A stretch of DNA of 62,756 bases from Paramagnetospirillum caucaseum (GTDB lineage: Bacteria; Pseudomonadota; Alphaproteobacteria; Rhodospirillales; Magnetospirillaceae): positions 1 through 62,756 of the forward strand of contig NZ_AONQ01000025.1 of NCBI RefSeq assembly GCF_000342045.1. Reading direction: 5' to 3'. The notes under the pieces are model-generated. The model did no database searches. It saw only the letters and a program-made list of their open reading frames with translations, and had not been told where the DNA came from. Of this stretch, positions 1-62,756 are shown piece by piece; the stretch's first letter is position 1; each line of letters starts with the position of its first letter. A program made the translations under genes and the position numbers.

Positions 1-334
1 AGCCAAGCACCTTCTCCACGCCAGTGTGCAGAATTTTCACGGAGACTGGCTTCTCGAGAAATAGATCGACTCCCGCAGCATAAGCCGTCTCGGCATTCTT
101 CTCACCGACCATCCCAGTTACCAGAACGATAACCGTTTTCGGATCGATCCCGTCTACACCTGCTCGGATTCGACGGGTGCATTCCAGTCCGTCCATTACA
201 TCCATCTGCCAGTCCATGAAGACGATGTCTGCCCCGCCAGCCTGGAGGGCGGAAATGGCCTCGGCACCATTGGCAGCCGAGACGATCTCCGTAATGCCGA
301 GAGCCCCTAAAACCATATGGATCAGTTCTCTCAT
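1..334 (-). pseudogene. Response regulator receiver domain, truncated at its N-terminus
   Basis: Reading leftward, the translation has the hallmarks of a CheY-like receiver: the phosphoacceptor context DIVFMDWQMDVMDG and a late FLEKPVS with the conserved lysine. The acidic pair expected just before NAQMREL is missing (the frame reads LAANAQM), so the first strand of the fold is lost. The break lies near position 345, exactly where a GGDEF coding sequence begins on the other strand. The 3' end lies outside the window. I infer a rearrangement that cut off the start of the gene; whether the rest is still translated, for example from the ATG at 334, is unknown. Confidence 0.7.
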
Positions 335-862
335 CTGGGCATTAGCCGCGAGGCCAATTTTGATCCGCTGACAGACCTGCCCAACCGCCGCCACCTCATT
401 CACAAACTTGAACGGATAATTGAGAAAGCCTCGGAGGAGCGGCGGCAGCTGGCAGTGTTGTTCGTCGATTTGGACCACTTCAAACCCGTCAACGACACTC
501 TTGGGCACCAAATCGGCGATCGGCTCCTGGTTGAGGTCGCCGTCCGCCTGAAATCTTGTGTTAGAGGTTCGGATGTTGTCGCCCGGCTTGGCGGCGACTA
601 GTTTCTGGTGGTGCTTGAAGCAGTCTCATCCCCGGAGTCCACCGCCATGGTCGCCGACAACATCATTACCGCTATCGGCCTGCCCTACACGATCGAGGAT
701 CAACAAATCGAAATTGGCGCCAGCATCGGCGTGGCGGTATTTCCAGGCGACGGCACCGATCCCGACACCTTGATCCAACAGGCGGACAAGGCAATGTACG
801 CCGCAAAGGCTAATGGACGAGGCGGGTTCAGCAACGCGACGGCTGCGGGCGCCAGCCTCTGA
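317..862 (+). pseudogene. GGDEF diguanylate cyclase domain with in-frame amber stop in the active-site motif
   Basis: The frame starts in NFDPLTDLPNRR, the usual beginning of a GGDEF domain, and continues through FVDLDHFKPVNDTLGH. At 599-601 the codon for the first glutamate of GGDEF is TAG, so the motif reads GGD-stop-F. The same frame then continues without interruption through IGASIGVAVFPGDGTD and ADKAMYAAK to the stop at 862, the normal C-terminus of the family. A single GAG to TAG change explains this. The upstream part of the original gene is missing and the 5' edge abuts the inverted receiver fragment. It is most simply a dead gene; termination would leave only a catalytically inactive N-terminal fragment. 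Confidence 0.85.
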
Positions 863-1020
863 GTATTCCTGTCCCGCCCATTGACAGAATTGGCTCAGCC
901 TCGGCAGGTTGGCCCCGGTGCTGAGGCTGACCGCTTGCCCCCATATACCCGCCATTCGGCGAGAACGGTTTCTGCGCTCCCGTTGTGCCATGAGCGGTCT
1001 CTTGTTCCAGCGACGGCGGA

Positions 1021-2421
1021 TCAGGTGCCTGTCAGGTCAGCTTCCGAGCAGACCCGGTCGCGACCGCTGCTCTTGCCTATGTAGAGGGCCTGATCCGCGC
1101 GGTTCAGCAATTGGTCGATATCGTCAGATGGTCCGAGGGTAGCGACACCTATGCTGACAGTCTGTCGCCGGCCAGTGTCGAAGTCATGATCGCGCACCGC
1201 CTGGCGGATACGTTCAGCAAGGATCAGGGCCTGATCTAGGTGGGAATCTGGGCATAGTACCACAAGTTCCTCGCCACCCCAGCGGGCAGGCAGGTCGATG
1301 GCTCGCACCGAGCGGCGAACGAGATCCGACATGGCGATCAGGACCTTGTCTCCGACCAGATGCCCGAATTCATCGTTTATCCGTTTGAAATGATCGACGT
1401 CGATCATGATCAGCGACAGCCCCTGCCCCAGGCGGCGGGCCCTGGCTAATTCGATGGGAAACTGCAGGTTCAATCGGGTCCGGTTGGGCAGGTTGGTCAG
1501 GTTGTCGGTCTGGGAGAGCCGGTCCAGTTCCTGGCTCAGCTTGCGCATCCGCCATCCCCAATAGGCCACTATTGCCAGGACGGCGATCAGGCCCAGTGCA
1601 ATCTTGATGGTCAGGGCATAGTCAATGCCGGTCTGGACTTGAATTGCGACGTGCTGGTTGATGATCTGGCCCCGTTCGGTGGGGGTGATCGTGGCGATGG
1701 CCTTGTTCAGGATATCGCGCAGCCTCGGCTGGTCGCGGAGGACGCCGATACGCAGATTGTTTGAGTAATTTGGCATCTGGCCGGCAATTTTGAGATTGAA
1801 TAGCCCTTCCTTCCGGATGGTGTAGGCCGCGACAATCAGCGAGCGCAGGGTCATCGATGCCTGCCTCGTCGAGACCATATCGATGGCCGACTTCTCACTG
1901 TCAGTGATGATTACGCGCAGATTTGGATAGTCCCGACGGATACGTTCTTCCATCGAGGTGCCGCTAGGCAGGGCGATGCTTTCCCCGCTCAGGATCGCCG
2001 GATCAATGATGAAAGGATGTTCCTCGCGGGTGATGAAGACGTTGCTGTCGGTGAACAGGGGATCGGTGAACAAGAGCCACTCGTCCCGCTTCGGAGTCTG
2101 GTTGAGAAAACTCAGCAAGGTGCACTGACCGGCTTTGGAGGTGGCGATGCTTTCATCCCAATCCGTGGTCGGCACCAACTCCAGGCTCAACCCCGCCCGG
2201 CCGGTCACCAGTCGAAGTAGGTCGGCAGCGATGCCTTGATGCTGCCCTGCCGGTGAAATAATCTCGAATGGCTCCCAGTCCGGATCAACGCAAAAACTCA
2301 CCTTTCCCAGCGAAGCCGCATAGGCGCGGTCGCTATCGGTCAACTCGGCAGCCCCCGCCGACCACGCTGCCGTGCAAAGCAGCCAGACCACAAGCCAGGT
2401 GATGGACGAGAGCGAGCGCAT
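1021..2421 (-). CDS. Membrane diguanylate cyclase with periplasmic solute-binding sensor domain
   Basis: This 466-residue protein starts with a signal peptide (about residues 1-25), followed by a type 3 periplasmic solute-binding-like domain (VSFCVDPDWEPFEI, then DPLFTDSNVF), a single membrane helix near 265-290 and a C-terminal GGDEF domain. The active site reads GGEEL (382-386), a functional variant, and an RxxD inhibitory site (RAID, 373-376) lies five residues upstream, so product inhibition is expected. The likely role is synthesis of c-di-GMP in response to an amino-acid-like ligand in the periplasm. The start codon lies 5 bases after the stop of the porin gene, which indicates one operon. 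The ligand cannot be told from the sequence. Confidence 0.9.
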   Translation of the reverse strand: MRSLSSITWLVVWLLCTAAWSAGAAELTDSDRAYAASLGKVSFCVDPDWEPFEIISPAGQHQGIAADLLRLVTGRAGLSLELVPTTDWDESIATSKAGQCTLLSFLNQTPKRDEWLLFTDPLFTDSNVFITREEHPFIIDPAILSGESIALPSGTSMEERIRRDYPNLRVIITDSEKSAIDMVSTRQASMTLRSLIVAAYTIRKEGLFNLKIAGQMPNYSNNLRIGVLRDQPRLRDILNKAIATITPTERGQIINQHVAIQVQTGIDYALTIKIALGLIAVLAIVAYWGWRMRKLSQELDRLSQTDNLTNLPNRTRLNLQFPIELARARRLGQGLSLIMIDVDHFKRINDEFGHLVGDKVLIAMSDLVRRSVRAIDLPARWGGEELVVLCPDSHLDQALILAERIRQAVRDHDFDTGRRQTVSIGVATLGPSDDIDQLLNRADQALYIGKSSGRDRVCSEADLTGT

Positions 2422-2426
2422 GGGCG

Positions 2427-3788
2427 TCAGTATCCGTATTTCACCACGCCCAGCACCCGCGAGGCGGTTCCGGTTCCGGTTGGGCTGGCGGTGAATGCCT
2501 CGTAGCCATATTCGATGCCGACATCCATGGGGGCGATTGGGCTGTAGACGATATTGCCATGGACCGAAGCCAGGCTGCGAATGCCCAAGCCATTGGTGCC
2601 GATATTCCGGCTGGCGTTGGCAAATTGGTCATAGCCGACCGCTAGGGTCGAGCGCAGCTTCGGATTCCAATAATGCTTGTAAGCCAAGGAACCGCCAAAG
2701 GCATCGAAGGTCTGAAACGACCTGTTGACTACGGCTGCGGAAAGCCCGGTCCCCTGGTTGAGGGCGCCTCCCACGCCGGTTCCATCCACCGTCTGAAGGG
2801 TCAGGATGTCGTCACCGAAGGTCTTGATACTCACGCCGCCGAGAAAGCCCCAGACGATCTGGTCGGCCTTGTCGCCAGTCCCGGTGTCTGACCGCAGATA
2901 GCGGACCATGCCGCCAAGCGCATAATGCCCCCAAGATTGCCCGGCCGTGTATTTGAGCACAAGATCCGGAGCGGTATTGATCGCCGAAGGGGCGGAATAG
3001 TCGGACGTCGGCACTTCGGCGGCCATGTCCAATTTGTCCCGATCGCCGGTCTGAATGGAATATCGAACCTGGGGACGGCGCAGCCAGCTGTAACCGACCG
3101 ATCCCCCCGCCGATAGCAGGTCCGGCAGGCTGTCCATGTCCATGAAAGTTGACCAGGTCTGCCCGGCCAGCCAATCGGCATTGGCGATATACGCATGACG
3201 AAGCCTGAATGTGGGCGAAGCATCTGTCCCCAGATCGAATTCAAGGAACGATTTCATGTCACCGATTTCGGTGTGGCTCAACGTCCCGAAATTAAACCGC
3301 GAACCCGAAATGGATCCGTTCAGAGCGCCATTGCGGTTTGCTTTCGCAGTGCCGCGGGCCGGGATGGCGGTGGCGTCGTCCGTTCGTCCTCCCTGGGTCG
3401 ATTGAACGTCATCCCAAACCTCGGCACGGATAGCTCCTCCAAACTTGACGGCGGTGCTGGTCCCAGGGACCGGGATGTAGCCTTTCGGCCAGGCTGGCTG
3501 CTCCTGTGCTTCGGGGGACGCCGGAGCGGCGGTGTTTGTAGGATGGGTGGACTGGGCGGCTGACGAAGTCGCGGTGGAGACTGTTGTATTCGGGGAGCGA
3601 GGGGCAGGTTGGCCGCGTTCTGCCTGCAGCTGTACCTGGATGCGGGATAGGGATTCCTGCAACAACCGAACCTGATCTTCCAAATCAGAAATTCGGTCTG
3701 CCTTTACCGGTTCTGCATGAATTCCAATTGCGGTTGCAAGCATCAGTATGGAGAGTTTCCGCACCTGCGCCAAAGACAGAAGCCGCAT
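2427..3788 (-). CDS. DcaP-like outer membrane porin
   Basis: The 453-residue product has an N-terminal signal sequence, then a short coiled coil (ISDLEDQVRLLQESLSRIQ) and a Pro/Thr/Ala-rich linker, followed by a long domain of alternating residues typical of beta strands, ending in VVKYGY with a terminal aromatic. This is the layout of DcaP-type trimeric porins, which take up anionic solutes through the outer membrane. It is the first gene of a two-gene operon with the sensory diguanylate cyclase, which suggests that the cyclase senses something the porin lets in. The substrate is not determinable here. Confidence 0.85.
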   Translation of the reverse strand: MRLLSLAQVRKLSILMLATAIGIHAEPVKADRISDLEDQVRLLQESLSRIQVQLQAERGQPAPRSPNTTVSTATSSAAQSTHPTNTAAPASPEAQEQPAWPKGYIPVPGTSTAVKFGGAIRAEVWDDVQSTQGGRTDDATAIPARGTAKANRNGALNGSISGSRFNFGTLSHTEIGDMKSFLEFDLGTDASPTFRLRHAYIANADWLAGQTWSTFMDMDSLPDLLSAGGSVGYSWLRRPQVRYSIQTGDRDKLDMAAEVPTSDYSAPSAINTAPDLVLKYTAGQSWGHYALGGMVRYLRSDTGTGDKADQIVWGFLGGVSIKTFGDDILTLQTVDGTGVGGALNQGTGLSAAVVNRSFQTFDAFGGSLAYKHYWNPKLRSTLAVGYDQFANASRNIGTNGLGIRSLASVHGNIVYSPIAPMDVGIEYGYEAFTASPTGTGTASRVLGVVKYGY

Positions 3789-3930
3789 TTTTTCACCCCA
3801 TGGCCGCTACCGCCCATAGCTCAGGCAGCACTTGCGCTTGAGGAGGTGCCATACTTTGGTGTGGAGGCATATAAACAAAATGTAACAATCTTTTCGGCTG
3901 CCCTCATTGTTATACCTCTAAAGGGCAAGA

Positions 3931-3947
3931 GTCACCTTGTCGGTGAC
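3931..3947. promoter_or_regulatory. Perfect 6-bp inverted repeat upstream of ohr
   Basis: GTCACC and GGTGAC are separated by 5 bases, ending 34 bases before the ohr start codon and lying in the divergent porin/ohr intergenic region (3789-3981). The position would suit a regulator-binding site, but it does not match an OhrR operator that I can recall, and a 6-bp palindrome can arise by chance. No clear sigma-70 promoter was assigned. Confidence 0.25.
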
Positions 3948-3981
3948 GTCTCATGTGCCGCACAACCCAGGAGAACTAAGC

Positions 3982-4410
3982 ATGGTGACGAAGTTGGAAA
4001 AGATTCTCTATACCGCGAAGGCCCACACAACCGGCGGCCGTGACGGCCGCTCGGTCAGCGATGACGGTCTGCTCAACGTCAAGCTAAGCCCCCCCAAGGC
4101 TATGGGCGGCGCCGGTGACGCCACCAATCCCGAGCAACTATTCGCCGCCGGTTATTCCGCCTGCTTTATGGGGGCGCTCAAGTTCGTCGCCGGCGGTAAG
4201 AAGATCCCCGTGCCCACCGACGCTGCCATCGACGCCAGCGTGTCCATCGGTCCCATTCCACAAGGGTTCGGCATCTCCGCGCAGTTGGTTATCAGCCTGC
4301 CAGGCATGGACCGCCAAGTCGCCCAGGAACTGTTGGAGGCGGCTCACCAAGTCTGCCCCTATTCCAACGCCACTCGCGGTAACATCGACGTCGTACTTAT
4401 CCTCGCCTAA
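3982..4410 (+). CDS. ohr: Organic hydroperoxide resistance protein (OsmC/Ohr family)
   Basis: A 142-residue Ohr with the two reactive cysteines at exactly the canonical positions, Cys61 (YSACFMGAL) and Cys125 (QVCPYSNATRGN). Ohr is a thiol peroxidase that reduces organic and fatty acid hydroperoxides, recycled through lipoylated proteins. The ATG at 3982 is chosen because AGGAG lies just upstream and the length matches the family; an upstream in-frame start at 3937 would add 15 residues with no family counterpart. The gene stands alone and is divergent from the porin operon; no ohrR-like regulator gene is nearby. Confidence 0.95.
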   Translation: MVTKLEKILYTAKAHTTGGRDGRSVSDDGLLNVKLSPPKAMGGAGDATNPEQLFAAGYSACFMGALKFVAGGKKIPVPTDAAIDASVSIGPIPQGFGISAQLVISLPGMDRQVAQELLEAAHQVCPYSNATRGNIDVVLILA

Positions 4411-4431
4411 TCCAGAGTTAGGCGGGCGGTG

Positions 4432-4459
4432 GGGCGGTGTGCAACACAACTCACCGCCC
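4432..4459 (+). terminator. Hairpin after ohr, weak terminator candidate
   Basis: GGGCGGTG and CACCGCCC form an 8-bp GC-rich stem with a 12-base loop, 22 bases after the ohr stop. There is no T-run downstream, so it may be only a Rho-dependent or RNA-stabilising structure. A second GGGCGGTG copy starts at 4424. Confidence 0.4.
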
Positions 4460-4648
4460 TGCCATACGTTCACTGATCGGGGGAGCGGTTGGGCAGAGGC
4501 CAAATGTCTTATGTGGGTCACAAAGGGCCGGTTGGGTGGGGCGCGGTGGGTGGCCGCTGTGCCCCCGGCAGCCGCCAGTCATCGGCAACGTCTGCCATGC
4601 CGACTGTGGATCATGTCCGGCACTTCGAGACCGACGCCAGGAAGAAGC

Positions 4649-4753
4649 TCAACGTGCCACCCCGAACATCTCCCGCTGCTGGTTCCATTCCACCGGCATG
4701 TCGTCCATCAGGTCGGCCAGTTGCACGGCCCGCATCTGCCGGTCGCCGGGCAT
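4649..4753 (-). pseudogene. C-terminal relic of a second copy of the HTH gene found at 5407-5811
   Basis: A 34-codon stretch reads QLADLMDDMPVEWNQQRE and ends at a stop, nearly matching the last part of the HTH protein at 5407-5811 (QLANLMDDMPVEWDRQRE). Only the C-terminal part is present. It begins 20 bases after the stop of the 55-residue gene upstream on the same strand. I read it as the leftover of an earlier, related recombinase module at the same place. It retains an ATG at 4753, so a mini-protein could still be made. Confidence 0.65.
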
Positions 4754-4773
4754 GGCTTACACCCCGGCCGCCT

Positions 4774-4941
4774 TCACGCCGCGCGGGCGAGACGCTGCCT
4801 GACCTCCCTGACGAGGGTCCGCACATGATCGACGGAAAGGCGATCCCGCCGCAGAAAGGCATGCATGGTTGGATCGTCGAGGAGATCGTCCAGCGACGGC
4901 TCCCATATCCACCGATCAAGCCCGAAGTCTTGCGCCCGCAT
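4774..4941 (-). CDS. Small 55-residue protein of unknown function
   Basis: The ATG at 4941 is preceded by a strong purine-rich site (GGGAGGGGC) and opens a 55-codon frame containing LDRWIWEPSLDDLL and ending in VRQRLARAA. It is probably helical and acidic in the middle, basic at the end. It lies at the far end of the leftward lysogeny module, after the 81-residue gene. I do not recognise the family; the good ribosome-binding site and lack of competing frames are the main support. Confidence 0.55.
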   Translation of the reverse strand: MRAQDFGLDRWIWEPSLDDLLDDPTMHAFLRRDRLSVDHVRTLVREVRQRLARAA

Positions 4942-5066
4942 TTGCCCCTCCCAAGGTCTGCTATTCTTGACGACGGCTGATGTCTACACCGCATCCGCCC
5001 GCTCGTCCGTGAACATTTGCACACAATTACTACCCAGCCGACAAAGCCAGGATGGCCAAGCACAAT

Positions 5067-5312
5067 TCAGTTTTCGGCCTTCGGCACGGACCCCAGACGC
5101 TGCAGAAATTCAGGCTCGTCGTAATCGCCCATTTCAGGGTCGGCGGTCTGACGGACGACATCCACGCCGGCAACGCTGCCACCCTCCATCATGCGGCTGG
5201 CGCGTTGCAGGGCCTGTGGCTCGGTCTTGTAGGAAATGGGGGGCTGAGGTTTCAGTCCACCCCTTTTGCCGAGGATGTACGGCTGGCAGATGAACAAGGT
5301 TTCGAGGGCCAT
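5067..5312 (-). CDS. Conserved small phage-associated protein
   Basis: The 81-residue product begins MALETLFICQPYILGKRGG and contains PQALQRASRMMEGGSVAGV and DYDEPEFLQRLGSVP. The arrangement resembles a small hypothetical protein often found near recombinase modules in alphaproteobacteria; it may fold as a compact alpha/beta domain that processes or pairs with other small module proteins, but no function is known. It follows the HTH gene in the same direction with a gap of about 95 bases. Confidence 0.7.
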   Translation of the reverse strand: MALETLFICQPYILGKRGGLKPQPPISYKTEPQALQRASRMMEGGSVAGVDVVRQTADPEMGDYDEPEFLQRLGSVPKAEN

Positions 5313-5406
5313 GGCGGTATTCCTGCGGCAAGGGCGACTACCGCAGGGTGTTTCTATTTCGTTCTTTTGTCAATATGCATGGTCGCGCCGGGATTCGCGC
5401 CCCCGG

Positions 5407-5811
5407 TCACCGCGCCGTGATCCCGTACCTTTCCCGCTGCCGGTCCCATTCCACCGGCATGTCGTCCATCAGGTTGGCAAGCTGGATTGTCCGCGGCTGG
5501 CGTCCATCGAGGATGGTTTCGACGATGTCGGGGGCCAGCAAGGTCAGGCGGTAGATGCGGGTCAGGTAAGACGGATTGATCTTCTCGGCTTCGGACAATT
5601 CGTTCAGGGATGCCACCTTCCCGGATTCAAGCATGCGCTTCCAGCGGTGGGCACGGGCCAGCGCCTTCAGCAGCGTGTCGTCGGGGGTGGGTTTGGCGCG
5701 CACCGGCACGCCGTCGCCCTCAGGCACGATCACCAGCTTGCGGCCGCCATATCGCCGCAGAGTCAGCGGCACACGGATGGTCAGGGTGTCGATCCGGATG
5801 TCGGCGGTCAT
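5407..5811 (-). CDS. HTH protein linked to the serine recombinase
   Basis: This 134-residue protein has a central helix-turn-helix-like stretch (VASLNELSEAEKINPSYLTR, about residues 65-85) resembling the KorB/ParB-type DNA-binding helix pair, then a C-terminal QLANLMDDMPVEWDRQR. Its ATG overlaps the stop of the recombinase (ATGA), so the two are translationally coupled. Such proteins accompany large serine recombinases in alphaproteobacteria and may act as accessory DNA-binding or directionality factors; this last point is inference. A second partial copy lies at 4649-4753. Confidence 0.75.
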   Translation of the reverse strand: MTADIRIDTLTIRVPLTLRRYGGRKLVIVPEGDGVPVRAKPTPDDTLLKALARAHRWKRMLESGKVASLNELSEAEKINPSYLTRIYRLTLLAPDIVETILDGRQPRTIQLANLMDDMPVEWDRQRERYGITAR

Positions 5812-7148
5812 GCCGCGCTCCTGTCGCCAGTCTGGGCGGTGATGTCGGCGATGACGCTGGCCAACCCCTCGGCGCGGAGGCGGACCTCGGCGCCGTCGGG
5901 GGTGATGGACACTTTCTCGACCAGAAGCTGGAGGATGCGGGCCTGCTCGGCCGGGAACAACTCGTCCCAGAGTGCCTCGAAGCGGTCGAGGGCGGCGTGC
6001 AGATCGGCCGGGGCCATGGTTGGTGCCATCCGTTCGGCCCGCGCCCGGATCTCGGGGGCGCGCAACAATGCCCGGACCTGTCCGATGACGGCCGCCTCGA
6101 TCTCACCGGCGGCAATGCTGCGGACCGGGCAGGACTCGTGGCCGGAATGGATCGCCTTCATGCAGGTATAGTACCGGTACAGCCGCCCCTTCTTGCGGGT
6201 ATGGCTCGGCGTCATGGCCCGGCCACAATGGGCGCATTGGATCAGCCCCTTCAGCGGAGCCGGGGTCGAAGATCGCACCGCGTTGGCCCGCTTGCGGGGA
6301 GCATTATCGGTCTTCACCGCCATCACCTTGTCCCAGGTGGCCCGATCGATGATGGCAGGATGCTCACCGGCATGGACTTCGCCCTTGTGGACGGCCTCGC
6401 CGAGATAGACCCGGTTGTCGAGCAGCTTGTAGAGGAAGTTCTTGGTGATGGGCGCGCCGTCGCGGTGCTTGCCGTCCTGGGTGGTCCAGGACTTGGTATG
6501 GTGACCGGCGGCGTTGAGTTCCTTCACCAGCAGGGTGGCGGAGCCGACCTTGAGGAAGCGGTCGAAGATGTGGCGGACCAGATCGGCCTCTGGCGGGTTG
6601 ACCACCAGCTTGCGGGCGACGACGTCGTAGCCGAGCGGCGGCACCCCACCCATCCACATGCCCTTGCGGCGGGAGGCGGCGAATTTATCGCGGATGCGCT
6701 CGCCGATCACCTCGCGCTCGAACTGGGCGAAGCTGAGCAGGATGTTCAGCGTCAACCGCCCCATGGACGTGGTGGTGTTGAACGACTGCGTTACCGACAC
6801 GAAGGTGACGGCGTTTCGGTCGAACACCTCGACCAGCTTGGAGAAATCCATCAGCGAGCGCGACAGGCGGTCGATCTTGTAGACCACCACCACGTCGATC
6901 AGCCCGGACTCGATGTCGGCCAGCAGACGCTTCAGGGCGGGACGTTCCAGGTTACCGCCGGAGAAGCCTCCATCATCATAGTGATCGGGAACCGGGACCC
7001 AGCCCTCGGCCTTCTGGCTGGTGATGTAGGCATCACAGGATTCCCGCTGGGCGTCGAGGCTGTTGAATTCCATCTCCAGCCCCTCTTCCGAGGACTTGCG
7101 GGTGTAGATGGCGCAGCGGACCTTGCGGATAGGCTTGGGCGGGTTCAT
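5808..7148 (-). CDS. Large serine recombinase (phage integrase)
   Basis: A 446-residue recombinase. The resolvase domain occupies about residues 10-155, with the catalytic serine in YTRKS (Ser19) and the conserved VYKIDRLSRSLMDF and LLSFAQFEREVIGERIRDK segments. A recombinase DNA-binding domain follows, then a zinc ribbon with CAHCGRAM and YYTC. It is expected to catalyse integration and, with a partner, excision of the prophage. The ATG at 7148 is chosen because it overlaps the stop of the DUF2924 gene (ATGA); the upstream in-frame extension lies within that gene. No tyrosine integrase exists in the window, so this is the only candidate integrase. Confidence 0.92.
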   Translation of the reverse strand: MNPPKPIRKVRCAIYTRKSSEEGLEMEFNSLDAQRESCDAYITSQKAEGWVPVPDHYDDGGFSGGNLERPALKRLLADIESGLIDVVVVYKIDRLSRSLMDFSKLVEVFDRNAVTFVSVTQSFNTTTSMGRLTLNILLSFAQFEREVIGERIRDKFAASRRKGMWMGGVPPLGYDVVARKLVVNPPEADLVRHIFDRFLKVGSATLLVKELNAAGHHTKSWTTQDGKHRDGAPITKNFLYKLLDNRVYLGEAVHKGEVHAGEHPAIIDRATWDKVMAVKTDNAPRKRANAVRSSTPAPLKGLIQCAHCGRAMTPSHTRKKGRLYRYYTCMKAIHSGHESCPVRSIAAGEIEAAVIGQVRALLRAPEIRARAERMAPTMAPADLHAALDRFEALWDELFPAEQARILQLLVEKVSITPDGAEVRLRAEGLASVIADITAQTGDRSAA

Positions 7149-7594
7149 CGGCTGGCCTCCAGCTTGCCGTGTTTCCGAAGTCCGAAAAACAACGGCCCGT
7201 TCCAGCGGGTGCCGGTAATGGCGCGGGCCACCGCCGACAGGCTCTGGTAGCGGCGGCCCTGCCATTCGAAGCCATCGGCCAGTGCGGTCACCTCCTGCAG
7301 CACGCCTTGCCATTCCCGGATCAGCTTGGTGCCGACGATGGGGGCTGTCATGTCCTTGGGTTTGGGCTTCTTCTTGCCGTCCAACTCATCGACCAGATCG
7401 TCGAGGCGGCGTTCGGCCTGGGCCGACAACCCGCCAAAAGCCAGTTCCTGGATCCGGTAGGCCAGTCGCTTGACCAGGAAGGTGCGGTTGTAGGGCGGCG
7501 GCTCGGTGCCGGTCAGCTCCCGCCACATCGCCTTCAACTTGGGCGTCGGCAGGGTCGGCAATTCGGCCACCTGGGAAAGGATCGCGGTTGTCAT
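7145..7594 (-). CDS. DUF2924 family protein
   Basis: The 149-residue product matches DUF2924 in its N-terminal LPTPKLKAMWRELTG and RTFLVKRLAYRIQEL and in the C-terminal EWQGRRYQSLSAVARAITG-type stretch with WNGPLFFGL, a small DNA-binding-like module also seen in recombinase-associated proteins. Members are regularly encoded just upstream of large serine recombinases and are thought to help them, although the exact role is unknown. Stop-start overlaps (ATGA) on both sides tie it to the 67-residue gene upstream and to the recombinase downstream. Confidence 0.85.
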   Translation of the reverse strand: MTTAILSQVAELPTLPTPKLKAMWRELTGTEPPPYNRTFLVKRLAYRIQELAFGGLSAQAERRLDDLVDELDGKKKPKPKDMTAPIVGTKLIREWQGVLQEVTALADGFEWQGRRYQSLSAVARAITGTRWNGPLFFGLRKHGKLEASR

Positions 7595-7794
7595 TTACGG
7601 GGTCTCCTGCAATTGCGGTCAGACCCATGGACGCTCTGGTTGGCGGTGAAGTCGACGGAACAGTCTCCGGCGTCAGCAGATAAACGAGTGGACTTCCGCG
7701 CCATCAGGCGCATGGCCCCGGTCGCCAGAATCTCGGCGATTTCGTCGAGGCGTTCGGCGGCGGTCATGTGGTCGGGATGGAGGGCGATGGACAT
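7591..7794 (-). CDS. Small recombinase-module protein
   Basis: A 67-residue protein starting MSIALHPDHMTAAERLDEI and containing LMARKSTRLSADAGDCSVDF. Short proteins with this layout precede DUF2924/recombinase pairs in many alphaproteobacteria; function unknown. The ATG at 7794 is preferred over the upstream GTG/ATG frame starts because the family pattern begins here. Its stop overlaps the DUF2924 start. It is the first gene of the leftward operon served by the promoter at 7849-7877. Confidence 0.7.
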   Translation of the reverse strand: MSIALHPDHMTAAERLDEIAEILATGAMRLMARKSTRLSADAGDCSVDFTANQSVHGSDRNCRRPRK

Positions 7795-7848
7795 GGGGCA
7801 TACCGGGAATGAGGAACGATTAGTGATCATTCCCTTATGACTCGCCGA

Positions 7849-7877
7849 TATGTATTCGGACTATTCCTAATTGTCAA
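7849..7877 (-). promoter_or_regulatory. Promoter of the recombinase operon with operator in the spacer
   Basis: On the minus strand TTGACA (7877-7872) is followed after 17 bases by TACATA (7854-7849). The spacer contains TTAGGAATAGTCC, which shares the pattern TTAGGA-N4-TCC with the repressor's own promoter. The site overlaps the last codons of the repressor gene and points toward the 7794 start. Repression of integrase by the S24 repressor is the simple reading. Confidence 0.65.
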
Positions 7878-8538
7878 ACAGGCGTCGCGAGACCCAGACG
7901 ATTCGACCGGCAATGCGGATTTCCTCGGCTATACGCTCATAGGGGCTGTAGCGGGAATTGTCGGAGATGATCCGCAGGGTCGGCGATTCGCCGCCGGAGA
8001 GGCGCTCCAGCCGCTTGGCCACCAGACCAAATCCGTCATACAGGACGAAGATGCCGGTGGGCCTTGGATTGGTCTGGGTGGTGTCGATCATCACCACGTC
8101 GCCGCTCATCAAGGTCGGCTCCATACTGTCGCCGCGCACCCGGATCAGTCTCAAACCGGCGGGCTTGAGGCTTAAGATGTCGCGCAGCCAATGTCGTGGA
8201 AAGTACCAGGGCGCTCCCTCCGGCTCGTCATCGACGGCAGCGCCGCCGCCCATATCGGCCTCGACATTGACGAACGGCACCGCTGCGTAATCGCGCTCCG
8301 GCATGGCGTCGTCGTCGGGGGCATTGCTCGCTCCTTCACCATAAACCAGGGCCTCCACCGACATTTTCAGTACGGCGGCGACGCGGGACAATTTCTCGCT
8401 GGATGGGTCGGCCGACCTCCCACGCAAGATGTCGTAAACGAATGACCGTCCGACGCCGGCAGCCTCGGCGACGTGCAGCGCCTTCATGTGAAGTTCCTTC
8501 ATGCGGGCGCGCATGCGGTCGGCCAGGGTCTCGGTCAT
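7867..8538 (-). CDS. Phage repressor, XRE HTH plus S24 (LexA-like) domain
   Basis: A 223-residue CI-type repressor. Residues 5-65 form an XRE helix-turn-helix (ALHVAEAAGVGRSFVYDIL). The C-terminal S24 peptidase domain has the catalytic serine in RGDSMEPTL (Ser138) and the lysine in LVAKRLERL (Lys175), so RecA-stimulated self-cleavage is possible, although I cannot identify the cleavage site. The ATG at 8538 is preceded by GAGGAG at good distance. It is transcribed leftward, divergent from the Cro-like gene, and is expected to maintain lysogeny. Confidence 0.92.
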   Translation of the reverse strand: MTETLADRMRARMKELHMKALHVAEAAGVGRSFVYDILRGRSADPSSEKLSRVAAVLKMSVEALVYGEGASNAPDDDAMPERDYAAVPFVNVEADMGGGAAVDDEPEGAPWYFPRHWLRDILSLKPAGLRLIRVRGDSMEPTLMSGDVVMIDTTQTNPRPTGIFVLYDGFGLVAKRLERLSGGESPTLRIISDNSRYSPYERIAEEIRIAGRIVWVSRRLFDN

Positions 8539-8567
8539 GGGGGCTCCTCGAATTTGTACTTCTCCAT

Positions 8568-8595
8568 AAAATAGGATTCGTCCTAACTGTGTCAA
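8568..8595 (-). promoter_or_regulatory. Repressor promoter with internal operator
   Basis: On the minus strand TTGACA (8595-8590) is followed after 16 bases by TATTTT (8573-8568). The spacer holds TTAGGACGAATCCTA, an imperfect palindrome with 5-base arms TAGGA/TCCTA. The same TTAGGA-N4-TCC pattern sits between the -35 and -10 boxes of the recombinase promoter, which points to autoregulation by the S24 repressor and shared control. Confidence 0.7.
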
Positions 8596-8635
8596 GCTTG
8601 ATACGCTCCGGCCATCCGATACGAAGGGGGGCCAC

Positions 8636-8899
8636 ATGGGCACCAGCAAAGACAATATCGCCAACCACGTCAGCTCGTTCATCGCCGATGTCCAGCAGGA
8701 GGTGGATTCCTATCTGGCGGCAACCGGGACGGCACCGACCATGTTCTGCAAGGCAGCGGTCAACGATCCCAATCTGCTGCGCCATATCGAGCAGGGGCGC
8801 CGCCGCCTGACCTTCGCCATGGCTGTCCGCCTACGCGATTACCTTTCCGAACAAAAGCACAACATTGACAGTGCCGGTTGCGGGAGGGTCGCCCAATGA
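8636..8899 (+). CDS. Cro-like small DNA-binding protein (putative)
   Basis: The 87-residue protein contains FCKAAVNDPNLLRHIEQGRR, a helix-turn-helix-like stretch resembling that of small XRE-type regulators, and a following helix AMAVRLRDYLSEQ. It is the first rightward gene, divergent from the repressor and sharing its 100-base control region, the usual place of cro. AAGGGGG lies just before the ATG. DNA binding is inferred from position and pattern; no experiment-backed family match is claimed. Confidence 0.65.
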   Translation: MGTSKDNIANHVSSFIADVQQEVDSYLAATGTAPTMFCKAAVNDPNLLRHIEQGRRRLTFAMAVRLRDYLSEQKHNIDSAGCGRVAQ

Positions 8900-9375
8900 C
8901 AATCCCCAACCGCCCCAGCCTCGGCGATCTGATCGGCATGCCGGTCGGTGATGTCGCCGCCCTGCCGGCCGATATGCTGGCCATGCTCCAGGAAGAGGTC
9001 GACGAGTCCCTGCGTCGTGCCAAGGCCGTCAAGGACCGGCTCGATGGAGCGCTGGACAGGAAATACGGCACCATCGCCGCCGAGTTGCGGAGTCGGGAGG
9101 GCAAGGACACCGGCACGGTGCGTTTCGATGATGGCGCCGTCACCGTGGCGGTTGATCTGCCCAAGAAGGTGGACTGGGATCAGGAGCAACTGGCGGCCAC
9201 CGTCGAGCGCATCCGCGTCGCCGGTGACGATCCGGCCGAATACGTCGATCTCGCCTTCAAGGTGCCGGAGCGCAAATACGCCGCCTGGCCAGCCCACATC
9301 CGAACTGCCTTCCAGGCCGCCCGCACGGTGAAGACCGGCAAGCCCAGCTTCGTGCTGAAACCCATCACCCCCTGA
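8896..9375 (+). CDS. Phage protein of unknown function in the early operon
   Basis: 159 residues, starting at an ATG that overlaps the Cro-like stop (ATGA). The middle is a coiled-coil-like stretch (QEEVDESLRRAKAVKDRLDG), then a beta-rich part (TGTVRFDDGAVTVAVDLPKK) and a C-terminal VPERKYAAWPAHIRTAF. Similar small proteins commonly precede the Sak4-like recombination ATPase in alphaproteobacterial phages, so a helper role in recombination is possible. No known domain was recognised. Confidence 0.7.
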   Translation: MTIPNRPSLGDLIGMPVGDVAALPADMLAMLQEEVDESLRRAKAVKDRLDGALDRKYGTIAAELRSREGKDTGTVRFDDGAVTVAVDLPKKVDWDQEQLAATVERIRVAGDDPAEYVDLAFKVPERKYAAWPAHIRTAFQAARTVKTGKPSFVLKPITP

Positions 9376-9474
9376 GACAACGACGGGGCAGCCCGTACCG
9401 CAAGGGCGGGCAGGTATCCCTTCGGCGCCCGGTCAAAGCCCCGTCGTCCCCGCTCTGAATTGGAGAATCTCCCC

Positions 9475-10311
9475 ATGGCCGTTCGCATCATCACCGCCGA
9501 CGAGCGCCTGTCGTCCGCCGCCAACAAGACCTCGGTGGCCATTTTCGGCCCACCTGGAGTCGGCAAAACCTCGCTGCTGAAGACCCTGCCGCCCGCCCAC
9601 ACCGTCTGCCTCGACTTGGAGGCGGGCATGAAGTCGGTCCAGGACTGGTCCGGCGCCAGCATCCCGGTGCGCAGCTTCGGCGACTTCCGGGACTTGGTGG
9701 TGCTGATCGGTGGCCCCGATCCGGCGGCCGATCCCAACGCCTATTACAGCGCCCAGCATCACCAGCATGTGCGTTCACTCTATGCCGGATCGGGCGTCGA
9801 AGAATTCCTCGCCTCCATGCCGGTGATCTTCGTCGATTCCATCACCGACCTAACTCGCCAGGCCATGGCCTTCGCCAAGCAGCAGCCGGAAGCCTTCTCC
9901 GATCGCACCGGCAAGCCTGATATCCGCGGCGCCTATGGCCTGCTGGGCCGGGAAGTCATCCAGGCGCTGAAGCACCTGCAGCACGCGCCGGGCAAGACGG
10001 TGATCTTCGTCGGCGTGCTGGAGAAGGTCACCGATGAATTCAACGCCATCAGCTGGCAGCCGCAGATGGAGGGATCGAAGGCGGGGCGCGAACTGCCCGG
10101 CATCGTCGATCAGGTCATCTCAATGCACCTGTTCTCCCACGACGCCGACGGCAACTGGGAACTGAACGAGAAGGCCGCCGAGCGCCGCCTCGTTTGCCGC
10201 TCCGGCAATTCCTACGGCCTGCCTGCCAAGGACCGCTCCGGCCGCCTGGAGGTGACCGAGCCGCCCGATCTGGGTGCCCTGCTGGCCAAGATCAACCGTA
10301 TCCCCGCCTGA
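9475..10311 (+). CDS. Sak4-like AAA ATPase (phage recombination)
   Basis: 278 residues with Walker A GPPGVGKTS (25-33) and Walker B MPVIFVDSIT, a RecA-like core of the AAA_24/Sak4 type. Sak4 proteins are short single-strand annealing recombinases that work with a cognate SSB, and the next gene encodes an SSB-like protein, which fits well. GGAGAAT precedes the ATG at 9475; an upstream TTG would add five residues without support. Together with the RecD-like helicase and the primase-helicase it forms the replication/recombination block. Confidence 0.82.
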   Translation: MAVRIITADERLSSAANKTSVAIFGPPGVGKTSLLKTLPPAHTVCLDLEAGMKSVQDWSGASIPVRSFGDFRDLVVLIGGPDPAADPNAYYSAQHHQHVRSLYAGSGVEEFLASMPVIFVDSITDLTRQAMAFAKQQPEAFSDRTGKPDIRGAYGLLGREVIQALKHLQHAPGKTVIFVGVLEKVTDEFNAISWQPQMEGSKAGRELPGIVDQVISMHLFSHDADGNWELNEKAAERRLVCRSGNSYGLPAKDRSGRLEVTEPPDLGALLAKINRIPA

Positions 10312-10328
10312 CCGAGAGGAGATTTCCC

Positions 10329-11078
10329 ATGTCCTACGACTTCAACGACGCCCAACCCCAGATGATGCCCCAGGGCGAAGTGATCCCAGACGGCACCTTC
10401 GCCAAGATCCGCATGACCATCCGCCCCGGCGGCACCAACGGCTCGGCCCCCATGGATGCCGGCCTGCTCAAGGCCTCGGCCGACAGCGACGCCAAAATGC
10501 TCGACTGCGAATTCACCGTGGTCGAGGGGCGGTTCGTGCGCCGCAAGTTCTGGCAGAACTTCACCGTCTCTGGCGGCAAGCTGGACGACAAGGGCCAGAG
10601 CAAGGGCTGGAACATCTCGAAGGCATCGTTCCGCGCCATGGTCGATAGCGCCCTGGGCCTCAACCCCAAGGATATGAGCGAGGCGGCCAAGGCCAAGCGG
10701 GTGATCCAGGGCTTGAAACAATTGGACGGCATCGTCTTCGTCGCCCGCATCATGGTTGAGCCTCCCTCCGATCCCAAATTCCGCGCCAGGAACAAGCTGG
10801 CTAATGTAGTGCTGCCAGGAGAGCCGCAATTCGACGCGGTGATGCGGGGCGAAGAGGTCGAACCCGATCCGGTTGATGCCAAGCCGCAGAAGTCGGCTTC
10901 GGGCACGGTGGCGCAGAACGCCCCCGCCTGGGCGGCCGATGCGGCTCCGGCGCCTTCATCCTCGGCTGGCGCGCAACAGCAGGGTGGTGCGTCGTGGACT
11001 CAGCAGCCCCCGGCGGCGGCCCCGCCGCAGGCCTCACCGCAGCCGGCGGCCAACGGCCCGGCTTGGCTCAATGGCTGA
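10329..11078 (+). CDS. Putative ssDNA-binding protein of the recombination module
   Basis: 249 residues: a conserved N-terminal domain up to about residue 180 (DGTFAKIRMTIRPGG, then FVRRKFWQNFTVSGGK) followed by a long disordered tail rich in Ala, Pro, Gln and Ser that ends in PAWLNG. An OB-like body followed by a flexible tail is the plan of phage SSBs, and the gene directly follows the Sak4-like ATPase. GAGGAG lies before the ATG. The SSB role is inferred from organisation rather than a diagnostic motif. Confidence 0.7.
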   Translation: MSYDFNDAQPQMMPQGEVIPDGTFAKIRMTIRPGGTNGSAPMDAGLLKASADSDAKMLDCEFTVVEGRFVRRKFWQNFTVSGGKLDDKGQSKGWNISKASFRAMVDSALGLNPKDMSEAAKAKRVIQGLKQLDGIVFVARIMVEPPSDPKFRARNKLANVVLPGEPQFDAVMRGEEVEPDPVDAKPQKSASGTVAQNAPAWAADAAPAPSSSAGAQQQGGASWTQQPPAAAPPQASPQPAANGPAWLNG

Positions 11079-11115
11079 GGGAGATGCCGCTCGTCCTCGG
11101 GCGGGCGGCCCCACC

Positions 11116-11343
11116 ATGACCGATGATGAATGGCAGGCGCATACGACGCGCCAAGCGGCAAAGGCGATCGGCGAATGGCTCGAAGCCCGAGGAAAACTGC
11201 ACCAGCCCATAAGGGCGCTGGCCATGTGGGAGTTGGAGGCCATGGCCTCCAACGCCATCGGCAACTTCATCGTGCTTGCCTCGCAGCGGATCAAGGCGGA
11301 GCCCGATCAGCACCCGGAGCTGACCCGGCTCTTGCTGGGCTGA
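11116..11343 (+). CDS. Small phage protein of unknown function
   Basis: 75 residues (MTDDEWQAHTTRQAAKAIG onward), probably all helical, ending in HPELTRLLLG. An alternative ATG at 11071 overlaps the previous stop and would add 15 residues rich in Arg and Gly; neither start has a good ribosome-binding site, so the start is uncertain. The stop overlaps the CTG that appears to start the next gene. I do not recognise the family. Confidence 0.6.
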   Translation: MTDDEWQAHTTRQAAKAIGEWLEARGKLHQPIRALAMWELEAMASNAIGNFIVLASQRIKAEPDQHPELTRLLLG

Positions 11344-11711
11344 ACCTTTGCGCCATCTGCGGTCGCGAGGCCAGGGGGTTCGGCTATGTCCACCGGCTGC
11401 GCCATGACGAATACCCGTTCCACCGCTTCTGCTCAATGCGCTGCCAGCAGGCCGGCGCCAAGATCGCAAGGGACCATAACGGCATGATCGACAAGACCGC
11501 CCGAGAAAACCAGGCCATCCGAGATGCCCGCCGTCCCTTCGCCGAGGCACTGACGGCGCTGGCCCTGATGGAGCCGTTCTACCACCGCACTGCCGAGGAT
11601 ATCGACCGCCTGATCGAAGCCGCCGTGACCGGCTATGTCGAGTCCATGCAGCGCCAAGCCGGTGTCAAGGAACGTTCTGGCCTGCCGTTCGACGACGAAA
11701 TTCCATTTTGA
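11340..11711 (+). CDS. Zinc-finger-like phage protein (DUF6511-like), probable CTG start
   Basis: The product has CAICGREARGFGYVHR followed by FHRFCSMRCQ, a four-cysteine zinc-binding pattern of the type seen in DUF6511 proteins, and a C-terminal helix region ending in GLPFDDEIPF. No ATG, GTG or TTG lies in frame close to the conserved part; the nearest upstream ATG (11130) would run through the whole preceding gene. The CTG at 11340 overlaps the previous stop as CTGA, the same geometry as the ATGA couplings around it, so I take it as the start, giving 123 residues. Function unknown. Confidence 0.65.
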   Translation: MNLCAICGREARGFGYVHRLRHDEYPFHRFCSMRCQQAGAKIARDHNGMIDKTARENQAIRDARRPFAEALTALALMEPFYHRTAEDIDRLIEAAVTGYVESMQRQAGVKERSGLPFDDEIPF

Positions 11712-11719
11712 GGCCCGCC

Positions 11720-12517
11720 ATGCTCGATCTCAACACCGGCTCCGGCTGCCAGTACCAGAAACCCGACCGCGATCCCGGTATCACCGTGGCGGTCAACGCC
11801 GCCATTGATGCGGCGCTGGTGGTGCGCAATCGAGAGCAGGCCGCCCGCCAGTATGTCAGCACGTCGGGCATCGGCCGCGAATGCCTGCGCCAGATCCAGT
11901 ACGACTATCTCGCCGTGCCCAAGGACGACGGGCGCGATTTCGAACCCAAGACGCTCCGCATCTTCGAAGCCGGACACCGCGGTGAAGACGTGGTGGCGGC
12001 GTGGCTGCGCGCGGCCGAATTCGATCTGCGCACGGAACGCCGTGACGGGCGGCAGTTCGGGTTCTCGGCGCTGGGTGGACGCTTCAAGGGCCACATCGAT
12101 GGCTGTCTGGTCGGCGGCCCGGTGGCCATGGCCTATCCCGCCCTGTGGGAGAACAAGGCGCTGGGCGTGTCCTCCTGGAAGGACGTGGTGAAACGCGGCG
12201 TGGTGCTGTCCAAGCCGGTCTACGCCGCCCAGCTTGCCCTCTACCAGGCCTATATGGATCTGCCGGCCCCGGCGCTGTTCACCGCGCTCAACCGGGATAC
12301 CTGGGAAATCCACTGCGAGCTGGTGCCGTTCGATGCGGCCCTGGCCCAGATCATGAGCGATCGCGCCGTCCAGGTGGTGCAATCCAGCGACGCCCAGGAA
12401 TTTCTGCCGCGCGCTGCTGCCGAACGGACCTCGGTGGTCTGCCGCGGCGGCAAGACGGCAGGCGGCTGGCATTCATCCTGCTCGTGGCAGGACCGCTGCT
12501 GGGGAGATGCACGATGA
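11720..12517 (+). CDS. PD-(D/E)XK nuclease family protein
   Basis: 265 residues. The central part, FKGHIDGCLVGG then ALWENKALGVSSWKDVVKRG, shows the D...ExK active-site pattern of PD-(D/E)XK nucleases (Cas4/RecB-like), with YAAQLALYQAYM as the following helix. The C-terminal part has several cysteines (SVVCRGGK, SSCSWQDRCWGD) that could bind an Fe-S cluster as in Cas4 and AddB, which is inference. GAGG precedes the ATG; a TTG at 11708 overlapping the previous stop is an alternative. It is likely to process DNA ends for phage recombination. Confidence 0.75.
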   Translation: MLDLNTGSGCQYQKPDRDPGITVAVNAAIDAALVVRNREQAARQYVSTSGIGRECLRQIQYDYLAVPKDDGRDFEPKTLRIFEAGHRGEDVVAAWLRAAEFDLRTERRDGRQFGFSALGGRFKGHIDGCLVGGPVAMAYPALWENKALGVSSWKDVVKRGVVLSKPVYAAQLALYQAYMDLPAPALFTALNRDTWEIHCELVPFDAALAQIMSDRAVQVVQSSDAQEFLPRAAAERTSVVCRGGKTAGGWHSSCSWQDRCWGDAR

Positions 12518-13152
12518 CGACGCAACATCGCCCCTTGAGCTACGAGATCCTCCAAATTCGCGAGACTGGCGGCCCCCGCACCATCGCCCGGATCTGGTGC
12601 GCCGCATGCGGCGACACCCTCGATCTCACCCTCACCGCGAATCGTCACGCCGACAACGTCGAGCGGCGGGCCAAGGCCAAGGGGTGGGACTGCGACAAGA
12701 ACCGCGCCAGCCGCACCATCTGCCCCGACTGCAAGGCGGCTCCTCCCGCGAGAATTAAGCCGGCCATGCCCGTCGCACCGAAAGCCTGCCGATCCGCCAC
12801 TGCGGCGAAATCCGCTGTCCCAATCATCAATATGGAGCCACCGATGACCGCCATCACCCCTGCCGTCCGCCCCGCCACCCCCGACGAGCGCATGCGCATC
12901 CGCCACAAGCTGGACGGGGTGTTCGACGATGCCAAGGGCATGTACTTGGATGGCTACAGCGACCAGCGCGTGGCCGAGGAACTGAAGCTGCCGCGCAAGA
13001 TGATCGAGCAGATCCGCGAAGCCGCCTATGGCCCGATCCGCACCGATCCCGAGATCGAGCAACTGCGGACCGACATCACTTCCCTGGTTTCCCAGGCCAG
13101 CGCCCTGGCCAACCGGCTGGCCGAGGTCGAGAAGCGTTTCCAGCCCAGATAA
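12514..13152 (+). CDS. Zinc-ribbon and HTH-like phage protein
   Basis: 212 residues, start coupled to the nuclease stop (ATGA). The N-terminal domain has WCAACGDTL and TICPDCKA, a four-cysteine zinc ribbon. A flexible Ala/Pro linker follows, then a C-terminal helical domain with a possible HTH (YSDQRVAEELKLPRKMIEQ) and a coiled coil to the end. A nucleic-acid-binding or regulatory role is inferred. An internal ATG at 12844, after GAGCC, could give a separate shorter product holding only the HTH part. Confidence 0.65.
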   Translation: MTTQHRPLSYEILQIRETGGPRTIARIWCAACGDTLDLTLTANRHADNVERRAKAKGWDCDKNRASRTICPDCKAAPPARIKPAMPVAPKACRSATAAKSAVPIINMEPPMTAITPAVRPATPDERMRIRHKLDGVFDDAKGMYLDGYSDQRVAEELKLPRKMIEQIREAAYGPIRTDPEIEQLRTDITSLVSQASALANRLAEVEKRFQPR

Positions 13153-13169
13153 CCGGGAGCCTGCCCGCG

Positions 13170-14474
13170 ATGACCGACATCACGCCTTCGGATAATCAGG
13201 CCCGCGCCATCGTTGCCATCCGCGACTGGTTCCAGAATCGCAGCGATGAGCAGCCGGTGTTCCGGCTGTTCGGCTTTGCCGGCACCGGCAAGTCCACCGT
13301 GCTGAAATTCGCCCTCGACGATCTGGGCCTCAGCCCCCATGCCGAGGATAGGCCCGGCGTGGTCACCGCCACCTTCACCGGCAAGGCCGCCTTGGTGCTG
13401 CGGCGCAAGGGAACTCCGGCGCGGACCATCCACAGCCTGATCTACAGCGTCATCGAGGCCACCGACGAGGAGATCGAGGAAGCAGGAAAGCGCATCACTC
13501 AGGCGGAATTGAATGCCCGTGGGTTGATCGGTTTCGACCGCACCGCCGCCGAGGCCGCCATCGAGGCCATGCGCCAGACGCTACGCGACATGAAGAAACC
13601 GCGCTTCGCCCTTAATCCCGACAGCCCTGCCGCCAGCGCCAAGCTGATCGTCTTGGACGAGGTGTCCATGGTCGGAGACGAGATGGCCCGCGACCTGATG
13701 AGCTTCGATCGCCCCATCCTGGTGCTGGGCGATCCCGGCCAGTTGCCGCCGATCAAGGGCGAGGGTGCGTTTACCCAGGCGGCCCCCGACATCATGCTGA
13801 CCGAGATCCACCGCCAGGCCGCCGAGAGCGCAATCATCCGTCTCGCCACCATGGCCCGCGAAGGCCAGCCCATCGGCTTCGGCCAATATGACGACCATGC
13901 CTGGAAGATGCGGATGGCCGACGTCACCCCGCAGCAAGCCCTGCGCGGTGGTCAGGTGATCTGCGGCCGCAATACCACCCGGTTCCAGTTGAACAACGCG
14001 CTCCGTCGCGCTGCCGGATTCGGCGGATCGTATCTGCCCACTGGCGCCGACGAGAAGGTGATCTGCCTCAAAAATCAGAATGATCTGGGCCTTATCAACG
14101 GCATGTTCCTGACTCTTGCTGACATTGTCGACGAGGGCAGCGTTTATTTCTCCGCCACCGTTACCGACGAGGCCGGCACTCCCATTGGCCCGCCAGCCAA
14201 GGATGGCAAGCCGGGGCGACTGATGCTCTACAAGGGGCACTTCGAGGATCATGTCGCCCTTGATCCCCACCGCCATGACCGAGACTGGCGGGACAAGAAG
14301 AAGCTGACCGAGGCCACTTTTGGTTGGGCGATCACCTGCCACAAGGCGCAGGGCTCCCAATGGGAGAACGTCATCGTCTGGGACGATGGCCTGGGCCGCA
14401 CAGAGCAGGACCGCCGCCGCTGGCTATACACCGCCATTACTCGTGCAGAAAGGGGGCTGGTGATACTCGCATGA
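13170..14474 (+). CDS. RecD/Dda-like superfamily 1 DNA helicase
   Basis: 434 residues. Walker A is GFAGTGKST (35-43), Walker B LIVLDEVSMV, motif III LGDPGQLPPI, and the C-terminal UvrD_C_2 segment reads FGWAITCHKAQGSQW and YTAITRAERGLVI. This is a complete SF1B 5'-3' helicase as in phage Dda and RecD2. It would unwind DNA during phage replication or recombination. The gene overlaps the start of the primase-helicase (ATGA), so both are made together. Confidence 0.92.
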   Translation: MTDITPSDNQARAIVAIRDWFQNRSDEQPVFRLFGFAGTGKSTVLKFALDDLGLSPHAEDRPGVVTATFTGKAALVLRRKGTPARTIHSLIYSVIEATDEEIEEAGKRITQAELNARGLIGFDRTAAEAAIEAMRQTLRDMKKPRFALNPDSPAASAKLIVLDEVSMVGDEMARDLMSFDRPILVLGDPGQLPPIKGEGAFTQAAPDIMLTEIHRQAAESAIIRLATMAREGQPIGFGQYDDHAWKMRMADVTPQQALRGGQVICGRNTTRFQLNNALRRAAGFGGSYLPTGADEKVICLKNQNDLGLINGMFLTLADIVDEGSVYFSATVTDEAGTPIGPPAKDGKPGRLMLYKGHFEDHVALDPHRHDRDWRDKKKLTEATFGWAITCHKAQGSQWENVIVWDDGLGRTEQDRRRWLYTAITRAERGLVILA

Positions 14475-17400
14475 TCGACCTCAATGACGTCTGGCAACCG
14501 CCTGCCCGTTTTGACCTGCCCGAAATTCGTGGTCGCCTGGCCGCCACGGCACCGGACTGGCTGCCGGGGCTGTTTCCTCAAGGTCGGCTGTCCCCGGATC
14601 GCCGGACGCTGCGCTGTGCCGATTTGTCGGGGCGTTCGCCGCGCAAGGACGGCTCGTGCATCATCCATCTTGGCGGTCACCATGCCGGTTGGGGCTTCGA
14701 CCATGCCACCGGCGAGAGCGCCGGTCCCATCGATCTAATCCACCACGCCACCGGTCTTGCCGACCGCGACCTGTTCGAGGAAGCCGCCCGGCTGGCCCGC
14801 ATGGATCTGCCCGCCCCGCAACGAGCCATGACGCCCAAGCCGACGCATGACCTGGAAATCGCCCGCATCCTCGGCGGTGTCCGGCCGCTGGTCGGCACCA
14901 TCGGCGAGATCTATCTCCGCCACCGTGGTGTCGGCGATCCGCGGTCGCCCGATCTGCTGTACCACGACGACCTTCCCGACTTCGACGGACGGCGAGGCTG
15001 GCCAGGGCTGGTGGGGATTGTCCGTGACGGTGCCGGCAACCCCATCGGCGGTATCCACCGCACCTTCCTGCTCGACGATGGCAGCGGCAAAGCGCCACCC
15101 GGCAAAAAGATGCTGGGATCGGTGGCCGGCGGTTCTGTCCGCTTGTCACCCATTCCCGCCGACGGCCATCTCGGCATCGGCGAGGGCATCGAGACCGCGC
15201 TGTCGGCCTGGGCCATCTTCGGCATCCCCACCTGGGCGGCACTGTCGGCGGGCAATCTGCGCGACTGGCAGTGGCCCGAGGGCATCCGGCGCGTCACCAT
15301 CTTCGCCGATGCCGGTGATGCTGGCATGCAAGCTGCCGCCACCCTGGCCGAGCGGCTCAACGCGGCCGGCATCCCGTCCACCATCGTCGCGCCCCTGCAT
15401 GGCGACGACGTCAACGACGATCTCGGGAAGGGCGCGGCGGTTGCGCATTATAATGTGCAGCCCGCTGTCGAGGAGGCCCCGCCCACCTTCGAGAGTCTGA
15501 TGGCGCAGGTGGAATGCCTGCAAGACGGCGATGCCATCGCCCTGGGCCGCCTCTATGCCCAGATCGCCAGCGGCAACCTGGAGATTTTCCAGCAGGACAA
15601 GCTGTTCGCCGCCATCAGAAAGCAGGCCGGCATCGGTATCCCCACCTCGCGGCGACAGGTGGCCGCCCTGCGGAAGACGCTGGATGCTGCGGCGGCGGAT
15701 CACGAGGCCGACGATGTCAGCTTCGACGACGAAGTACGGCAGATGGCCACCCTCTATCCACTGCCCCGAACCGAGGGTGTCGATCTGCGTCTGTGCCGCG
15801 CGTCCCGTTCCGGCGAGATCATGGTCCATCGCAACATGGGCAGCGGCAAGGATGGCCGAACCGTGTGGCAGCCGGTTGCCAGCCCGTTCGGCATTCCCTT
15901 CCGGCTGCGCTATCTCGACCAGGACGACGCCTACGGTTTGCGGATGGTCATCCGCGATATGCATGGAACTTCTCGGGTGGTGGACTTTCCCCGTTCGGCC
16001 ATCGCCCAGCAAGGGGCGCAGGAAATCCGCTCCGCCCTTTATGCCGCCGGTCTGCGCACCTGTGCCGACGGCGATCAGGTCGCCGTCATGCTGCTGAAGG
16101 CCGTCAATCCCCAGGCAGAGACCCTGGTGGTCAGCCGTCCTGGCTGGCATCGGCTGGAAGGCCGCGATCATCCAGTGTTTGTTACTCCGGCAGGAAAGGC
16201 CATCGGCGATGCCTCGGCATTGGAATTGGCAGCCAATGCCCGCACCGAATCCGTCCGCGGCAGCCTCGACGGCTGGAAGGCGGCGGTGGCGGCAGCTGCT
16301 TTAGTCCAGGGCTGTCCGCATTTCCTGCTCGGCGTCCTGGCTGGGTTCTCGGGCGTGGTGCAGTCGCTGGCCGGTCTGGACAGTTGCGGCCTCAATCTCA
16401 GCGGCCTGTCGTCCAGCGGCAAGACGACGGCGCAGAAGTTGGCGGTCTCCGCCTGGACCTCCACCGGAATCGGTGCCGGGCTGCTGCAATCCATGCGATC
16501 GACCGAGAATGCCGTGGAAGTCATCGCGCAAGGAGCCAGCGGCACCGTCCTCGCTCTGGACGAACTGGCCCATGTCGATGGCCGCACCATCGCCAAGCTG
16601 ATCTATGCCATTGCCGGCGGCCAGGGTAAGGCGCGCATGACGGCAGGCGCCATGCTCAAGCAACGCTATGCCTGGTCGACCTATGCCCTGCTGTCCAGCG
16701 AATGCTCCCTGGAGGAAAAGGTGCGGGCCGATGGCGGTGCCTGGATCGCCGGCATGGCGGTGCGCATTGTCGACGTGGACGTCACTGACGTGGATCGCGC
16801 CGTTCCAGCCACCACGCTGCGAGCAATTGCCGGGATCGACGAAAACCATGGCCACGCGGGACCGGCTTTCGTCGAGCGGCTCATCGCCACCGGTCTGCAC
16901 CAGTCCCCCGACACGCTGCGGGACCGCATTCTGGCCGAGGCCCGCAAGTTGGCGGGCGACACCACCGATTCCGCCCGCATCCGTGCCGCCACCTGTCTGG
17001 CCCTGCCACTGGTCGCGGGTCAACTGGCCCAGGAATTCGGGTTGCTGCCGACCTTCATCGACATCGAAACCCCTGTGCGCTGGGCATGGAGCCGCTTCCA
17101 GAAATCCTCGGATGCCGAGGCGCTGGAGCCTGGGGAACAGGTCGTCTCAATGCTGCGGGCCTGGATCGCCGAACGCTGGGACGTTACCATCAAGGCGGTC
17201 GATGCGGGCGAACTCAGCTTCGACCGCAAGGCCAATAACCGCGAAGCCGTGGCATGGTATGACCACGACGCCATTTACATCCCCGCTCACCGTCTGCGTG
17301 AGGCAGCGGGCGAGACTCTCAAAGCGGTGCAGATCAGTAAAATCCTGGCCGACCGCGACATGCTGTCGCGCCGCCACAACGATAAGCGGGCCATCGTCCG

Positions 17401-17497
17401 CTTCGTGCCGGGCATCGGTCGCCTCGACGCCTATGCGCTGAAACGTTCCGAACTCGGTCGCAGCCCTCGTTGGGTCGGCGAAGACGACGACCTATAA
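14471..17497 (+). CDS. Phage primase-helicase: Toprim domain fused to DUF927 ATPase
   Basis: 1008 residues. The N-terminal half is a DnaG-like Toprim region: HLGIGEGIETALSA holds the catalytic glutamate and VTIFADAGDAGMQ plus DDVNDDL the acidic residues. The C-terminal half is a DUF927 helicase-like ATPase with Walker A LSGLSSSGKTTAQ and Walker B GTVLALDELAHVDG. Such fusions prime and unwind the phage origin. The start overlaps the helicase stop. The gene ends 225 bases before the TGGGCCAC repeat cluster, with one small leftward gene between, which fits a replication origin nearby. Confidence 0.9.
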   Translation: MIDLNDVWQPPARFDLPEIRGRLAATAPDWLPGLFPQGRLSPDRRTLRCADLSGRSPRKDGSCIIHLGGHHAGWGFDHATGESAGPIDLIHHATGLADRDLFEEAARLARMDLPAPQRAMTPKPTHDLEIARILGGVRPLVGTIGEIYLRHRGVGDPRSPDLLYHDDLPDFDGRRGWPGLVGIVRDGAGNPIGGIHRTFLLDDGSGKAPPGKKMLGSVAGGSVRLSPIPADGHLGIGEGIETALSAWAIFGIPTWAALSAGNLRDWQWPEGIRRVTIFADAGDAGMQAAATLAERLNAAGIPSTIVAPLHGDDVNDDLGKGAAVAHYNVQPAVEEAPPTFESLMAQVECLQDGDAIALGRLYAQIASGNLEIFQQDKLFAAIRKQAGIGIPTSRRQVAALRKTLDAAAADHEADDVSFDDEVRQMATLYPLPRTEGVDLRLCRASRSGEIMVHRNMGSGKDGRTVWQPVASPFGIPFRLRYLDQDDAYGLRMVIRDMHGTSRVVDFPRSAIAQQGAQEIRSALYAAGLRTCADGDQVAVMLLKAVNPQAETLVVSRPGWHRLEGRDHPVFVTPAGKAIGDASALELAANARTESVRGSLDGWKAAVAAAALVQGCPHFLLGVLAGFSGVVQSLAGLDSCGLNLSGLSSSGKTTAQKLAVSAWTSTGIGAGLLQSMRSTENAVEVIAQGASGTVLALDELAHVDGRTIAKLIYAIAGGQGKARMTAGAMLKQRYAWSTYALLSSECSLEEKVRADGGAWIAGMAVRIVDVDVTDVDRAVPATTLRAIAGIDENHGHAGPAFVERLIATGLHQSPDTLRDRILAEARKLAGDTTDSARIRAATCLALPLVAGQLAQEFGLLPTFIDIETPVRWAWSRFQKSSDAEALEPGEQVVSMLRAWIAERWDVTIKAVDAGELSFDRKANNREAVAWYDHDAIYIPAHRLREAAGETLKAVQISKILADRDMLSRRHNDKRAIVRFVPGIGRLDAYALKRSELGRSPRWVGEDDDL

Positions 17498-17500
17498 GGC

Positions 17501-17722
17501 TCAGGCCCCTGCCTGCCGTCGCAGGGCGGCACGATATCCCTGCCAGACGATCTGCGCTGCAGCGATGGCCTCCTCGCAGGCACCCCTCCTCACCAGATAG
17601 AGCTTCAGGCCCGGCCACGACTGCACGTCGGGGAAATTTCGGTCGCGCCGAGCATCTCCGACGAAATCGCCCTGGGGATTATCCCCGCAGCGTCTTTGCG
17701 CGATGTATTCCCGGAACGTCAT
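17501..17722 (-). CDS. YozE-like SAM-fold small protein
   Basis: 73 residues starting MTFREYIAQRRCGDNPQG, with DFVGDARRDRNFPDVQSW and EEAIAAAQIVWQGYRA. The order of short aromatic and acidic motifs resembles the YozE SAM-like helical fold, thought to bind nucleic acid or proteins. It runs leftward, against the replication genes. The start codon lies inside the first copy of the TGGGCCAC repeat, and the AGGTGG that would serve as its ribosome-binding site is part of the repeated sequence. A much longer upstream in-frame extension is just repeat DNA. Confidence 0.7.
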   Translation of the reverse strand: MTFREYIAQRRCGDNPQGDFVGDARRDRNFPDVQSWPGLKLYLVRRGACEEAIAAAQIVWQGYRAALRRQAGA

Positions 17723-18166
17723 GGGCCACCTGTACATGATCAGGTGGCCCACGATAATCGTGTCCGATACCGCGATCAATCTCCGTGTTCCCCGAAAGTT
17801 CTCATTGGCTGTGTGCGACCTGGGCCACAGGCACCGCCGTTGGGCCACCAGTGGCCACTTTTGTCGATCAGTGGGCCACCTGAAAAGCACCCGGTGGCCC
17901 ACTAATTTCTCCAGGAAAATCAATGCAATGATCTGGTTGTGGGCCACTGTGGGCCACTTGGGCCACCTGTTCAGCACGATGTAGAGGGATCGGGATAAAA
18001 AAATTCAGCGGCACGATGGCTCAGAAAAAATTTTCGAAGTCGCGTGGCGAGCTTATGTTTTTGGAGAAAAGGTGGCCCACAGTGGCCCACTCTCTTTCAA
18101 TCTATTGTTTTTAAATAACAAAACTGTGGGCCACCTTGGAAAATTGGTGGCCCACTGGGTGGCCCA
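17722..18166. repeat. Cluster of 14 TGGGCCAC repeats, candidate phage replication origin
   Basis: Exact TGGGCCAC lies on the plus strand at 17722, 17821, 17841, 17872, 17940, 17950, 17959 and 18127, and on the minus strand (GTGGCCCA) at 17744, 17894, 18072, 18082, 18147 and 18159. The variant GTGGCCAC is at 17851. Two pairs make strong hairpins with 11-base arms: 17722-17732 with 17741-17751, and 17870-17880 with 17893-17903. Copies at 17940, 17950 and 17959 are spaced 9-10 bases apart, about one helix turn. The cluster fills the divergent gap between the YozE-like gene and the resolvase, next to the primase-helicase. Iterons of an origin or a regulator array are the leading readings. Confidence 0.85.
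17988..18120. other. AT-rich stretch inside the repeat cluster
   Basis: Between the two groups of TGGGCCAC copies lies a conspicuously AT-rich segment with several A- and T-runs, in contrast to the GC-rich phage around it. Next to iteron-like repeats and a primase-helicase gene it could be the DNA unwinding element of a replication origin. It may also carry promoters for the flanking divergent genes; none was assigned with confidence. Confidence 0.5.
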
Positions 18167-18292
18167 CTCGCAATAAGCGCAATCATCTGGCATCCATAAC
18201 CCGAGAACGATTCCGATTGCGCCTGAGAATCGCCCCTCGTAGACTCCGCCCTGACCAAAGCCGAAGGCCCACCGATCTTGTGAGCCTTCACC

Positions 18293-18760
18293 ATGACCAC
18301 CATTCTTGCCCTTGATTTGGGATCGACCGCCGGATGGGCCATACGCCTTGCCGACGGTGTCATTGTCTCCGGCACCATGGAGTTCCGCCCCGGCCGATTC
18401 GAGGGCGGAGGAATACGCTTCCTGCGCTTCCGATCCTGGCTGGACCACCTCGAAGCCGGTGCCAAGGGCATCGGCACGGTCTATTTCGAAGAAGTACGCC
18501 GCCACGCCGGCACCGACGCCGCACACATCTATGGCGGATTCCTCGCCCATCTCACCGCTTGGTGCGAACTCAAGCACATCCCCTATCAGGGCGTTCCGGT
18601 CGGCACCATCAAGCGCCACGCCACCGGCAAGGGCAATGCCAGCAAGGACATGGTGATCTCCGCCATGCAGGCGCGCGGCTTCAATCCCGAGGACGACAAC
18701 GAGGCCGACGCCCTGGCCATCCTGACCTGGGCCATCGACACCGATGGAGGAGTGCGATGA
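18293..18760 (+). CDS. RuvC-like Holliday junction resolvase
   Basis: 155 residues with the RNase H-like core: the first acidic residue in TILALDLGSTAGWA (Asp8), the second in TVYFEEVRRH (Glu66/67), and the last in DDNEADALAI (Asp139), as in RuvC and the crossover junction endodeoxyribonucleases of phages. It would resolve recombination and replication intermediates before packaging. It is the first gene to the right of the repeat cluster and its stop overlaps the next start (ATGA). Confidence 0.85.
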   Translation: MTTILALDLGSTAGWAIRLADGVIVSGTMEFRPGRFEGGGIRFLRFRSWLDHLEAGAKGIGTVYFEEVRRHAGTDAAHIYGGFLAHLTAWCELKHIPYQGVPVGTIKRHATGKGNASKDMVISAMQARGFNPEDDNEADALAILTWAIDTDGGVR

Positions 18761-18948
18761 ACTGGCACCCTCCCGGTTACGGTGGCACCCGCCGCGATCC
18801 TGAGCAGGTCAAGCGGGACGGCTGGCAGGAACGTGGCGTCCTGGTCATTGCCGAAGACGACCAGCGCCTGTCCTGGCCCGAGCGGGAACTGATCCGCCAG
18901 TTGGGCGCCAAGCTGTATGGTCCGCGCCCGGAGGTGTCCTATGGCTGA
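18757..18948 (+). CDS. Small phage protein of unknown function
   Basis: 63 residues (MNWHPPGYGGTRRDPEQ onward, with SWPERELIRQLGAKLYG). Its start overlaps the resolvase stop and GGAGG precedes it, and its stop overlaps the next gene, so it is part of a tightly coupled set. The RELIRQLG part looks like a short helix. I do not recognise the family. Confidence 0.65.
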   Translation: MNWHPPGYGGTRRDPEQVKRDGWQERGVLVIAEDDQRLSWPERELIRQLGAKLYGPRPEVSYG

Positions 18949-19429
18949 GATCCATTGGACGCCTTCCCTGGTCGAAGACCGCCTTGCCGAAGCCGCCGAC
19001 ACCCTGCGTCGACTTCCCGAAACCAGAATCCAGGGGCACGCCAGCACCTGGCCACCCTATGTGCAGGAATGCTTGGAATCCACCGAGGTGAAGCTGCGCC
19101 GTCCGCCACCCTCCGCCGCCGCCATCACCCGCATGGACGAAGCCTTGCCCTGGTTACGCCACCTCGATCCCACCGACGCCAAGATCATCTGGCTGCGGGC
19201 CACCAACGCGCCATGGAAAGTGATCTGCTGGCAGGTCGGCATGACGCGGGCGACCGCTCACCGGCACTGGCTGTTCGCGCTGTGCGTCATGGCCTGGAAG
19301 CTGAACGGCAAGCGCATCCCTCGTCACATTTCCAAGGTCGATCTGATCGCCCGCACCAAGGCGGCGGAGGAAAGCGAAAAGTGTATCGATACATCGCAGG
19401 GCGCGACAGTGATGGCCAGTTTGGGATAG
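18941..19429 (+). CDS. DUF6362-like phage protein
   Basis: 162 residues. WTPSLVEDRLAEAADTLRRL at the N-terminus and DAKIIWLRATNAPWKVICWQ plus RATAHRHWLFALCVMAW in the middle match the general plan of DUF6362, small phage proteins with a sigma-factor-like HTH. The HTH suggests DNA binding, perhaps late-gene control. GGAGG lies before the ATG, which overlaps the previous stop by 8 bases. It is followed by 340 bases without a gene. Confidence 0.7.
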   Translation: MAEIHWTPSLVEDRLAEAADTLRRLPETRIQGHASTWPPYVQECLESTEVKLRRPPPSAAAITRMDEALPWLRHLDPTDAKIIWLRATNAPWKVICWQVGMTRATAHRHWLFALCVMAWKLNGKRIPRHISKVDLIARTKAAEESEKCIDTSQGATVMASLG

Positions 19430-19452
19430 ATGTAAGTCCAGGCTCGCGGAAC

Positions 19453-19488
19453 GGGCGGCGGCGACGATCACTAAATGATCCGCCGCCC
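19453..19488 (+). terminator. GC-rich hairpin after the DUF6362-like gene
   Basis: GGGCGGCGG pairs with CGCCGCCC, and GATCA with TGATC, on either side of a short AT-rich loop, leaving a 4-base bulge. It lies 24 bases after the stop. There is no T-run, so it may be a Rho-dependent end or RNA structure. Confidence 0.4.
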
Positions 19489-19602
19489 AGAGCGGGCGAA
19501 AGATTAGAACACCGTACCGTGGAGAATTGGTTCCTCCCCGGCACCTTTCGCTATGCGGGGGGCATCAGCGCCGAATATCGCTAGCGACAGCCGAAAATTC
19601 TG

Positions 19603-19767
19603 GGTTTCCACTTAGGTTTCCAGTTTCCACCCCGTGAGGCGCGCAAGGCCATGGCCAGCGCGCCTTTCGCGTTTCCGGGCGACCTGGAAGCCGGGGCGGA
19701 AACCACCCTGGAAACCTGACCGGGTTTCCACCTGTCGGTTTCCAGTTTCCACCAGCCCAGGTTTCCA
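19603..19767. repeat. Cluster of GGTTTCCA repeats upstream of the C5 methyltransferase
   Basis: GGTTTCCA occurs on the plus strand at 19603, 19615, 19723, 19737 and 19760 and on the minus strand at 19709; shorter GTTTCCA copies follow at 19623 and 19745, and variants are at 19671 and 19698. The 16-base block GGTTTCCAGTTTCCAC occurs twice exactly (19615 and 19737). The copies fill the last 170 bases before the methyltransferase start. The rest of the gap (19430-19602) shows only the hairpin. A binding array for a phage regulator, possibly the methyltransferase acting on its own promoter, is an inference. Confidence 0.8.
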
Positions 19768-19772
19768 CCTCC

Positions 19773-21356
19773 ATGCAGCTTGCTCTTCCCGAGCCGGTCC
19801 CACCGGCCATCGGCGCGATGTCGTGCGCCTTGGCCGCCGAAGGGCTGGTCTATGGCAGCGTGTGCAGCGGGATCGAGGCGGCGACGGTGGCGTGGGAGCC
19901 GCTGGGCTGGCGGCCTGCCTTCTTCGCCGAGATCGAACCCTTCCCGTCCGCCGTGCTGGCCCACCATTACCCCTATGTTCCCAACCTGGGCGACATGACC
20001 GCCATCGACGGTCGGGCCTGGCGGGGCAAGATCGACGTGCTGGTGGGCGGCACGCCCTGTCAGGCGTTCTCGGTGGCGGGCCTGCGCAAGTCGCTCGACG
20101 ATGCGCGCGGCAACCTTGCCCTCACATTCGTGGAACTCGCCGATGCCATCGACCCAGCTTGGATTGTTTGGGAGAACGTCCCCGGCGTCCTGTCCACCCG
20201 CGACAACGCCTTCGGATGCCTTCTGGGCGGACTGGCCGGCGAAGATGGTCCGGTTGTCCCGCCAGGGGGCAAATGGACGGACGCTGGTGTTGTCTTTGGA
20301 CCCACGCGCACAGTCGCGTGGCGGGTGCTCGACGCCCAATATTTCGGCTTGGCCCAACGCCGCCGCCGTGTGTTCGTTGTGGCAGGTCCTCGAGACCGGG
20401 CCGATCCCGTCGCGGTACTTTTTGAGCGCCAAGGCGTGCGCCGGGATCATCCGCCGAGCCGAGAAGCGGGGCAAGGCATTGCCCCGACAATTAGCGCACG
20501 CACTCGCGGCGGTGGCGGGCTCGGTACCGATTTCGACATCGACGGCGGACTAATCGCCGAGGCCTTCGGCGGCAACAACACCTCCGGTCCCATCGAGGTG
20601 GCCACCGCGCTCAATGCCTGCCATTCCGCCAGTGGCCGGATGGATTTCGAGTCCGAGACCTTCGTTGCCACCACATTGCGCGCTCGCGATATGTCCCGTG
20701 GCGTCGATAGCGATTGCACCGACACGCTGATCGCCCATTCGCTTCGCGGCGAGGGCTTCGACGCCTCGGAAGACGGCACCGGACGCGGCACGCCGCTGGT
20801 GCCGGTCACCATCGCCATTCCGATCCAGGAAGCCGGTGCCCGCACGGGCGTCAGCACCACCGATCCCCGTGCCGGAATCGGCATCGGCTGTGATGGCGAT
20901 CCCATGTTCACCTTGCAGGCGGGCAAGCAGCACGCCGTGGCGTTCACCCAGAATCAACGGAACGAGATCCGTCACCTGACAATTGCCGGTGCCCTGGCCG
21001 CCGAGCCGGGAACCAAGCAGCAGACCTATGTCGCTTTCGACTGCAAGGCCGGCACTGGGTTCCAGACGGTCGAGGCCGATGGCGTCACCCCGACGCTCCG
21101 GGCGATGAATGCCCAAGGCAGGGAGAATGCCGGTGGCCAGTTGGCGATCCAGCACGACATGGCGGTGCGCCGCCTGACTCCCCGCGAATGCGAGCGGCTG
21201 CAAGGCTTTCCCGACGATTACACCGGCATCCCTTGGCGCGGTAAGCCGGCGGATCGGTGCCCCGATGGCCCCCGGTATCGGGGCCTGGGGAATTCCATGG
21301 CCACCACCGTCATGAATTGGCTGGGGCGCCGCATCCAGGCCGCCGGGACTCGATGA
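19773..21356 (+). CDS. DNA (cytosine-5) methyltransferase
   Basis: 527 residues with the ordered C5 motifs: I (GSVCSGIEAATVAW), IV with the catalytic cysteine in GGTPCQAFSVAG (Cys96), VI (WENVPG), VIII (QRRRRVFVVAG), and IX-X (RYRGLGNSMATTV) at the end. The region between motifs VIII and IX is very long (about 260 residues) and has repeated segments that begin PTISARTRGGG, ATTLRARDMSR and TPTLRAMNAQG, as in phage multispecific enzymes with several target-recognition units. It would protect phage DNA from host restriction. Target not predictable. The stop overlaps the next start. Confidence 0.92.
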   Translation: MQLALPEPVPPAIGAMSCALAAEGLVYGSVCSGIEAATVAWEPLGWRPAFFAEIEPFPSAVLAHHYPYVPNLGDMTAIDGRAWRGKIDVLVGGTPCQAFSVAGLRKSLDDARGNLALTFVELADAIDPAWIVWENVPGVLSTRDNAFGCLLGGLAGEDGPVVPPGGKWTDAGVVFGPTRTVAWRVLDAQYFGLAQRRRRVFVVAGPRDRADPVAVLFERQGVRRDHPPSREAGQGIAPTISARTRGGGGLGTDFDIDGGLIAEAFGGNNTSGPIEVATALNACHSASGRMDFESETFVATTLRARDMSRGVDSDCTDTLIAHSLRGEGFDASEDGTGRGTPLVPVTIAIPIQEAGARTGVSTTDPRAGIGIGCDGDPMFTLQAGKQHAVAFTQNQRNEIRHLTIAGALAAEPGTKQQTYVAFDCKAGTGFQTVEADGVTPTLRAMNAQGRENAGGQLAIQHDMAVRRLTPRECERLQGFPDDYTGIPWRGKPADRCPDGPRYRGLGNSMATTVMNWLGRRIQAAGTR

Positions 21357-22222
21357 TGGCCCGCAATCCCTATCGCCTCGACGGCCCGGCGCTGGTGTCG
21401 TTCTCGGGCGGGCGGACTTCGGGGTTCATGCTGCGCCAGATCCTGGACGCCTATGACGGCCAACTGCCCGCCGACATCCATGTGGTGTTCTTCAACACCG
21501 GCCGCGAGTTCGAGCAGACGCTGCGCTTCGTCCACGAATGCTCGGTGCGCTGGCAGGTCGCCATAACCTGGCTGGAATTCGATCCCGCCGAGCCGTTTGA
21601 CACCAGCGTGGTGGGCTACAACAGCGCGTCGCGTGATGGCGAGCCCTTCGCCAAGGTGATCCGGGTCCGGGGCTTTCTGCCCAATCCGACCATGCGGCTC
21701 TGCACCCATTACCTCAAGGTCAAGCGCGGCATCGCCTTCATGCGCGACATCATGGGCTACGAGGAATGGGTCAATGTGGTCGGCCTGCGCCATGACGAAC
21801 CGCGCCGGGTTGCCCGCCAGAAGGCCATGAACGAAGCCGACAAGGAACGCTTCGAGACGGTGCTGCCGCTCGACGCCGCCAAGGTGAATCGCCGCGACGT
21901 GTCGGCGTTCTGGAAGCGCCAGCCCTTCGATCTCGGCTTGCCCGACAACAACGGCAAGACGCCGCTGGGCAATTGCGACCTCTGCTTCATGAAAGGGGCC
22001 GTGACCATCAAGGGGATCATGCGGCTGTTCCCCGACCGGGCCAAATGGTGGATCGACCAGGAGCGTAATGCTCCGGCGCTCGGCACCCTGACCAAACCGG
22101 AAATGGCGCTGTTCCGCGCCGACCGGCCCAGCTACCGCGAACTGCTCAATTTCGTCCGCCGCCAGCGGGATTTCGAGGGCGGCCCATCCGATGACTGCCT
22201 GCCCTGCGACTGCACGGACTGA
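21353..22222 (+). CDS. PAPS reductase / DndC-like PP-loop protein
   Basis: 289 residues. VSFSGGRTSGFM is a PP-loop motif (SGGxxS) that binds ATP or PAPS; VVFFNTGREFEQTLRF, RLCTHYLKVKRG and NVVGLRHDEPRR match the phosphoadenosine phosphosulfate reductase fold seen in phages. Cysteine pairs CDLC (in GNCDLCFMKG) and the terminal CLPCDC could hold a metal or Fe-S cluster. It lies between two DNA methyltransferases with overlapping or adjacent codons, so a role in DNA or nucleotide modification is more likely than sulfur assimilation. This last point is inference. Confidence 0.82.
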   Translation: MMARNPYRLDGPALVSFSGGRTSGFMLRQILDAYDGQLPADIHVVFFNTGREFEQTLRFVHECSVRWQVAITWLEFDPAEPFDTSVVGYNSASRDGEPFAKVIRVRGFLPNPTMRLCTHYLKVKRGIAFMRDIMGYEEWVNVVGLRHDEPRRVARQKAMNEADKERFETVLPLDAAKVNRRDVSAFWKRQPFDLGLPDNNGKTPLGNCDLCFMKGAVTIKGIMRLFPDRAKWWIDQERNAPALGTLTKPEMALFRADRPSYRELLNFVRRQRDFEGGPSDDCLPCDCTD

Positions 22223-22224
22223 TC

Positions 22225-23496
22225 ATGACCCATCCGTTTCCCGAAACGGTCGAGGCTTGGCCCATCGACCGGCTGATCCCCTATGGCCGCAATGCGCGGA
22301 CCCATTCGGATGGCCAGGTGGCCCAGATCGCCGCCAGCATCGTTGAATTCGGCTGGACCAACCCGGTTCTGGCCGACAGCCAGGGCAACGTCATCGCCGG
22401 GCATGGCCGGCTGGCCGCCGCCAAGTCGCTGGGCCTGGACACCGTGCCGGTGGTGCTGCTCGATCACCTCACCGAGGCCCAACGGCGGGCCTATATCCTG
22501 GCCGACAACAAACTGGCGCTCAATGCTGGCTGGGATGAGGAGACCCTGGCGGCCGAACTGCACGCGCTGAACGGCGACGGCTACGATCTGGGCATCATCG
22601 GCTTCTCCGACGAGGAGTTGGAGGCGCTGATGGCCCCTCTTGATGACGAGGATACGGGCCAGGGCGACGGCGCGGGCGAGGATGAGGCGCCGGAACCGCC
22701 CGCCGATCCGGTGACGCGGCCGGGTGATCTGTGGATTTTGGGCCAGCATCGCCTGCTTTGCGGCGATTCCACCGTGGTGACCGATGTGGATCGCCTGCTG
22801 GGCGGGGCAAAACCCCATCTTCTGGTCAGCGATCCGCCCTATGGGGTCGAATATGCCCCGGAATGGCGCAATGAGGCTGGAGTTTCGACCACTACCCGCA
22901 CAGGCAAGGTCGCCAACGATGATCGTGCCGACTGGCGCGAAGCCTGGGCGCTGTTTCCCGGCGAAGTTGCCTATGTCTGGCATGCCGGTATCCATGCCGG
23001 CGTGGTGGCCGAGTCGCTGCGGGCCTGTGACTTCGAGATCCGGTCGCAGATCATCTGGTCGAAGCCGCGTTTCGTCCTCAGCCGGGGCCATTACCACTGG
23101 CAGCACGAGCCCTGCTGGTACGCGGTGCGCAAGACCGCCACCGGCCATTGGCAGGGAGCGCGGGATCAGGCCACCGTGTGGGCCATCGGCTCGGGCGGGG
23201 ACGAAGACGAGGCCACAGTCCACGGTACCCAGAAGCCGGTGGAATGCATGCGTCGGCCGATGATCAACAACAGCGCCGAGGGTGACGGGGTCTACGAACC
23301 CTTCGCCGGCAGCGGTACCACGGTGATTGCCGCCGAGACCACCGGGCGGGTCTGCTTCGCCATGGAATTGAACCCCGCCTATGCCGATGTGACCGTCGGC
23401 CGCTGGCAGAAGATGACCGGACAGAAGGCCATTCTGGATGGCGACGGTCGGTGCTTCGAGGAGATTGCTGCCGGGAAAGCGGTCAGCGCCGGGTGA
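22225..23496 (+). CDS. ParB-like domain fused to a DNA methyltransferase
   Basis: 423 residues. Residues 10-100 are a ParB-like domain (DRLIPYGRNARTHSDGQ, then NVIAGHGRLAAAKSLG), followed by an acidic linker and an amino-methyltransferase. DPPY (203-206) comes before the FAGSGTT AdoMet motif, the order of the beta class, which methylates N6-adenine or N4-cytosine. Such fusions are common in prophages and protect DNA or mark it for packaging. It starts 2 bases after the PAPS-reductase-like gene and overlaps the convergent small gene at its end. Confidence 0.9.
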   Translation: MTHPFPETVEAWPIDRLIPYGRNARTHSDGQVAQIAASIVEFGWTNPVLADSQGNVIAGHGRLAAAKSLGLDTVPVVLLDHLTEAQRRAYILADNKLALNAGWDEETLAAELHALNGDGYDLGIIGFSDEELEALMAPLDDEDTGQGDGAGEDEAPEPPADPVTRPGDLWILGQHRLLCGDSTVVTDVDRLLGGAKPHLLVSDPPYGVEYAPEWRNEAGVSTTTRTGKVANDDRADWREAWALFPGEVAYVWHAGIHAGVVAESLRACDFEIRSQIIWSKPRFVLSRGHYHWQHEPCWYAVRKTATGHWQGARDQATVWAIGSGGDEDEATVHGTQKPVECMRRPMINNSAEGDGVYEPFAGSGTTVIAAETTGRVCFAMELNPAYADVTVGRWQKMTGQKAILDGDGRCFEEIAAGKAVSAG

Positions 23497-23698
23497 TCCG
23501 GCGCAGGGAATGCTGGTACTTGGCGTCGGTGGGCTTCCATTTCAGCGGCTTGCAACCGAGCCGCAGATCACGGTTCCAGAATTCCAGGATCTGCTGGTTG
23601 GAATAGTCCCGGCCCCGGAAGTACTCGAAGTCGGTCTGCGACCATTGCGGATGTGCCTTTAGCAAGGCGCTTGGGCGAACGGTCAACCGGGCCGCCAT
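23483..23698 (-). CDS. Small basic phage protein
   Basis: 71 residues starting MAARLTVRPSALLKAHPQW, with DFEYFRGRDYSNQQILEFWN and a basic C-terminus. AGGAGG lies before the ATG at 23698. It overlaps the methyltransferase end by 14 bases on the opposite strand and follows the DUF6900-like gene with 2 bases between, so these two are one leftward operon. No family recognised. Confidence 0.65.
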   Translation of the reverse strand: MAARLTVRPSALLKAHPQWSQTDFEYFRGRDYSNQQILEFWNRDLRLGCKPLKWKPTDAKYQHSLRRITRR

Positions 23699-23700
23699 GG

Positions 23701-23865
23701 TCACTTCGCCTCCTGGCCAGCGGTAAATGCGGCTTCCAGGGCCTTCTTGATCTGCCAAACCGACAACTCGTGGAAGTCGAGGCGGTCGCTGTTGCGGGTG
23801 TCCAGGGTTTCGAGGTCGAGGATCTGGGTGGCGATCTCGGTCAGGGCTTGGTCTCGGGCTTTCAT
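23701..23865 (-). CDS. DUF6900-like small protein
   Basis: 54 residues. TLDTRNSDRLDFHELSVWQI followed by KKALEAAFTAG matches the short DUF6900 pattern found in prophages and plasmids of alphaproteobacteria. GGAGG precedes the ATG at 23865. The function of the family is unknown. It is first in a leftward pair and divergent from the membrane protein gene to its right. Confidence 0.75.
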   Translation of the reverse strand: MKARDQALTEIATQILDLETLDTRNSDRLDFHELSVWQIKKALEAAFTAGQEAK

Positions 23866-23956
23866 GCTCTTGGCCTCCGTTGTGGTGGGGCCAGTACCGC
23901 TCTATGTCGCCGACAGATCAAGTCGATTAAGCGTGCAATTTCAATAAGGTGATCGA

Positions 23957-24166
23957 TTGGGCCAATCCCACCGCATGTCTATGGTCGAGGCCGTCGCCAA
24001 CGTGGTGATCGGCTATGGCATCGCCGTCGCCACCCAGGTGGTGGTGTTCCCGATCTTCGGCATTCACATCACCCTGGCCGATGATCTGGCGATCGGCTTG
24101 GTGTTTTTGCTGGTCTCTCTGATCAGGAGCTACATGCTGAGGCGGGTCTTTGAACGGCTGCTATGA
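23957..24166 (+). CDS. Small phage membrane protein (DUF7220-like), TTG start
   Basis: 69 residues with two membrane segments (about 12-32 and 42-60) and the signature QSHRMSMVEAVANVVIGYG, then RSYMLRRVFERLL. The conserved pattern begins right after the TTG at 23957, which has AGGTGAT upstream, so TTG is preferred over the internal ATGs (23975, 23981). Function unknown; it is typical of phage early regions. Confidence 0.75.
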   Translation: MGQSHRMSMVEAVANVVIGYGIAVATQVVVFPIFGIHITLADDLAIGLVFLLVSLIRSYMLRRVFERLL

Positions 24167-24184
24167 GGATGATATTGCGGGCTT

Positions 24185-24194
24185 GGATTCGTCC
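24185..24194. promoter_or_regulatory. Possible third repressor operator upstream of the HU gene
   Basis: GGATTCGTCC is identical to the 10-base core of the operator in the repressor promoter (8574-8583). It lies 47 bases before the HU-like gene, in a 75-base gap. A TTGCGG at 24175 could be a -35 box, but the expected -10 box is poor. A chance match is possible. Confidence 0.3.
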
Positions 24195-24241
24195 GCCTCT
24201 GAATCTACTCTTCCGGCCTTGATTTCCGAGGGGAGAGCATC

Positions 24242-24511
24242 ATGAGTAAATCCGCCATGTCCAAGGCCATCCGCCAAGCCGCTGGCTGCACTGTCGCCCA
24301 GGCTGATGCCGCCGTCGAAGCGGTGCTGGCCACCATCGTCGAAGGCGTCAAGACCGAGGGCCGTTTCAGCCTTATCGGTTTCGGCTCCTTCTCCAAGTCC
24401 GAGCGGCCGGCCCGTCAGGGTCGCAATCCGCGGACCGGCAAGACCATCGACATTGCCGCCTCGACCTCGATCAAGTTCAGCACCTCGGCGGCACTGAAGA
24501 AGACCCTGTAG
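24242..24511 (+). CDS. HU/IHF family DNA-binding protein
   Basis: 89 residues with the HU fold: AAGCTVAQADAAVEAVLATI, the beta arm region RPARQGRNPRTGKTIDI and a final helix. It binds and bends DNA and may help recombinase synapsis, origin melting or packaging of the phage. GAGGGGAG lies upstream of the ATG. The next gene starts 3 bases after its stop. Confidence 0.92.
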   Translation: MSKSAMSKAIRQAAGCTVAQADAAVEAVLATIVEGVKTEGRFSLIGFGSFSKSERPARQGRNPRTGKTIDIAASTSIKFSTSAALKKTL

Positions 24512-24514
24512 CCA

Positions 24515-24706
24515 ATGGCGGTTGATCCCGAGCAGGTGGCGCGCAGCGCGGACGATCTGATCGATCACTACGGTCAAACCGCTCTCGAAGTGGCCCGCCA
24601 GCAGGTTGAACGTGCGTCGAGGGCCGGTGATATGCCGGCCCTCGATCTGGCGCTGATGGTGCTGAGCGAAATCGAGCGCCGTCAGACTACAGAATCCAAT
24701 TTGTAA
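24515..24706 (+). CDS. Small helical phage protein
   Basis: 63 residues (MAVDPEQVARSADDLIDHYG, then EVARQQVERASRAGDMPALD), predicted to be helical and resembling the small DUF6961-like proteins of alphaproteobacterial phages. Linked to the HU gene by a 3-base gap; its last 25 bases overlap the convergent DUF3489 gene. Function unknown. Confidence 0.6.
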   Translation: MAVDPEQVARSADDLIDHYGQTALEVARQQVERASRAGDMPALDLALMVLSEIERRQTTESNL

Positions 24707-25260
24707 ACCCGGCCCCGGCCTTCGATCTTCTCGCTGGTGACGTCCAGGCCGAGCTTCTTCTTCAAGGCCCCGGCAATGGCTCCCCTCGCGGTGTGTGGCA
24801 ACCAGCCGAACTCGGCGGTGATCTCGGCGATGCTGCTGCCCTCGGGCCGCTTCAGCATGGCGATCAGCGCCTCCTGCTTGGTGCCTTCGCGGGACTTGCG
24901 GGCCGGTTTCGCGACGTGGGCGTCCGTGGGCGGGGATTCTGCCTCGTCGGCCATATCAGTCGCCGGTTCTTCTTCCGGCGCCGTGTCCGCGCCCGTGTCG
25001 GCGACAATGCCCAACGCCGTGTAGGCGGCGGCCGTGGCAACTAGCGTTAGCGGGGTTCCGTCCTCGTCTTCGCGCCAGACCGGGGCACCGGCTTCAACCG
25101 GAATCGCCTCGATCAGGCCCTTCTTGATCATGCTGGTCAGCACCATGTCGATCGCACCGCCCTTCAAAGATGTGCTGATCGGCAGGACCAGCCCGCCCTC
25201 GCGGGCGCAGGCGGTGGCGAGGATGACGGATTGGGTGTCGGAAAGCTGAATCGTGGTCAT
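24682..25260 (-). CDS. DUF3489 family protein
   Basis: 192 residues. The N-terminal part (SDTQSVILATACAREGGLVL) is a winged-helix-like segment; an acidic linker (about 95-130) leads to the DUF3489 domain TKQEALIAMLKRPEGSSIAE with EFGWLPHTARGAIAGALKKK, also helix-turn-helix-like. DNA binding is likely. The ATG at 25260 is chosen because GAGAGG precedes it and the conserved start MTTIQLSD fits; an upstream extension is unsupported. Confidence 0.82.
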   Translation of the reverse strand: MTTIQLSDTQSVILATACAREGGLVLPISTSLKGGAIDMVLTSMIKKGLIEAIPVEAGAPVWREDEDGTPLTLVATAAAYTALGIVADTGADTAPEEEPATDMADEAESPPTDAHVAKPARKSREGTKQEALIAMLKRPEGSSIAEITAEFGWLPHTARGAIAGALKKKLGLDVTSEKIEGRGRVYKLDSVV

Positions 25261-25355
25261 GGTGGTTCCTCTCGGGTGCGGCGCGGTCAATCCGCGCCCT
25301 ACCACCTCGAGCCCAACCGGGCGGACCCGGTCGGGCGATGCGGGAACCAAGGGCG

Positions 25356-25535
25356 TCAGGCGGCCATGTTGGCCAGGAGACGGCGGGCTTCGTAAATCGC
25401 CGTCCACATGGCGCGGTCATCGGCGGGCCCGTCGGTTGTTTCGATCTCGGTGGCAGCGCGGTCGATGGCCCGCAGCGTTTCCAGCATGGCGGCATTATCA
25501 GTGCGCAGGCGGTCGAGTTCGGCGGAGTCGGTCAT
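25356..25535 (-). CDS. Small helical phage protein
   Basis: 59 residues, MTDSAELDRLRTDNAAMLET onward, with a coiled-coil-like heptad pattern and a C-terminal AIYEARRLLANMAA. AGGAG lies 6 bases before the ATG at 25535. It belongs to the leftward set with the genes on both sides. The pattern suggests a small dimeric regulator or a structural helper; function unknown. Confidence 0.65.
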   Translation of the reverse strand: MTDSAELDRLRTDNAAMLETLRAIDRAATEIETTDGPADDRAMWTAIYEARRLLANMAA

Positions 25536-25577
25536 CCATGTCTCCTTTCTTGACGGTGCTGCCGGCGAGGTCGGACG

Positions 25578-25937
25578 TCAGGCTGCCGCGTCGGCCATGA
25601 TTTCGAAATGGGTAACGAAGCCGGTGAGGTAGGGCAGCCCGTGCGGGATGCCGGTTTCCCGCGCCGTGTGGCGGCTGATGGTCCAGGCCATCCAGCGGGC
25701 CACCGCCGCGTCAATTGCCGCCGCCAGCCCGAGACAGCGAAACAATCCGTTGGCGACGTCGTCGGCGAAGTGGCGGCCCTGGGTGCTGTCGAGGAAATCG
25801 CGCACCGCCGTGTCCGGGCAGCCGGTGGCGGTCTGGATCGCGGGCATCGCCAGTTTCCAGGCTTCGGCCGGGTCGGCATGATCGGCCATGGTACCGAAGA
25901 AGCCCCATTCGGTGTTGTTAGTCGGCAGGATCGTCAT
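25578..25937 (-). CDS. Conserved phage protein of unknown function
   Basis: 119 residues starting MTILPTNNTEWGFFGTM, with AMPAIQTATGCPDTAVRDFL and GRHFADDVANGL, a pattern I associate with a conserved hypothetical protein of alphaproteobacterial prophages and plasmids. AGAGGAG precedes the ATG at 25937. It is the first gene of the leftward set ending in the DUF3489 gene, divergent from the terminase. Confidence 0.7.
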   Translation of the reverse strand: MTILPTNNTEWGFFGTMADHADPAEAWKLAMPAIQTATGCPDTAVRDFLDSTQGRHFADDVANGLFRCLGLAAAIDAAVARWMAWTISRHTARETGIPHGLPYLTGFVTHFEIMADAAA

Positions 25938-26034
25938 GCTGGTCTCCTCTGTTCGTGGAACCATCCATCGCTCTGTCGGCCCGGCACATCAACTGGAATA
26001 GCGGATCATTTCCTTTCGTTTTAAGGCTTCGATC

Positions 26035-26586
26035 ATGGGGGTGTCCGTTCGCGAATATGCCCGCAGGCGTGGTGTCAGCCATACCGCCGTGCGCAAGGCG
26101 GTTCAGACGGGCCGGATTCCACAGGAGCCCGATGGCACCATCGACCCGGTAAAGGCCGACGCCGCCTGGGATTCCCAGACCGACCCGGCCCGACGGGCGG
26201 CAGCACCGCCGCCCTCAATGCCATCCCCCACCCCGAAGCCATCCTCGTCGCCATCACTCCAGCGCGAGACCGTTCCGCCATTGCCCAGCACCTCCGGCGC
26301 CACCTTCAACCAAGCCCGCACGGCCCATGAAGTCGCCAAGGCCCAGAAAGCCCGCATCCAGGTGGATCGCCTCAAGGAAGAGGTGGTCGATCGGGCGCGG
26401 GCCACCGCCCTGGTGTTCAAGCTGGCCCGGCAGGAGCGCGATTCCTGGATCACCTGGCCGGCGCGGGTCGCCGGGCAGATGGCCGCGGAGATCGGCATCG
26501 ACCCGCATGTGATGCAGACCCTGCTGGAAGCCCATGTCCACGCCCATCTCGACGAACTCGCCGCCATCGAACCGAACTTCCGATGA
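26035..26586 (+). CDS. Terminase small subunit (Nu1-like)
   Basis: 183 residues. The N-terminal winged helix VREYARRRGVSHTAVRKAVQ followed by TGRIPQ is the DNA-binding domain of Nu1/Gp1-type small terminases. A proline/serine linker (60-90) leads to a helical C-terminal part that binds the large subunit. It recognises the packaging site on concatemeric DNA. It overlaps the large subunit gene by 53 bases. The 97-base gap upstream may hold the late promoter or cos site, but neither was identified. Confidence 0.85.
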   Translation: MGVSVREYARRRGVSHTAVRKAVQTGRIPQEPDGTIDPVKADAAWDSQTDPARRAAAPPPSMPSPTPKPSSSPSLQRETVPPLPSTSGATFNQARTAHEVAKAQKARIQVDRLKEEVVDRARATALVFKLARQERDSWITWPARVAGQMAAEIGIDPHVMQTLLEAHVHAHLDELAAIEPNFR

Positions 26587-28519
26587 CGCGCTTGGGTTCC
26601 GTGGGGCCGATGCTGTGCTGCTGGCATGGCAGGACGGGATGCGTCCTGATCCCCGCCTGACCGTATCCCAATGGGCCGATCAGCACCGCATGCTGTCGAG
26701 CCGGGCCTCGGCGGAACCGGGCCGGTACCGCACGGCCCGTACCCCTTACATGCGCGACATCATGGACGCGCTGTCGCCTACCAATCCGGTACAGCGGGTG
26801 GTGTTCATGAAGGCGGCCCAGGTGGGGGCGACTGAAGCGGGTTGCTGCTTCATCGGCTTTGTCATCCACCATGCGCCGGGGCCGATGCTCTGCGTCCAGC
26901 CCACGGTGGAGATGGCGAAGCGGGCGTCGCGCCAGCGCATCGACCCTCTGATCGAGGAAAGCCCGGCGATCCGCGATCGGGTCAAACCGGCCCGGTCGCG
27001 TGACGCGGGCAATACCATGCTGTCGAAGGATTTCCCCGGCGGCACCCTGGTGCTGACCGGGGCCAACAGCGCTGTCGGCCTGCGCTCCATGCCGGCCCGT
27101 TACCTGTTTCTCGACGAGGTCGATGCCTACCCGGCTTCCGCCGACGAGGAAGGTGATCCGGTCGGGCTGGCCGAGGCCCGCTCGCTGACCTTCGCCCATC
27201 GCCGAAAAGTGTTCCTGGCCTCGACCCCGACCATCCGGGGCATGTCGCGCATCGAGCGGGAATACGAGGCCAGCGACCAGCGCCGGTTCTTCGTGCCGTG
27301 TCCCCATTGCGGGAGTATGCAGTGGCTGAAATTCGAGCGGCTGCGCTGGGACAAGGGCCGCCCCGAGACGGTGCGCTATCACTGCGAATCCTGTGACCAG
27401 GAGATCGCCGAGCACCACAAAGGCGCGATGCTGGCGGCAGGCGTTTGGCGGGCGACGGCCACGGGCACTGATCCCGGTACCATCGGCTTTCACATCTCGG
27501 CGCTGTATTCGCCGCCGGGCTGGCAGTCGTGGCGGGACATCGTCCGCCTGTGGGAAGCGGCGCAAGGAAATGACGATGCGCTCCGGGTGTTCAAGAACAC
27601 CGTGCTGGGCGAAACCTGGACCGAATCCGGCGAGGCTCCCGATTGGCAGCGGCTCTACGATCGTCGCGAGACCTGGAGCAACGGCACCGTCCCGGCGGGC
27701 GGGTTGTTTCTCACCGCCGGGGCCGACGTCCAGAAGGACCGTGTCGAGATCGATGTCTGGGCCTGGGGGCGCAACCTGGAAAGCTGGCTGATCGACCACA
27801 TCGTCATCGACGGCGGGCCGGAACATGCCGAAACCTGGGCGGCGCTGGAGCGGGTGCTGGGGCAAACCTGGACCCATGCCAGCGGCGCGGCCCTGAAGAT
27901 CGCCCGTCTGGCCATCGATTCCGGCTACGAATCCTCGGCGGTCTACACCTGGGCTCGCCGGATGGGCGTCGGCCAGGTCTCGCCGATCAAGGGCGTCGAG
28001 GGCTTCAACCGCTCCAGCCCGGTGTCCGGTCCCACCTTGGTGGACGCCACCGAGGGCGGCAAGAAGATCCGCCGCGGTGCCCGGCTGTGGACGGTGGCGG
28101 TGTCCACCTTCAAAACCGAAACCTACCGCTTCCTGCGCCTGGAGCGCCCCACCGACGAGGAATTGGCCGAGGGAATCCGTTACCCGGCCGGAACGGTGCA
28201 TCTGCCATCGTGGGCGGACTCGGAGTGGTGCAAGCAGTTCGTCGCCGAGCAGTTGGTGACGGTCAAAAACCGGCGCGGCTTCACCAAGCTGGAATGGCAG
28301 AAGCTGCGCGAGCGCAACGAGGCGCTGGATTGCCGGGTCTATGCCCGCGCCGCCGCCTGGATCGTCGGCGCCGACCGCTGGTCAGAGGCCAAATGGCGGG
28401 ATCTCGAGAAGCAGGTGGCGATGAACGACCGGCTTCCCGCCAGTGACCCGGAGGCCGGGCAGATCCGCCGCACCGTCCGTCGCCCCCGGCGGATCATCAA
28501 GTTCAGCGGGATGCACTGA
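26534..28519 (+). CDS. Terminase large subunit (GpA family)
   Basis: 661 residues. Motor motifs are VVFMKAAQVGATEAG (Walker A-like) and YLFLDEVDAYPAS (Walker B); a zinc-ribbon-like CPHCGS...CESCDQ region follows, and the nuclease part begins LTAGADVQKDRVEIDVWAWG. It is the full-length lambda-type packaging ATPase/nuclease that cuts the concatemer and fills the head. A start at 26639 is possible, but the upstream ATG gives the usual length. Confidence 0.93.
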   Translation: MSTPISTNSPPSNRTSDDALGFRGADAVLLAWQDGMRPDPRLTVSQWADQHRMLSSRASAEPGRYRTARTPYMRDIMDALSPTNPVQRVVFMKAAQVGATEAGCCFIGFVIHHAPGPMLCVQPTVEMAKRASRQRIDPLIEESPAIRDRVKPARSRDAGNTMLSKDFPGGTLVLTGANSAVGLRSMPARYLFLDEVDAYPASADEEGDPVGLAEARSLTFAHRRKVFLASTPTIRGMSRIEREYEASDQRRFFVPCPHCGSMQWLKFERLRWDKGRPETVRYHCESCDQEIAEHHKGAMLAAGVWRATATGTDPGTIGFHISALYSPPGWQSWRDIVRLWEAAQGNDDALRVFKNTVLGETWTESGEAPDWQRLYDRRETWSNGTVPAGGLFLTAGADVQKDRVEIDVWAWGRNLESWLIDHIVIDGGPEHAETWAALERVLGQTWTHASGAALKIARLAIDSGYESSAVYTWARRMGVGQVSPIKGVEGFNRSSPVSGPTLVDATEGGKKIRRGARLWTVAVSTFKTETYRFLRLERPTDEELAEGIRYPAGTVHLPSWADSEWCKQFVAEQLVTVKNRRGFTKLEWQKLRERNEALDCRVYARAAAWIVGADRWSEAKWRDLEKQVAMNDRLPASDPEAGQIRRTVRRPRRIIKFSGMH

Positions 28520-28521
28520 TC

Positions 28522-28731
28522 ATGACTCTCGACGAGATGAAGGCTGAGCGCGAGCGAGTGCTGGCGCGGCGCAACTCGCTGGTCGCCCGTGTCACGGTGG
28601 GCGACCGCACTGTCCAATACGACCTGACCCAGGCCAACCATGTCCTGACCGATCTGGACCGCCGCATCGCCGTGCTGGAGGGCAAGAAGCCCCGCCGCCG
28701 AATTCTCGCCGTCGCCACCAAGGGGCTGTGA
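28522..28731 (+). CDS. gpW-like head-tail joining protein
   Basis: 69 residues: helical N-terminus (MTLDEMKAERERVLARRN), a beta hairpin (ARVTVGDRTVQYD) and a second helix (VLTDLDRRIAVLEGKK). This is the helix-hairpin-helix arrangement of gpW, the connector subunit added to the filled head. Position between terminase and portal is the same as in lambda. Confidence 0.82.
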   Translation: MTLDEMKAERERVLARRNSLVARVTVGDRTVQYDLTQANHVLTDLDRRIAVLEGKKPRRRILAVATKGL

Positions 28732-30164
28732 TCATGCTGTCGGGACTGCGCAGGAGGATCGGTGCCCTGATCGGTGGCTTCGAGGCCGCCCAGGGCAGCC
28801 GCCGGCTCAAGGGCTTCCAGCCCAGCCGCGCCCATGTCAACACCTTGATCTCCGCCACCGGTTCCGACATCACGGCGCGAGCCCGATATCTGGTCCGCAA
28901 CAACGGCTATGCCCTCAATGCCGCCGAAAGCTGGACCGGCAACGCGGTCGGCACCGGCATCAAGCCGTCATCCCTGATCGCCGACAAGGATCTGAAGACC
29001 CTGGTGCAGCAGCTCTGGCTGGCCTGGACCGACGAATCCGATGCCGAGGAACTGACCGATTTCTATGGCCAGCAGCGCCGGGCCGCCCGCGAGGTGTTCA
29101 TCGCCGGGGAAGTGTTCTTCCGCCTGCGCCCGCGTCGTCCGGAAGACGGCCTGACGGTGCCGCTGCAATTGCAGATGCTGCCCTCCGAGATGCTACCCCT
29201 GACCCGAACCGAGGTTCTTCCCAACGGCAACACCATCCGTCAGGGCATTGAGTTCGACCGCATCGGTCGGCGGGTGGCATATTGGTTCCTGCGCCGTCAT
29301 CCCGGTGATCTCACCGACCCCGGCATGGTCGGCGAAATGGTGCGCGTTCCGGCTGCCGAAATCATCCATGTCATCGACCCGGTGGAATCCGGCCAGCTTC
29401 GCGGCGTCTCCCGTCTGGCCCCGGCCATCGTCAAGCTGTTCCTGCTCGACCAGTACGACGACGCCGAACTGGAGCGCAAGAAGATCGCGGCGATGTACGC
29501 GATGTTCGTCATCTCGCCGGCACCAACCGATATTATCGATGTGACCCCAGCCGACGATGGTTCCGGCGACCGCATCGTCGAGGTCCAGCCCGGCCAGGTG
29601 GTGCCCTTGGAGCCGGGCGAGCAGATACAGACCTCGGCCCCCGCCGATGTGGGCGGATCGTATGAGCCATTCGAGTATCGGACGCTGCTGCAGATCTCGG
29701 CCGCCACCGGCATCCCTTACGCCTATTTGTCCAACGACATGCTGAAGGCCAATTACTCCAACTCGCGCATGGCGCTGCTGGAATTCCGCCGCCGGGTCGA
29801 GGCATGGCAGCACTCGGTGATGGTCCACCAAATGTGTAGGAAAGTGTGGCAGCGCTGGTTGGATGTGGCCGTCCTGTCCGGAGCGCTCGACATTTCCGGC
29901 TATGAACGCAACCGCGCCAGCTTCATCGCCTGTTCCTGGCTGCCGCCGAAATGGGACTGGGTCGATCCGCTGAAGGACGCCAAGGCCGAGATCGAGCAGA
30001 TCGGGGCGGGTCTGAAAAGCAGGACGCAGGCACTGGCCGAACGCGGCTACGACGCCGAGCAGGTGGATGCCGAGATCGCCGCTGATCGGGAACGCGAACA
30101 GCGGCTGGGACTGACCTTCGGTTCCGATCCGACACCGCTCTTGTTGCCCCCACCGACATCGTAA
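28728..30164 (+). CDS. Portal protein (lambda family)
   Basis: 478 residues. ITARARYLVRNNGYALNAAE, the acidic middle and LQISAATGIPYAYLSNDMLK are typical of the lambda portal family. The portal ring is the DNA entry channel of the head. The GTG at 28728 overlaps the gpW stop (GTGA); the ATG at 28734 would shorten it by 2 residues. The C-terminus is rich in proline. Confidence 0.92.
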   Translation: MIMLSGLRRRIGALIGGFEAAQGSRRLKGFQPSRAHVNTLISATGSDITARARYLVRNNGYALNAAESWTGNAVGTGIKPSSLIADKDLKTLVQQLWLAWTDESDAEELTDFYGQQRRAAREVFIAGEVFFRLRPRRPEDGLTVPLQLQMLPSEMLPLTRTEVLPNGNTIRQGIEFDRIGRRVAYWFLRRHPGDLTDPGMVGEMVRVPAAEIIHVIDPVESGQLRGVSRLAPAIVKLFLLDQYDDAELERKKIAAMYAMFVISPAPTDIIDVTPADDGSGDRIVEVQPGQVVPLEPGEQIQTSAPADVGGSYEPFEYRTLLQISAATGIPYAYLSNDMLKANYSNSRMALLEFRRRVEAWQHSVMVHQMCRKVWQRWLDVAVLSGALDISGYERNRASFIACSWLPPKWDWVDPLKDAKAEIEQIGAGLKSRTQALAERGYDAEQVDAEIAADREREQRLGLTFGSDPTPLLLPPPTS

Positions 30165-30172
30165 GGACGGAC

Positions 30173-31405
30173 ATGCACGATTTGCCCCATCTCGCGGCTC
30201 GTCTGTACGGGACGCCGCTGCTGGTCGCCCGCAGTAAGCTGGATGTGATCCTGGGTGCTCTCGGCCCCCGGCTGGCTGGGCAGTCCATCTCCTTCGACGG
30301 TGATACGGCTCCATCCGCCGATGTGGCGGTGACGCCCGACGGCATCGCCATCGTGCCGGTGGTGGGAACCCTGGTGGCCCGCTCCGGCTATCTCGGCGCC
30401 GCCAGCGGCTTGACCGGTTATGGCGACATCGCCGATGCCATCGAGGCGGCAGCCACCGATCCCGGCGTTCGCGCCATTCTGCTGGATGTGGACTCCTCCG
30501 GTGGCGAGGTGGGCGGGTTGTTCGATCTGGTCGACCACATCCAGGCCATCCGCAGCCAGTGTGGCAAGCCCATCTGGGCGGTAGCCGATGAAGCGGCGCT
30601 GTCGGCGGCCTATGCCATCGCCTGCACCGCCGACCGCCTCTACGTCACCCAGACCGGCGAGGTCGGGTCCATCGGCGTCGTGGCTGTTCACCGCGACGAA
30701 TCGGGAGCCGATGCCCAGGCTGGGCTGGCGTGGACCTTCGTCCATGCCGGTGCCGCCAAGGTCGATGGCAATCCCCACCAGCCGCTGTCCGACTCTGCCC
30801 GTGCCGGTCTGCAGGCTGACGTCGATGCCCTTTATGATCGCTTCATCGCTCTGGTGGCCCGGTGCCGCAAGCAGCCGCCGGAGGCGATCCGCGCCACCGA
30901 GGCTGCGGTCTATCGCGGTGACCAGGCGGTGGCCGCCGGTCTGGCCGACAAGGTCGGCACGCTCCGCGTTGCCCTGGCCGATCTCGGAGCCGTGCTGGCG
31001 CGCCCGTCTATCCGTTCCCCCGTCCTGTCCAAACCCAAGGAGACCACCATGTCCGAGCAAACGGGGGACATCCCCGTCATCGAAACCGAGCGCCCCACTC
31101 CGGGAGCCATTGTTCCGGTGCCCGGCGAAGTAACCGCCCAGGTGGAACAGCGCCTGCGCGCCGAATATTCCGAAATCAGCGCCATCGCCGCCCAGGCCGC
31201 CCGGCTGGGCGTGACCATCGATCCCGCCGAGGCCATGGCCAAGGGCATCCGCCCCGAGGCGTTGCGGCGCACCGTGCTGGAGCAACTGGCTGAGCGCTCC
31301 GAGGCCACCGATGTGGTCGCCGCCGCTCCGGCGGGAGCCGCCCCCAAGTCCGAAGCCGAAAGCCCCATCGTCCGGCGTGCCCGTGAAGCCGCCGCCCGTA
31401 AGTAA
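30173..31405 (+). CDS. Head maturation protease (S49) fused to scaffold domain
   Basis: 410 residues. The N-terminal ClpP-like S49 domain has AILLDVDSSGGEVGGLFDL and the nucleophile in EAALSAAYAIACTADRL (Ser144). From about residue 293 the protein changes to a Glu/Ala-rich helical part ending in RREAAARK-like basic sequence. This is the gpC/Nu3 design of lambda, in which the protease and the scaffold share a C-terminus. An internal start at 31049 supports this. Confidence 0.9.
   Translation: MHDLPHLAARLYGTPLLVARSKLDVILGALGPRLAGQSISFDGDTAPSADVAVTPDGIAIVPVVGTLVARSGYLGAASGLTGYGDIADAIEAAATDPGVRAILLDVDSSGGEVGGLFDLVDHIQAIRSQCGKPIWAVADEAALSAAYAIACTADRLYVTQTGEVGSIGVVAVHRDESGADAQAGLAWTFVHAGAAKVDGNPHQPLSDSARAGLQADVDALYDRFIALVARCRKQPPEAIRATEAAVYRGDQAVAAGLADKVGTLRVALADLGAVLARPSIRSPVLSKPKETTMSEQTGDIPVIETERPTPGAIVPVPGEVTAQVEQRLRAEYSEISAIAAQAARLGVTIDPAEAMAKGIRPEALRRTVLEQLAERSEATDVVAAAPAGAAPKSEAESPIVRRAREAAARK
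31049..31405 (+). CDS. Scaffold protein from an internal in-frame start (Nu3-like)
   Basis: Inside the protease gene, AAGGAGA lies 5 bases before an ATG at 31049 that is in frame. A 118-residue protein (MSEQTGDIPV to the end) would be made, matching the lambda Nu3 scaffold, which is translated separately from the end of the C gene. The internal ribosome-binding site is better than many true starts in this prophage. Separate production is an inference. Confidence 0.65.
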   Translation: MSEQTGDIPVIETERPTPGAIVPVPGEVTAQVEQRLRAEYSEISAIAAQAARLGVTIDPAEAMAKGIRPEALRRTVLEQLAERSEATDVVAAAPAGAAPKSEAESPIVRRAREAAARK

Positions 31406-31417
31406 GGAACAGCCCCC

Positions 31418-31807
31418 ATGCCTGTGCTGACTGCTCCGCCCACCCTGGGCGATCTGCTGAAGTTCGAACTGAACGCCAGCTACACCCGCGAGACCGTCAC
31501 CCTGAAGGCGGGGACCAGTTATCCCCTGGGTTCCGTGCTGGGCCGCATCTCCGCCAGCGATGAATACCGTCTGTCCCCCGCCGCCGAGGTGGTGGGGGAC
31601 GAAGGGGCGGAGGTGGCCGTCGCCGTGCTGCTGGACGCGGTGGACGCCACCGATGCCGCCGTCACCGGCCTCATCGCCGCCCGCGGTCCCGTCATTCTGG
31701 CCGATGGTGCCCTGGCGTTCGATGCCTCGGTCGACCAACCTGCCGAACGGGCCGCCAAGATTGTCCAGCTTGCCACCGTGGGGCTGGTCGCCCGCGCCAC
31801 CGTCTGA
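31418..31807 (+). CDS. Head decoration protein (gpD-like)
   Basis: 129 residues, beta-rich, with TYRETVTLKAG-type start (ASYTRETVTLKAGTSYPLGS) and AVAVLLDAVDATDAAV. Position between the scaffold and capsid genes and length fit lambda gpD, which trims and stabilises the expanded head. It starts 12 bases after the protease stop. Confidence 0.85.
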   Translation: MPVLTAPPTLGDLLKFELNASYTRETVTLKAGTSYPLGSVLGRISASDEYRLSPAAEVVGDEGAEVAVAVLLDAVDATDAAVTGLIAARGPVILADGALAFDASVDQPAERAAKIVQLATVGLVARATV

Positions 31808-31821
31808 TCGGAGCCTTTCCC

Positions 31822-32844
31822 ATGACCCAGATCATCAATCCCTTCGACGTGGGCGGCTACTCGCTCGCCGAGATGACCCAGGCCATCAACATCCTGCCCA
31901 ACCTGTACACCCGGTTGGGCCAGATGGGGCTGTTCCGCTTCGAGGGCGTCACCCAGCGCAGCGTCATCATCGAGCAGGCCGAGGGTGTCCTCAACCTGCT
32001 GCCCACCGTTCCCCTGGGCGGCCCGGCCACCGTCGCCAATCGTGATGCCCGGTCCATGCGCTCCTTCACCGTGCCGTGGATTCCGCACGATGATTCCATC
32101 ACCCCTCAGGACGTCCAGGGCGTGCGTGGCTTTGGCGTCGCCGATGCCGCCGATCCGCTGGCCACGGTGATGGAACGCAAGCTGACCCGCATGCGGAGCA
32201 AGCACGCCCAGACTCGGGAGTTCATGGAGGTCAATGCGCTCCGCGGCATCATTCGCGACGGCTCCGGTGCGACCCTGTACGACTACTTCAGCGAGTTCGC
32301 CCTGAGCCGCCAGCAGGTGGATTTCACCCTGGGTACCGCCACCACCAATGTCCAGGCCAAGATCCGCGAGACCTTGCGCAAGGTGGAGACCGAACTGAAG
32401 GGCGAGACCATGACCAGCGTGCTGGCCCTGGTCAGCCCGGAATTCTTCGACAAGTTGATCAGCCATGCCAAGGTCGAGCAGGCGTACCAGTACTATTCCT
32501 CGACCGGTGCTCAGCCGCTGCGGGAAGACGTCCGCCGCCGCTTCCCCTTCGCCGGCATGGTGTTCGAGGAATACAGCGCCACCGTCACCCTCTCCACCGG
32601 TGCGACCGAAACCCTGATCCCGGCCGGCGAGGGCATCGCCTTCCCGCTGGGTACCATGGACACCTTCGTCACCTATGGCGCCCCGGCCAATCTGATCGAA
32701 ACCGTCAACACCCTGGGCGTTCCCATGTATGCCCGGCAGCTTGCCCGCCAGGATGGCAGCGCCATCGACGTCAAGACCGAGGCGTCGATCCTGCCGGTCA
32801 ACAAGCGGCCGCGTCTAGCGGTGCGTCTGTTCTCGGGCAACTGA
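31822..32844 (+). CDS. Major capsid protein (gpE family)
   Basis: 340 residues. The middle contains HDDSITPQDVQGVRGFG and the end VNKRPRLAVRLF, features of the lambda gpE-type HK97-fold capsid protein. Most abundant structural protein of the phage head. Lies between decoration and head-tail joining genes as expected. Confidence 0.92.
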   Translation: MTQIINPFDVGGYSLAEMTQAINILPNLYTRLGQMGLFRFEGVTQRSVIIEQAEGVLNLLPTVPLGGPATVANRDARSMRSFTVPWIPHDDSITPQDVQGVRGFGVADAADPLATVMERKLTRMRSKHAQTREFMEVNALRGIIRDGSGATLYDYFSEFALSRQQVDFTLGTATTNVQAKIRETLRKVETELKGETMTSVLALVSPEFFDKLISHAKVEQAYQYYSSTGAQPLREDVRRRFPFAGMVFEEYSATVTLSTGATETLIPAGEGIAFPLGTMDTFVTYGAPANLIETVNTLGVPMYARQLARQDGSAIDVKTEASILPVNKRPRLAVRLFSGN

Positions 32845-32846
32845 CC

Positions 32847-33143
32847 ATGACCGCCTTTGCCGACGCCATCGACGACCTGTTCGCCGATCCGAACATGGCG
32901 GTTACCGTCAGCTACCAGGGCCGGTCCATCCGCGCCCTGGTACGGCGGCCCGACCGCGATATCGAATTCTCGGACGTCACCGTGCATACCAGCACGGCGG
33001 TGTTCGAGATCCGGCGGCGGGAGGTTCCGGCACCCCAGGCGGGGGATGTGATCGTCCACGATGGCGACAGCTTCGTCGTCCAGGGCGAACCCCGTCTGGA
33101 TGCCGAGCGGCTGGTTTGGACAATCGACGTGAGACCGGCATGA
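32847..33143 (+). CDS. Head-tail attachment protein (FII-like)
   Basis: 98 residues, mostly beta (AVTVSYQGRSIRALVRRPDR, then VHTSTAVFEIRRREVPAPQA and IVHDGDSFVVQGEPRLD). The pattern is that of the small FII-type connector that joins the head to the tail. Its stop overlaps the next start (ATGA). Confidence 0.78.
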   Translation: MTAFADAIDDLFADPNMAVTVSYQGRSIRALVRRPDRDIEFSDVTVHTSTAVFEIRRREVPAPQAGDVIVHDGDSFVVQGEPRLDAERLVWTIDVRPA

Positions 33144-33775
33144 AACTGGCGGCGGCTATTTCCGGCGATCTGCGCAAGATCATGGCCGAGGAAATCAAGG
33201 CCGCCGAGGACGCGGTCACCGCCGCCATGCGCCAAGCCGCCGACGGGTTGAAGGCCGACCTCCGCCGCCAGGTTACCGAGGCGGGCATGGGCCAGCGCCT
33301 CGCCAAAACTTGGCGGGCCGAGCTTTATCCCAAGGGTCGCAAAAGCATCAAGGCGGCGGGCTTCGTCTTCACCAGGGCTCCCACCATCATCCGCGCCTTC
33401 GACCAGGGTGCCGTGATCAAATCCAAGCACGGCTTCTGGTTGGCCATTCCCACACCCGCCGCCGGAACCGGCGCCCGCGGCAAGCGCATGACGCCCGGCC
33501 TATGGGAACAGATGCACGGCAGCCGGTTGCGGTTTATCTACCGCCGGGGTGCCCCCTCGCTGCTGGTGGCCGAGAACATGCGGGTCCGCACCGGCAAGCG
33601 GGGTGGTTTCGCCAAGGGCAGCGCCTCGGCACTCCGCTCCGGGCGTGGGATGACCAGTGTGGTGATGTTCATCCTGGTGCCGCAGGTCTCCTTGAAGAAG
33701 CGCCTCGACGTGGACGGCGTCGCCGAGCGGTGGGCTTCGGCGCTGCCGGAGATGATCGTCAGGAATTGGCCGTAA
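33140..33775 (+). CDS. DUF6441-like tail or head-tail protein
   Basis: 211 residues. A helical N-terminus with many Ala/Lys/Arg (residues 1-55) leads to a beta-rich part with KSKHGFWLAIPTPAAGTG and VMFILVPQVSLKKRLD, a plan shared by DUF6441 phage proteins found where lambda has its Z/minor tail gene. It could help connect tail and head. The end is followed directly by an inverted toxin-antitoxin pair. Confidence 0.75.
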   Translation: MKLAAAISGDLRKIMAEEIKAAEDAVTAAMRQAADGLKADLRRQVTEAGMGQRLAKTWRAELYPKGRKSIKAAGFVFTRAPTIIRAFDQGAVIKSKHGFWLAIPTPAAGTGARGKRMTPGLWEQMHGSRLRFIYRRGAPSLLVAENMRVRTGKRGGFAKGSASALRSGRGMTSVVMFILVPQVSLKKRLDVDGVAERWASALPEMIVRNWP

Positions 33776-33781
33776 CGCTGA

Positions 33782-34207
33782 TCAGAACAATCGTGAATCG
33801 AACAAAAAGGGCCGCCGCGATATGACCTGAATGTGTTGTGCGTGGCCATGAAGTGGATTGATCAAGACGTTCCATTCTTCGGGCAGGATGATCGACGGCA
33901 CCCGCAGAATCGCCGATCTCCCCGAGGCGAGCCACGCGTCGCCAAAGGCCCTGGCCGTCTCCACCGCTTGGGGCGGGGCGTCTTCGAATTCCGCGTCGCC
34001 GGTCTCTACCGCGAATAGCCGGTAATCCTCGGGCAGAAGGTCGAGAGGCAGGTCCATATGGACGCGAACCTCAAGAACGGCCAGCGCGGCCGACCCGGCG
34101 CAATACACGGCGGGCCGCCCTGGTGAATTCCAGCGCCCCCCGAACATGCGGGCACCCTCGCCGTCCAGGGCGGAATGGGCCTCACGGGCCAGTCGCCACA
34201 GACGCAT
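33782..34207 (-). CDS. RES-domain toxin
   Basis: 141 residues with the RES-family motifs: RLWRLAREAHSAL, MFGGRWNSPGRPAVY, LAVLEVRVHMDL with the glutamate, and RVPSIILPEEWNVLINPLH with the serine. RES toxins degrade NAD+ by phosphorolysis and stop growth. It overlaps its antitoxin gene by 1 base. The pair lies on the minus strand inside the rightward late operon, so it is an accessory moron likely expressed in the lysogen. Confidence 0.88.
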   Translation of the reverse strand: MRLWRLAREAHSALDGEGARMFGGRWNSPGRPAVYCAGSAALAVLEVRVHMDLPLDLLPEDYRLFAVETGDAEFEDAPPQAVETARAFGDAWLASGRSAILRVPSIILPEEWNVLINPLHGHAQHIQVISRRPFLFDSRLF

Positions 34208-34638
34208 CAGGCGGCGATCCCATGGGCTATGCGGCCCAAAATGATTTCGACTTCACGAGCCCCTTCCTCGGTATCGAGCAGATCGAGGGGAACCTCATTC
34301 GCCAGCGCGCTGGTGGGCCGCCGTAGCCAGCGATGCGCCTTGTCCTGGGTGCCAAAGACTTCCTCGGCGACAGCCAGGACACGGGCGACCCGCATTAGAC
34401 GGTCGGATTGATCCACGGTCAGGGTGCCGATGCGCTCCCGATGGGCAAGAGTCTTGCGCGGCAGCACCACCCGGTCGGTCTCCGCTCGGGACAACCGCCC
34501 CGACTGCATCAGGGCATGGACGGCGTTGACGGGCAGTCCGGCCCGAACGGCGCGAATCAGGTCGAACTGATTGACGATCAGCGAACCGACGACCGAAGGG
34601 CCTCCGACGACGTCGATGATGGCGGTTGGCGTGGGCAT
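34207..34638 (-). CDS. Xre/MbcA/ParS-type antitoxin
   Basis: 143 residues. The C-terminal domain ARVLAVAEEVFGTQDKAHRW, LRRPTSALANEVPLDLLDTE and GAREVEIILGRIAHG is the DUF2384/Xre antitoxin that blocks the RES active site; the N-terminal part holds a likely HTH for autoregulation. AAGGAGAG precedes the ATG at 34638. It lies upstream of and overlaps the toxin gene, the usual order. Confidence 0.88.
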   Translation of the reverse strand: MPTPTAIIDVVGGPSVVGSLIVNQFDLIRAVRAGLPVNAVHALMQSGRLSRAETDRVVLPRKTLAHRERIGTLTVDQSDRLMRVARVLAVAEEVFGTQDKAHRWLRRPTSALANEVPLDLLDTEEGAREVEIILGRIAHGIAA

Positions 34639-34665
34639 AACGGCTCTCCTTGGCGATATGCCCAG

Positions 34666-34693
34666 TATGTACGTGCAAATGGCCGAAATGCAA
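34666..34693 (-). promoter_or_regulatory. Promoter candidate of the toxin-antitoxin operon
   Basis: On the minus strand TTGCAT (34693-34688) and TACATA (34671-34666) are separated by 16 bases. Two ATGCAA-like halves (34675-34681 region and 34688-34693) could be an autoregulatory site. The element overlaps the start region of the rightward tail gene. Confidence 0.4.
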
Positions 34694-34705
34694 GGGTGAT
34701 GATCC

Positions 34706-35134
34706 ATGCCAACCGTCCGCGAACAGATCCTCGCCGCCCTGCTGGTGCGGCTGGAAACGGTGCCCGGTGCCACGGTCAAACGGGAGGCGCCTTTGCCGGA
34801 AGCGGTCCCCGCCGGTGGCCTGATCATCCTGCGTGACGGTGATCCCGGCGACCCGGAGGTGCTGCTATCACCGCTCTCCTATCTCTGGGAACACCAGACC
34901 GAGGTCGAGGTGATCATCCAGCGTGGTGCCTCCGACGAAAGCGCTGCTTTGGACACCTTGCTGACGGCGGTAGGGGCGGCGCTGGCCGCCGACCGTTCCC
35001 TCGGTGGTCTGGCGGAATGGCTAGACTGGGGCGCTCCCAAGACTTCCGGCCTAGCCATCGACGGAGCTGCTGCCCTGCGCGGCGCCACGGTACCGATCAC
35101 CATCCATTACGGCTCCAGCGACCCGCTGGGCTGA
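34706..35134 (+). CDS. Tail completion/terminator-like protein
   Basis: 142 residues (MPTVREQILAALLVRLETVP onward). The length, the beta-helix-beta pattern and its position before the tail tube gene match gpU/gp-like tail terminator proteins, which cap the tail and bind the head. A short stretch of about 60 bases separates it from the antitoxin start on the other strand. Confidence 0.75.
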   Translation: MPTVREQILAALLVRLETVPGATVKREAPLPEAVPAGGLIILRDGDPGDPEVLLSPLSYLWEHQTEVEVIIQRGASDESAALDTLLTAVGAALAADRSLGGLAEWLDWGAPKTSGLAIDGAAALRGATVPITIHYGSSDPLG

Positions 35135-35161
35135 GCCACATCTTATATATGGGAGTTCCCC

Positions 35162-36121
35162 ATGGCGAAAACTCGGGCCTATGGCGCCGATTGCATCCTG
35201 CTGGCCGCCTTCGAGACGGTTTATGGCACCCTGCCTGCCGATGGCTATACCCGGCTGTCGTTCAAGGAATCGAGCCTGGGGGCCGAGCGTCCGCTGGGCT
35301 ACGACCCGCTGCTGGGCCAGGGCCGTGACGCCCAGGACCCGTTCTACGAGGCGATCAAGGACGAAGGCGAAATCGGCGTGCCGCTGGATGTGCGGGCGCT
35401 CGGCTTCTGGCTGAAGGGTCTGTTTGGCACCCCCGCCACCGCCGATAACGGTGACGGCACCTTCGACCATGTATTCACCTCGGGCGGCACGCTGCCCAGC
35501 CTCGCCATCGAGGTCGGCCATGCCCAACTGGCGGTACCGAAATTCTTCCGCCATGGCGGGGCCAAGCTGGACAAGCTGTCCTTCGATATGGCCCGCTCCG
35601 GTGCCGCCAACGCCACCCTCTCGGTGATCGCCCAGGGCGAGGCCGAGTCCGCCACCACCATTGATGCCACCCCGACCACCTTCGCCCTGAAGCGGTTCAG
35701 CCAGGGCAGCGGTGCCATCCGGGTCGGCGGTGGCCAACTGGCCAACGTGGTGGGCGGCAAGCTGTCGTTTTCCAACAACCTGGAGCGGGTCGAGACCATC
35801 CGCGCCGACGGGCTGATCGACGGTGTTGATGAGACCGAGGCTACCGCCGAGGGTTCGGTGGATGTCCGCTTCGGTACCGACACCACGCTGACGTCCGCCA
35901 TCGCCGCCGAGAGCCCGGTGGAAATGGAATACGGTTTCACCATCCCCGGCTCGCCCTTCGCGCTGACCTTCCATCTGCCCCGTGTCTTTCTGCCCAAGAA
36001 GAAGCAGGAGATCAAAGGTCCCGGCGGCATCCAGGCCAGTTACGACTGGCGGGCGGCCCGCGGTCCGGTGGCCGGGTATCTGCTGCGGGTCACCCTGGTC
36101 AACGACGTCTCCTCCTATTGA
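35162..36121 (+). CDS. Tail tube protein (phage_tube family)
   Basis: 319 residues, beta-rich, with FETVYGTLPADGYTRLSFKE and SLAIEVGHAQLAVPKFFRHG; a C-terminal immunoglobulin-like part GPGGIQASYDWRAARG. It forms the stacked rings of the non-contractile tail. Its position between the tail terminator and the chaperone pair is standard. Confidence 0.9.
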   Translation: MAKTRAYGADCILLAAFETVYGTLPADGYTRLSFKESSLGAERPLGYDPLLGQGRDAQDPFYEAIKDEGEIGVPLDVRALGFWLKGLFGTPATADNGDGTFDHVFTSGGTLPSLAIEVGHAQLAVPKFFRHGGAKLDKLSFDMARSGAANATLSVIAQGEAESATTIDATPTTFALKRFSQGSGAIRVGGGQLANVVGGKLSFSNNLERVETIRADGLIDGVDETEATAEGSVDVRFGTDTTLTSAIAAESPVEMEYGFTIPGSPFALTFHLPRVFLPKKKQEIKGPGGIQASYDWRAARGPVAGYLLRVTLVNDVSSY

Positions 36122-36132
36122 AGGCGGCTCCC

Positions 36133-36648
36133 ATGATCCGACTCTCCCTGCCTAAGGAGCCGTACTGGCTCGATCTGCCCCATGGGGTGCGGGTGTTCGT
36201 GCGCCCGCTCAATACGGCTGTCTACGAGGCCGCCCGGTCGCGGGGCTGGCGCATGGCCCGCGCCATCGCCGCCGAGCATGCCGATCTGAAAGCCGCCGGG
36301 GCCGATATTACCGGCCTGCCGGATCTGTCTGACGAGGACGCCCTGGCCGGACTGTCGCAGATGCTGTTCGCGCAGGGCCTCGCTCGTTCCGCCATCACCA
36401 AATGGGAGGGCGTGCTGGACGAGGCCGATCAACCGGCGGAAGTCACCGACACCGCCATCGCCGAGTTGATGCAGCTTCCCCGCATGGCCGAGTCCTTCGT
36501 CGTCCAGTACACCGAAACCCACGAAGCGGTCATCGCCGAGGGAAACGTCTCCAGGCCCGCGCCGAATGGCACTTCGGCGGCGGGCCTGACTACTGCCGAG
36601 GCTGCGGCGGAAACTGCGACTGCCCCTACGACCGCAACGCCCCCCTGA
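36133..36648 (+). CDS. Tail assembly chaperone, short product (gpG-like)
   Basis: 171 residues. It has a helical core (AVYEAARSRGWRMARAIAAE and LPRMAESFVVQYTETHEA) and a disordered Thr/Ala-rich tail after residue 138, which is the part replaced by frameshifting. The chaperone binds the tape measure during tail assembly. A larger product arises by a -1 shift at 36540-36546. Confidence 0.88.
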   Translation: MIRLSLPKEPYWLDLPHGVRVFVRPLNTAVYEAARSRGWRMARAIAAEHADLKAAGADITGLPDLSDEDALAGLSQMLFAQGLARSAITKWEGVLDEADQPAEVTDTAIAELMQLPRMAESFVVQYTETHEAVIAEGNVSRPAPNGTSAAGLTTAEAAAETATAPTTATPP

Positions 36649-36860
36649 CCGAAGCAGGCTGGCAAGCCTGGGAATTGCTGACCGGCGCCATCGGCGCTAT
36701 TCGCATCGGCCCCCGTGGCGGCATCACCGGCCTCGACCTTCCGGCCCTGCTGATCCAGGCGAAGGCACTCGGCTACGATGAAACCCTGCTGGCTCGGCTG
36801 CTGCCCTTCGCCGAGCGGGGGATGGTGGTGGGAGCGGCAAAGCAGCAAACCGAGACCTGA
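36133..36860 (+). CDS. Tail assembly chaperone, -1 frameshift product (gpGT-like)
   Basis: A second frame (-1) is open from 36402 to 36860 and encodes WHFGGGPDYCRG, LTEAGWQAWELLTGAI and PRGGITGLDLPALLIQ. If ribosomes slip at 36540-36546, the fusion has 138 residues of G followed by 104 residues of T, 242 in total. The T part is expected to bind the tape measure protein, as in lambda. Its cysteine-rich start (YCRGCGGNCDC) could bind a metal. Confidence 0.82.
36540..36546 (+). promoter_or_regulatory. -1 programmed frameshift site GGGAAAC with downstream stem-loop
   Basis: G GGA AAC is in the zero frame, the XXXYYYZ pattern, where GGA and AAC can both re-pair one base back. Six bases after it begins a long stem: 36553-36564 (AGGCCCGCGCCG) pairs with 36575-36587 (CGGCGGCGGGCCT) with one bulged base and a 10-base loop. 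The arrangement matches known frameshift stimulators. Confidence 0.85.
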
Positions 36861-36863
36861 TCC

Positions 36864-39848
36864 ATGGCCACCAAATCCGTCTCCATCCGCCTGTCCCTGC
36901 AGGACGGCGAAACCGTTCGGCGTAGCCTGATCCAACTGGGTAACGACGGCCAGAAGGCGCTGGCCCGGATCGAGACGGCGGCGCAACCGGCGTCGAAGTC
37001 ATTGCTAGCCATGAATGCCGTCAGCCAGGATATCCAGGGCGGCATGGCGGGGTTCGCCTCGCGCCTCGGCCCCATCGGCTCGGTGATGATGGCGCTGGGC
37101 CCGGCCGGGCTGGCGGCGGGCGCGGCCATCGGCTTCTTCGGCAAGGCCATGGTCGAGTCCACCATCAAGGTAGAAAGCCTGGAGGCCCGGCTCAAGGGTT
37201 TGGTCGGCGCCGCCGCCTTGACCGAAACCACCTCGTATCTCTATGCCCAAGCCCAGAAGACCGGCACGGCGCTGGAGACGGTGGTCGGGGCCTATTCCCG
37301 GTTGGCGGCGTTGCAGAAGGCCGGGATCATCACCACCGGCGAGAGCCGCGCCCTGCTGGAGGGCTTCCAGTCCACCGCCATTGCCCTGGGCGCCTCGTCC
37401 GAACAGTTGGAGCAATCGCTGTTCGGTCTGGCCCAGGGGCTGTCGTCGGGGACACTGCGGGCCGAGGAACTCAACCAGATCGTCGAGCCCATGCCGGGGC
37501 TGTTGCAGGCCCTGGACCGCGCCGCCGCTCTGCCCTCGGGCGGGTTCCGCCAGATGGTCACCCAGGGCAAGGTCACGGCGGATTTCTTCCGCGACACCTT
37601 GATCAAGGCGCTGCGGGGCTTTGACGAGGCGGCCAAGGAAAGCGCCGACACCGCCGAGCGCTCCTTCACCCGCATGGCCAATGCCTGGCAGGGCTTCACC
37701 AACGCCCCCTGGCTGCGCAAGGTTCTGTCGGGCGGCGCCAATGCCGGGGCGGCGACGCTGGAATCGCTGACGCCGGGCGAATCCACCGTCAAGTCGCGGC
37801 TGGCCGATCTGGATCGGCGCATCGCCGCCCTGGGGGGCGAGCAGGCGCTCGACAAGCCGCTGCCCGCCGGCACCCATTCGGTGGTGGTGCAGGCGGTCAG
37901 GGAGGAGAACGAGGAACTGCGCCGCCTGCTGGCCGAGCGCCAGGATGTCGCCGCTGATCTCGACGAGATCACCCGCAAGCGGGCGGGCATGGAAGCCCAT
38001 GCCAAGATGGAGCGCGACCGGGTCCGGGCCGAGCAGCGCGAGCCCAGCTATCTGGAGAAGCTGACCGACCTCAAATTCGAGGTGGAATGGCAGGAGAGGC
38101 TCAACACGGCCCGCGCCGCCGGTAACGCCGAGTTCTCCCGCACCAAGGCCCAATACGAGGCCGCCAAGGGCTTTCGCCAGATCGAGAAGGAGCTGTTCCA
38201 GCAAGGTGGCGTCTATCGCACCCAGCCCAAGGAACAGGAGATCAAGGATCTGCTGGCCCGCGAGGCCGAAGCCAAGGGGGCGGGAGAGATGTCCGCCCAG
38301 GCCCAGGCCGAGGTGCTGGGCTTAAACCTCCAGGCCCGTGGCCAGGAACGTCTGGCTGAAGCCGCCCGCACCGGCGGACAGGCCCAGATCGACGCGGCCA
38401 GAGCCGCCAAGGTGCTGGAGTTCGCCTTCAAGAATAACGGCGCGGCGGTGGCCGAATACGACCGGGCGCTGCGCCGCATCGACGCCGCCAAGCTGCTGGA
38501 ACAGACCAACGGCCTGATCCGCACCATGGGGCAGGAAGCCGCCGCCAATGACCGCCTCGCCGATGCGGCCAAAGGCTCGGTGGCCGACACCATTCTGGCG
38601 GAACGGACCAACTGGCTGGCCGAGCAGGCTTCCAAGGGGCTGACCGATGCCAATGGCGACTTGGCAGCCTCCTACGCCCAGGTTCAGAAATCGCGCGCCA
38701 ACAGCGAAGCGGCCCGCGCCGTCGCCGATCTGGAACGCGAGATCAATGCCCAGGTTCGTCTGGCCGAGGCGGTGCGCAGCAGTGAACGCACCAAAGTCCG
38801 CGACGTCACCATCGACAATGATGTCGCCAAATTCGCCCGCGGCCACAAGCTGGCCGAGGATGATCCCAAGGTGGATGAGTACCGGGCGGCCCGCTCGCGG
38901 CAATACGCCGAAGCGGTCAAGGACGAGGCCCGCCAAACCACGCTGGCCTATGACGCCACGCAGCGGTTTGCCGAGGAACTGGCCAAGCTCAACGAGCAGC
39001 GGGCCAGCGGCGCTTTGTCGGAAGAGGCCTATACCCGCCGTTATCGGGAATTGGAGCAGGACAAACTGGCCGCCAGCCGCGATTGGCAGGACGGCGCCAT
39101 CCGGGCGGTGCGGGCCTATGCCGACGAAGCCAGCAACGCGGCGGCTTCAGCAGAGCGGGCCATGTCGGGGGCCTTGCGGGCCAGCGAGGATGCCTTCGTC
39201 AAATGGGCCATGACCGGCAAGCTGGCCGGGCAGGATCTATTCAACAGCCTGGCCGAGGAGGCCCTGCGCGCCGCCTGGCGCATGTCGGTGGTGGCGCCCA
39301 TCTTCGGTGGAGCCGGCGGCGGCATCTTCGGTTCCATGATCAGCGGCCTCGGTGGTTGGATCTCCGGTGGCAGCGGTGGCACCAGCAGCGGTTCCGTCCC
39401 GGTGCCGGACACCGGCGCTTTCGCCATCGCCCATACCGGCGGCTTGATCGGTCTCGACCGGCTGGAGACACGGTCGTTCGATCCGGCGGTGTTCATCGGC
39501 GCGCCTCGCTTCCATCGGGGCGGCCTAGTTCCCGGTGAGGTGCCGATCATCGCCCAGAAGGGTGAGGAGGTGCTGACGCGGGGCGATCCTCGTCATCGCT
39601 TCAACCTGCGCCCCCGCGACGATGCCCCGGTGATGGTCAGTGTGCCGGTCTCGGTCAATATCCAGACGCCCCAGGGCACCCAGGCACGCACTGCGCAGCG
39701 CCGCGATTCCGGCGGCGGTCTGACGCTCGACATCATCGTCGAGCAGATCACCGACGCCATGTCCGGCGACATCGTCCGCGGCCAGGGCATTGCTCCGGTG
39801 CTGGAGCGCCAGTACGGACTCAACCGCGCCAACGGGGCTTATCGATGA
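36864..39848 (+). CDS. Tail tape measure protein
   Basis: 994 residues. Hydrophobic segment SVMMALGPAGLAAGAAIGFF near residue 75, then long helical coiled-coil regions rich in Ala, Glu and Arg, and a C-terminal lambda-type part with FVKWAMTGKLAGQDLF and VVAPIFGGAGGGIFGSMI. It sets tail length and passes through the membrane on injection. It is the largest tail gene, in the expected place. Confidence 0.92.
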   Translation: MATKSVSIRLSLQDGETVRRSLIQLGNDGQKALARIETAAQPASKSLLAMNAVSQDIQGGMAGFASRLGPIGSVMMALGPAGLAAGAAIGFFGKAMVESTIKVESLEARLKGLVGAAALTETTSYLYAQAQKTGTALETVVGAYSRLAALQKAGIITTGESRALLEGFQSTAIALGASSEQLEQSLFGLAQGLSSGTLRAEELNQIVEPMPGLLQALDRAAALPSGGFRQMVTQGKVTADFFRDTLIKALRGFDEAAKESADTAERSFTRMANAWQGFTNAPWLRKVLSGGANAGAATLESLTPGESTVKSRLADLDRRIAALGGEQALDKPLPAGTHSVVVQAVREENEELRRLLAERQDVAADLDEITRKRAGMEAHAKMERDRVRAEQREPSYLEKLTDLKFEVEWQERLNTARAAGNAEFSRTKAQYEAAKGFRQIEKELFQQGGVYRTQPKEQEIKDLLAREAEAKGAGEMSAQAQAEVLGLNLQARGQERLAEAARTGGQAQIDAARAAKVLEFAFKNNGAAVAEYDRALRRIDAAKLLEQTNGLIRTMGQEAAANDRLADAAKGSVADTILAERTNWLAEQASKGLTDANGDLAASYAQVQKSRANSEAARAVADLEREINAQVRLAEAVRSSERTKVRDVTIDNDVAKFARGHKLAEDDPKVDEYRAARSRQYAEAVKDEARQTTLAYDATQRFAEELAKLNEQRASGALSEEAYTRRYRELEQDKLAASRDWQDGAIRAVRAYADEASNAAASAERAMSGALRASEDAFVKWAMTGKLAGQDLFNSLAEEALRAAWRMSVVAPIFGGAGGGIFGSMISGLGGWISGGSGGTSSGSVPVPDTGAFAIAHTGGLIGLDRLETRSFDPAVFIGAPRFHRGGLVPGEVPIIAQKGEEVLTRGDPRHRFNLRPRDDAPVMVSVPVSVNIQTPQGTQARTAQRRDSGGGLTLDIIVEQITDAMSGDIVRGQGIAPVLERQYGLNRANGAYR

Positions 39849-40321
39849 TCCGCTTTCCCGCCACCCTGCCCATGCCGCTGGCGGAGCCCTACGCGGTCAA
39901 GCCCGCCGACGGGGTGGTCCGCACCGATATGGAGCAGGGACCGGCCCGCCAGCGCCGCGAGTTCACCCAAGTTCCGACCAAAATTCCGGTGAAATGGCGC
40001 TTCACCGATGCCCAATACGCGGTGTTCGACGCCTGGTACCAGTGGAAGGGCAAGGCCGGGGCAGAGTGGTTCGTGATCCCGCTGCGCAGCGGTCTTGGCG
40101 TGATCGACCATGTCGCCCGCTTCACCAAACAGTACGAGGCGCCGCTGTCCTCGGGCGGTTTCTGGCTGGTGACGGTGGAACTGGAAGTCCGTGACCGCCC
40201 GGTCCTATCTGAGGCCGAACTCGACATCCTGCTGGATTCTTCTTGGACCGACCTGTCCGGCGCGGTCACCGGCCTCGATTCCCTCGCCAATATCATCCTG
40301 TCCGATCACATCGGAGCCTGA
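39845..40321 (+). CDS. Minor tail protein (gpM-like)
   Basis: 158 residues, start overlapping the tape measure stop (ATGA). FTDAQYAVFDAWYQWKGKAG and WFVIPLRSGLGVIDHVARFT are typical of the gpM/phage_min_tail-type beta-rich tail-tip proteins. The position next to the tape measure fits a distal tail role. Confidence 0.75.
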   Translation: MIRFPATLPMPLAEPYAVKPADGVVRTDMEQGPARQRREFTQVPTKIPVKWRFTDAQYAVFDAWYQWKGKAGAEWFVIPLRSGLGVIDHVARFTKQYEAPLSSGGFWLVTVELEVRDRPVLSEAELDILLDSSWTDLSGAVTGLDSLANIILSDHIGA

Positions 40322-40324
40322 TCC

Positions 40325-41368
40325 ATGACCATCAAGGACGACCTTCTCGCCGCCACCGCCAAGGCCGACGGGGCGGCGCAGATTCTGCACGACGTCGCCC
40401 ATGGCCCCGCCACGGGGGCAGGCAGCACCGTGGCCACCGGTACTGGCTCGGTCAAGACGGTGGCCAAGGCGATGGCCGATATGGAAGCCGACATCACCAG
40501 CCGGATCGGCTCCATCGATCAGGCGGTCACCGATACCGCCGCCGATGCCGAGGCGGCTGCCTTGTCCGCTGCCATTGCCCAGGCCAGCGAATTGGCTGCT
40601 GCCGCCTCGGCCAGCGCAGCCCAGGTGGCCAAGGTCACCTGGAAAGGACCCTGGTCCGCCGTCACCGCCTATGCCGTGCATGACGCGGTATCCTTAAGCG
40701 GCTCGTCCTATGTCGCCATTGCTCCCGGCACCAACCAGCCGCCGCCCGATGTGGCCTATTGGCAGGTTCTGGCCGCCAAGGGTCTCGACGGCATCGGAGC
40801 CGGCGACATGCTGGCAGCCCAGAATCTCGCCGATTTGCCCGACAAGGCGGCGGCCCGGAGCAATCTCGGCCTGGCGATCGGCACCCATGTTCAGGCCCAT
40901 GATGCTGAACTGGATGCCCTGGCCGGTCTGGTCAGCGCCGCCAACAAGCTGCCCTATTTCACCGGAGGGGGCAGCGCTGCCCTGGCGGACCTGACCGCCG
41001 CCGGCCGCGCCCTGCTCGACGATGTGGATGCTGCGGCTCAGCGTACCACATTGGGCCTGTCCGACGCGGCCACCACCACGGTGGCGACCATCCGGGCCGG
41101 GGTGGACGTCTCCAGCCGGGTGGCCAAGACCGGGGATACCATGACCGGGTCGTTGACGGCACCGGGCTTCACCACATCGGGAAGCTCCTCCACCGCTACC
41201 GGCTTCAAAATCGCCAGCGGCACCGACCTCGCCAATATCTTCGCCCGCCAGCTGTCGCTGGGCGGCAGCCTCAGCGGCAACCTGACCAACGGCGTGCTGA
41301 CGCTGTCGGGCGGCTATTGCTCCTACTGCTCGTACTGCACCTGCGCGTGCAGCGACTGCTCCTGCTGA
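40325..41368 (+). CDS. Tail-fibre-like protein with cysteine-rich C-terminal tail
   Basis: 347 residues. A helical N-terminus (1-90) is followed by a carbohydrate-binding-like stretch ([19 protein letters not shown] and [18 protein letters not shown]), fibre repeats ([19 protein letters not shown]) and a Ser/Thr/Gly-rich shaft. The last 19 residues, [19 protein letters not shown], hold seven cysteines (332, 335, 338, 340, 342, 345, 347), and no cysteine occurs earlier in the protein. It starts 3 bases after the gpM-like gene and is followed by an unknown protein and two radical SAM/SPASM enzymes. I infer that the tail is a precursor-like substrate of those enzymes. Confidence 0.85.
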
Positions 41369-41382
41369 ACCGGGGAATCGCC

Positions 41383-42180
41383 ATGTCCATCAGCTATACG
41401 GTCACCGGCAAGGTCGGCGTCGGCTTTGCCGTCAGCGTCTCCGCCTCGGGATTTACGAGCCGGGTCTATTCGGAGGATTCCTATCATTTCGGCTCCCCAG
41501 GAACGGTGGCGCCGGTTGACGGAGATACTCTTCACCCTGATCTGGCCGGGAAAAGCATATTTGTTGGTCCCGAGATACCATTCGACTGGGACTGCTTCCA
41601 GACGTTGACCGAGGTTTCGGATCGCGCGTGCATCGTGTTCCCCCTCCATTATCGGGGTCAGGTCGAAGCGCCATACAACCGTGATCTCGACACCTACCTG
41701 TCGAAGCGGTCTGGGGCCGACGAGTTCATCAAAAACAGGGTTCATACTGCATTTCACCTCTACGTGCCCGAGAAGGGATGCAGCTTCACCGACTGCGCCC
41801 TGCATGCCTTCATCGGCTCGGACTATCCCCTGATCACCAACGTGGAGATGGTGGCCAGAACCGCAGACGAGATCAGGGCTTCGGCGATGCCGGGATTGAA
41901 GCTGTCCGGCCCGTCCGGGATCAGCCCGGAAGCGTATGCCCTTATCCAGGTGGTGGCGACCAATGCGGATGGCAGCATTCGGGACACCGTGTCCAGCACG
42001 GTATTCCTGGAAGAGGTCAACGGCTATCTGCCCAAGCGGCGGGTTGACCTGGTCAACGGCGTCGGACAGTTCCGAGTCGGCGCCCTCGGCCTGGTCAGTG
42101 GCGATACCGTGCGGGTCAAGGCCGGGTTTCGCTTCTACACCGGCCTGGCCGACATCACCCTTCCGGTCGGGGAGGTGTGA
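41383..42180 (+). CDS. Unknown protein between the Cys-tailed fibre and the radical SAM genes
   Basis: 265 residues from the ATG at 41383 (GGGGAAT upstream). N-terminal part beta-rich with aromatic residues, a middle stretch with CFQ, RACIVF and KGCSFTDCALH, and a C-terminal Ig-like segment (QVVATNADGSIRDTVSSTVF, then VSGDTVRVKAGFRFYTG). No family recognised. It could be a fibre tip or receptor-binding partner, a chaperone or a scaffold for modification. The stop overlaps the start of the first radical SAM gene. Confidence 0.75.
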   Translation: MSISYTVTGKVGVGFAVSVSASGFTSRVYSEDSYHFGSPGTVAPVDGDTLHPDLAGKSIFVGPEIPFDWDCFQTLTEVSDRACIVFPLHYRGQVEAPYNRDLDTYLSKRSGADEFIKNRVHTAFHLYVPEKGCSFTDCALHAFIGSDYPLITNVEMVARTADEIRASAMPGLKLSGPSGISPEAYALIQVVATNADGSIRDTVSSTVFLEEVNGYLPKRRVDLVNGVGQFRVGALGLVSGDTVRVKAGFRFYTGLADITLPVGEV

Positions 42181-43475
42181 TGTTCACCCTGATCATGCGC
42201 CGACCGGACGGCTCCACCTTCCGGCTCGTCCTGGACATCCGCACCAGCCGCCTCACCGACGAGGCCGGGCGGCTGATCGACATCTCGCCCCTGGGCGTGG
42301 TTTACGACAATGAGGGGGAGACGCTGCGCGACGCTCCCGGTACCACCAGGGAGCGGGCCGAACCGAAATCCAGGTCCGTCAAAGTGCTGCGCATCCAGCT
42401 TGGGCTGGCCTGCAATTTCTCCTGCGCCTATTGCGTCCAGGACCGGGCACGACCAGCCCATGACGAGAAACCCTCCGACGTGGCGGCGTTCATCGCCGGG
42501 CTTGATGCTTGGATATCCGGTGCGCCGGCCGTGGTCGAACTGTGGGGCGGGGAGCCTTTGCTCTACTGGCACAAGCTCAAGCCCCTGGTGGAAGGACTGC
42601 GCCACCGTTGGCCGGAGGTCAAGCTTCGGCTGACCACCAACGGCTCGCTGCTGGACATGGACAAGGTGGATTGGCTGGTAAGCCTCGGGGACGTCTCGGT
42701 GACGGTCTCCCATGACGGCCCCGGACAGCATCTGCGGGGGAAAGACCCGCTGGACACCCTCGAGACGCTGGAGGCCATCCGCTCCCTGTTCGCCCGGCTC
42801 GGCACCTTCGCCAAGTTCCATGCGGTGATGTCGCTGCCCCATCACAGCCCCATCGCCCTCCTGCACTACTTCTTCGACCGGCTGGGCACCACCGACATCC
42901 AGGTCTCCAGCAGCGGGCTCAAATACCCGCCCACGAAGGATTCCGGGCTGCATCTGGTGCCCGGCAATCCTGATGAATACACGGCGATGCGCCACGACTT
43001 GGCCAGGGAGTTCCGCACCCCTTACGTCTTCGCCAACGCCATCGTGGCAGCGCCGCTCCGCCATCTGCTCTACCAGTTCGCCAAATCGGTTCCCGCCCGC
43101 GCCCGTGGCCAGGGCTGCAACATGGACAACCCCGAGCATCTGGCGGTGACGCTCAGCGGCGATGTCATCGTCTGCCACAACACCAGCCCGGCCACCCACA
43201 AGATCGGCAGTGTCCATGATTTCGACGCCATTCGGCTGGGCCATAGCACCTCGTGGCACCACCGGCCGGAATGCAGTTCCTGCCCGGCGCTGCTGAGCTG
43301 CGGCGGGGCCTGCATGATGATGGAGGGCCGGGAGCGCGTGCTGTCCTGCGACAACAACTTCTCCCATGGCCTGGTCTATCTGGCGACGCTGCTCTACGCC
43401 CTGACCGGGGCCAAACTGCTGCGGATCGAAGGCCAGCGCATCCGCCATCTGGGTATCACCAGCTTCGATTTCTGA
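42180..43475 (+). CDS. Radical SAM/SPASM enzyme 1
   Basis: 431 residues. CNFSCAYC (Cys78, 82, 85) is the CX3CX2C cluster site, with GGEPLL following. The C-terminal SPASM region has GDVIVC (GX4C), CSSCPALLSCGGAC (CX2CX5CX3C) and a last cysteine, so two auxiliary Fe-S clusters are expected. This is the plan of peptide-modifying enzymes that make thioether or C-C links in RiPPs. A 60-residue N-terminal extension (RRPDGSTFRLVLDI) precedes the barrel. GGGGAGG lies before the ATG at 42180; a GTG at 42177 is an alternative. Confidence 0.92.
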   Translation: MFTLIMRRPDGSTFRLVLDIRTSRLTDEAGRLIDISPLGVVYDNEGETLRDAPGTTRERAEPKSRSVKVLRIQLGLACNFSCAYCVQDRARPAHDEKPSDVAAFIAGLDAWISGAPAVVELWGGEPLLYWHKLKPLVEGLRHRWPEVKLRLTTNGSLLDMDKVDWLVSLGDVSVTVSHDGPGQHLRGKDPLDTLETLEAIRSLFARLGTFAKFHAVMSLPHHSPIALLHYFFDRLGTTDIQVSSSGLKYPPTKDSGLHLVPGNPDEYTAMRHDLAREFRTPYVFANAIVAAPLRHLLYQFAKSVPARARGQGCNMDNPEHLAVTLSGDVIVCHNTSPATHKIGSVHDFDAIRLGHSTSWHHRPECSSCPALLSCGGACMMMEGRERVLSCDNNFSHGLVYLATLLYALTGAKLLRIEGQRIRHLGITSFDF

Positions 43476-43487
43476 AGGGGAACGACC

Positions 43488-44723
43488 ATGCTTTTCCGCC
43501 TGCATCTGATGGGGCCGGACGGCGCGTCGAAGACGGCCATCTACGACACCACGACGTCGGGCCTGATTATCGACGGCCAGCCCTTCGCCGAGGTCGAGAA
43601 GGACTGCGCCACCCCACCGTCCGTTTTGGTCTCGCCATCGACGCCTGGATACAAGGGCGGCCCGTTCAAGCGCCTCAAGATCCAGATGGGTCTGGCCTGC
43701 AACATGGCCTGCTCCTACTGCCTCCAGGTGACTCATCGGGAGGAGAAGACCAGCACCCTCGATGCCGAGGTGTTCCTCGCGGGCCTCGACACTTGGTGGC
43801 GGCCGGACAGGGATGAAAACCTGCGCATCGAGATCTGGGGAGGCGAGCCGCTGCTGCATATGGCCAAGCTGCGGATTCTGGTGACCGGGCTACGAGCTCG
43901 CCACCCCAAGGCCAACATGTTGGTCATCACCAACGGCACCCTGTTGACCCTGGAGATCGCCCGGTGGGCGCGGGAGATGGGGCTGCATCTGGCCATCTCC
44001 CATGATGGGCCGGGCCAGAGATCCATGCGCGGCCTCGATCCGCTGGAAATCCCGGCGGCGCTGGAGGCCATCCGGTGGCTGGTGGCCGAGCATCCCCATC
44101 ACGTCAACTTCAACTGCGTCCTTACGCCGGGGAATCTCAGTCTTGGCCGCATCCGCCACCACCTGGAAAAGGCCCTGGGCGTGGAGGAGATCGCCCTCTC
44201 GACCGAGGGCCTAGTGCAGGTCGATGGCGGTCAGACCTCCCCCCTGTCGGATGTGGACCACGAGGCCATCCGCCTCTCCCTGCTGGACGAGATGATCAGC
44301 GGCGAGGGCTTGCGCAACATCACCATCGCCCAGAAGGTCCGGGATTTCCACCTGTCGCTGGCCAGTCGGCGACCGCTGTCCTCAGTGGGGCAGCGGTGCG
44401 GCATGGACCGGCATCACCAGATCGCGGTGGATTTGAAGGGCAACGTGCTCACCTGCCAGAACACCCCGGACCGGGAAATGCGGATCGGCCACGTCTCCGC
44501 CATGGACAATGTTCGTCTCGACACCGCGACGCATTTCAGTCACCGGCCCGGATGCATGGCCTGCCCGGTGGTCCATCTGTGCCAGGGGGCCTGCATGTAC
44601 GCAGAGGGCGACGACTGGGACGCCACCTGCCGCAACAGCTTCACCTTCCACGCGGCAATCATGTCGGGCGCCATGGTCCACCTGACCGGCATGGCGATCA
44701 CCGACATCGAGACTCTCCGGTAA
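43488..44723 (+). CDS. Radical SAM/SPASM enzyme 2 (paralogue)
   Basis: 411 residues, paralogue of enzyme 1: CNMACSYC (Cys71, 75, 78), then GGEPLLHM, and a SPASM domain with GNVLTC, CMACPVVHLCQGAC and a last cysteine. All cluster ligands are kept. The N-terminal extension is different in sequence but similar in plan (MGPDGASKTAIYDTTTSG). It starts 12 bases after enzyme 1, so both are made together; two paralogues suggest two kinds of link or two sets of residues. Substrate is inferred to be the fibre tail. Confidence 0.92.
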   Translation: MLFRLHLMGPDGASKTAIYDTTTSGLIIDGQPFAEVEKDCATPPSVLVSPSTPGYKGGPFKRLKIQMGLACNMACSYCLQVTHREEKTSTLDAEVFLAGLDTWWRPDRDENLRIEIWGGEPLLHMAKLRILVTGLRARHPKANMLVITNGTLLTLEIARWAREMGLHLAISHDGPGQRSMRGLDPLEIPAALEAIRWLVAEHPHHVNFNCVLTPGNLSLGRIRHHLEKALGVEEIALSTEGLVQVDGGQTSPLSDVDHEAIRLSLLDEMISGEGLRNITIAQKVRDFHLSLASRRPLSSVGQRCGMDRHHQIAVDLKGNVLTCQNTPDREMRIGHVSAMDNVRLDTATHFSHRPGCMACPVVHLCQGACMYAEGDDWDATCRNSFTFHAAIMSGAMVHLTGMAITDIETLR

Positions 44724-44725
44724 TC

Positions 44726-45352
44726 ATGCCCGATCCCGCTCTCGAAGAGGCGATCCGCGAGGCCTATGCCTCGTGCCCCACCAACGCCATTCCGCTCCAC
44801 ACCATGGAACTGCGCCATCCCGCCTTCGTCGATGACTTGGGCAACCCCACCGCTGTCCGGGTGGTTCGCAATTACGAAGACGAGGTCACTTGGCGCGAAC
44901 GCGGCGGCGCCGAGGTCGCAGCGGTGCTGGACGTCATGACCCCCGAGGCCCGCAGCCGGGTCGGGCTGGTGGCCCGCCTCGAGCCCGACGCCCCGGTCAA
45001 TGCCGGCCAGATGGTCCCCTTCATCGCGCTCGCCTTCGATTTCCAATTACCCGAGGTCAGTTCCGCCCCGGTGCCCGAACTCACCGTCACCATGGACAAT
45101 GTCGGCCGCGAGCTGATGGAGCCGCTCGAAGCCGCCGCCACCTCCCTGGTCCGTATCGAGGTCACCTACCGTCCCTATCTCGACATCGATCTCGACGGTC
45201 CCCAGATGGACCCGCCGCTGACCATGACCCTGGTCCACGTTAACTGCACCGCCACCCAGATCACCGCCCGCGCCCAGATGTCCCAGATCGGCAACAAGGC
45301 CTTCCCCTGGCGCACCTATACCCAGCGCTGCTTTCCGGGGCTGGGGGGATGA
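44726..45352 (+). CDS. DUF1833 phage tail protein
   Basis: 208 residues, start 2 bases after the radical SAM gene. VRVVRNYEDEVTWRERGGAE and FIALAFDFQLPEVSSAPVPE, then YLDIDLDGPQMDPPLTMTLV, match the DUF1833 tail proteins encoded between the tape measure and NlpC/P60 genes. It is probably part of the tail tip. After its stop the phage order is broken by the accessory LysR/GNAT/GntR region. Confidence 0.85.
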   Translation: MPDPALEEAIREAYASCPTNAIPLHTMELRHPAFVDDLGNPTAVRVVRNYEDEVTWRERGGAEVAAVLDVMTPEARSRVGLVARLEPDAPVNAGQMVPFIALAFDFQLPEVSSAPVPELTVTMDNVGRELMEPLEAAATSLVRIEVTYRPYLDIDLDGPQMDPPLTMTLVHVNCTATQITARAQMSQIGNKAFPWRTYTQRCFPGLGG

Positions 45353-45379
45353 AAGCTCACGAAAGGTGGTGTGGTGATC

Positions 45380-46285
45380 CTATTTTCGCGATGGCGATCC
45401 CGGTCCTTCGTCTCGGAACAGAGTATCGGAAAGGTGGCGTATCATGGTCCTGACCGTGGCGTCGTCCTTGACATCTTTGTGGCAGACCAGAAAGAAAGGC
45501 AACTCAGCTCGGACACCGAGATCGAGAGCCACCGCGTCGGGCTCCCGGTCCAGCAGCCCGACCGGCTGAAGCGACAGGCCGATTCCCATCCGTGTCACGT
45601 TCCCCAATACGATGGATGATCCGGTTCTGTAGGGCACCATGGGGTGTCGCTCCAGCATTTCCGCCCATGGCCGCATTCCCCCTTCCTTCCGGTAATGCAT
45701 GACATGGGCACAGACGGGGAAGTTGACGACGTCTTCAAGAGAGGTTGGCCGCCCCCAGTCGTCGATGAATGATCTGCTGCAGACCGGGACCAGCACCAGC
45801 GAGGATTTCTGAAGGACCACCACATCCGGATCGGTCGGGTAGGCGTAGACCACGGTAATGTCGGCTTCACGCCTCGTCAGATCGACGCTCTGGCCAGCAT
45901 CCAGAATCTGGACGTCAAGGGTCACATTGGGATGCTCCCGGTGAAATCTCCGGAGCTTCGGAGCCAGCCAATAACCTGCCATCCCATCGGTCATGGCCAG
46001 GCGTAGACGACCGGAAATGGCGCTGCTCCGCTCCATATCCAACGCCGCCGACGCCATCAATCGCTCCATTTGCTCCGCCAACCGATACAGACGGTTGCCA
46101 GCCTGGGTCAGAGTGAGTCCGACGCTGGTCCGGAAGAACAGTTTCGCCCCAACATCGGCTTCAAGATCACTCATTCTCTTGCCCAACGTCGGCTGGGTAA
46201 GCGTCAATGTTTTTGACGCTGCCCGCAGCGAACCGGCGCGCGCGACCCCGAGGAAAATATAGACAAGCTCCCAGTTTCTCAGCAT
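45380..46285 (-). CDS. LysR-family transcription regulator
   Basis: 301 residues from the ATG at 46285, which has GAGG six bases upstream; an ATG at 46297 is too close to its own purine stretch. The N-terminal HTH is GSLRAASKTLTLTQPTLGKR; the C-terminal part is the LysR effector domain (LDVQILDAGQSVDLTRREAD). It probably regulates the divergent GNAT gene. It is on the minus strand in the late operon, so it belongs to an inserted accessory set. Confidence 0.88.
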   Translation of the reverse strand: MLRNWELVYIFLGVARAGSLRAASKTLTLTQPTLGKRMSDLEADVGAKLFFRTSVGLTLTQAGNRLYRLAEQMERLMASAALDMERSSAISGRLRLAMTDGMAGYWLAPKLRRFHREHPNVTLDVQILDAGQSVDLTRREADITVVYAYPTDPDVVVLQKSSLVLVPVCSRSFIDDWGRPTSLEDVVNFPVCAHVMHYRKEGGMRPWAEMLERHPMVPYRTGSSIVLGNVTRMGIGLSLQPVGLLDREPDAVALDLGVRAELPFFLVCHKDVKDDATVRTMIRHLSDTLFRDEGPGSPSRK

Positions 46286-46598
46286 TGGACGCCTCATCTC
46301 CGTGATAAATCAGCTTATCACCATGCCACAGATTATGAATTACACCTCGTCGCTATTGATTGCATACGATCCGCCGCATGTTTTCACGAGGTGCGCCATG
46401 CAGTCCGAGACCAGAAAAAATAATCAAATTCAGGTAAAGATCGCTGGTGGTATTGAGGAGATGGTTCAAGCCATCGCCATCCGCTCGGCTGTTTACGTGG
46501 GGGAGCGGGGATGGTCGTTTAAGGAGGAATGGGACGGGAATGATTTCACTGCCACCCATCTGATCGCGACTGTGAATGGGGATCCCGCCGGAACCATG

Positions 46599-48040
46599 GA
46601 TCGCGTCCCAAGACGTGGTGTAACAGCGGTGTCGCCGTCTGATCCTCGGCCGGGTTGGCCGTGTTGATCAAGCTGCCGCGACGGGCGGCAGGCTCACCAG
46701 GGGATCATCGCTCAGGGGAGCGACGGTTTCCAGGGTCATGTAGCGGGATCGCTGCACGGCCCATTCGTCGTTCTGTTCAAGGAGGATGGCGCCGATGAGG
46801 CGGGTGATGGCGTCTTCGTTGGGGAAGATGCCGACCACCTCGGTGCGGCGCTTGATCTCGCCGTTGAGGCGCTCGATGGGATTGGTCGAGTGCAGCTTGG
46901 TGCGGTGCGCCTGCGGGAAGTCCATGTAGGCCAGGACATCCATCTCGGCATGGTCCATCAACTCGGCCAGCTTGTGCGCCCTGGGGCGAAGCTGATCGGC
47001 GACCTGGCGCCATTGGGCGTGGGCGGCGGCATTGGTTTCCTGGGCAAAGGCGGTGCCGATGAAGGCGGAGACCACCCGGCGGCCCTGCTTGCCGGCATGG
47101 GCCAGGACGTTGCGCATGAAGTGGACGCGGCAGCGCTGCCAGGTCGCATTAAAGACCTTGGAGACGGCGGCCTTGATGCCCTCGTGGGCGTCGGAGACCA
47201 CCAACTTGACGCCGCGCAGGCCGCGACGGGCCAGCTTGCGCAGGAAGTCCTTCCAGAAGATCTCGGCCTCCGAGGCGCCGATGGCCATGCCCAGCACCTC
47301 GCGCCGCCCGGCGGTGTTGGCGCCCACCGCGATGATCACCGCCACGCTGACGATACGCCCGTCCTGGCGCACCTTCACATAGGTGGCGTCCAGCCAGACA
47401 TAGGGCCAGTCGCCCTCGATGGGCCGTTCCAGGAAGGTGGTGATCTTGCCATCGATCTCGGCGCACAGGCGCGAGACCTGGCTCTTGGAGATGCCGCTCA
47501 TGCCCATGGCCTTGACCAGATCGTCCACCGAGCGGGTCGAGATGCCCTGGACGTAGGCCTCCTGGATGACGGCGGTCAAAGCCTTTTCCGCCATGCGGCG
47601 CGGCTCCAGGAAGCCGGGGAAGTAGCTGCCCTTCCGCAGCTTCGGGATGCGCAGTTCCACCGTCCCGGCCCGGGTCTCCCAGTCCCGCTCCCGGTAGCCG
47701 TTGCGCTGGGCCAGTCGGACGGTCGGGTTGCGCTCACCGTGTCCGGCGCCGGTCAGTCCCTCGACCTCAAGCGCCATCAGCCGCTCGGCAGCAAAGCCAA
47801 TCATCTCGCGCAGCAGGTCGGAATCAGCGCTCTTCTCCAGAAGCCCGCGAAGGGCCATCATCTCGTCGGTCATCGTCTTCATCCTTGGTTCGGTTGTCGG
47901 TGTCGCAACCAAACCCTACCGAAGATCGACGATGACCACCCCGAGATTGGGGCCGCCTGGGGACGACGTCTCCGGGCGCTACGCGCCCTACGCCATCATC
48001 CCCAGGCAAACGCTGCTACACCACTCGGCGGGACGTGACC
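46599..48040. mobile_element. IS256-family insertion sequence with 8-bp target duplication
   Basis: The element is 1442 bp. The target duplication GAACCATG is at 46591-46598 and 48041-48048. The ends are imperfect inverted repeats, about 22 of 30 bases identical (GATCGCGTCCC... against GGTCACGTCCC...). It carries one Mutator/IS256 transposase on the minus strand. The clean duplication and ends suggest a recent insertion. Confidence 0.93.
46668..47873 (-). CDS. IS256-family transposase
   Basis: 401 residues with the DDE triad: [24 protein letters not shown] and the glutamate in [33 protein letters not shown] and [17 protein letters not shown] are other family marks. The ATG at 47873 has AAGGA about 7 bases before it and matches the usual start (MTDEMM); earlier in-frame codons at 47882 and 47912 are alternatives. 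Appears intact. Confidence 0.92.
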
Positions 48041-48437
48041 GAACCATGCGGATTCGATACTTCGCTGATTTTGTGAAGATCGAGCGACTGGCCATTCTTC
48101 CCCATTACCGGAAAAGCCGGTATGGCGCGCGTGGTGTCGCCTGGGCCTTGGGTGAGTTCGCGCTGGATTTTTGCCGCCGCAAAGGGTTTACGCGATTCTA
48201 TGGTCACGCACTGGAGGATCTGGTTCCGTTCTGGAATAAGCTATCTGGTGGATTCCTGCTTCCCATGCCGGGTGAAGCCCCGTTCGAATGCTCCGGTAAG
48301 ATGGTGGTTCCCATGTTCGGAGAGACGGAGGCGAAATCCGACGCGATCACTCACGACAGTGGCCATTACGTCATCGTTCGGCCCGAAGGGAACTGGGATA
48401 GCCCCGGATACTGGGAACTCAGCGAGGTTCCAGTGAA

Positions 48438-48713
48438 ATGCGCCTGACGGACGAAGTCATTTCCCGGCTGATCCGTGATATCGCGGCGGGCATCTTCCCT
48501 CCGGGCGAACGCCTGCGCGAAATCCCCATCGCTCAACGATATGGGGTTTCCCGCACTCCGGTTCGCGAAGCACTCGTGGCATTATCGGTTCGCGGAGTGG
48601 CGGAAATCCGCAATGGCCGCGGCTACATCGTCTCCAAGCCGCTTCCCGCGCCGATCATCCAGTGTCCTCACTGTGGCGGCACGATAGAGTCGAGGCCTGT
48701 TTTCAGCGCATAG
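48438..48713 (+). CDS. Short GntR-type HTH protein with zinc-ribbon-like end
   Basis: 91 residues. The GntR winged helix is GIFPPGERLREIPIAQRYGV followed by SRTPVREALVALSVRG. The effector domain normally following is absent; instead a short IIQCPHCGGTIES end with CPHC is present. It overlaps the GNAT stop by 10 bases. Either a naturally short regulator or a truncated gene. Likely regulates the accessory set. Confidence 0.75.
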   Translation: MRLTDEVISRLIRDIAAGIFPPGERLREIPIAQRYGVSRTPVREALVALSVRGVAEIRNGRGYIVSKPLPAPIIQCPHCGGTIESRPVFSA

Positions 48714-49114
48714 CCGCCCATCGCACCCAGGTGGCCGACCATCTGGTGCGTCAAGATAGTCTGCGGTTTTCTCGCGCCTTCTATCCATCGCGCCGAGTTG
48801 GCTTTTTCATATTTCTTCCCCGCTTTCAGCCCCCCGACGCCCCAACCGAAGATTCGCGGTCTGTCGTCCATGCCCGCTTGTGGGCTGCGGTTATTTTTGC
48901 GTGACCGCCTTCGGCGTCGTCGCCGCCTTGTAGGCACGAGCCCCCCCCCATTCCTTCTGAAAATCAAATGAGGCCTGGAGCATCGAACTTCGAGGCACAG
49001 TCTCTCGTCTTTTCACCAGCCAAGTCTCCACCGGAGACTTGGCTGCCTTCGGCACCGGTTCAAAGCCGTGCCCGGTTTGGGCGGGAGCCCAACCGCGAAG
49101 CGGAGCATTCCACC
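48714..49114. other. 401-base gap without a recognisable gene
   Basis: No convincing coding sequence is seen. An arginine-rich frame on the minus strand lacks any start signal or motif. The right part has a perfect 12-base hairpin (49018-49044) and a second GGTT-TGGGC/GCCCA-ACC hairpin (about 49076-49095). It is probably the right junction of the accessory insertion. Confidence 0.5.
49018..49044. repeat. Perfect 12-bp hairpin before the NlpC/P60 gene
   Basis: AGCCAAGTCTCC and GGAGACTTGGCT are exact inverted copies with a 3-base loop. There is no T-run on either side. It could be an RNA processing signal, a terminator remnant or an end of the accessory insertion. Confidence 0.6.
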
Positions 49115-49519
49115 ATGCACTGGGCCACGCCCTATATCGGCCAGCCGTGGTCGAAGCACGGCCAGGGGCCGGAAGCTTGGAACTGCTGGAGCTTCTTCCG
49201 CCATGTCCAGCAGGCCCATTTTGAGGTCGAGACCCCAATGGTGCCCTATGCCGACGATCTGCTGGTGCTGGCGCGGCTGTTTCGCGATCACCAGGAGCGC
49301 GGGCACTGGCAGCCGGTGACCGCGTATCGAGACGGTGACGGGGTGATGATGCGCACCGCCCGCTACCCCATCCATGTGGGGGTGTGGCTGGAGGTGGACG
49401 GCGGCAGGGTGCTGCACTGCGCCGCCGGATCGGGGGTGGTGTGCCAATCCCGGCGCGATCTGGCAGCCAATGGCTGGCGGATCGACGGGGTTTACCGCCA
49501 TCGGGGAGCGACATCATGA
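49115..49519 (+). CDS. NlpC/P60-type tail assembly protein (gpK-like)
   Basis: 134 residues. The cysteine in GPEAWNCWSFFRHVQ and the histidine in RYPIHVGVWLEVDG form the NlpC/P60 active site, a peptidoglycan or tail-maturation peptidase encoded beside gpJ in lambda-like phages. GGAG precedes the ATG at 49115. An in-frame upstream extension into the hairpin region is unsupported. Its stop overlaps the gpJ start. Confidence 0.88.
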   Translation: MHWATPYIGQPWSKHGQGPEAWNCWSFFRHVQQAHFEVETPMVPYADDLLVLARLFRDHQERGHWQPVTAYRDGDGVMMRTARYPIHVGVWLEVDGGRVLHCAAGSGVVCQSRRDLAANGWRIDGVYRHRGATS

Positions 49520-51876
49520 GGGCGCGCGTCACCCTGGTGGCGGATGCCTTCAATCCGCTGCGCTCCATGCAGGTGGTGGAGGTCTCCGAACATCTGACTA
49601 TCCGCACCTTCCTGGATGGTCGCGGCATCAAGGAATTCCCGGTTCCCACCATCTGCCTGAGGAATGGCCGCCCGCTGCTGCGCCGGGATTGGGCCGGGAC
49701 CGTTATCGACCATGACAATATCGTCGCCTTCATCGCCCAGCCGCTGGGCGGCGGTGGGGGCGGCGGCGGCAAGAACCCGCTGACCACCGTGCTGATGGTG
49801 GCGGTGATGGTCGTGGCCATGGTGCTGGGCCAGTACTATGTCGGGCCGATGCTGGCCTCGTCCCTGGGCGTCACCAGCGCCGCCGGCATCGCTACCGTCG
49901 GGGCCATTTCGACGGCGGCCATCGCCTCGGTGGGCATGATGGCGGTGGGCGCCCTGGTCTCGGCCCCCAGCCCCGCCACGCCCTCGCTCAACTGGGGCGG
50001 CGGTGGCGGGGTGGCGCCGTCTCCCACCTACAGCCTGACCGCGTCCGGCAATCAGGCCCGCCTGGGCCAGCCGATCCCCGAGATCTTCGGGCGTCACAAG
50101 GTGGTGTTCGACCTCGCCGCCACCCCCTACCAAGAATATGTGGCTGGCGAGCAATACCTGTTCCAGCTTCATTGCATCGGGGTGGGCCAATACCGGCTCG
50201 ATGCTCTGATGATCGACGACACCCCGTTGGCCTCGTTCGAGGAGGTGCAATATCAGGTCGTCCCGCCCGGTGCCGCCGTCACCCTGATGGATGCCTGGGT
50301 GGTCACCGCGGTGGAAGTCGCGGGCCAGGAGTTGAAAGGCCCCAACCAGCTGACCAATGGCGAGACCGGCTGGGTCGGTCCCTTCGTCGCCAATCCCGCC
50401 GCCACCACCGCCCATCACATCGGCATCGACGTGGTGTTCACCAACGGCCTCTACTACGCCAACAATTCCGGCACCCTCGATCCCAAGACGGTGAATTGGG
50501 AGGTATGGGGCCGACGGATCGATGATCTCGGGGCGGCGCTGGGGGACTTCATCCTGCTGGCCGCCGAGACCTATACGGCGGCCACCAACACCCAGATCCG
50601 GCTGTCCTATAAATATGCCGTCGCTTCGGCCCGCTGGGAGGTGAGGCTCCGCCGCATCAATGACCGTGATCAGGATGGCCGCACCGCCCATGAGATCCGC
50701 TGGGGCGAGATGCGATCCTATCTGGAGGGTTCTCCCGATTACGGCGACGTCACCCTGCTGGCGATCAAGATGCGGGCCACCGACAATCTGAGCCAGCGCT
50801 CAAGCCGCCTGATCAACGGCATCGTCACCCGCAAGCTCCCCATCTGGTCGCCGGACACCGGCTGGTCCGAGCCGGTTCCCACCCAGGCCATCGCCCCAGT
50901 GGCGGCCTATATCATGCGCGCCGCCAACGGGGCGCAACTGGCCGATACCCGCCAGGATCTCGACATGCTGTGGCGGCTGCACTCCGTCTGGGAGGCCCGT
51001 GGCGACCGCTTCAGCGGGGTGTTCGACACCACCACCACCGCCTGGGAGGCCCTGGTCAAGGTGCTGCGGACAGGGCGGGCCGCGCCCTATCAGCAGGGCG
51101 GTATCGTCCGCTATATCCGCGACGAGCCCCGCACCCTGCCGGCGGCCCTGTTCAACGGCCGCAACATCGTCCGCGGCAGCTTCGCCATCGAATACGTCAT
51201 GCCCGGCGAGGACACCGCCGATGCGGTGACGGTGGAGTTCTTCGACGAAATCACCTGGAAGATCGCCGAGATCACCGCCGCCCAACGGGGCGGTGCTATC
51301 CGGGTGCTGACGCCATCCGAGATGATCAACGCCCCACCGGAAAAGCCGGGCCGGGTGCAGATGTTCGGCATCACCAATCGCGACCATGCCGGTCGCGAGG
51401 CCTGCTTCCTGGTGGCCTGCAACATCTACCGCCGCCGCCTGCCCACCTGGAAGACCGAGCTGGACGGCATGATCCTGTCCTATGGCGAACTGGTGGCCGT
51501 CTCTCACCCCATGCCCGCCTGGGGCCAGGGCGGCGAACTGGTCGAGTGGGACGAGACCGCCGGAATCCTCACCCTGTCTGAGCCGGTGCGCTGGAGCGAC
51601 GGCCAGGCCCACTTCATGGCGCTGCGCCGTCGTGACGGTCGCCTCGATGATCCGGTGGAGATCGAACCGGCCCCCGGCGGTGATCCCTTCCAAATCCGTG
51701 CCCTCGACCCGCTGCCCATCACCCCCGACACCGGCGGCGACCGCGAACGCACCTACTACGCCCTCGGCCCCGGCACCACCTGGGCCCAGCGCGTCCTGGT
51801 CCGCTCGCTCCGGCCCCGCTCGCGTCAGGTCGAGATTTCCGGAATCTGCGAGGACGACCGTGTCCACGTCAATTGA
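49516..51876 (+). CDS. Host-specificity protein (gpJ-like)
   Basis: 786 residues. The N-terminus is a gpI-like part (VVEVSEHLTIRTFLDGRGIK), a Gly-rich linker and hydrophobic segments near 95-115 and 120-160, then the gpJ core (SGNQARLGQPIPEIFGRHK and AIAPVAAYIMRAANGAQLAD). It joins the tail tip to the host receptor. Fusion of I-like and J-like parts is common in alphaproteobacterial phages. ATGA overlap upstream. Confidence 0.9.
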   Translation: MRARVTLVADAFNPLRSMQVVEVSEHLTIRTFLDGRGIKEFPVPTICLRNGRPLLRRDWAGTVIDHDNIVAFIAQPLGGGGGGGGKNPLTTVLMVAVMVVAMVLGQYYVGPMLASSLGVTSAAGIATVGAISTAAIASVGMMAVGALVSAPSPATPSLNWGGGGGVAPSPTYSLTASGNQARLGQPIPEIFGRHKVVFDLAATPYQEYVAGEQYLFQLHCIGVGQYRLDALMIDDTPLASFEEVQYQVVPPGAAVTLMDAWVVTAVEVAGQELKGPNQLTNGETGWVGPFVANPAATTAHHIGIDVVFTNGLYYANNSGTLDPKTVNWEVWGRRIDDLGAALGDFILLAAETYTAATNTQIRLSYKYAVASARWEVRLRRINDRDQDGRTAHEIRWGEMRSYLEGSPDYGDVTLLAIKMRATDNLSQRSSRLINGIVTRKLPIWSPDTGWSEPVPTQAIAPVAAYIMRAANGAQLADTRQDLDMLWRLHSVWEARGDRFSGVFDTTTTAWEALVKVLRTGRAAPYQQGGIVRYIRDEPRTLPAALFNGRNIVRGSFAIEYVMPGEDTADAVTVEFFDEITWKIAEITAAQRGGAIRVLTPSEMINAPPEKPGRVQMFGITNRDHAGREACFLVACNIYRRRLPTWKTELDGMILSYGELVAVSHPMPAWGQGGELVEWDETAGILTLSEPVRWSDGQAHFMALRRRDGRLDDPVEIEPAPGGDPFQIRALDPLPITPDTGGDRERTYYALGPGTTWAQRVLVRSLRPRSRQVEISGICEDDRVHVN

Positions 51877-51970
51877 ACCCGACGAGCCTCCTGGCGAGGA
51901 GTTGCGGGCAAGGCCCGGCGCCGCTCGTGCGGCGAAAGCCAAGCTGCCGGAGGCAGCGTCCGGCGATTGA
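51860..51970 (+). CDS. Possible 36-residue protein after gpJ
   Basis: A GTG at 51860 overlaps the end of gpJ and opens 36 codons (SIEPDEPPGEELRARPGAAR...). No good ribosome-binding site or family match is seen. Small genes do occur here in related phages. Confidence 0.3.
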   Translation: MSTSIEPDEPPGEELRARPGAARAAKAKLPEAASGD

Positions 51971-51997
51971 GGACAACCAAATGAAAGGAGCACCACC

Positions 51998-52327
51998 ATG
52001 GTTTGGCGCAACCTGCCGCCCGAGATGCAGCACACCCTGGCCGGACTGGCCTGGGCCTGTTGGTGGGCGTTGATCGGCCGCTCGCTCTATCACGCCAATC
52101 TGGTCCGCCAGGGGAGGCGGCGGTTCTGGTCGCTCACTTTGGCCTGGGAACTGATGATCGCCATCGGCATGGGCGTGGTGGCCGGAGGCGCCGCCGAATA
52201 CCTCCAGCTTTCCGGCATGGCCGCCGCCGGCTTCATCGCCGCCATCAGCTATCTCGGCCCCCGCAGCATCGAAGCCGTCCAGATTTGGGCCGAACGCAAG
52301 GTCGGCATTTCTGATCCCAAGGACTGA
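51998..52327 (+). CDS. Holin-like membrane protein
   Basis: 109 residues with two to three membrane segments (LAGLAWACWWALIGRSLYH; LAWELMIAIGMGVVAGGAAE; AAAGFIAAISYLGPRSIE) and a charged C-terminus, as in LydA/Phage_holin_3-type holins. It would control timing of lysis by making membrane holes. AAAGGAG lies upstream. Confidence 0.78.
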   Translation: MVWRNLPPEMQHTLAGLAWACWWALIGRSLYHANLVRQGRRRFWSLTLAWELMIAIGMGVVAGGAAEYLQLSGMAAAGFIAAISYLGPRSIEAVQIWAERKVGISDPKD

Positions 52328-52355
52328 GCAAATCCCGCCTTTTTCATTCCCCATG

Positions 52356-52375
52356 GCCGCCTCAGGGCGGCTTTT
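52356..52375 (+). terminator. Intrinsic terminator after the holin gene
   Basis: GCCGCC and GGCGGC form a 6-bp stem with a short loop, followed by CTTTT. It lies 28 bases after the holin stop. May weaken rather than stop transcription, as the next lysis gene starts 17 bases on. Confidence 0.6.
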
Positions 52376-52391
52376 CCATTGGAGGTTCCCC

Positions 52392-52829
52392 ATGACCAAG
52401 GACAGTGTCGTGCCGCGCGGCATCCGCCTCAACAATCCCGGCAACATCAAGGAATCCCCCGGCGACAAGACTCAGTGGCAGGGCGAGCGGGCCACCGACG
52501 ACGATCCGGTGTTCGAGGAATTCATCAGCCCCGAGGCCGGTATCCGTGCCCTGGCCCGCATCCTGCTCGGCTATCAACGCCGCTATGGCCTCAATACCGT
52601 GACGGGGATCATCACCCGTTGGGCGCCGGGCTGCGAAAATAACACCGGCTCCTACATCACCCATGTCGTATCCCGCCTGGGCGTAGCGCGCGATCAGGCC
52701 ATTGACCTGACCAACGCCGACACCATGGTGGGATTGATCGAAGCCATCATCCGTCATGAAAACGGCCAGCAGCCCTATGCCAGAGAGGTGATTTTGGCCG
52801 GGGTTGGCATGGGGCTGGGGAGCGCCTGA
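52392..52829 (+). CDS. Virion structural / lysis-associated protein
   Basis: 145 residues. RGIRLNNPGNIKESPG and EEFISPEAGIRALARILLGY with TRWAPGCENNTGSYITHVV match the small virion structural protein family found in phage lysis or tail regions; the fold is lysozyme-like, but no catalytic residue is assured. It could be the endolysin, since none other is seen. GGAGG before the ATG. Confidence 0.6.
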   Translation: MTKDSVVPRGIRLNNPGNIKESPGDKTQWQGERATDDDPVFEEFISPEAGIRALARILLGYQRRYGLNTVTGIITRWAPGCENNTGSYITHVVSRLGVARDQAIDLTNADTMVGLIEAIIRHENGQQPYAREVILAGVGMGLGSA

Positions 52830-52831
52830 CC

Positions 52832-53431
52832 ATGACCCTGCTCGAACTCCTCGGCGATGCCGCCGCCATCGCCGCCAATCCCATCGCAGGGCTGGCCAAG
52901 GTAGCGCTGGACGTCGCCCCCGACATCGCCAGTCTCTTCGGCGACGATGCCGAAAAGGCGGTGGGAAAACTGGCCGATACCGTCCGCGCCATCACCGGTA
53001 CCGACGATCCCACCCAGGCCCGCGAGGTGCTGGCCGACCCCAATCTGGTGTTCCAACTGCGCTCCCAGGCCCAGGCTTTCGCCCACGAGGAGCGGATGCA
53101 GCAGATGACCGGGGCCATCACCACGCTGACCGCCACCCTGGCCGACCGCCAGGACGCCCGCGCCCGTGACAGCGAGTTCATCAAAGCAGGCAGGAGCAAC
53201 ACCCGCGCCAACGTCCTGCTGATCACCGCCGGACTCGGCATCGTCGGCGGTATCGGCTTCATGGTATTCGGCCACGTCGATGGGAACACCGCCGTCGGCG
53301 GCTGCATCATCTCGGTGGTGACGCTGCTGGCGGGCAAGTTCGCCACGGCCTTCGATTTCGAGTTCGGCGGCTCGGCGGATTCCGAGCAGACACGAGAGAT
53401 GTTGGCGCGGGCACCGCCCATTGACAGATAG
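52832..53431 (+). CDS. Holin-3TM-like protein
   Basis: 199 residues. The first 130 residues are helical (DAAAIAANPIAGLAKVALDV; LTATLADRQDARARDSEFIK); two membrane segments (ANVLLITAGLGIVGGIGFMV; AVGGCIISVVTLLAGKFATA) are near the end, as in Holin_3TMs proteins. It is the last phage gene before the strong terminator. Confidence 0.7.
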   Translation: MTLLELLGDAAAIAANPIAGLAKVALDVAPDIASLFGDDAEKAVGKLADTVRAITGTDDPTQAREVLADPNLVFQLRSQAQAFAHEERMQQMTGAITTLTATLADRQDARARDSEFIKAGRSNTRANVLLITAGLGIVGGIGFMVFGHVDGNTAVGGCIISVVTLLAGKFATAFDFEFGGSADSEQTREMLARAPPIDR

Positions 53432-53454
53432 CACAGACCAGATTTCACATTGAC

Positions 53455-53492
53455 GCGGCCGACCGGGGGAAACCCTGGTCGGTCGCATTTTG
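53455..53492 (+). terminator. Strong terminator at the right end of the prophage
   Basis: GCGGCCGACC pairs with GGTCGGTCGC (one G-T pair) and GGG with CCC inside, a 13-bp stem, followed by ATTTTG. It ends transcription of the late operon and marks the approximate prophage limit. Confidence 0.75.
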
Positions 53493-53627
53493 CGTTTGTG
53501 CCCTTCAAAACGGTAGGAAACTGGGGGGCGAGCGGGGTCCCGCCCCATGATCCCGATGCTCAACTGTATTGAGCCTACTCCGAGGACAGGTCGCCGCAGG
53601 TGGCGGTAAGGGGCCATTGCCGTCCCC

Positions 53628-55118
53628 TCACCGCTCCCGTCCGCTTTCATCCTTGTACTTCTGCAAGGGTGCCAGGACGTATTCGATGGGGCGCCGCATG
53701 CCGGTTCTGACTTCGGCCGAGACCGTCATTCCCGGCGTCAGCGGGATCTGCCTGCCGTTCTCGACCCCGATGGCGGCGCGGTCCAGGGCGACGCGGATGG
53801 GGAAGAAGTATTCCTTCTTCTGTTCATCTTGGACCGCGTCCAGGCTGATGGTGGTGATCTTGCCACTGATGGTGCCGTAGCGGGTGAAGGGGAAGGCGTC
53901 GACCTTGATCACCGCCTCCTGGCCCGCCTCGACGAAGGCGATGTCCTTGTTGGGCAGGCGCGCTTCCACCTCCAGGGCGGAGCCGACGGGCACGATCACC
54001 AGCAGCTTCTGGGCCGGTTGGACCACGCCGCCGATGGTGTGGACCTCCAATTGCTGGGCGGTGCCGTCCACCGGGGCGGTGAGCGAGAGCACATTCTGGC
54101 GCTGGGCCGCCTTGGCCAGTTCGTTCTCGGCGGAATTGGCCTTGGCGCGGGCTTCGGCCAGCCGGGTCGAGGCGTCGCGGCGGAACTCGGCCCGGGCCTG
54201 CTCGCGCTGGAACGACAGGGAATCGATGGCGGCGCGGGTCTCGGACAGCTTGCTCTTGCCCACTTCGCGATTGCCGGTGGCCTCCATCACCTCTTGCTGA
54301 GCCCGCGACAGATCCAGGTGCGAGTTGAGACCCTGCTCGGTCAGCACCCGGCGGCGGTTGGCGCGGTCCTCGGCCTGGGCGATGACGTTGGTCAGCCGCG
54401 CCATATCGGCCTCGATGGTGCGCAGCTCGGCGCGCTTGCGGGCCAGTTCGGAGTCCAGCGAGGCCAGCTTGCCGCGATGCTCGGCCAGTTGCGCCGCCAT
54501 CTGGGAGCGCGCCAGCGCCACCATGGCGGGCGGCAGGTCGAGGGCGGGCGCGAAAGCCCGCTCGGGATCGGGCTCCAGCAGGGCTTCGAGGCGGGCCATG
54601 TCGGTGCGCGCCGTGTCGCGGTCGGCGCTGAGCCGCTCCAGATCGGCCTTGCCGCCGGTGACCTCCAGCTCGATCAGCAGATCGCCCTTCTTGACCGTCT
54701 GGCCCTCGGCCACATGGATGGCGCGGACCACCGAGGTCTCCAAGGGTTGGATGGTCTTGACCTGTTCGCTGGGGATGATCTTGCCTTGGGCCACGGCCAT
54801 GATGTCCAGCTCGCCCAGGCTGGCCCAGGCGATGGAGCCCGCGAAGAAGCCGCAGATGACGACGGCGATGAGGCGCGCCGTGGCCGAGGCCGGGCGCTCG
54901 CTGATCTCCAGGGCGGCGGGCAGGAAGGCCAGCTCGGCCTCGCCCATGGGGCCGAGCTTGGGGCGGAGTTTGTCGGCGGCCAGGGCCTCGCGCCAGATGT
55001 CGAGATGGTGGGAGACACCGTCCCTGAGGGACTCGGCCTTGGTGACGGCCTTGTCGAGGGCGCTGTAGCGATGGCGTAGCGTGGTTATGTGGTCGGCCAG
55101 CGCTAGTTTTTCAGACAC
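53628..55118 (-). CDS. HlyD-like type I secretion membrane fusion protein
   Basis: About 496 residues. The membrane segment is LIAVVICGFFAGSIAWASLG; the lipoyl half-motifs QTVKKGDLLIELEVTGG and APVDGTAQQLEVHTIGGVVQ flank a long coiled coil, and the conserved C-terminal PGMTVSAEVRTGMRRPIEY is present. It bridges the ABC exporter and an outer membrane TolC-type protein, which is not in the window. The first residues come from a repeat element at 55111-55246, so the start is uncertain (GTG at 55118 suggested; an ATG at 55211 also lies in frame). Confidence 0.88.
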   Translation of the reverse strand: MSEKLALADHITTLRHRYSALDKAVTKAESLRDGVSHHLDIWREALAADKLRPKLGPMGEAELAFLPAALEISERPASATARLIAVVICGFFAGSIAWASLGELDIMAVAQGKIIPSEQVKTIQPLETSVVRAIHVAEGQTVKKGDLLIELEVTGGKADLERLSADRDTARTDMARLEALLEPDPERAFAPALDLPPAMVALARSQMAAQLAEHRGKLASLDSELARKRAELRTIEADMARLTNVIAQAEDRANRRRVLTEQGLNSHLDLSRAQQEVMEATGNREVGKSKLSETRAAIDSLSFQREQARAEFRRDASTRLAEARAKANSAENELAKAAQRQNVLSLTAPVDGTAQQLEVHTIGGVVQPAQKLLVIVPVGSALEVEARLPNKDIAFVEAGQEAVIKVDAFPFTRYGTISGKITTISLDAVQDEQKKEYFFPIRVALDRAAIGVENGRQIPLTPGMTVSAEVRTGMRRPIEYVLAPLQKYKDESGRER

Positions 55119-55246
55119 AGATGAACACAGATCAACGCAGATGCGGGCTGCGCCCGCGCAATAACGTCGCAGGCGCGCGTCCACGGCAGTGCATGGCGGA
55201 GAATCGTTCATCTTTCTAATCTGTGTCTATCTGTGTTCATCGGTGT
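55111..55246. repeat. MITE-like inverted-repeat element at the hlyD/hlyB junction
   Basis: An ACAGATGAACACAGAT-type stretch (55111-55142) is matched in inverted form by ATCTGTGTTCATC-type sequence at 55215-55246, about 26 of 32 bases. The stretch between is GC-rich. The element replaces the normal 5' end of the adaptor gene. Similar CAGATGAACACAGAT sequences are widespread small repeats in bacteria. Confidence 0.6.
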
Positions 55247-55255
55247 CCCATGACT

Positions 55256-57469
55256 CTATTCCCCCGCCGCCTCGGCCATGCGCAGCGGCACCGGGCGCAG
55301 CACCACCGAGGGCGAGGTGCCGGTCTGGGCCTGCCACAGCCGGGCATAGCGGCCGCCTTCGATCTCCAGCAGTTCGGCATGGCTGCCGTCCTCGACCACT
55401 TCGCCCTTATCCACCACCACGATGCGGTCGGCATCCCTGACGGTGGACAGCCGGTGGGCGATGATGAAGACGGTCCTCCCAGAGCAGATGGACCGCATAT
55501 TGTCCTGGATGGCCTTTTCCGATTCGTAGTCCAGAGCGCTGGTCGCCTCGTCGAAGATCAGGATACGGGGATTGGTGACCAGGGCCCGCGCAATGGCGAC
55601 CCGCTGGCGCTGGCCGCCCGACAGGCTTGATCCGCGCTCGCCCAAAACCGTGTCATAGCCCTCGGCCAGCTCAGAGATGAACTCATGCGCCCCGGCGGTC
55701 CTGGCGGCGGCGATCACCCGGTCGAGCGGGATCGAGGGATCGGCCAGCGCGATATTGTCCTTGATGGACCGGTTGAACAGCCAGTTCTCCTGCAGCACGA
55801 CGCCGATCTGACGGCGCAGCCAGGCCGGGTCCACGGCGGCCAGATCAAATCCGTCGATCTGCACCCGCCCGGTTTCGGGCAGATACAGCCGCTGGATCAG
55901 CCGGGTCAGCGTGCTCTTGCCCGACCCGGACGGCCCGACGATGCCCACCACCTGACCCGGCGCCACGGTCAGCGATATCCCCTTCAAGACCGGCGGGCGG
56001 TCGGGGCGATAGCGGAACACCACCTCGTGGAAGGCGACCTCGCCCTGGATGGGGGGCAGCGCGGCCTTGCCGCTGGTGGCCTTGCCTTCCGGCACCGCGT
56101 TGAGGATGTCGCCCAGCCTCTCGACGCTGATGCGGACCTGCTGGAAGTCCTGGAACAGCTGGGCCAGGCGCAGGATCGGCTGGCTGACCCGGCCCGCCAG
56201 CATGTTGAAGGCCACCAGCTGCCCGATGGTGAGGCTGCCATCCATCACCAGCTTGGCCCCGAACCACAAGGTGAGAGCGGTGGTGATCTTCTGGATGGTC
56301 TGGACGCCCTGGCTGGCCGCCGAGCCGAAATTGGCCGCCTTGAACGAGGTCTGGACATAGGCCGCCAGCTGTTCGTCCCATTTGCGCTGCATCTGGGGCT
56401 CGACCGCCAGGGCCTTGACGGTTTCGACCCCGTTGCAGGCCTCCACCAGCAGGGCCTGGTTCTCGGCGCCCCGCTTGAACTTCTCCTCGGTGAGGGTCTT
56501 CAGCACCGGCGAGGCCATCAGCGAGAGGACCACATAGAAGGGCAGGCTGCCCACCACGATCCAGGCCAGGATCGGCGCGTACCAGAACATGACGGCAAAG
56601 AACACCACGGTGAAGACCAGATCGATCACCAGGGTGAGCGCCGAGCCGGTAAGGAAGCTGCGGATGTTCTCCAGCTCGCGCACCCTTGCCACCGTGTCGC
56701 CCACCCGGCGCGCACCATGATAGGCGATGGGCAGGCTCATCAGATGCTTGAACAGCCGTGATCCCAGCTCGACATCGATGCGGTTGGTGGTGTGGGAAAA
56801 GACATAGGTGCGCAGGTAGCCCAGCACCACCTCGAACAGACTGACGGCGATCAGGGCGAAGACCAGCACGTCGAGCGAGGTCAGCGCCCGGTGCACCAGA
56901 ACCTTGTCGGTCACCACCTGGAAGAACAGCGGGCTGATCAAGCCGAAGACCTGCAGGAAGAACGAGGCCAGCAAGACTTCGCCGAACAGCCGGCGATACT
57001 TGACCACCGCCGGGATGAACCAGGTCATTTCGAACCGGGTGCCCAGCGCCGCCAGCTGCGCCCGGGTCGCCAGCAGCACGAGGCGCCCGTCCCAGCGCTC
57101 GGCCAGATCGGCGGCGCTCACCTGCTCGGCCCGGCCCACCAAGGGATCATGGATGATGGCCTGGCCGCCCTCGACCTTGGCCAGGATGAACCAGCCGCCA
57201 TCGGGGCGCCGCGCCATGGCGGGCAGGGGCGTGGCCGACAGCTTCTCGACGCCTGAATCCACCCCGCTGGCCTTGAACCCCACCTCGCGGGCATAGCGGA
57301 TCAGGTCGATCTCGCCCACAACCAAACCGGGATCGCCATGCCGATGACGGAGGGAATCGTAGTCGGCCGCCTTCTCGAACAGCTTTGCCAAAAGGGCGAG
57401 ACAGACGAGGCCGGTGTCAGGTGGGGGAGGCGGCTCGGTTTCGTCCGGTATGTCAGCTCTATCCGCCAC
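55256..57469 (-). CDS. HlyB-like type I secretion ABC exporter with C39-like domain
   Basis: 737 residues. The N-terminal C39-like domain lacks its cysteine (DTG at residues 18-20 instead of the usual DCG), so it binds but does not cut substrate, as in RTX exporters. Membrane helices follow (about 160-420), then the ATPase with GPSGSGKSTLTRL, SSLSGGQRQRVAIAR and ILIFDEATSALD. It powers export of the RTX protein encoded across the divergent region. A GTG start at 57469 is used. Confidence 0.92.
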   Translation of the reverse strand: MADRADIPDETEPPPPPDTGLVCLALLAKLFEKAADYDSLRHRHGDPGLVVGEIDLIRYAREVGFKASGVDSGVEKLSATPLPAMARRPDGGWFILAKVEGGQAIIHDPLVGRAEQVSAADLAERWDGRLVLLATRAQLAALGTRFEMTWFIPAVVKYRRLFGEVLLASFFLQVFGLISPLFFQVVTDKVLVHRALTSLDVLVFALIAVSLFEVVLGYLRTYVFSHTTNRIDVELGSRLFKHLMSLPIAYHGARRVGDTVARVRELENIRSFLTGSALTLVIDLVFTVVFFAVMFWYAPILAWIVVGSLPFYVVLSLMASPVLKTLTEEKFKRGAENQALLVEACNGVETVKALAVEPQMQRKWDEQLAAYVQTSFKAANFGSAASQGVQTIQKITTALTLWFGAKLVMDGSLTIGQLVAFNMLAGRVSQPILRLAQLFQDFQQVRISVERLGDILNAVPEGKATSGKAALPPIQGEVAFHEVVFRYRPDRPPVLKGISLTVAPGQVVGIVGPSGSGKSTLTRLIQRLYLPETGRVQIDGFDLAAVDPAWLRRQIGVVLQENWLFNRSIKDNIALADPSIPLDRVIAAARTAGAHEFISELAEGYDTVLGERGSSLSGGQRQRVAIARALVTNPRILIFDEATSALDYESEKAIQDNMRSICSGRTVFIIAHRLSTVRDADRIVVVDKGEVVEDGSHAELLEIEGGRYARLWQAQTGTSPSVVLRPVPLRMAEAAGE

Positions 57470-57900
57470 GAAACCCCATAATTCCGACAGCTATCGGCAA
57501 TTTCATAGACTGTGATCCACACCTTAGGCGCGGAACACGTATTCGGCAAGAGCATTAGCAGGCCACTCTCAAGCGTATATTTTACAATCATTCTACAACT
57601 ATATGCCGAATAGCTAGGCTTGACAGGTTTCGGCCTGATTTCTATCGTCAGGTGTTTTCCTGAGTGGGGAGGCGGGGGCAGTTCATGGCCGGGAAGAATT
57701 CGACGTCGGTGGCTCGGGCTGCCGCCGAAAGGGTTGGAGTTGCCGAGAGTCCGGCGAGCGCACACAGGTTACCGCGAAGATTCGTTCGGAGCCGATGGGG
57801 AGCGTTATGTGCAAGTATCCCTTGATCGCGAGCCGACAGCCTTTGAATCGGTCGCGGCCGGTCCGACAAAATGACCGTAACTTTTTGAAGGAGCTAGCCC
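57470..57900. other. 431-base divergent control region
   Basis: This region separates the leftward exporter genes from the rightward acyltransferase. A promoter candidate lies at 57620-57648. Short frames inside (46-84 codons) have no good start signals. The first part is AT-rich. No further structure seen. Confidence 0.5.
57620..57648 (+). promoter_or_regulatory. Sigma-70-like promoter upstream of the acyltransferase
   Basis: TTGACA (57620-57625) and TATCGT (57643-57648) are separated by 17 bases. It points toward the acyltransferase gene, leaving a leader of about 250 bases. Confidence 0.5.
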
Positions 57901-58425
57901 ATGTCTCGGAAGAATGCCCAAGCCAAGGTGGAAACCAGCAGCGAGAGCGCCGTCGCAGCGGGTCAAGACGCTCCCGAAGCCGCCTCCATCGCTGCCACGG
58001 AGCCGCCCCGGCCTCTGGCCGGTCCCTCTCCCATCCAAGCGCAGGTATTCGCCGATGTGGTGGCATTGATGGCGGCATCGCCGCCGCATAAGTACCTGTT
58101 CCTCACGGACCTGGAATGGCTGGTAATGCCACCACTGATGCTGGGGCAGTGCAGTCTGGTCCGGCGCGAAGGGCGGCCCTTTGCCTTCGTCTCCTGGGCC
58201 TTTCTTGGGTCTGAGGCGGCTGCGCGGATGACCCAGCCGCAATTGCGCTTGCGCCCGGCCGATTGGAAGAGCGGTGACGAGGCCTGGATCATCGATGTCG
58301 TCGCCCCATTTGGCGGCGCCGAGGTGGCGCTTAAGGAGGTCAAGGCTCGCACCTTTGCTGACCGTAAGGTCAAGGCTTTGCAGCCTGCGCCGGACGGCAA
58401 GGGGCTGGCTGTGATGGAGTGGTAG
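57901..58425 (+). CDS. HlyC-like toxin-activating lysine acyltransferase
   Basis: 174 residues with a 40-residue Ala/Glu-rich leader and then the HlyC fold: FADVVALMAASPPHKYLFLT with the catalytic histidine (His63), LVRREGRPFAFVSWAFLGSE, and RPADWKSGDEAWIIDVVAPFGG with conserved aspartate. HlyC-type enzymes transfer fatty acids from acyl-ACP to lysines of RTX toxins. AAGGAG precedes the ATG. The RTX protein two genes downstream is the likely substrate. Confidence 0.85.
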   Translation: MSRKNAQAKVETSSESAVAAGQDAPEAASIAATEPPRPLAGPSPIQAQVFADVVALMAASPPHKYLFLTDLEWLVMPPLMLGQCSLVRREGRPFAFVSWAFLGSEAAARMTQPQLRLRPADWKSGDEAWIIDVVAPFGGAEVALKEVKARTFADRKVKALQPAPDGKGLAVMEW

Positions 58426-58502
58426 AGATGAATTAAACTTTGTCACGAATGAAAGAATCTGAAGTAATTTGTGAGGCAAAATATATAAATTGGAAATAAA
58501 GC

Positions 58503-58964
58503 ATGGGCAGGTTCAATGGCGTATTCCTGGCAGTGTATGCGCTGCAATCGATATGCGTATACATGGCTGTAGGTATGTTTGCAGGGGGGCGCTGCCTTGG
58601 CTGTGAATCATTGAGTATAGATATTGCGTACATATCGCGGTCTATACAAAGAGTTGCCAACGACAATGGAATAGCAACGGGGTGTGCGGTCGTTGTGCTG
58701 CTATTTGTACTTGCCATAAGCTTAATATATGCCATCGCAATAATTATGGCATTTGGAAAATCAGGACTGTCTGATGGCGGCAATCCAATGAACAACGCGC
58801 TATTTATGATTTTTATCTCAATATGCGCGTTTGCATTGCTGCCGAATATTTCCGTGAGGATGAATTCGCTTTATGTCTCCGTCGCAATAATGATGTTTTT
58901 ATCTGAGGCAATACTCGACACATTAAGAATTCTCACCACTCGCAGGAGGAAAGGTGATGTATAA
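58503..58964 (+). CDS. Small AT-rich membrane protein
   Basis: 153 residues with about four membrane segments (FLAVYALQSICVYMAVGMF; CAVVVLLFVLAISLIYAIA; ALFMIFISICAFALLPNIS; YVSVAIMMFLSEAILDTL) and a basic end. The gene and the start of the next one are much richer in A and T than the surroundings. It overlaps the RTX gene start by 8 bases. Could be an immunity or helper protein for the secreted partner. No family recognised. Confidence 0.7.
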   Translation: MGRFNGVFLAVYALQSICVYMAVGMFAGGRCLGCESLSIDIAYISRSIQRVANDNGIATGCAVVVLLFVLAISLIYAIAIIMAFGKSGLSDGGNPMNNALFMIFISICAFALLPNISVRMNSLYVSVAIMMFLSEAILDTLRILTTRRRKGDV

Positions 58965-61900
58965 TTATTCTCAAGTCGGGGGCGGATACGCAGGGCATGA
59001 CCCATATTTGACAGTTTTGTCCCCAGCCAATCTGCAATCAGCTTCGTCATATCAAAATGATCAGGTCGCCGAATCGACGCGCGGAATATTCTCTAACTTA
59101 AACACATTTTATTCTGCGCTTCAGACTTCAGCTAGTTTGCTTGGCGCGGGCCTTGGGTGGGCTGGTGACGGGGCCTCGGTGGGGCTGAATTATTTAAGTT
59201 CTAGTGATTTTAATGGATTTTTGCGGTCGGTGGCAGCTGATTTTGCAGGCGGTGCGACGGCAGTTGCTGCAGCTGCCATAACCCTGGCGGCCACCGAAAA
59301 TCCTATTTTAGCTCAACGAGTTGGATATTTTTCATTCTATGCAGGGCAGAGCGCGGGGGAATCTCTTTATGATGGTACCGCGAATGCGACGTGGCAGTTC
59401 TTCCATGCCCCGAGATTCGAAGGTAGCGGTGACTTCGATCTTGTCAGCGCCGGCCCTCCTCTTGTCCTCGATCTCAACGGCGACGGCATCAGCCTGACCT
59501 CGCTGGACCAGTCGAATGTCTTCTTCGACATTGACAAGGATGGCTTCAAGGAAAATACCGGCTGGGTCAAGCCGGATGATGTCATCCTGGTCATCGATCT
59601 GGGGATGGATGGCAAGGTTACCAGTGCTGACGAGTTCATTCTTACCAACTGGGCGCCGGGGTCGACCTCCGATCTGGAGGCGGCGCGGATTGCCTTCGAC
59701 AGCAATCACGATGGCAAGCTTGACGCCAATGATACCCGCTGGTCGGAGTTCAAGGTCTGGCAGGACCTCAACCAGGACGGCGTCTCCGATCCGGGCGAGA
59801 TGAAGACCCTGGCCGAGCTTGGCATTACCGAGATCAATCTCACGGGTATCCCGGTAGCGGCCGATGCCGGGACCACGCGTCCGTACGACAACATCGTCTC
59901 CAGCATCGCCCAGTTCACCAGAGCCGATGGCAGCACGGGTCAGGTGGGCGATGTCGGCTTCCTCTATTCCACCTATGGCTGGCGCCAGAGCACCGACGGA
60001 TCGGGTAATCTCGAGATCAACGCCGAGGATGGCAGCAAGGTCTGGCAGTTGGCGGATGGGCAGGACCATGCCCTCGATCTCGGTGCCAATGCTCTGAACG
60101 GAGCCATTGGCGCCTCCGGCAATGACACCCTCGGTGCAGGAACCGCCATGGATGTATTGCTGGGTGGCGGGTCCGGGAATGATACCCTGACCGGCGTCGC
60201 CGGAATGGACTGGCTGGTAGGCGGTACCGGGGCAGACGTCCTGCGCGGCGGCGCTGGGCACGACGTGTTGTTCATCGATGTCGAGGACACCGTCATCGAT
60301 GGCGGTGACGGTTACGACGTGGCCTTCGTGGCTGACGCGCGCGGCATGGTGCTGGATCTGGGCGCCGCTAACCTGGAGGCCGTCACCGGCAATGCCGGTG
60401 CGGATCATCTGTTCACCACCGGTACGACCGGGGTGAACCTTGAGGGCGGCGCCGGCAACGATACCCTGACTGGTGGAGTTGGCGGCGACGTGCTGTCCGG
60501 TGGGGCCGGGGCGGATACGCTCGACGGCGGGGCTGGCGACGACGTCCTGTTCTTCGATGCCGAAGATACCGTAGTGCAAGGCGACGCTGGCCACGACACC
60601 GCCTTTGTCGCCGATGAGCGGGCGGTGACGCTGGAACTCTCCGGTGCCGGGTTGGAGGCGGTGATCGGCAATGGGGGCAACGATGTGTTGTCCAATGCCT
60701 CCGCCGATGCGGTGATGCTGGCCGGCGGGGCCGGAGCGGATACGCTTTCGGGAGGTGGCGGGGCCGACACCCTGGTGGGTGGCTTGGGCAACGACCTCAT
60801 CACCGGCGGGGGCGGCGACGATCAGGCGGTCTATCTCGGGCTGTTCGCCGATTACAAGGTTAGCCGCAACGCCAACGGCTCCATCGCTGTCTCCGACCAG
60901 AAGCCGGAGCTGTGGGGTGACGAGGGTGTCGATACCCTGACCAGTGTCGAGCGTCTGGTGTTCGCCGACCGCACCATCTATGTGGATGGCCGCAATAACG
61001 CGCCCATCGCCGACCGTTTCGCCTGGGCCAAGGGGTTTACGAATACTTGGCTAAAAATCAAACCTGCCGAGTTGCTGGCCTCAGCTGGGGATATTGAAGG
61101 CGATGGCATGAGCGTCTCAGCCGTGGGCAATGCATCCCATGGCCAAGTGGTGACCGATGCCAATGGCGACATCTGGTACCAATCCGAAGCGGGTTTTACC
61201 GGCCGCGCCCAATTCCAATTCACCATTCGCGATTCGCATGGGGCTGAGTCGACTTCGACCGCCTATGTCAATGTTCAGGGCCCAAGCCCAACGGATACCT
61301 ATTTCCGCGGGTACCAAGATACCTATCTCAACAAAATGGGCGTTTCCACGGTCTGGGAGGACTACACAGGCCGGGGGGTCAAGGTCAGCATCTTCGACGT
61401 CGGTGTGGATTATACGAATCCAGATCTCTATCCCAACTACAATACAAGCCTGGATTGGGATTCGATCTTCAATGATTACGACGCCAAGCCTGATTATGCC
61501 CAGGAGTGGCACGGGACCTATGTCGCCAGTGTGATCGGGGCGGCCCGCAACACCACCGGTATCGTCGGTGTCGCCTATGACGCGACCTTGGCCGGGACGA
61601 GGCTGGCACTGGGACCCAATTTCCCGGCCACAGAAACCTGGCAGAACTTTATCAGCGCAGTTTCGCGGCAGTCCGCTTTCGATGTCGTGAATTGTTCGTT
61701 CGGATCCGGCGGTTTTTTTGTCGATAACCCCGCGCAGGACACTTGGTCCGCTCGTGAGATCGAGGCCTACCGCAATTCCGTTCTCAATGGCCGTGGAGGA
61801 CTTGGTACGGTCTGGGTTTGGAGCGCAAGCAATAATCGCGATAGCGGTGCAAACACAAACTATTCCGCAGAGAAAAATTCCCGCTTTGGCATAACTGTCG

Positions 61901-62756
61901 CTGCTGCGGGGATGGATGAAAAGGTGATGTGGTTCTCCAATCCCGGAGCATCGATCCTGGTCTCTGCACAGGGTGAGAATGTTATCGGGGATAACCCGTC
62001 CGGCATCGCGAATGCCTACGGGGCAGGCCACGACTCTGCAGCGACAGTGTACGGCACAGGCACATCGGCATCGGCACCCTTGGTCTCAGGCGTGGTCGCG
62101 CTGATACTCCAGGCCAATCCCAATCTCGGTTATCGTGATGTCCAGGAAATCCTGGCTCTGTCTTCTCGACAGAATGCCCCGATGGATGGTTCTTGGGCGT
62201 GGAACGGTGCGGGGAATTGGAATGGCGGCGGCATGCATGTCAGCCATAATTCCGGTTTCGGCTTGGTGGATGCGCGGGCTGCGGTACGTCTGGCCGAGAC
62301 CTGGACTCGCCAAAGCACCATGGCCAACGAGGTTTGCGTATCGGCCTCGAAGTCGCAATCGGCCACGATCCCCGATGGCGGAAGGGTGGAGCAATCGGTC
62401 ACCGTTTCCTCTGATCTCAGCATCGACGAGGTCGAGGTCACTGTCGATATCGATCATTCCTGGATCGGTGATTTGCGGATCACCCTGATCGCCCCGGACG
62501 GAACCGAGAGCGTGCTGGCGGACCGACCGGGTAAAGACCCGAACAACTCCAATTCCCGCGGAATCCAGCAAGGCCCCTATGGACAGGGACTCAAGTTCAC
62601 TTTCTCCACGACCCACGATTGGGGCGAACAGGGCTCCGGCACCTGGACACTTCGTGTCGAAGATTTGGCGTCAGGCTACACGGGGACTCTGAACAACTGG
62701 AGCCTGCGGCTGTATGGCGATCATGCGGGAACCGACAACACCTACTACTACACTGC
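58957..62756 (+). CDS. Large RTX protein with subtilisin (S8) and P domains, incomplete at 3' end
   Basis: The frame is open from the ATG at 58957 (AGGAGG upstream) to the window end, over 1266 residues, without a stop. Order: AT-rich N-terminal domain (1-160); EF-hand-like DLNGDG, DIDKDG, DSNHDG and DLNQDG (170-290); RTX nonapeptide repeats (GGAGNDTLTGG, about 380-630) with a duplicated 100-residue unit; a cadherin/Ig-like linker (680-780); a subtilisin domain with Asp814 (SIFDVGVD), His852 (EWHGTYVAS), an asparagine in WSASNN and Ser1037 (GTGTSASAP); a P domain (1140 onward, DHSWIGDLRITLIAP). It would be exported by the nearby type I system. Confidence 0.93.
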   Translation, partial: MYNYSQVGGGYAGHDPYLTVLSPANLQSASSYQNDQVAESTRGIFSNLNTFYSALQTSASLLGAGLGWAGDGASVGLNYLSSSDFNGFLRSVAADFAGGATAVAAAAITLAATENPILAQRVGYFSFYAGQSAGESLYDGTANATWQFFHAPRFEGSGDFDLVSAGPPLVLDLNGDGISLTSLDQSNVFFDIDKDGFKENTGWVKPDDVILVIDLGMDGKVTSADEFILTNWAPGSTSDLEAARIAFDSNHDGKLDANDTRWSEFKVWQDLNQDGVSDPGEMKTLAELGITEINLTGIPVAADAGTTRPYDNIVSSIAQFTRADGSTGQVGDVGFLYSTYGWRQSTDGSGNLEINAEDGSKVWQLADGQDHALDLGANALNGAIGASGNDTLGAGTAMDVLLGGGSGNDTLTGVAGMDWLVGGTGADVLRGGAGHDVLFIDVEDTVIDGGDGYDVAFVADARGMVLDLGAANLEAVTGNAGADHLFTTGTTGVNLEGGAGNDTLTGGVGGDVLSGGAGADTLDGGAGDDVLFFDAEDTVVQGDAGHDTAFVADERAVTLELSGAGLEAVIGNGGNDVLSNASADAVMLAGGAGADTLSGGGGADTLVGGLGNDLITGGGGDDQAVYLGLFADYKVSRNANGSIAVSDQKPELWGDEGVDTLTSVERLVFADRTIYVDGRNNAPIADRFAWAKGFTNTWLKIKPAELLASAGDIEGDGMSVSAVGNASHGQVVTDANGDIWYQSEAGFTGRAQFQFTIRDSHGAESTSTAYVNVQGPSPTDTYFRGYQDTYLNKMGVSTVWEDYTGRGVKVSIFDVGVDYTNPDLYPNYNTSLDWDSIFNDYDAKPDYAQEWHGTYVASVIGAARNTTGIVGVAYDATLAGTRLALGPNFPATETWQNFISAVSRQSAFDVVNCSFGSGGFFVDNPAQDTWSAREIEAYRNSVLNGRGGLGTVWVWSASNNRDSGANTNYSAEKNSRFGITVAAAGMDEKVMWFSNPGASILVSAQGENVIGDNPSGIANAYGAGHDSAATVYGTGTSASAPLVSGVVALILQANPNLGYRDVQEILALSSRQNAPMDGSWAWNGAGNWNGGGMHVSHNSGFGLVDARAAVRLAETWTRQSTMANEVCVSASKSQSATIPDGGRVEQSVTVSSDLSIDEVEVTVDIDHSWIGDLRITLIAPDGTESVLADRPGKDPNNSNSRGIQQGPYGQGLKFTFSTTHDWGEQGSGTWTLRVEDLASGYTGTLNNWSLRLYGDHAGTDNTYYYT

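What the first reader, a model, noticed from the sequence alone, without database searches (positions are those of the whole stretch)
40325..44723. Prophage tail fibre with a cysteine-rich tail next to two radical SAM/SPASM enzymes: candidate RiPP-like modification of a virion protein
Seen: a tail-fibre-like gene whose only cysteines are seven in its last 16 residues, followed with tight spacing by an unknown protein gene and two complete radical SAM/SPASM genes, all inside the tail operon between gpM-like and DUF1833 genes. Known: SPASM radical SAM enzymes install sulfur-to-carbon or C-C links in ribosomal peptides (sactipeptides, ranthipeptides) on Cys-rich cores. Inference: the phage cross-links the fibre tip after translation, giving a rigid or metal-binding receptor-contact tip. 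I do not know a report of such a system.
Basis: partly seen in the sequence, partly recalled or inferred. Interest (0 to 1): 0.95.

Follow-up and report, generated by a model that had tools for sequence, protein, structure and literature searches.

The report
Radical-SAM-linked cysteine tips on phage fibres
Many tailed phages put a short cysteine-rich tag (typically Asn-Cys repeats) on the very end of a tail fibre and carry, close beside it, a radical enzyme of the kind that cross-links peptides, which suggests that these viruses chemically remodel the tip with which they touch their host.

The parts
40325..41368 (+). Tail fibre, 347 aa, carrying the cysteine tag at its C-terminus
   Evidence: (13 tail/tail-fibre PHROGs, best 4e-11); its N-terminal ~70 aa module was found in 39 IMG/VR loci, the window's own phage included
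41318..41365 (+). Cys tag [16 protein letters not shown] (residues 332-347), proposed substrate
   Evidence: identical in Magnetospirillum sp. SS-4 (L367); same place as the NCNCNC-type tags of relatives
41383..42180 (+). Partner protein, 265 aa: N-terminal domain without a match found in the PDB look plus C-terminal Ig-like (invasin-type) domain
42177..43475 (+). Radical SAM/SPASM enzyme A, 432 aa
   Evidence: PF04055 E 1.9e-10; phrog_1802 E 1.1e-68; SPASM TIGR04085 31.7 bits over cutoff 27; all cluster Cys present
43488..44723 (+). Radical SAM/SPASM enzyme B, 411 aa
44726..45352 (+). DUF1833 minor tail protein: downstream border of the cassette, not part of it
   Evidence: PF08875 E 1.3e-32, phrog_396
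39845..40321 (+). Virion structural protein (phrog_384): upstream border of the cassette
   Evidence: phrog_384 E 1.1e-45

Best explanation
A two- or three-part, exchangeable phage tail-tip cassette. (1) A tail fibre or related tip protein ends in a short run of mostly alternating cysteines. (2) A co-encoded radical SAM/SPASM enzyme, sometimes two, modifies that run after translation, most likely by forming thioether links between Cys sulfur and carbons of the interleaved residues (mostly Asn, Ala, Asp; Tyr, Ser and others in the window), folding a floppy 8-30 residue tail into a compact, protease-resistant knob at the distal end of the fibre. (3) Where present, the partner protein assists maturation or caps the tip. 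In phages such as Achromobacter JWF the tag lies directly before a Hint domain, so self-cleavage would expose it as the mature C-terminus. Shown: genes, motifs, mutual co-occurrence, predicted folds, purifying selection. Inferred: that the tag is the substrate (about 0.9), that the product is a cross-link (about 0.75), that it is a thioether (about 0.55), that it serves receptor contact or tip stability (about 0.6).
For: Tag to enzyme: of 120 NCNCNCxC stretches, 69 are at the C-terminus or before a Hint in a frame with at least 50 open codons upstream; 54 of the 69 have the enzyme and the 15 without all have under 3 kb of downstream DNA; with at least 3 kb it is 44 of 44 (37 of 37 distinct), same strand, 44-2917 bp downstream; permuted motif CNNCCNxC 0 of 116 loci. 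Enzyme to tag: 55 of 63 dereplicated loci, opposite strand 3 of 63, random segments 1 of 370; with a neutral rule that asks only for three Cys in the last 12 residues, 51 of 63 against 12 of 63 and 50 of 545. Partner to enzyme: 22 of 22. Same fibre N-terminal module: tagged 10 of 10 with enzyme and partner, untagged 0 of 22. In tags of enzyme-found loci, 232 of 283 Cys-Cys gaps are one residue: N 128, A 43, D 31, R 16 of 232. Structure: the leading rows for rSAM B are SPASM enzymes that act on peptides or proteins (CteB, ChlB, anSME, TigE, SuiB; roles partly recalled); by sequence also TigE (8vpo), anSME and CteB. Tagged proteins hit tail PHROGs in 7 of 10 tested, and one is a T7-type fibre with collagen repeats.
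Against: No chemistry was observed. Co-occurrence cannot tell cross-linking from epimerisation, formylglycine-type oxidation or other changes. CxC repeats also bind metals without enzymes. The window's tag lacks the Asn typical of the family. Five of 63 enzyme loci show no acceptable tag (L379, L381, L388, L391, L393), and 1 of 22 partner loci (L451) has none. Three regions with strong phrog_1802 matches (E 9.5e-45, 5.7e-45, 3.8e-55) but weaker matches to my enzyme profile have no tag (L474, L477, L478), so the link holds for a subfamily, not for all of phrog_1802. No leader or RRE was recognised. The four searches share loci; phage relatedness is not corrected for; 16 of the 22 untagged fibres are 176-aa proteins of one kind, and five of the ten tagged ones lie on contigs used as search seeds. 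Only 3 of the 116 control stretches lie in comparable frames, so 0 of 116 is a base rate for phage DNA rather than for real Cys-rich ORFs.
Confidence: 0.72

Rival explanations
1. The enzyme modifies the tag but not by intrachain thioethers: it could epimerise residues, oxidise Cys or Ser to formylglycine, make C-C links, or join the three chains of the fibre trimer to each other.
Confidence: 0.2
2. The cysteine tag is a metal-binding or Fe-S tip, metallothionein-like; the radical SAM enzyme and partner help assemble it or act elsewhere.
For: CxC runs resemble metallothionein motifs (recalled). A separate set of small proteins with NCNCNCHC occurs without the enzyme in the fetched DNA.
Against: Each of the 44 tagged ORFs with at least 3 kb downstream has the enzyme, which a plain metal site would not need. 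The enzyme keeps its cluster cysteines (46-47 of 47).
Confidence: 0.12
3. The enzyme modifies something other than the tag, such as the partner protein or a host surface molecule, and the tag simply forms disulfides after release.
For: The partner protein is conserved and has four cysteines in the window.
Against: Some tag-plus-enzyme loci have no detectable partner: Achromobacter phages 2-1 and JWF (L004, L005), L041, L376, so the tag is the more constant companion. No Cys is among the invariant or nearly invariant columns of 46 partner sequences.
Confidence: 0.07
4. Neighbourhood by chance or hitch-hiking; no functional link.
For: None found.
Against: Controls 0 of 116, 1 of 370 and 0 of 22 against near-complete association, across different fibre types and hosts.
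Confidence: 0.01

Closest known systems
CteB / SCIFF-type thioether maturases (PDB 5WGG, 5WHY, titled as thioether bond formation in sactipeptide biosynthesis)
   Different: Below the NCBIfam SCIFF maturase cutoff (48.4 and 31 bits against 425); the proposed substrate is the C-terminus of a large virion protein with alternating CxC, not a ~45-aa peptide; no leader recognised
PapB family ranthipeptide maturases (NF047865)
   Same: Best NCBIfam hit of rSAM B (E 4.8e-22, residues 63-371)
   Different: 78.6 bits against a cutoff of 340; PapB makes Cys-to-Asp links in C-x3-D repeats (recalled), the tags here are mostly C-x-C
QhpD/PeaB, quinohemoprotein amine dehydrogenase maturase (TIGR03906)
   Same: A SPASM enzyme that cross-links a protein subunit rather than a natural-product peptide (recalled); second row of rSAM B in NCBIfam (E 1.7e-15)
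   Different: 56.6 bits against a cutoff of 453; cellular enzyme subunit, not a virion part
phrog_1802 radical SAM protein of Achromobacter phages JWF and 2-1
   Same: Both window enzymes match phrog_1802 (E ~1e-69); those phages carry NCNCDCNC tags before a Hint domain, two genes upstream of the enzyme
   Different: In the records the enzyme is named radical SAM domain-containing protein or anaerobic sulfatase-maturating enzyme, and the tagged protein a Hint family or hypothetical protein; one enzyme, no detectable partner homologue

Membership tests
Radical SAM superfamily | CxxxCxxC [4Fe-4S] motif in a radical SAM domain | tested here: met
   PF04055 above gathering score for A and B; CxxxCxxC in both and in 46 of 47 aligned sequences
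SPASM subfamily | Seven-Cys auxiliary cluster region | tested here: met
   TIGR04085 31.7 and 34 bits over cutoff 27; seven Cys invariant in 47 sequences
PapB ranthipeptide maturase (NF047865) | Score over curated cutoff 340 | tested here: not met
   50.1 and 78.6 bits
SCIFF maturase / CteB (TIGR03974) | Score over curated cutoff 425 | tested here: not met
   48.4 and 31 bits, although the fold is the nearest among the rows
RiPP biosynthesis | Gene-encoded substrate beside its maturase | tested here: met
   Adjacency of candidate substrate and candidate maturase; that they act on each other is inference
RiPP biosynthesis | Leader/core organisation with RRE-type recognition | tested here: inconclusive
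   No leader motif seen in the 60 aa before the tag with two simple patterns and by eye; no RRE row in Pfam or in the NCBIfam rows shown (best 25 of 43 and of 50)
RiPP biosynthesis | Covalent post-translational modification of the core | not testable with these tools
   needs mass spectrometry
Sactipeptide/ranthipeptide chemistry | Cys sulfur to alpha/beta/gamma carbon link | not testable with these tools
   needs MS/MS or NMR
Phage tail fibre | Homology to tail fibre families and position in tail operon | tested here: met
Hint autoprocessing variant (relatives only; the window has no Hint domain) | Hint domain beginning at the Cys that ends the tag | tested here: met
   L005 PF05203 47.5 bits over 32.1, starting at residue 308; L041, L083 and L089 score below the cutoffs of their Hint models

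The most novel reading that the evidence does not exclude
Tailed phages of many lineages carry a dedicated radical-enzyme maturation system for their own virion: a new class of gene-encoded, enzyme-cross-linked (NC)n tip on receptor-contacting fibres, exchangeable as a cassette and sometimes unmasked by Hint self-cleavage. To my knowledge it would be the first case of a virus using radical SAM chemistry to build a structural part.
Probability: 0.68. Interest if true: 0.95.

Novelty: new variant of a known kind. Interest (0 to 1): 0.9.

Why it matters
If true, phages make covalently locked peptide tips on their receptor-binding parts, a layer of virion chemistry that genome annotation and cryo-EM modelling can miss, since a short cross-linked tail may be unresolved. 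It gives a radical SAM subfamily with an easily recognised substrate code (CxC repeats), a tag of 8-20 residues that might be moved onto other proteins for in vivo cyclisation, and a testable question about adsorption: does the tip bind the receptor, resist proteases, or lock the trimer. It also suggests functions for members of phrog_1802 and for a partner family with no annotation found here.

Tried and rejected
Chance clustering of Cys: rejected (about 1e-10 for random placement; recurrence in relatives). Enzymes as host metabolic cargo: not favoured, because they sit beside tagged tail proteins. Family-level census with phrog_1802 over 99 related genomes: 49 of 99 matched at E <= 1e-20, but the same search rang in 10 of 14 control genomes including E. 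coli, so it also counts other radical SAM enzymes and I do not use it as a census; I looked for tags around only 11 of its places, and three of those with strong phrog_1802 scores had none (L474, L477, L478). Plasmid searches listed only matches under 60% identity, mostly PeaB-type maturases. In the phage records the only relatives above 30% identity over at least 80% of the query are Achromobacter 2-1 and JWF, the latter held as two records. A leader-like motif before the tag gave nothing consistent. Fold of the partner's N-terminal domain: the PDB second look is filled by residues 169-265 and PDB Foldseek gave low TM-scores; seven phage proteins without annotated function match the whole model in BFVD with query TM-scores of 0.64-0.81. 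I did not fold that domain alone. My first composition count (100 tags) mixed in loci fetched by the NCNCNCxC motif and some control loci, which inflates Asn; I replaced it, which uses only enzyme-found loci.

Papers. Ten searches: (term sets such as radical SAM + tail fiber, SPASM domain + phage, Hint domain + radical SAM + phage, ranthipeptide + phage, thioether + tail fiber), in open-licence PMC only, no bioRxiv. I saw listings and abstract starts, and the passages found in PMC9959647 (no 'radical', 'Hint' or 'cysteine' found in the text; phage Lumi is related to JWF), PMC10783043 (a radical SAM gene listed with queuosine and pterin genes in cluster K) and PMC7029224 (radical SAM cassettes in a pelagimyophage region; Cys tags not mentioned in the two passages). 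None of what I saw describes this system; subscription papers and preprints were not searchable.
Full report
What is in the window. The fibre (40325-41368, 347 aa) has seven Cys, all in residues 332-347. It is followed after 14 nt by a 265-aa gene (41383-42180), which overlaps rSAM A (42177-43475) by 4 nt; rSAM B (43488-44723) follows after 12 nt and DUF1833 (44726-45352) after 2 nt. Portal, head protease, major head protein, tail terminator and hub and a tape measure protein place it in the tail operon of a long-tailed prophage. Both enzymes match Radical_SAM, the SPASM model above its cutoff, and phrog_1802. In the NCBIfam rows shown (25 of 43 and 25 of 50) neither reaches the cutoff of a named maturase family: best are geopeptide maturase for A (54 of 400 bits) and PapB for B (78.6 of 340).

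Same cassette in the same genus. Magnetospirillum sp. SS-4 (L367, 92% identical over rSAM B) has the identical tag. The same genome has two further loci with other fibres, ending NCNFAPNCNYQPACNCNCCC (L469) and TTKNCNCNCMG (L470), each with partner and one enzyme. Of the 11 regions fetched, six contain a tag upstream of the enzyme (L468, L469, L470, L472, L473, L476). L475 is cut short by its contig. L474, L477 and L478 match phrog_1802 strongly (E 9.5e-45, 5.7e-45, 3.8e-55) but my enzyme profile less (4e-20, 1e-21, 8e-7) and have no tag and no partner: other members of a broad family.

Search from the enzyme. An alignment of six enzymes found 510 relatives (tblastn E <= 1e-3) in IMG/VR, of which the best 80 were returned. 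I gave the test 110 loci: L004, L005, L007-L009, L018, L024-L100 and L367-L393 (the best 27 of 79 loci), the window's own copies left out; all 110 have the enzyme. The script accepts a [N/D]CxC..C motif within 30 aa of the stop, or before a Hint-like start, in an ORF of at least 50 aa within 3.5 kb upstream on the same strand. 79 loci remained after dereplication and 63 had at least 2.5 kb upstream; 55 of 63 hit (49 C-terminal, 6 Hint). The opposite strand gave 3 of 63, and 370 random segments from 80 listed control loci (five each from those over 4 kb) gave 1. The eight misses: L007 has the window-type tag, which the motif excludes; L083 has a tag before a Hint variant that the regex missed; L390 ends AQCTQCQCDCNG; L388 is the fused copy; L391 has a 64-aa ORF ending SNCQCNCGRGSL further upstream, beside another radical SAM ORF, and L393 has NCNCLC inside an 83-aa ORF; L379 and L381 show nothing. 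With a neutral rule (at least three Cys in the last 12 residues, no Asn needed, Hint types not counted) it is 51 of 63, against 12 of 63 on the opposite strand and 50 of 545 control segments. Some hits are small ORFs of 61-100 aa whose status as genes rests on recurrence.

Search from the tag. Of the 120, 56 contain an enzyme hit (E <= 1e-8). In 69 the motif lies at the C-terminus or before a Hint in a frame with at least 50 open codons upstream; 54 of these have the enzyme on the same strand within 4 kb, and the other 15 all have less than 3 kb of DNA downstream. With at least 3 kb it is 44 of 44 (37 of 37 distinct), 44-2917 bp downstream, median 1332. The control gave 0 of 116, but only 3 of its stretches were in such frames, so it measures the base rate of the enzyme in phage DNA. 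Of the remaining 51 motif stretches, 48 are in shorter frames and 3 are internal, two of the 51 with an enzyme nearby; they include a different small Cys/His-rich protein without the enzyme, so the bare motif is not sufficient.

Search from the partner. A conserved piece of the partner family found 22 loci, several on contigs already seen. All 22 have an enzyme hit (in L451 only a 110-aa piece at the contig end); 18 show a tag by regex and two more (L457, L458) have the window-type tag. L455 begins 97 bp before the partner, and the same contig shows the tag at its very end (L169). L451 has no tag; its upstream ORFs do not look like tail genes. In one search, 87 of 165 fetched loci (overlapping contigs and truncated loci included) have a partner homologue; the Achromobacter phages have none detectable.

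Search from the fibre. The fibre's first ~70 residues were found in 39 loci. Of 38 complete ORFs, 32 have at least 3 kb downstream: 10 end in a Cys tag and all 10 have enzyme and partner; 22 have no tag and none has the enzyme. Nine of the ten have four or more Cys in the last 30 residues; L484, ending NCNCNCMG, has three and was put on the other side by the script's threshold, and I moved it after seeing it. Of the six with less room, L485 is tagged with partner and no enzyme in its 1.2 kb, and five have neither. Treated as independent, 10 of 10 against 0 of 22 is 1.6e-8; but five of the tagged contigs (L479, L481, L482, L489, L514) gave seeds of the search, and without them 5 of 5 against 0 of 22 is 1.2e-5; 16 of the 22 untagged are 176-aa proteins of one kind. 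The same attachment module thus carries either an ordinary tip or a tagged tip with its enzyme, which I read as an exchangeable cassette.

The tag. In 56 distinct tails from enzyme-found loci chosen without asking for Asn, 232 of 283 gaps between neighbouring Cys of the last run are a single residue: Asn 128, Ala 43, Asp 31, Arg 16, Gln 4, Tyr 4, others 6 (a few of these tails are probably wrong frames). L368 ends [22 protein letters not shown], joining the window's SYCSYC pattern to the usual NC pattern. Several loci carry two or three tagged ORFs in tandem (L465, L380, L042).

Hint variants. In Achromobacter phages JWF and 2-1 the run NCNCDCNC...SC is directly followed by FPAGTMVLMADG, a Hint domain start (PF05203 for JWF, 47.5 bits over a cutoff of 32.1, beginning at residue 308). 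L041, L048, L089 and L376, L083, L161 and L392, near a fragmented enzyme, look alike; L041, L083 and L089 were scanned and score below Pfam cutoffs. Hint domains cleave the bond before their first Cys (recalled), so the tag would become the C-terminus. This suggests, independently of the gene neighbourhood, that the tag has to be the free end of the protein.

Tagged proteins are tail parts. 7 of 10 tagged proteins from other loci match tail or tail-fibre PHROGs at E <= 1e-3; L095 has a T7 tail-fibre N-terminus, collagen repeats and a weak carbohydrate-binding module match. Fibre N-termini attach to the virion and C-termini point to the host (recalled), so the tag is at the contact end.

How it most likely works. 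Shown: a recurrent tag and enzyme association, often with the partner; complete catalytic motifs; purifying selection; predicted fold nearest to a thioether-forming maturase. Inferred: the enzyme abstracts hydrogen from residues between the Cys and closes sulfur-to-carbon links, producing a compact knob at the tip. The paired enzymes of the window (34% identical to each other) may act on different parts of its Y/S/T/A/D-spaced tag. Alternatives of chemistry, metal binding or a different substrate are scored above.

Known or new. Nothing seen in the ten open-access paper searches describes it. SPASM maturation of Cys-rich peptides is a known kind; doing it on a phage fibre tip, with this tag, partner and Hint variant, appears new. 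I file it as a new variant of a known kind because the chemistry has not been seen.

Noticed in passing
window 45346-49117: About 3.8 kb between DUF1833 and the NlpC/hub genes holds a LysR regulator (minus strand), a GntR-type HTH gene (48438-48713) and a Mutator-family transposase (46668-47912, PF00872) lying between two ORFs without Pfam hits; in L468 (the SS-4-like genome) the same place holds only about 0.64 kb without a blastn match. It looks like a cargo or insertion site inside the tail operon.
   Followed up: partly
L465 3239-4318: Three tandem ORFs of 113-119 aa, each ending SLTNCNCACDCL, upstream of one partner and one enzyme: looks like a set of alternative tagged tips.
   Followed up: no
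L138, L139, L140, L141, L146, L157, L172, L188: Small Cys/His-rich proteins with NCNCNCHC and further CxC pairs, and no radical SAM hit in the fetched DNA; apparently an unrelated, possibly metal-binding set in short viral contigs.
   Followed up: no
L050 6342-6998; also L053, L062: A ~215-aa ORF ending NQHPxxGxxPHVQVVANFRV lies between a 94-149 aa NCNCNCRC-tagged ORF and the enzyme; no Pfam hit for the L050 one. Possibly a further component in this group.
   Followed up: no
L145, L230: ORFs with long runs of CQxCQxCQ (e.g. CQTCQGCQSCQ) close to NCNCDC or DCNCNC tags.
   Followed up: no
L388 6084-7004: Partner gene fused to part of another tail gene by an apparent internal deletion in a Phaeospirillum MAG, with a single enzyme and DUF1833 left downstream: a decaying copy.
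   Followed up: partly
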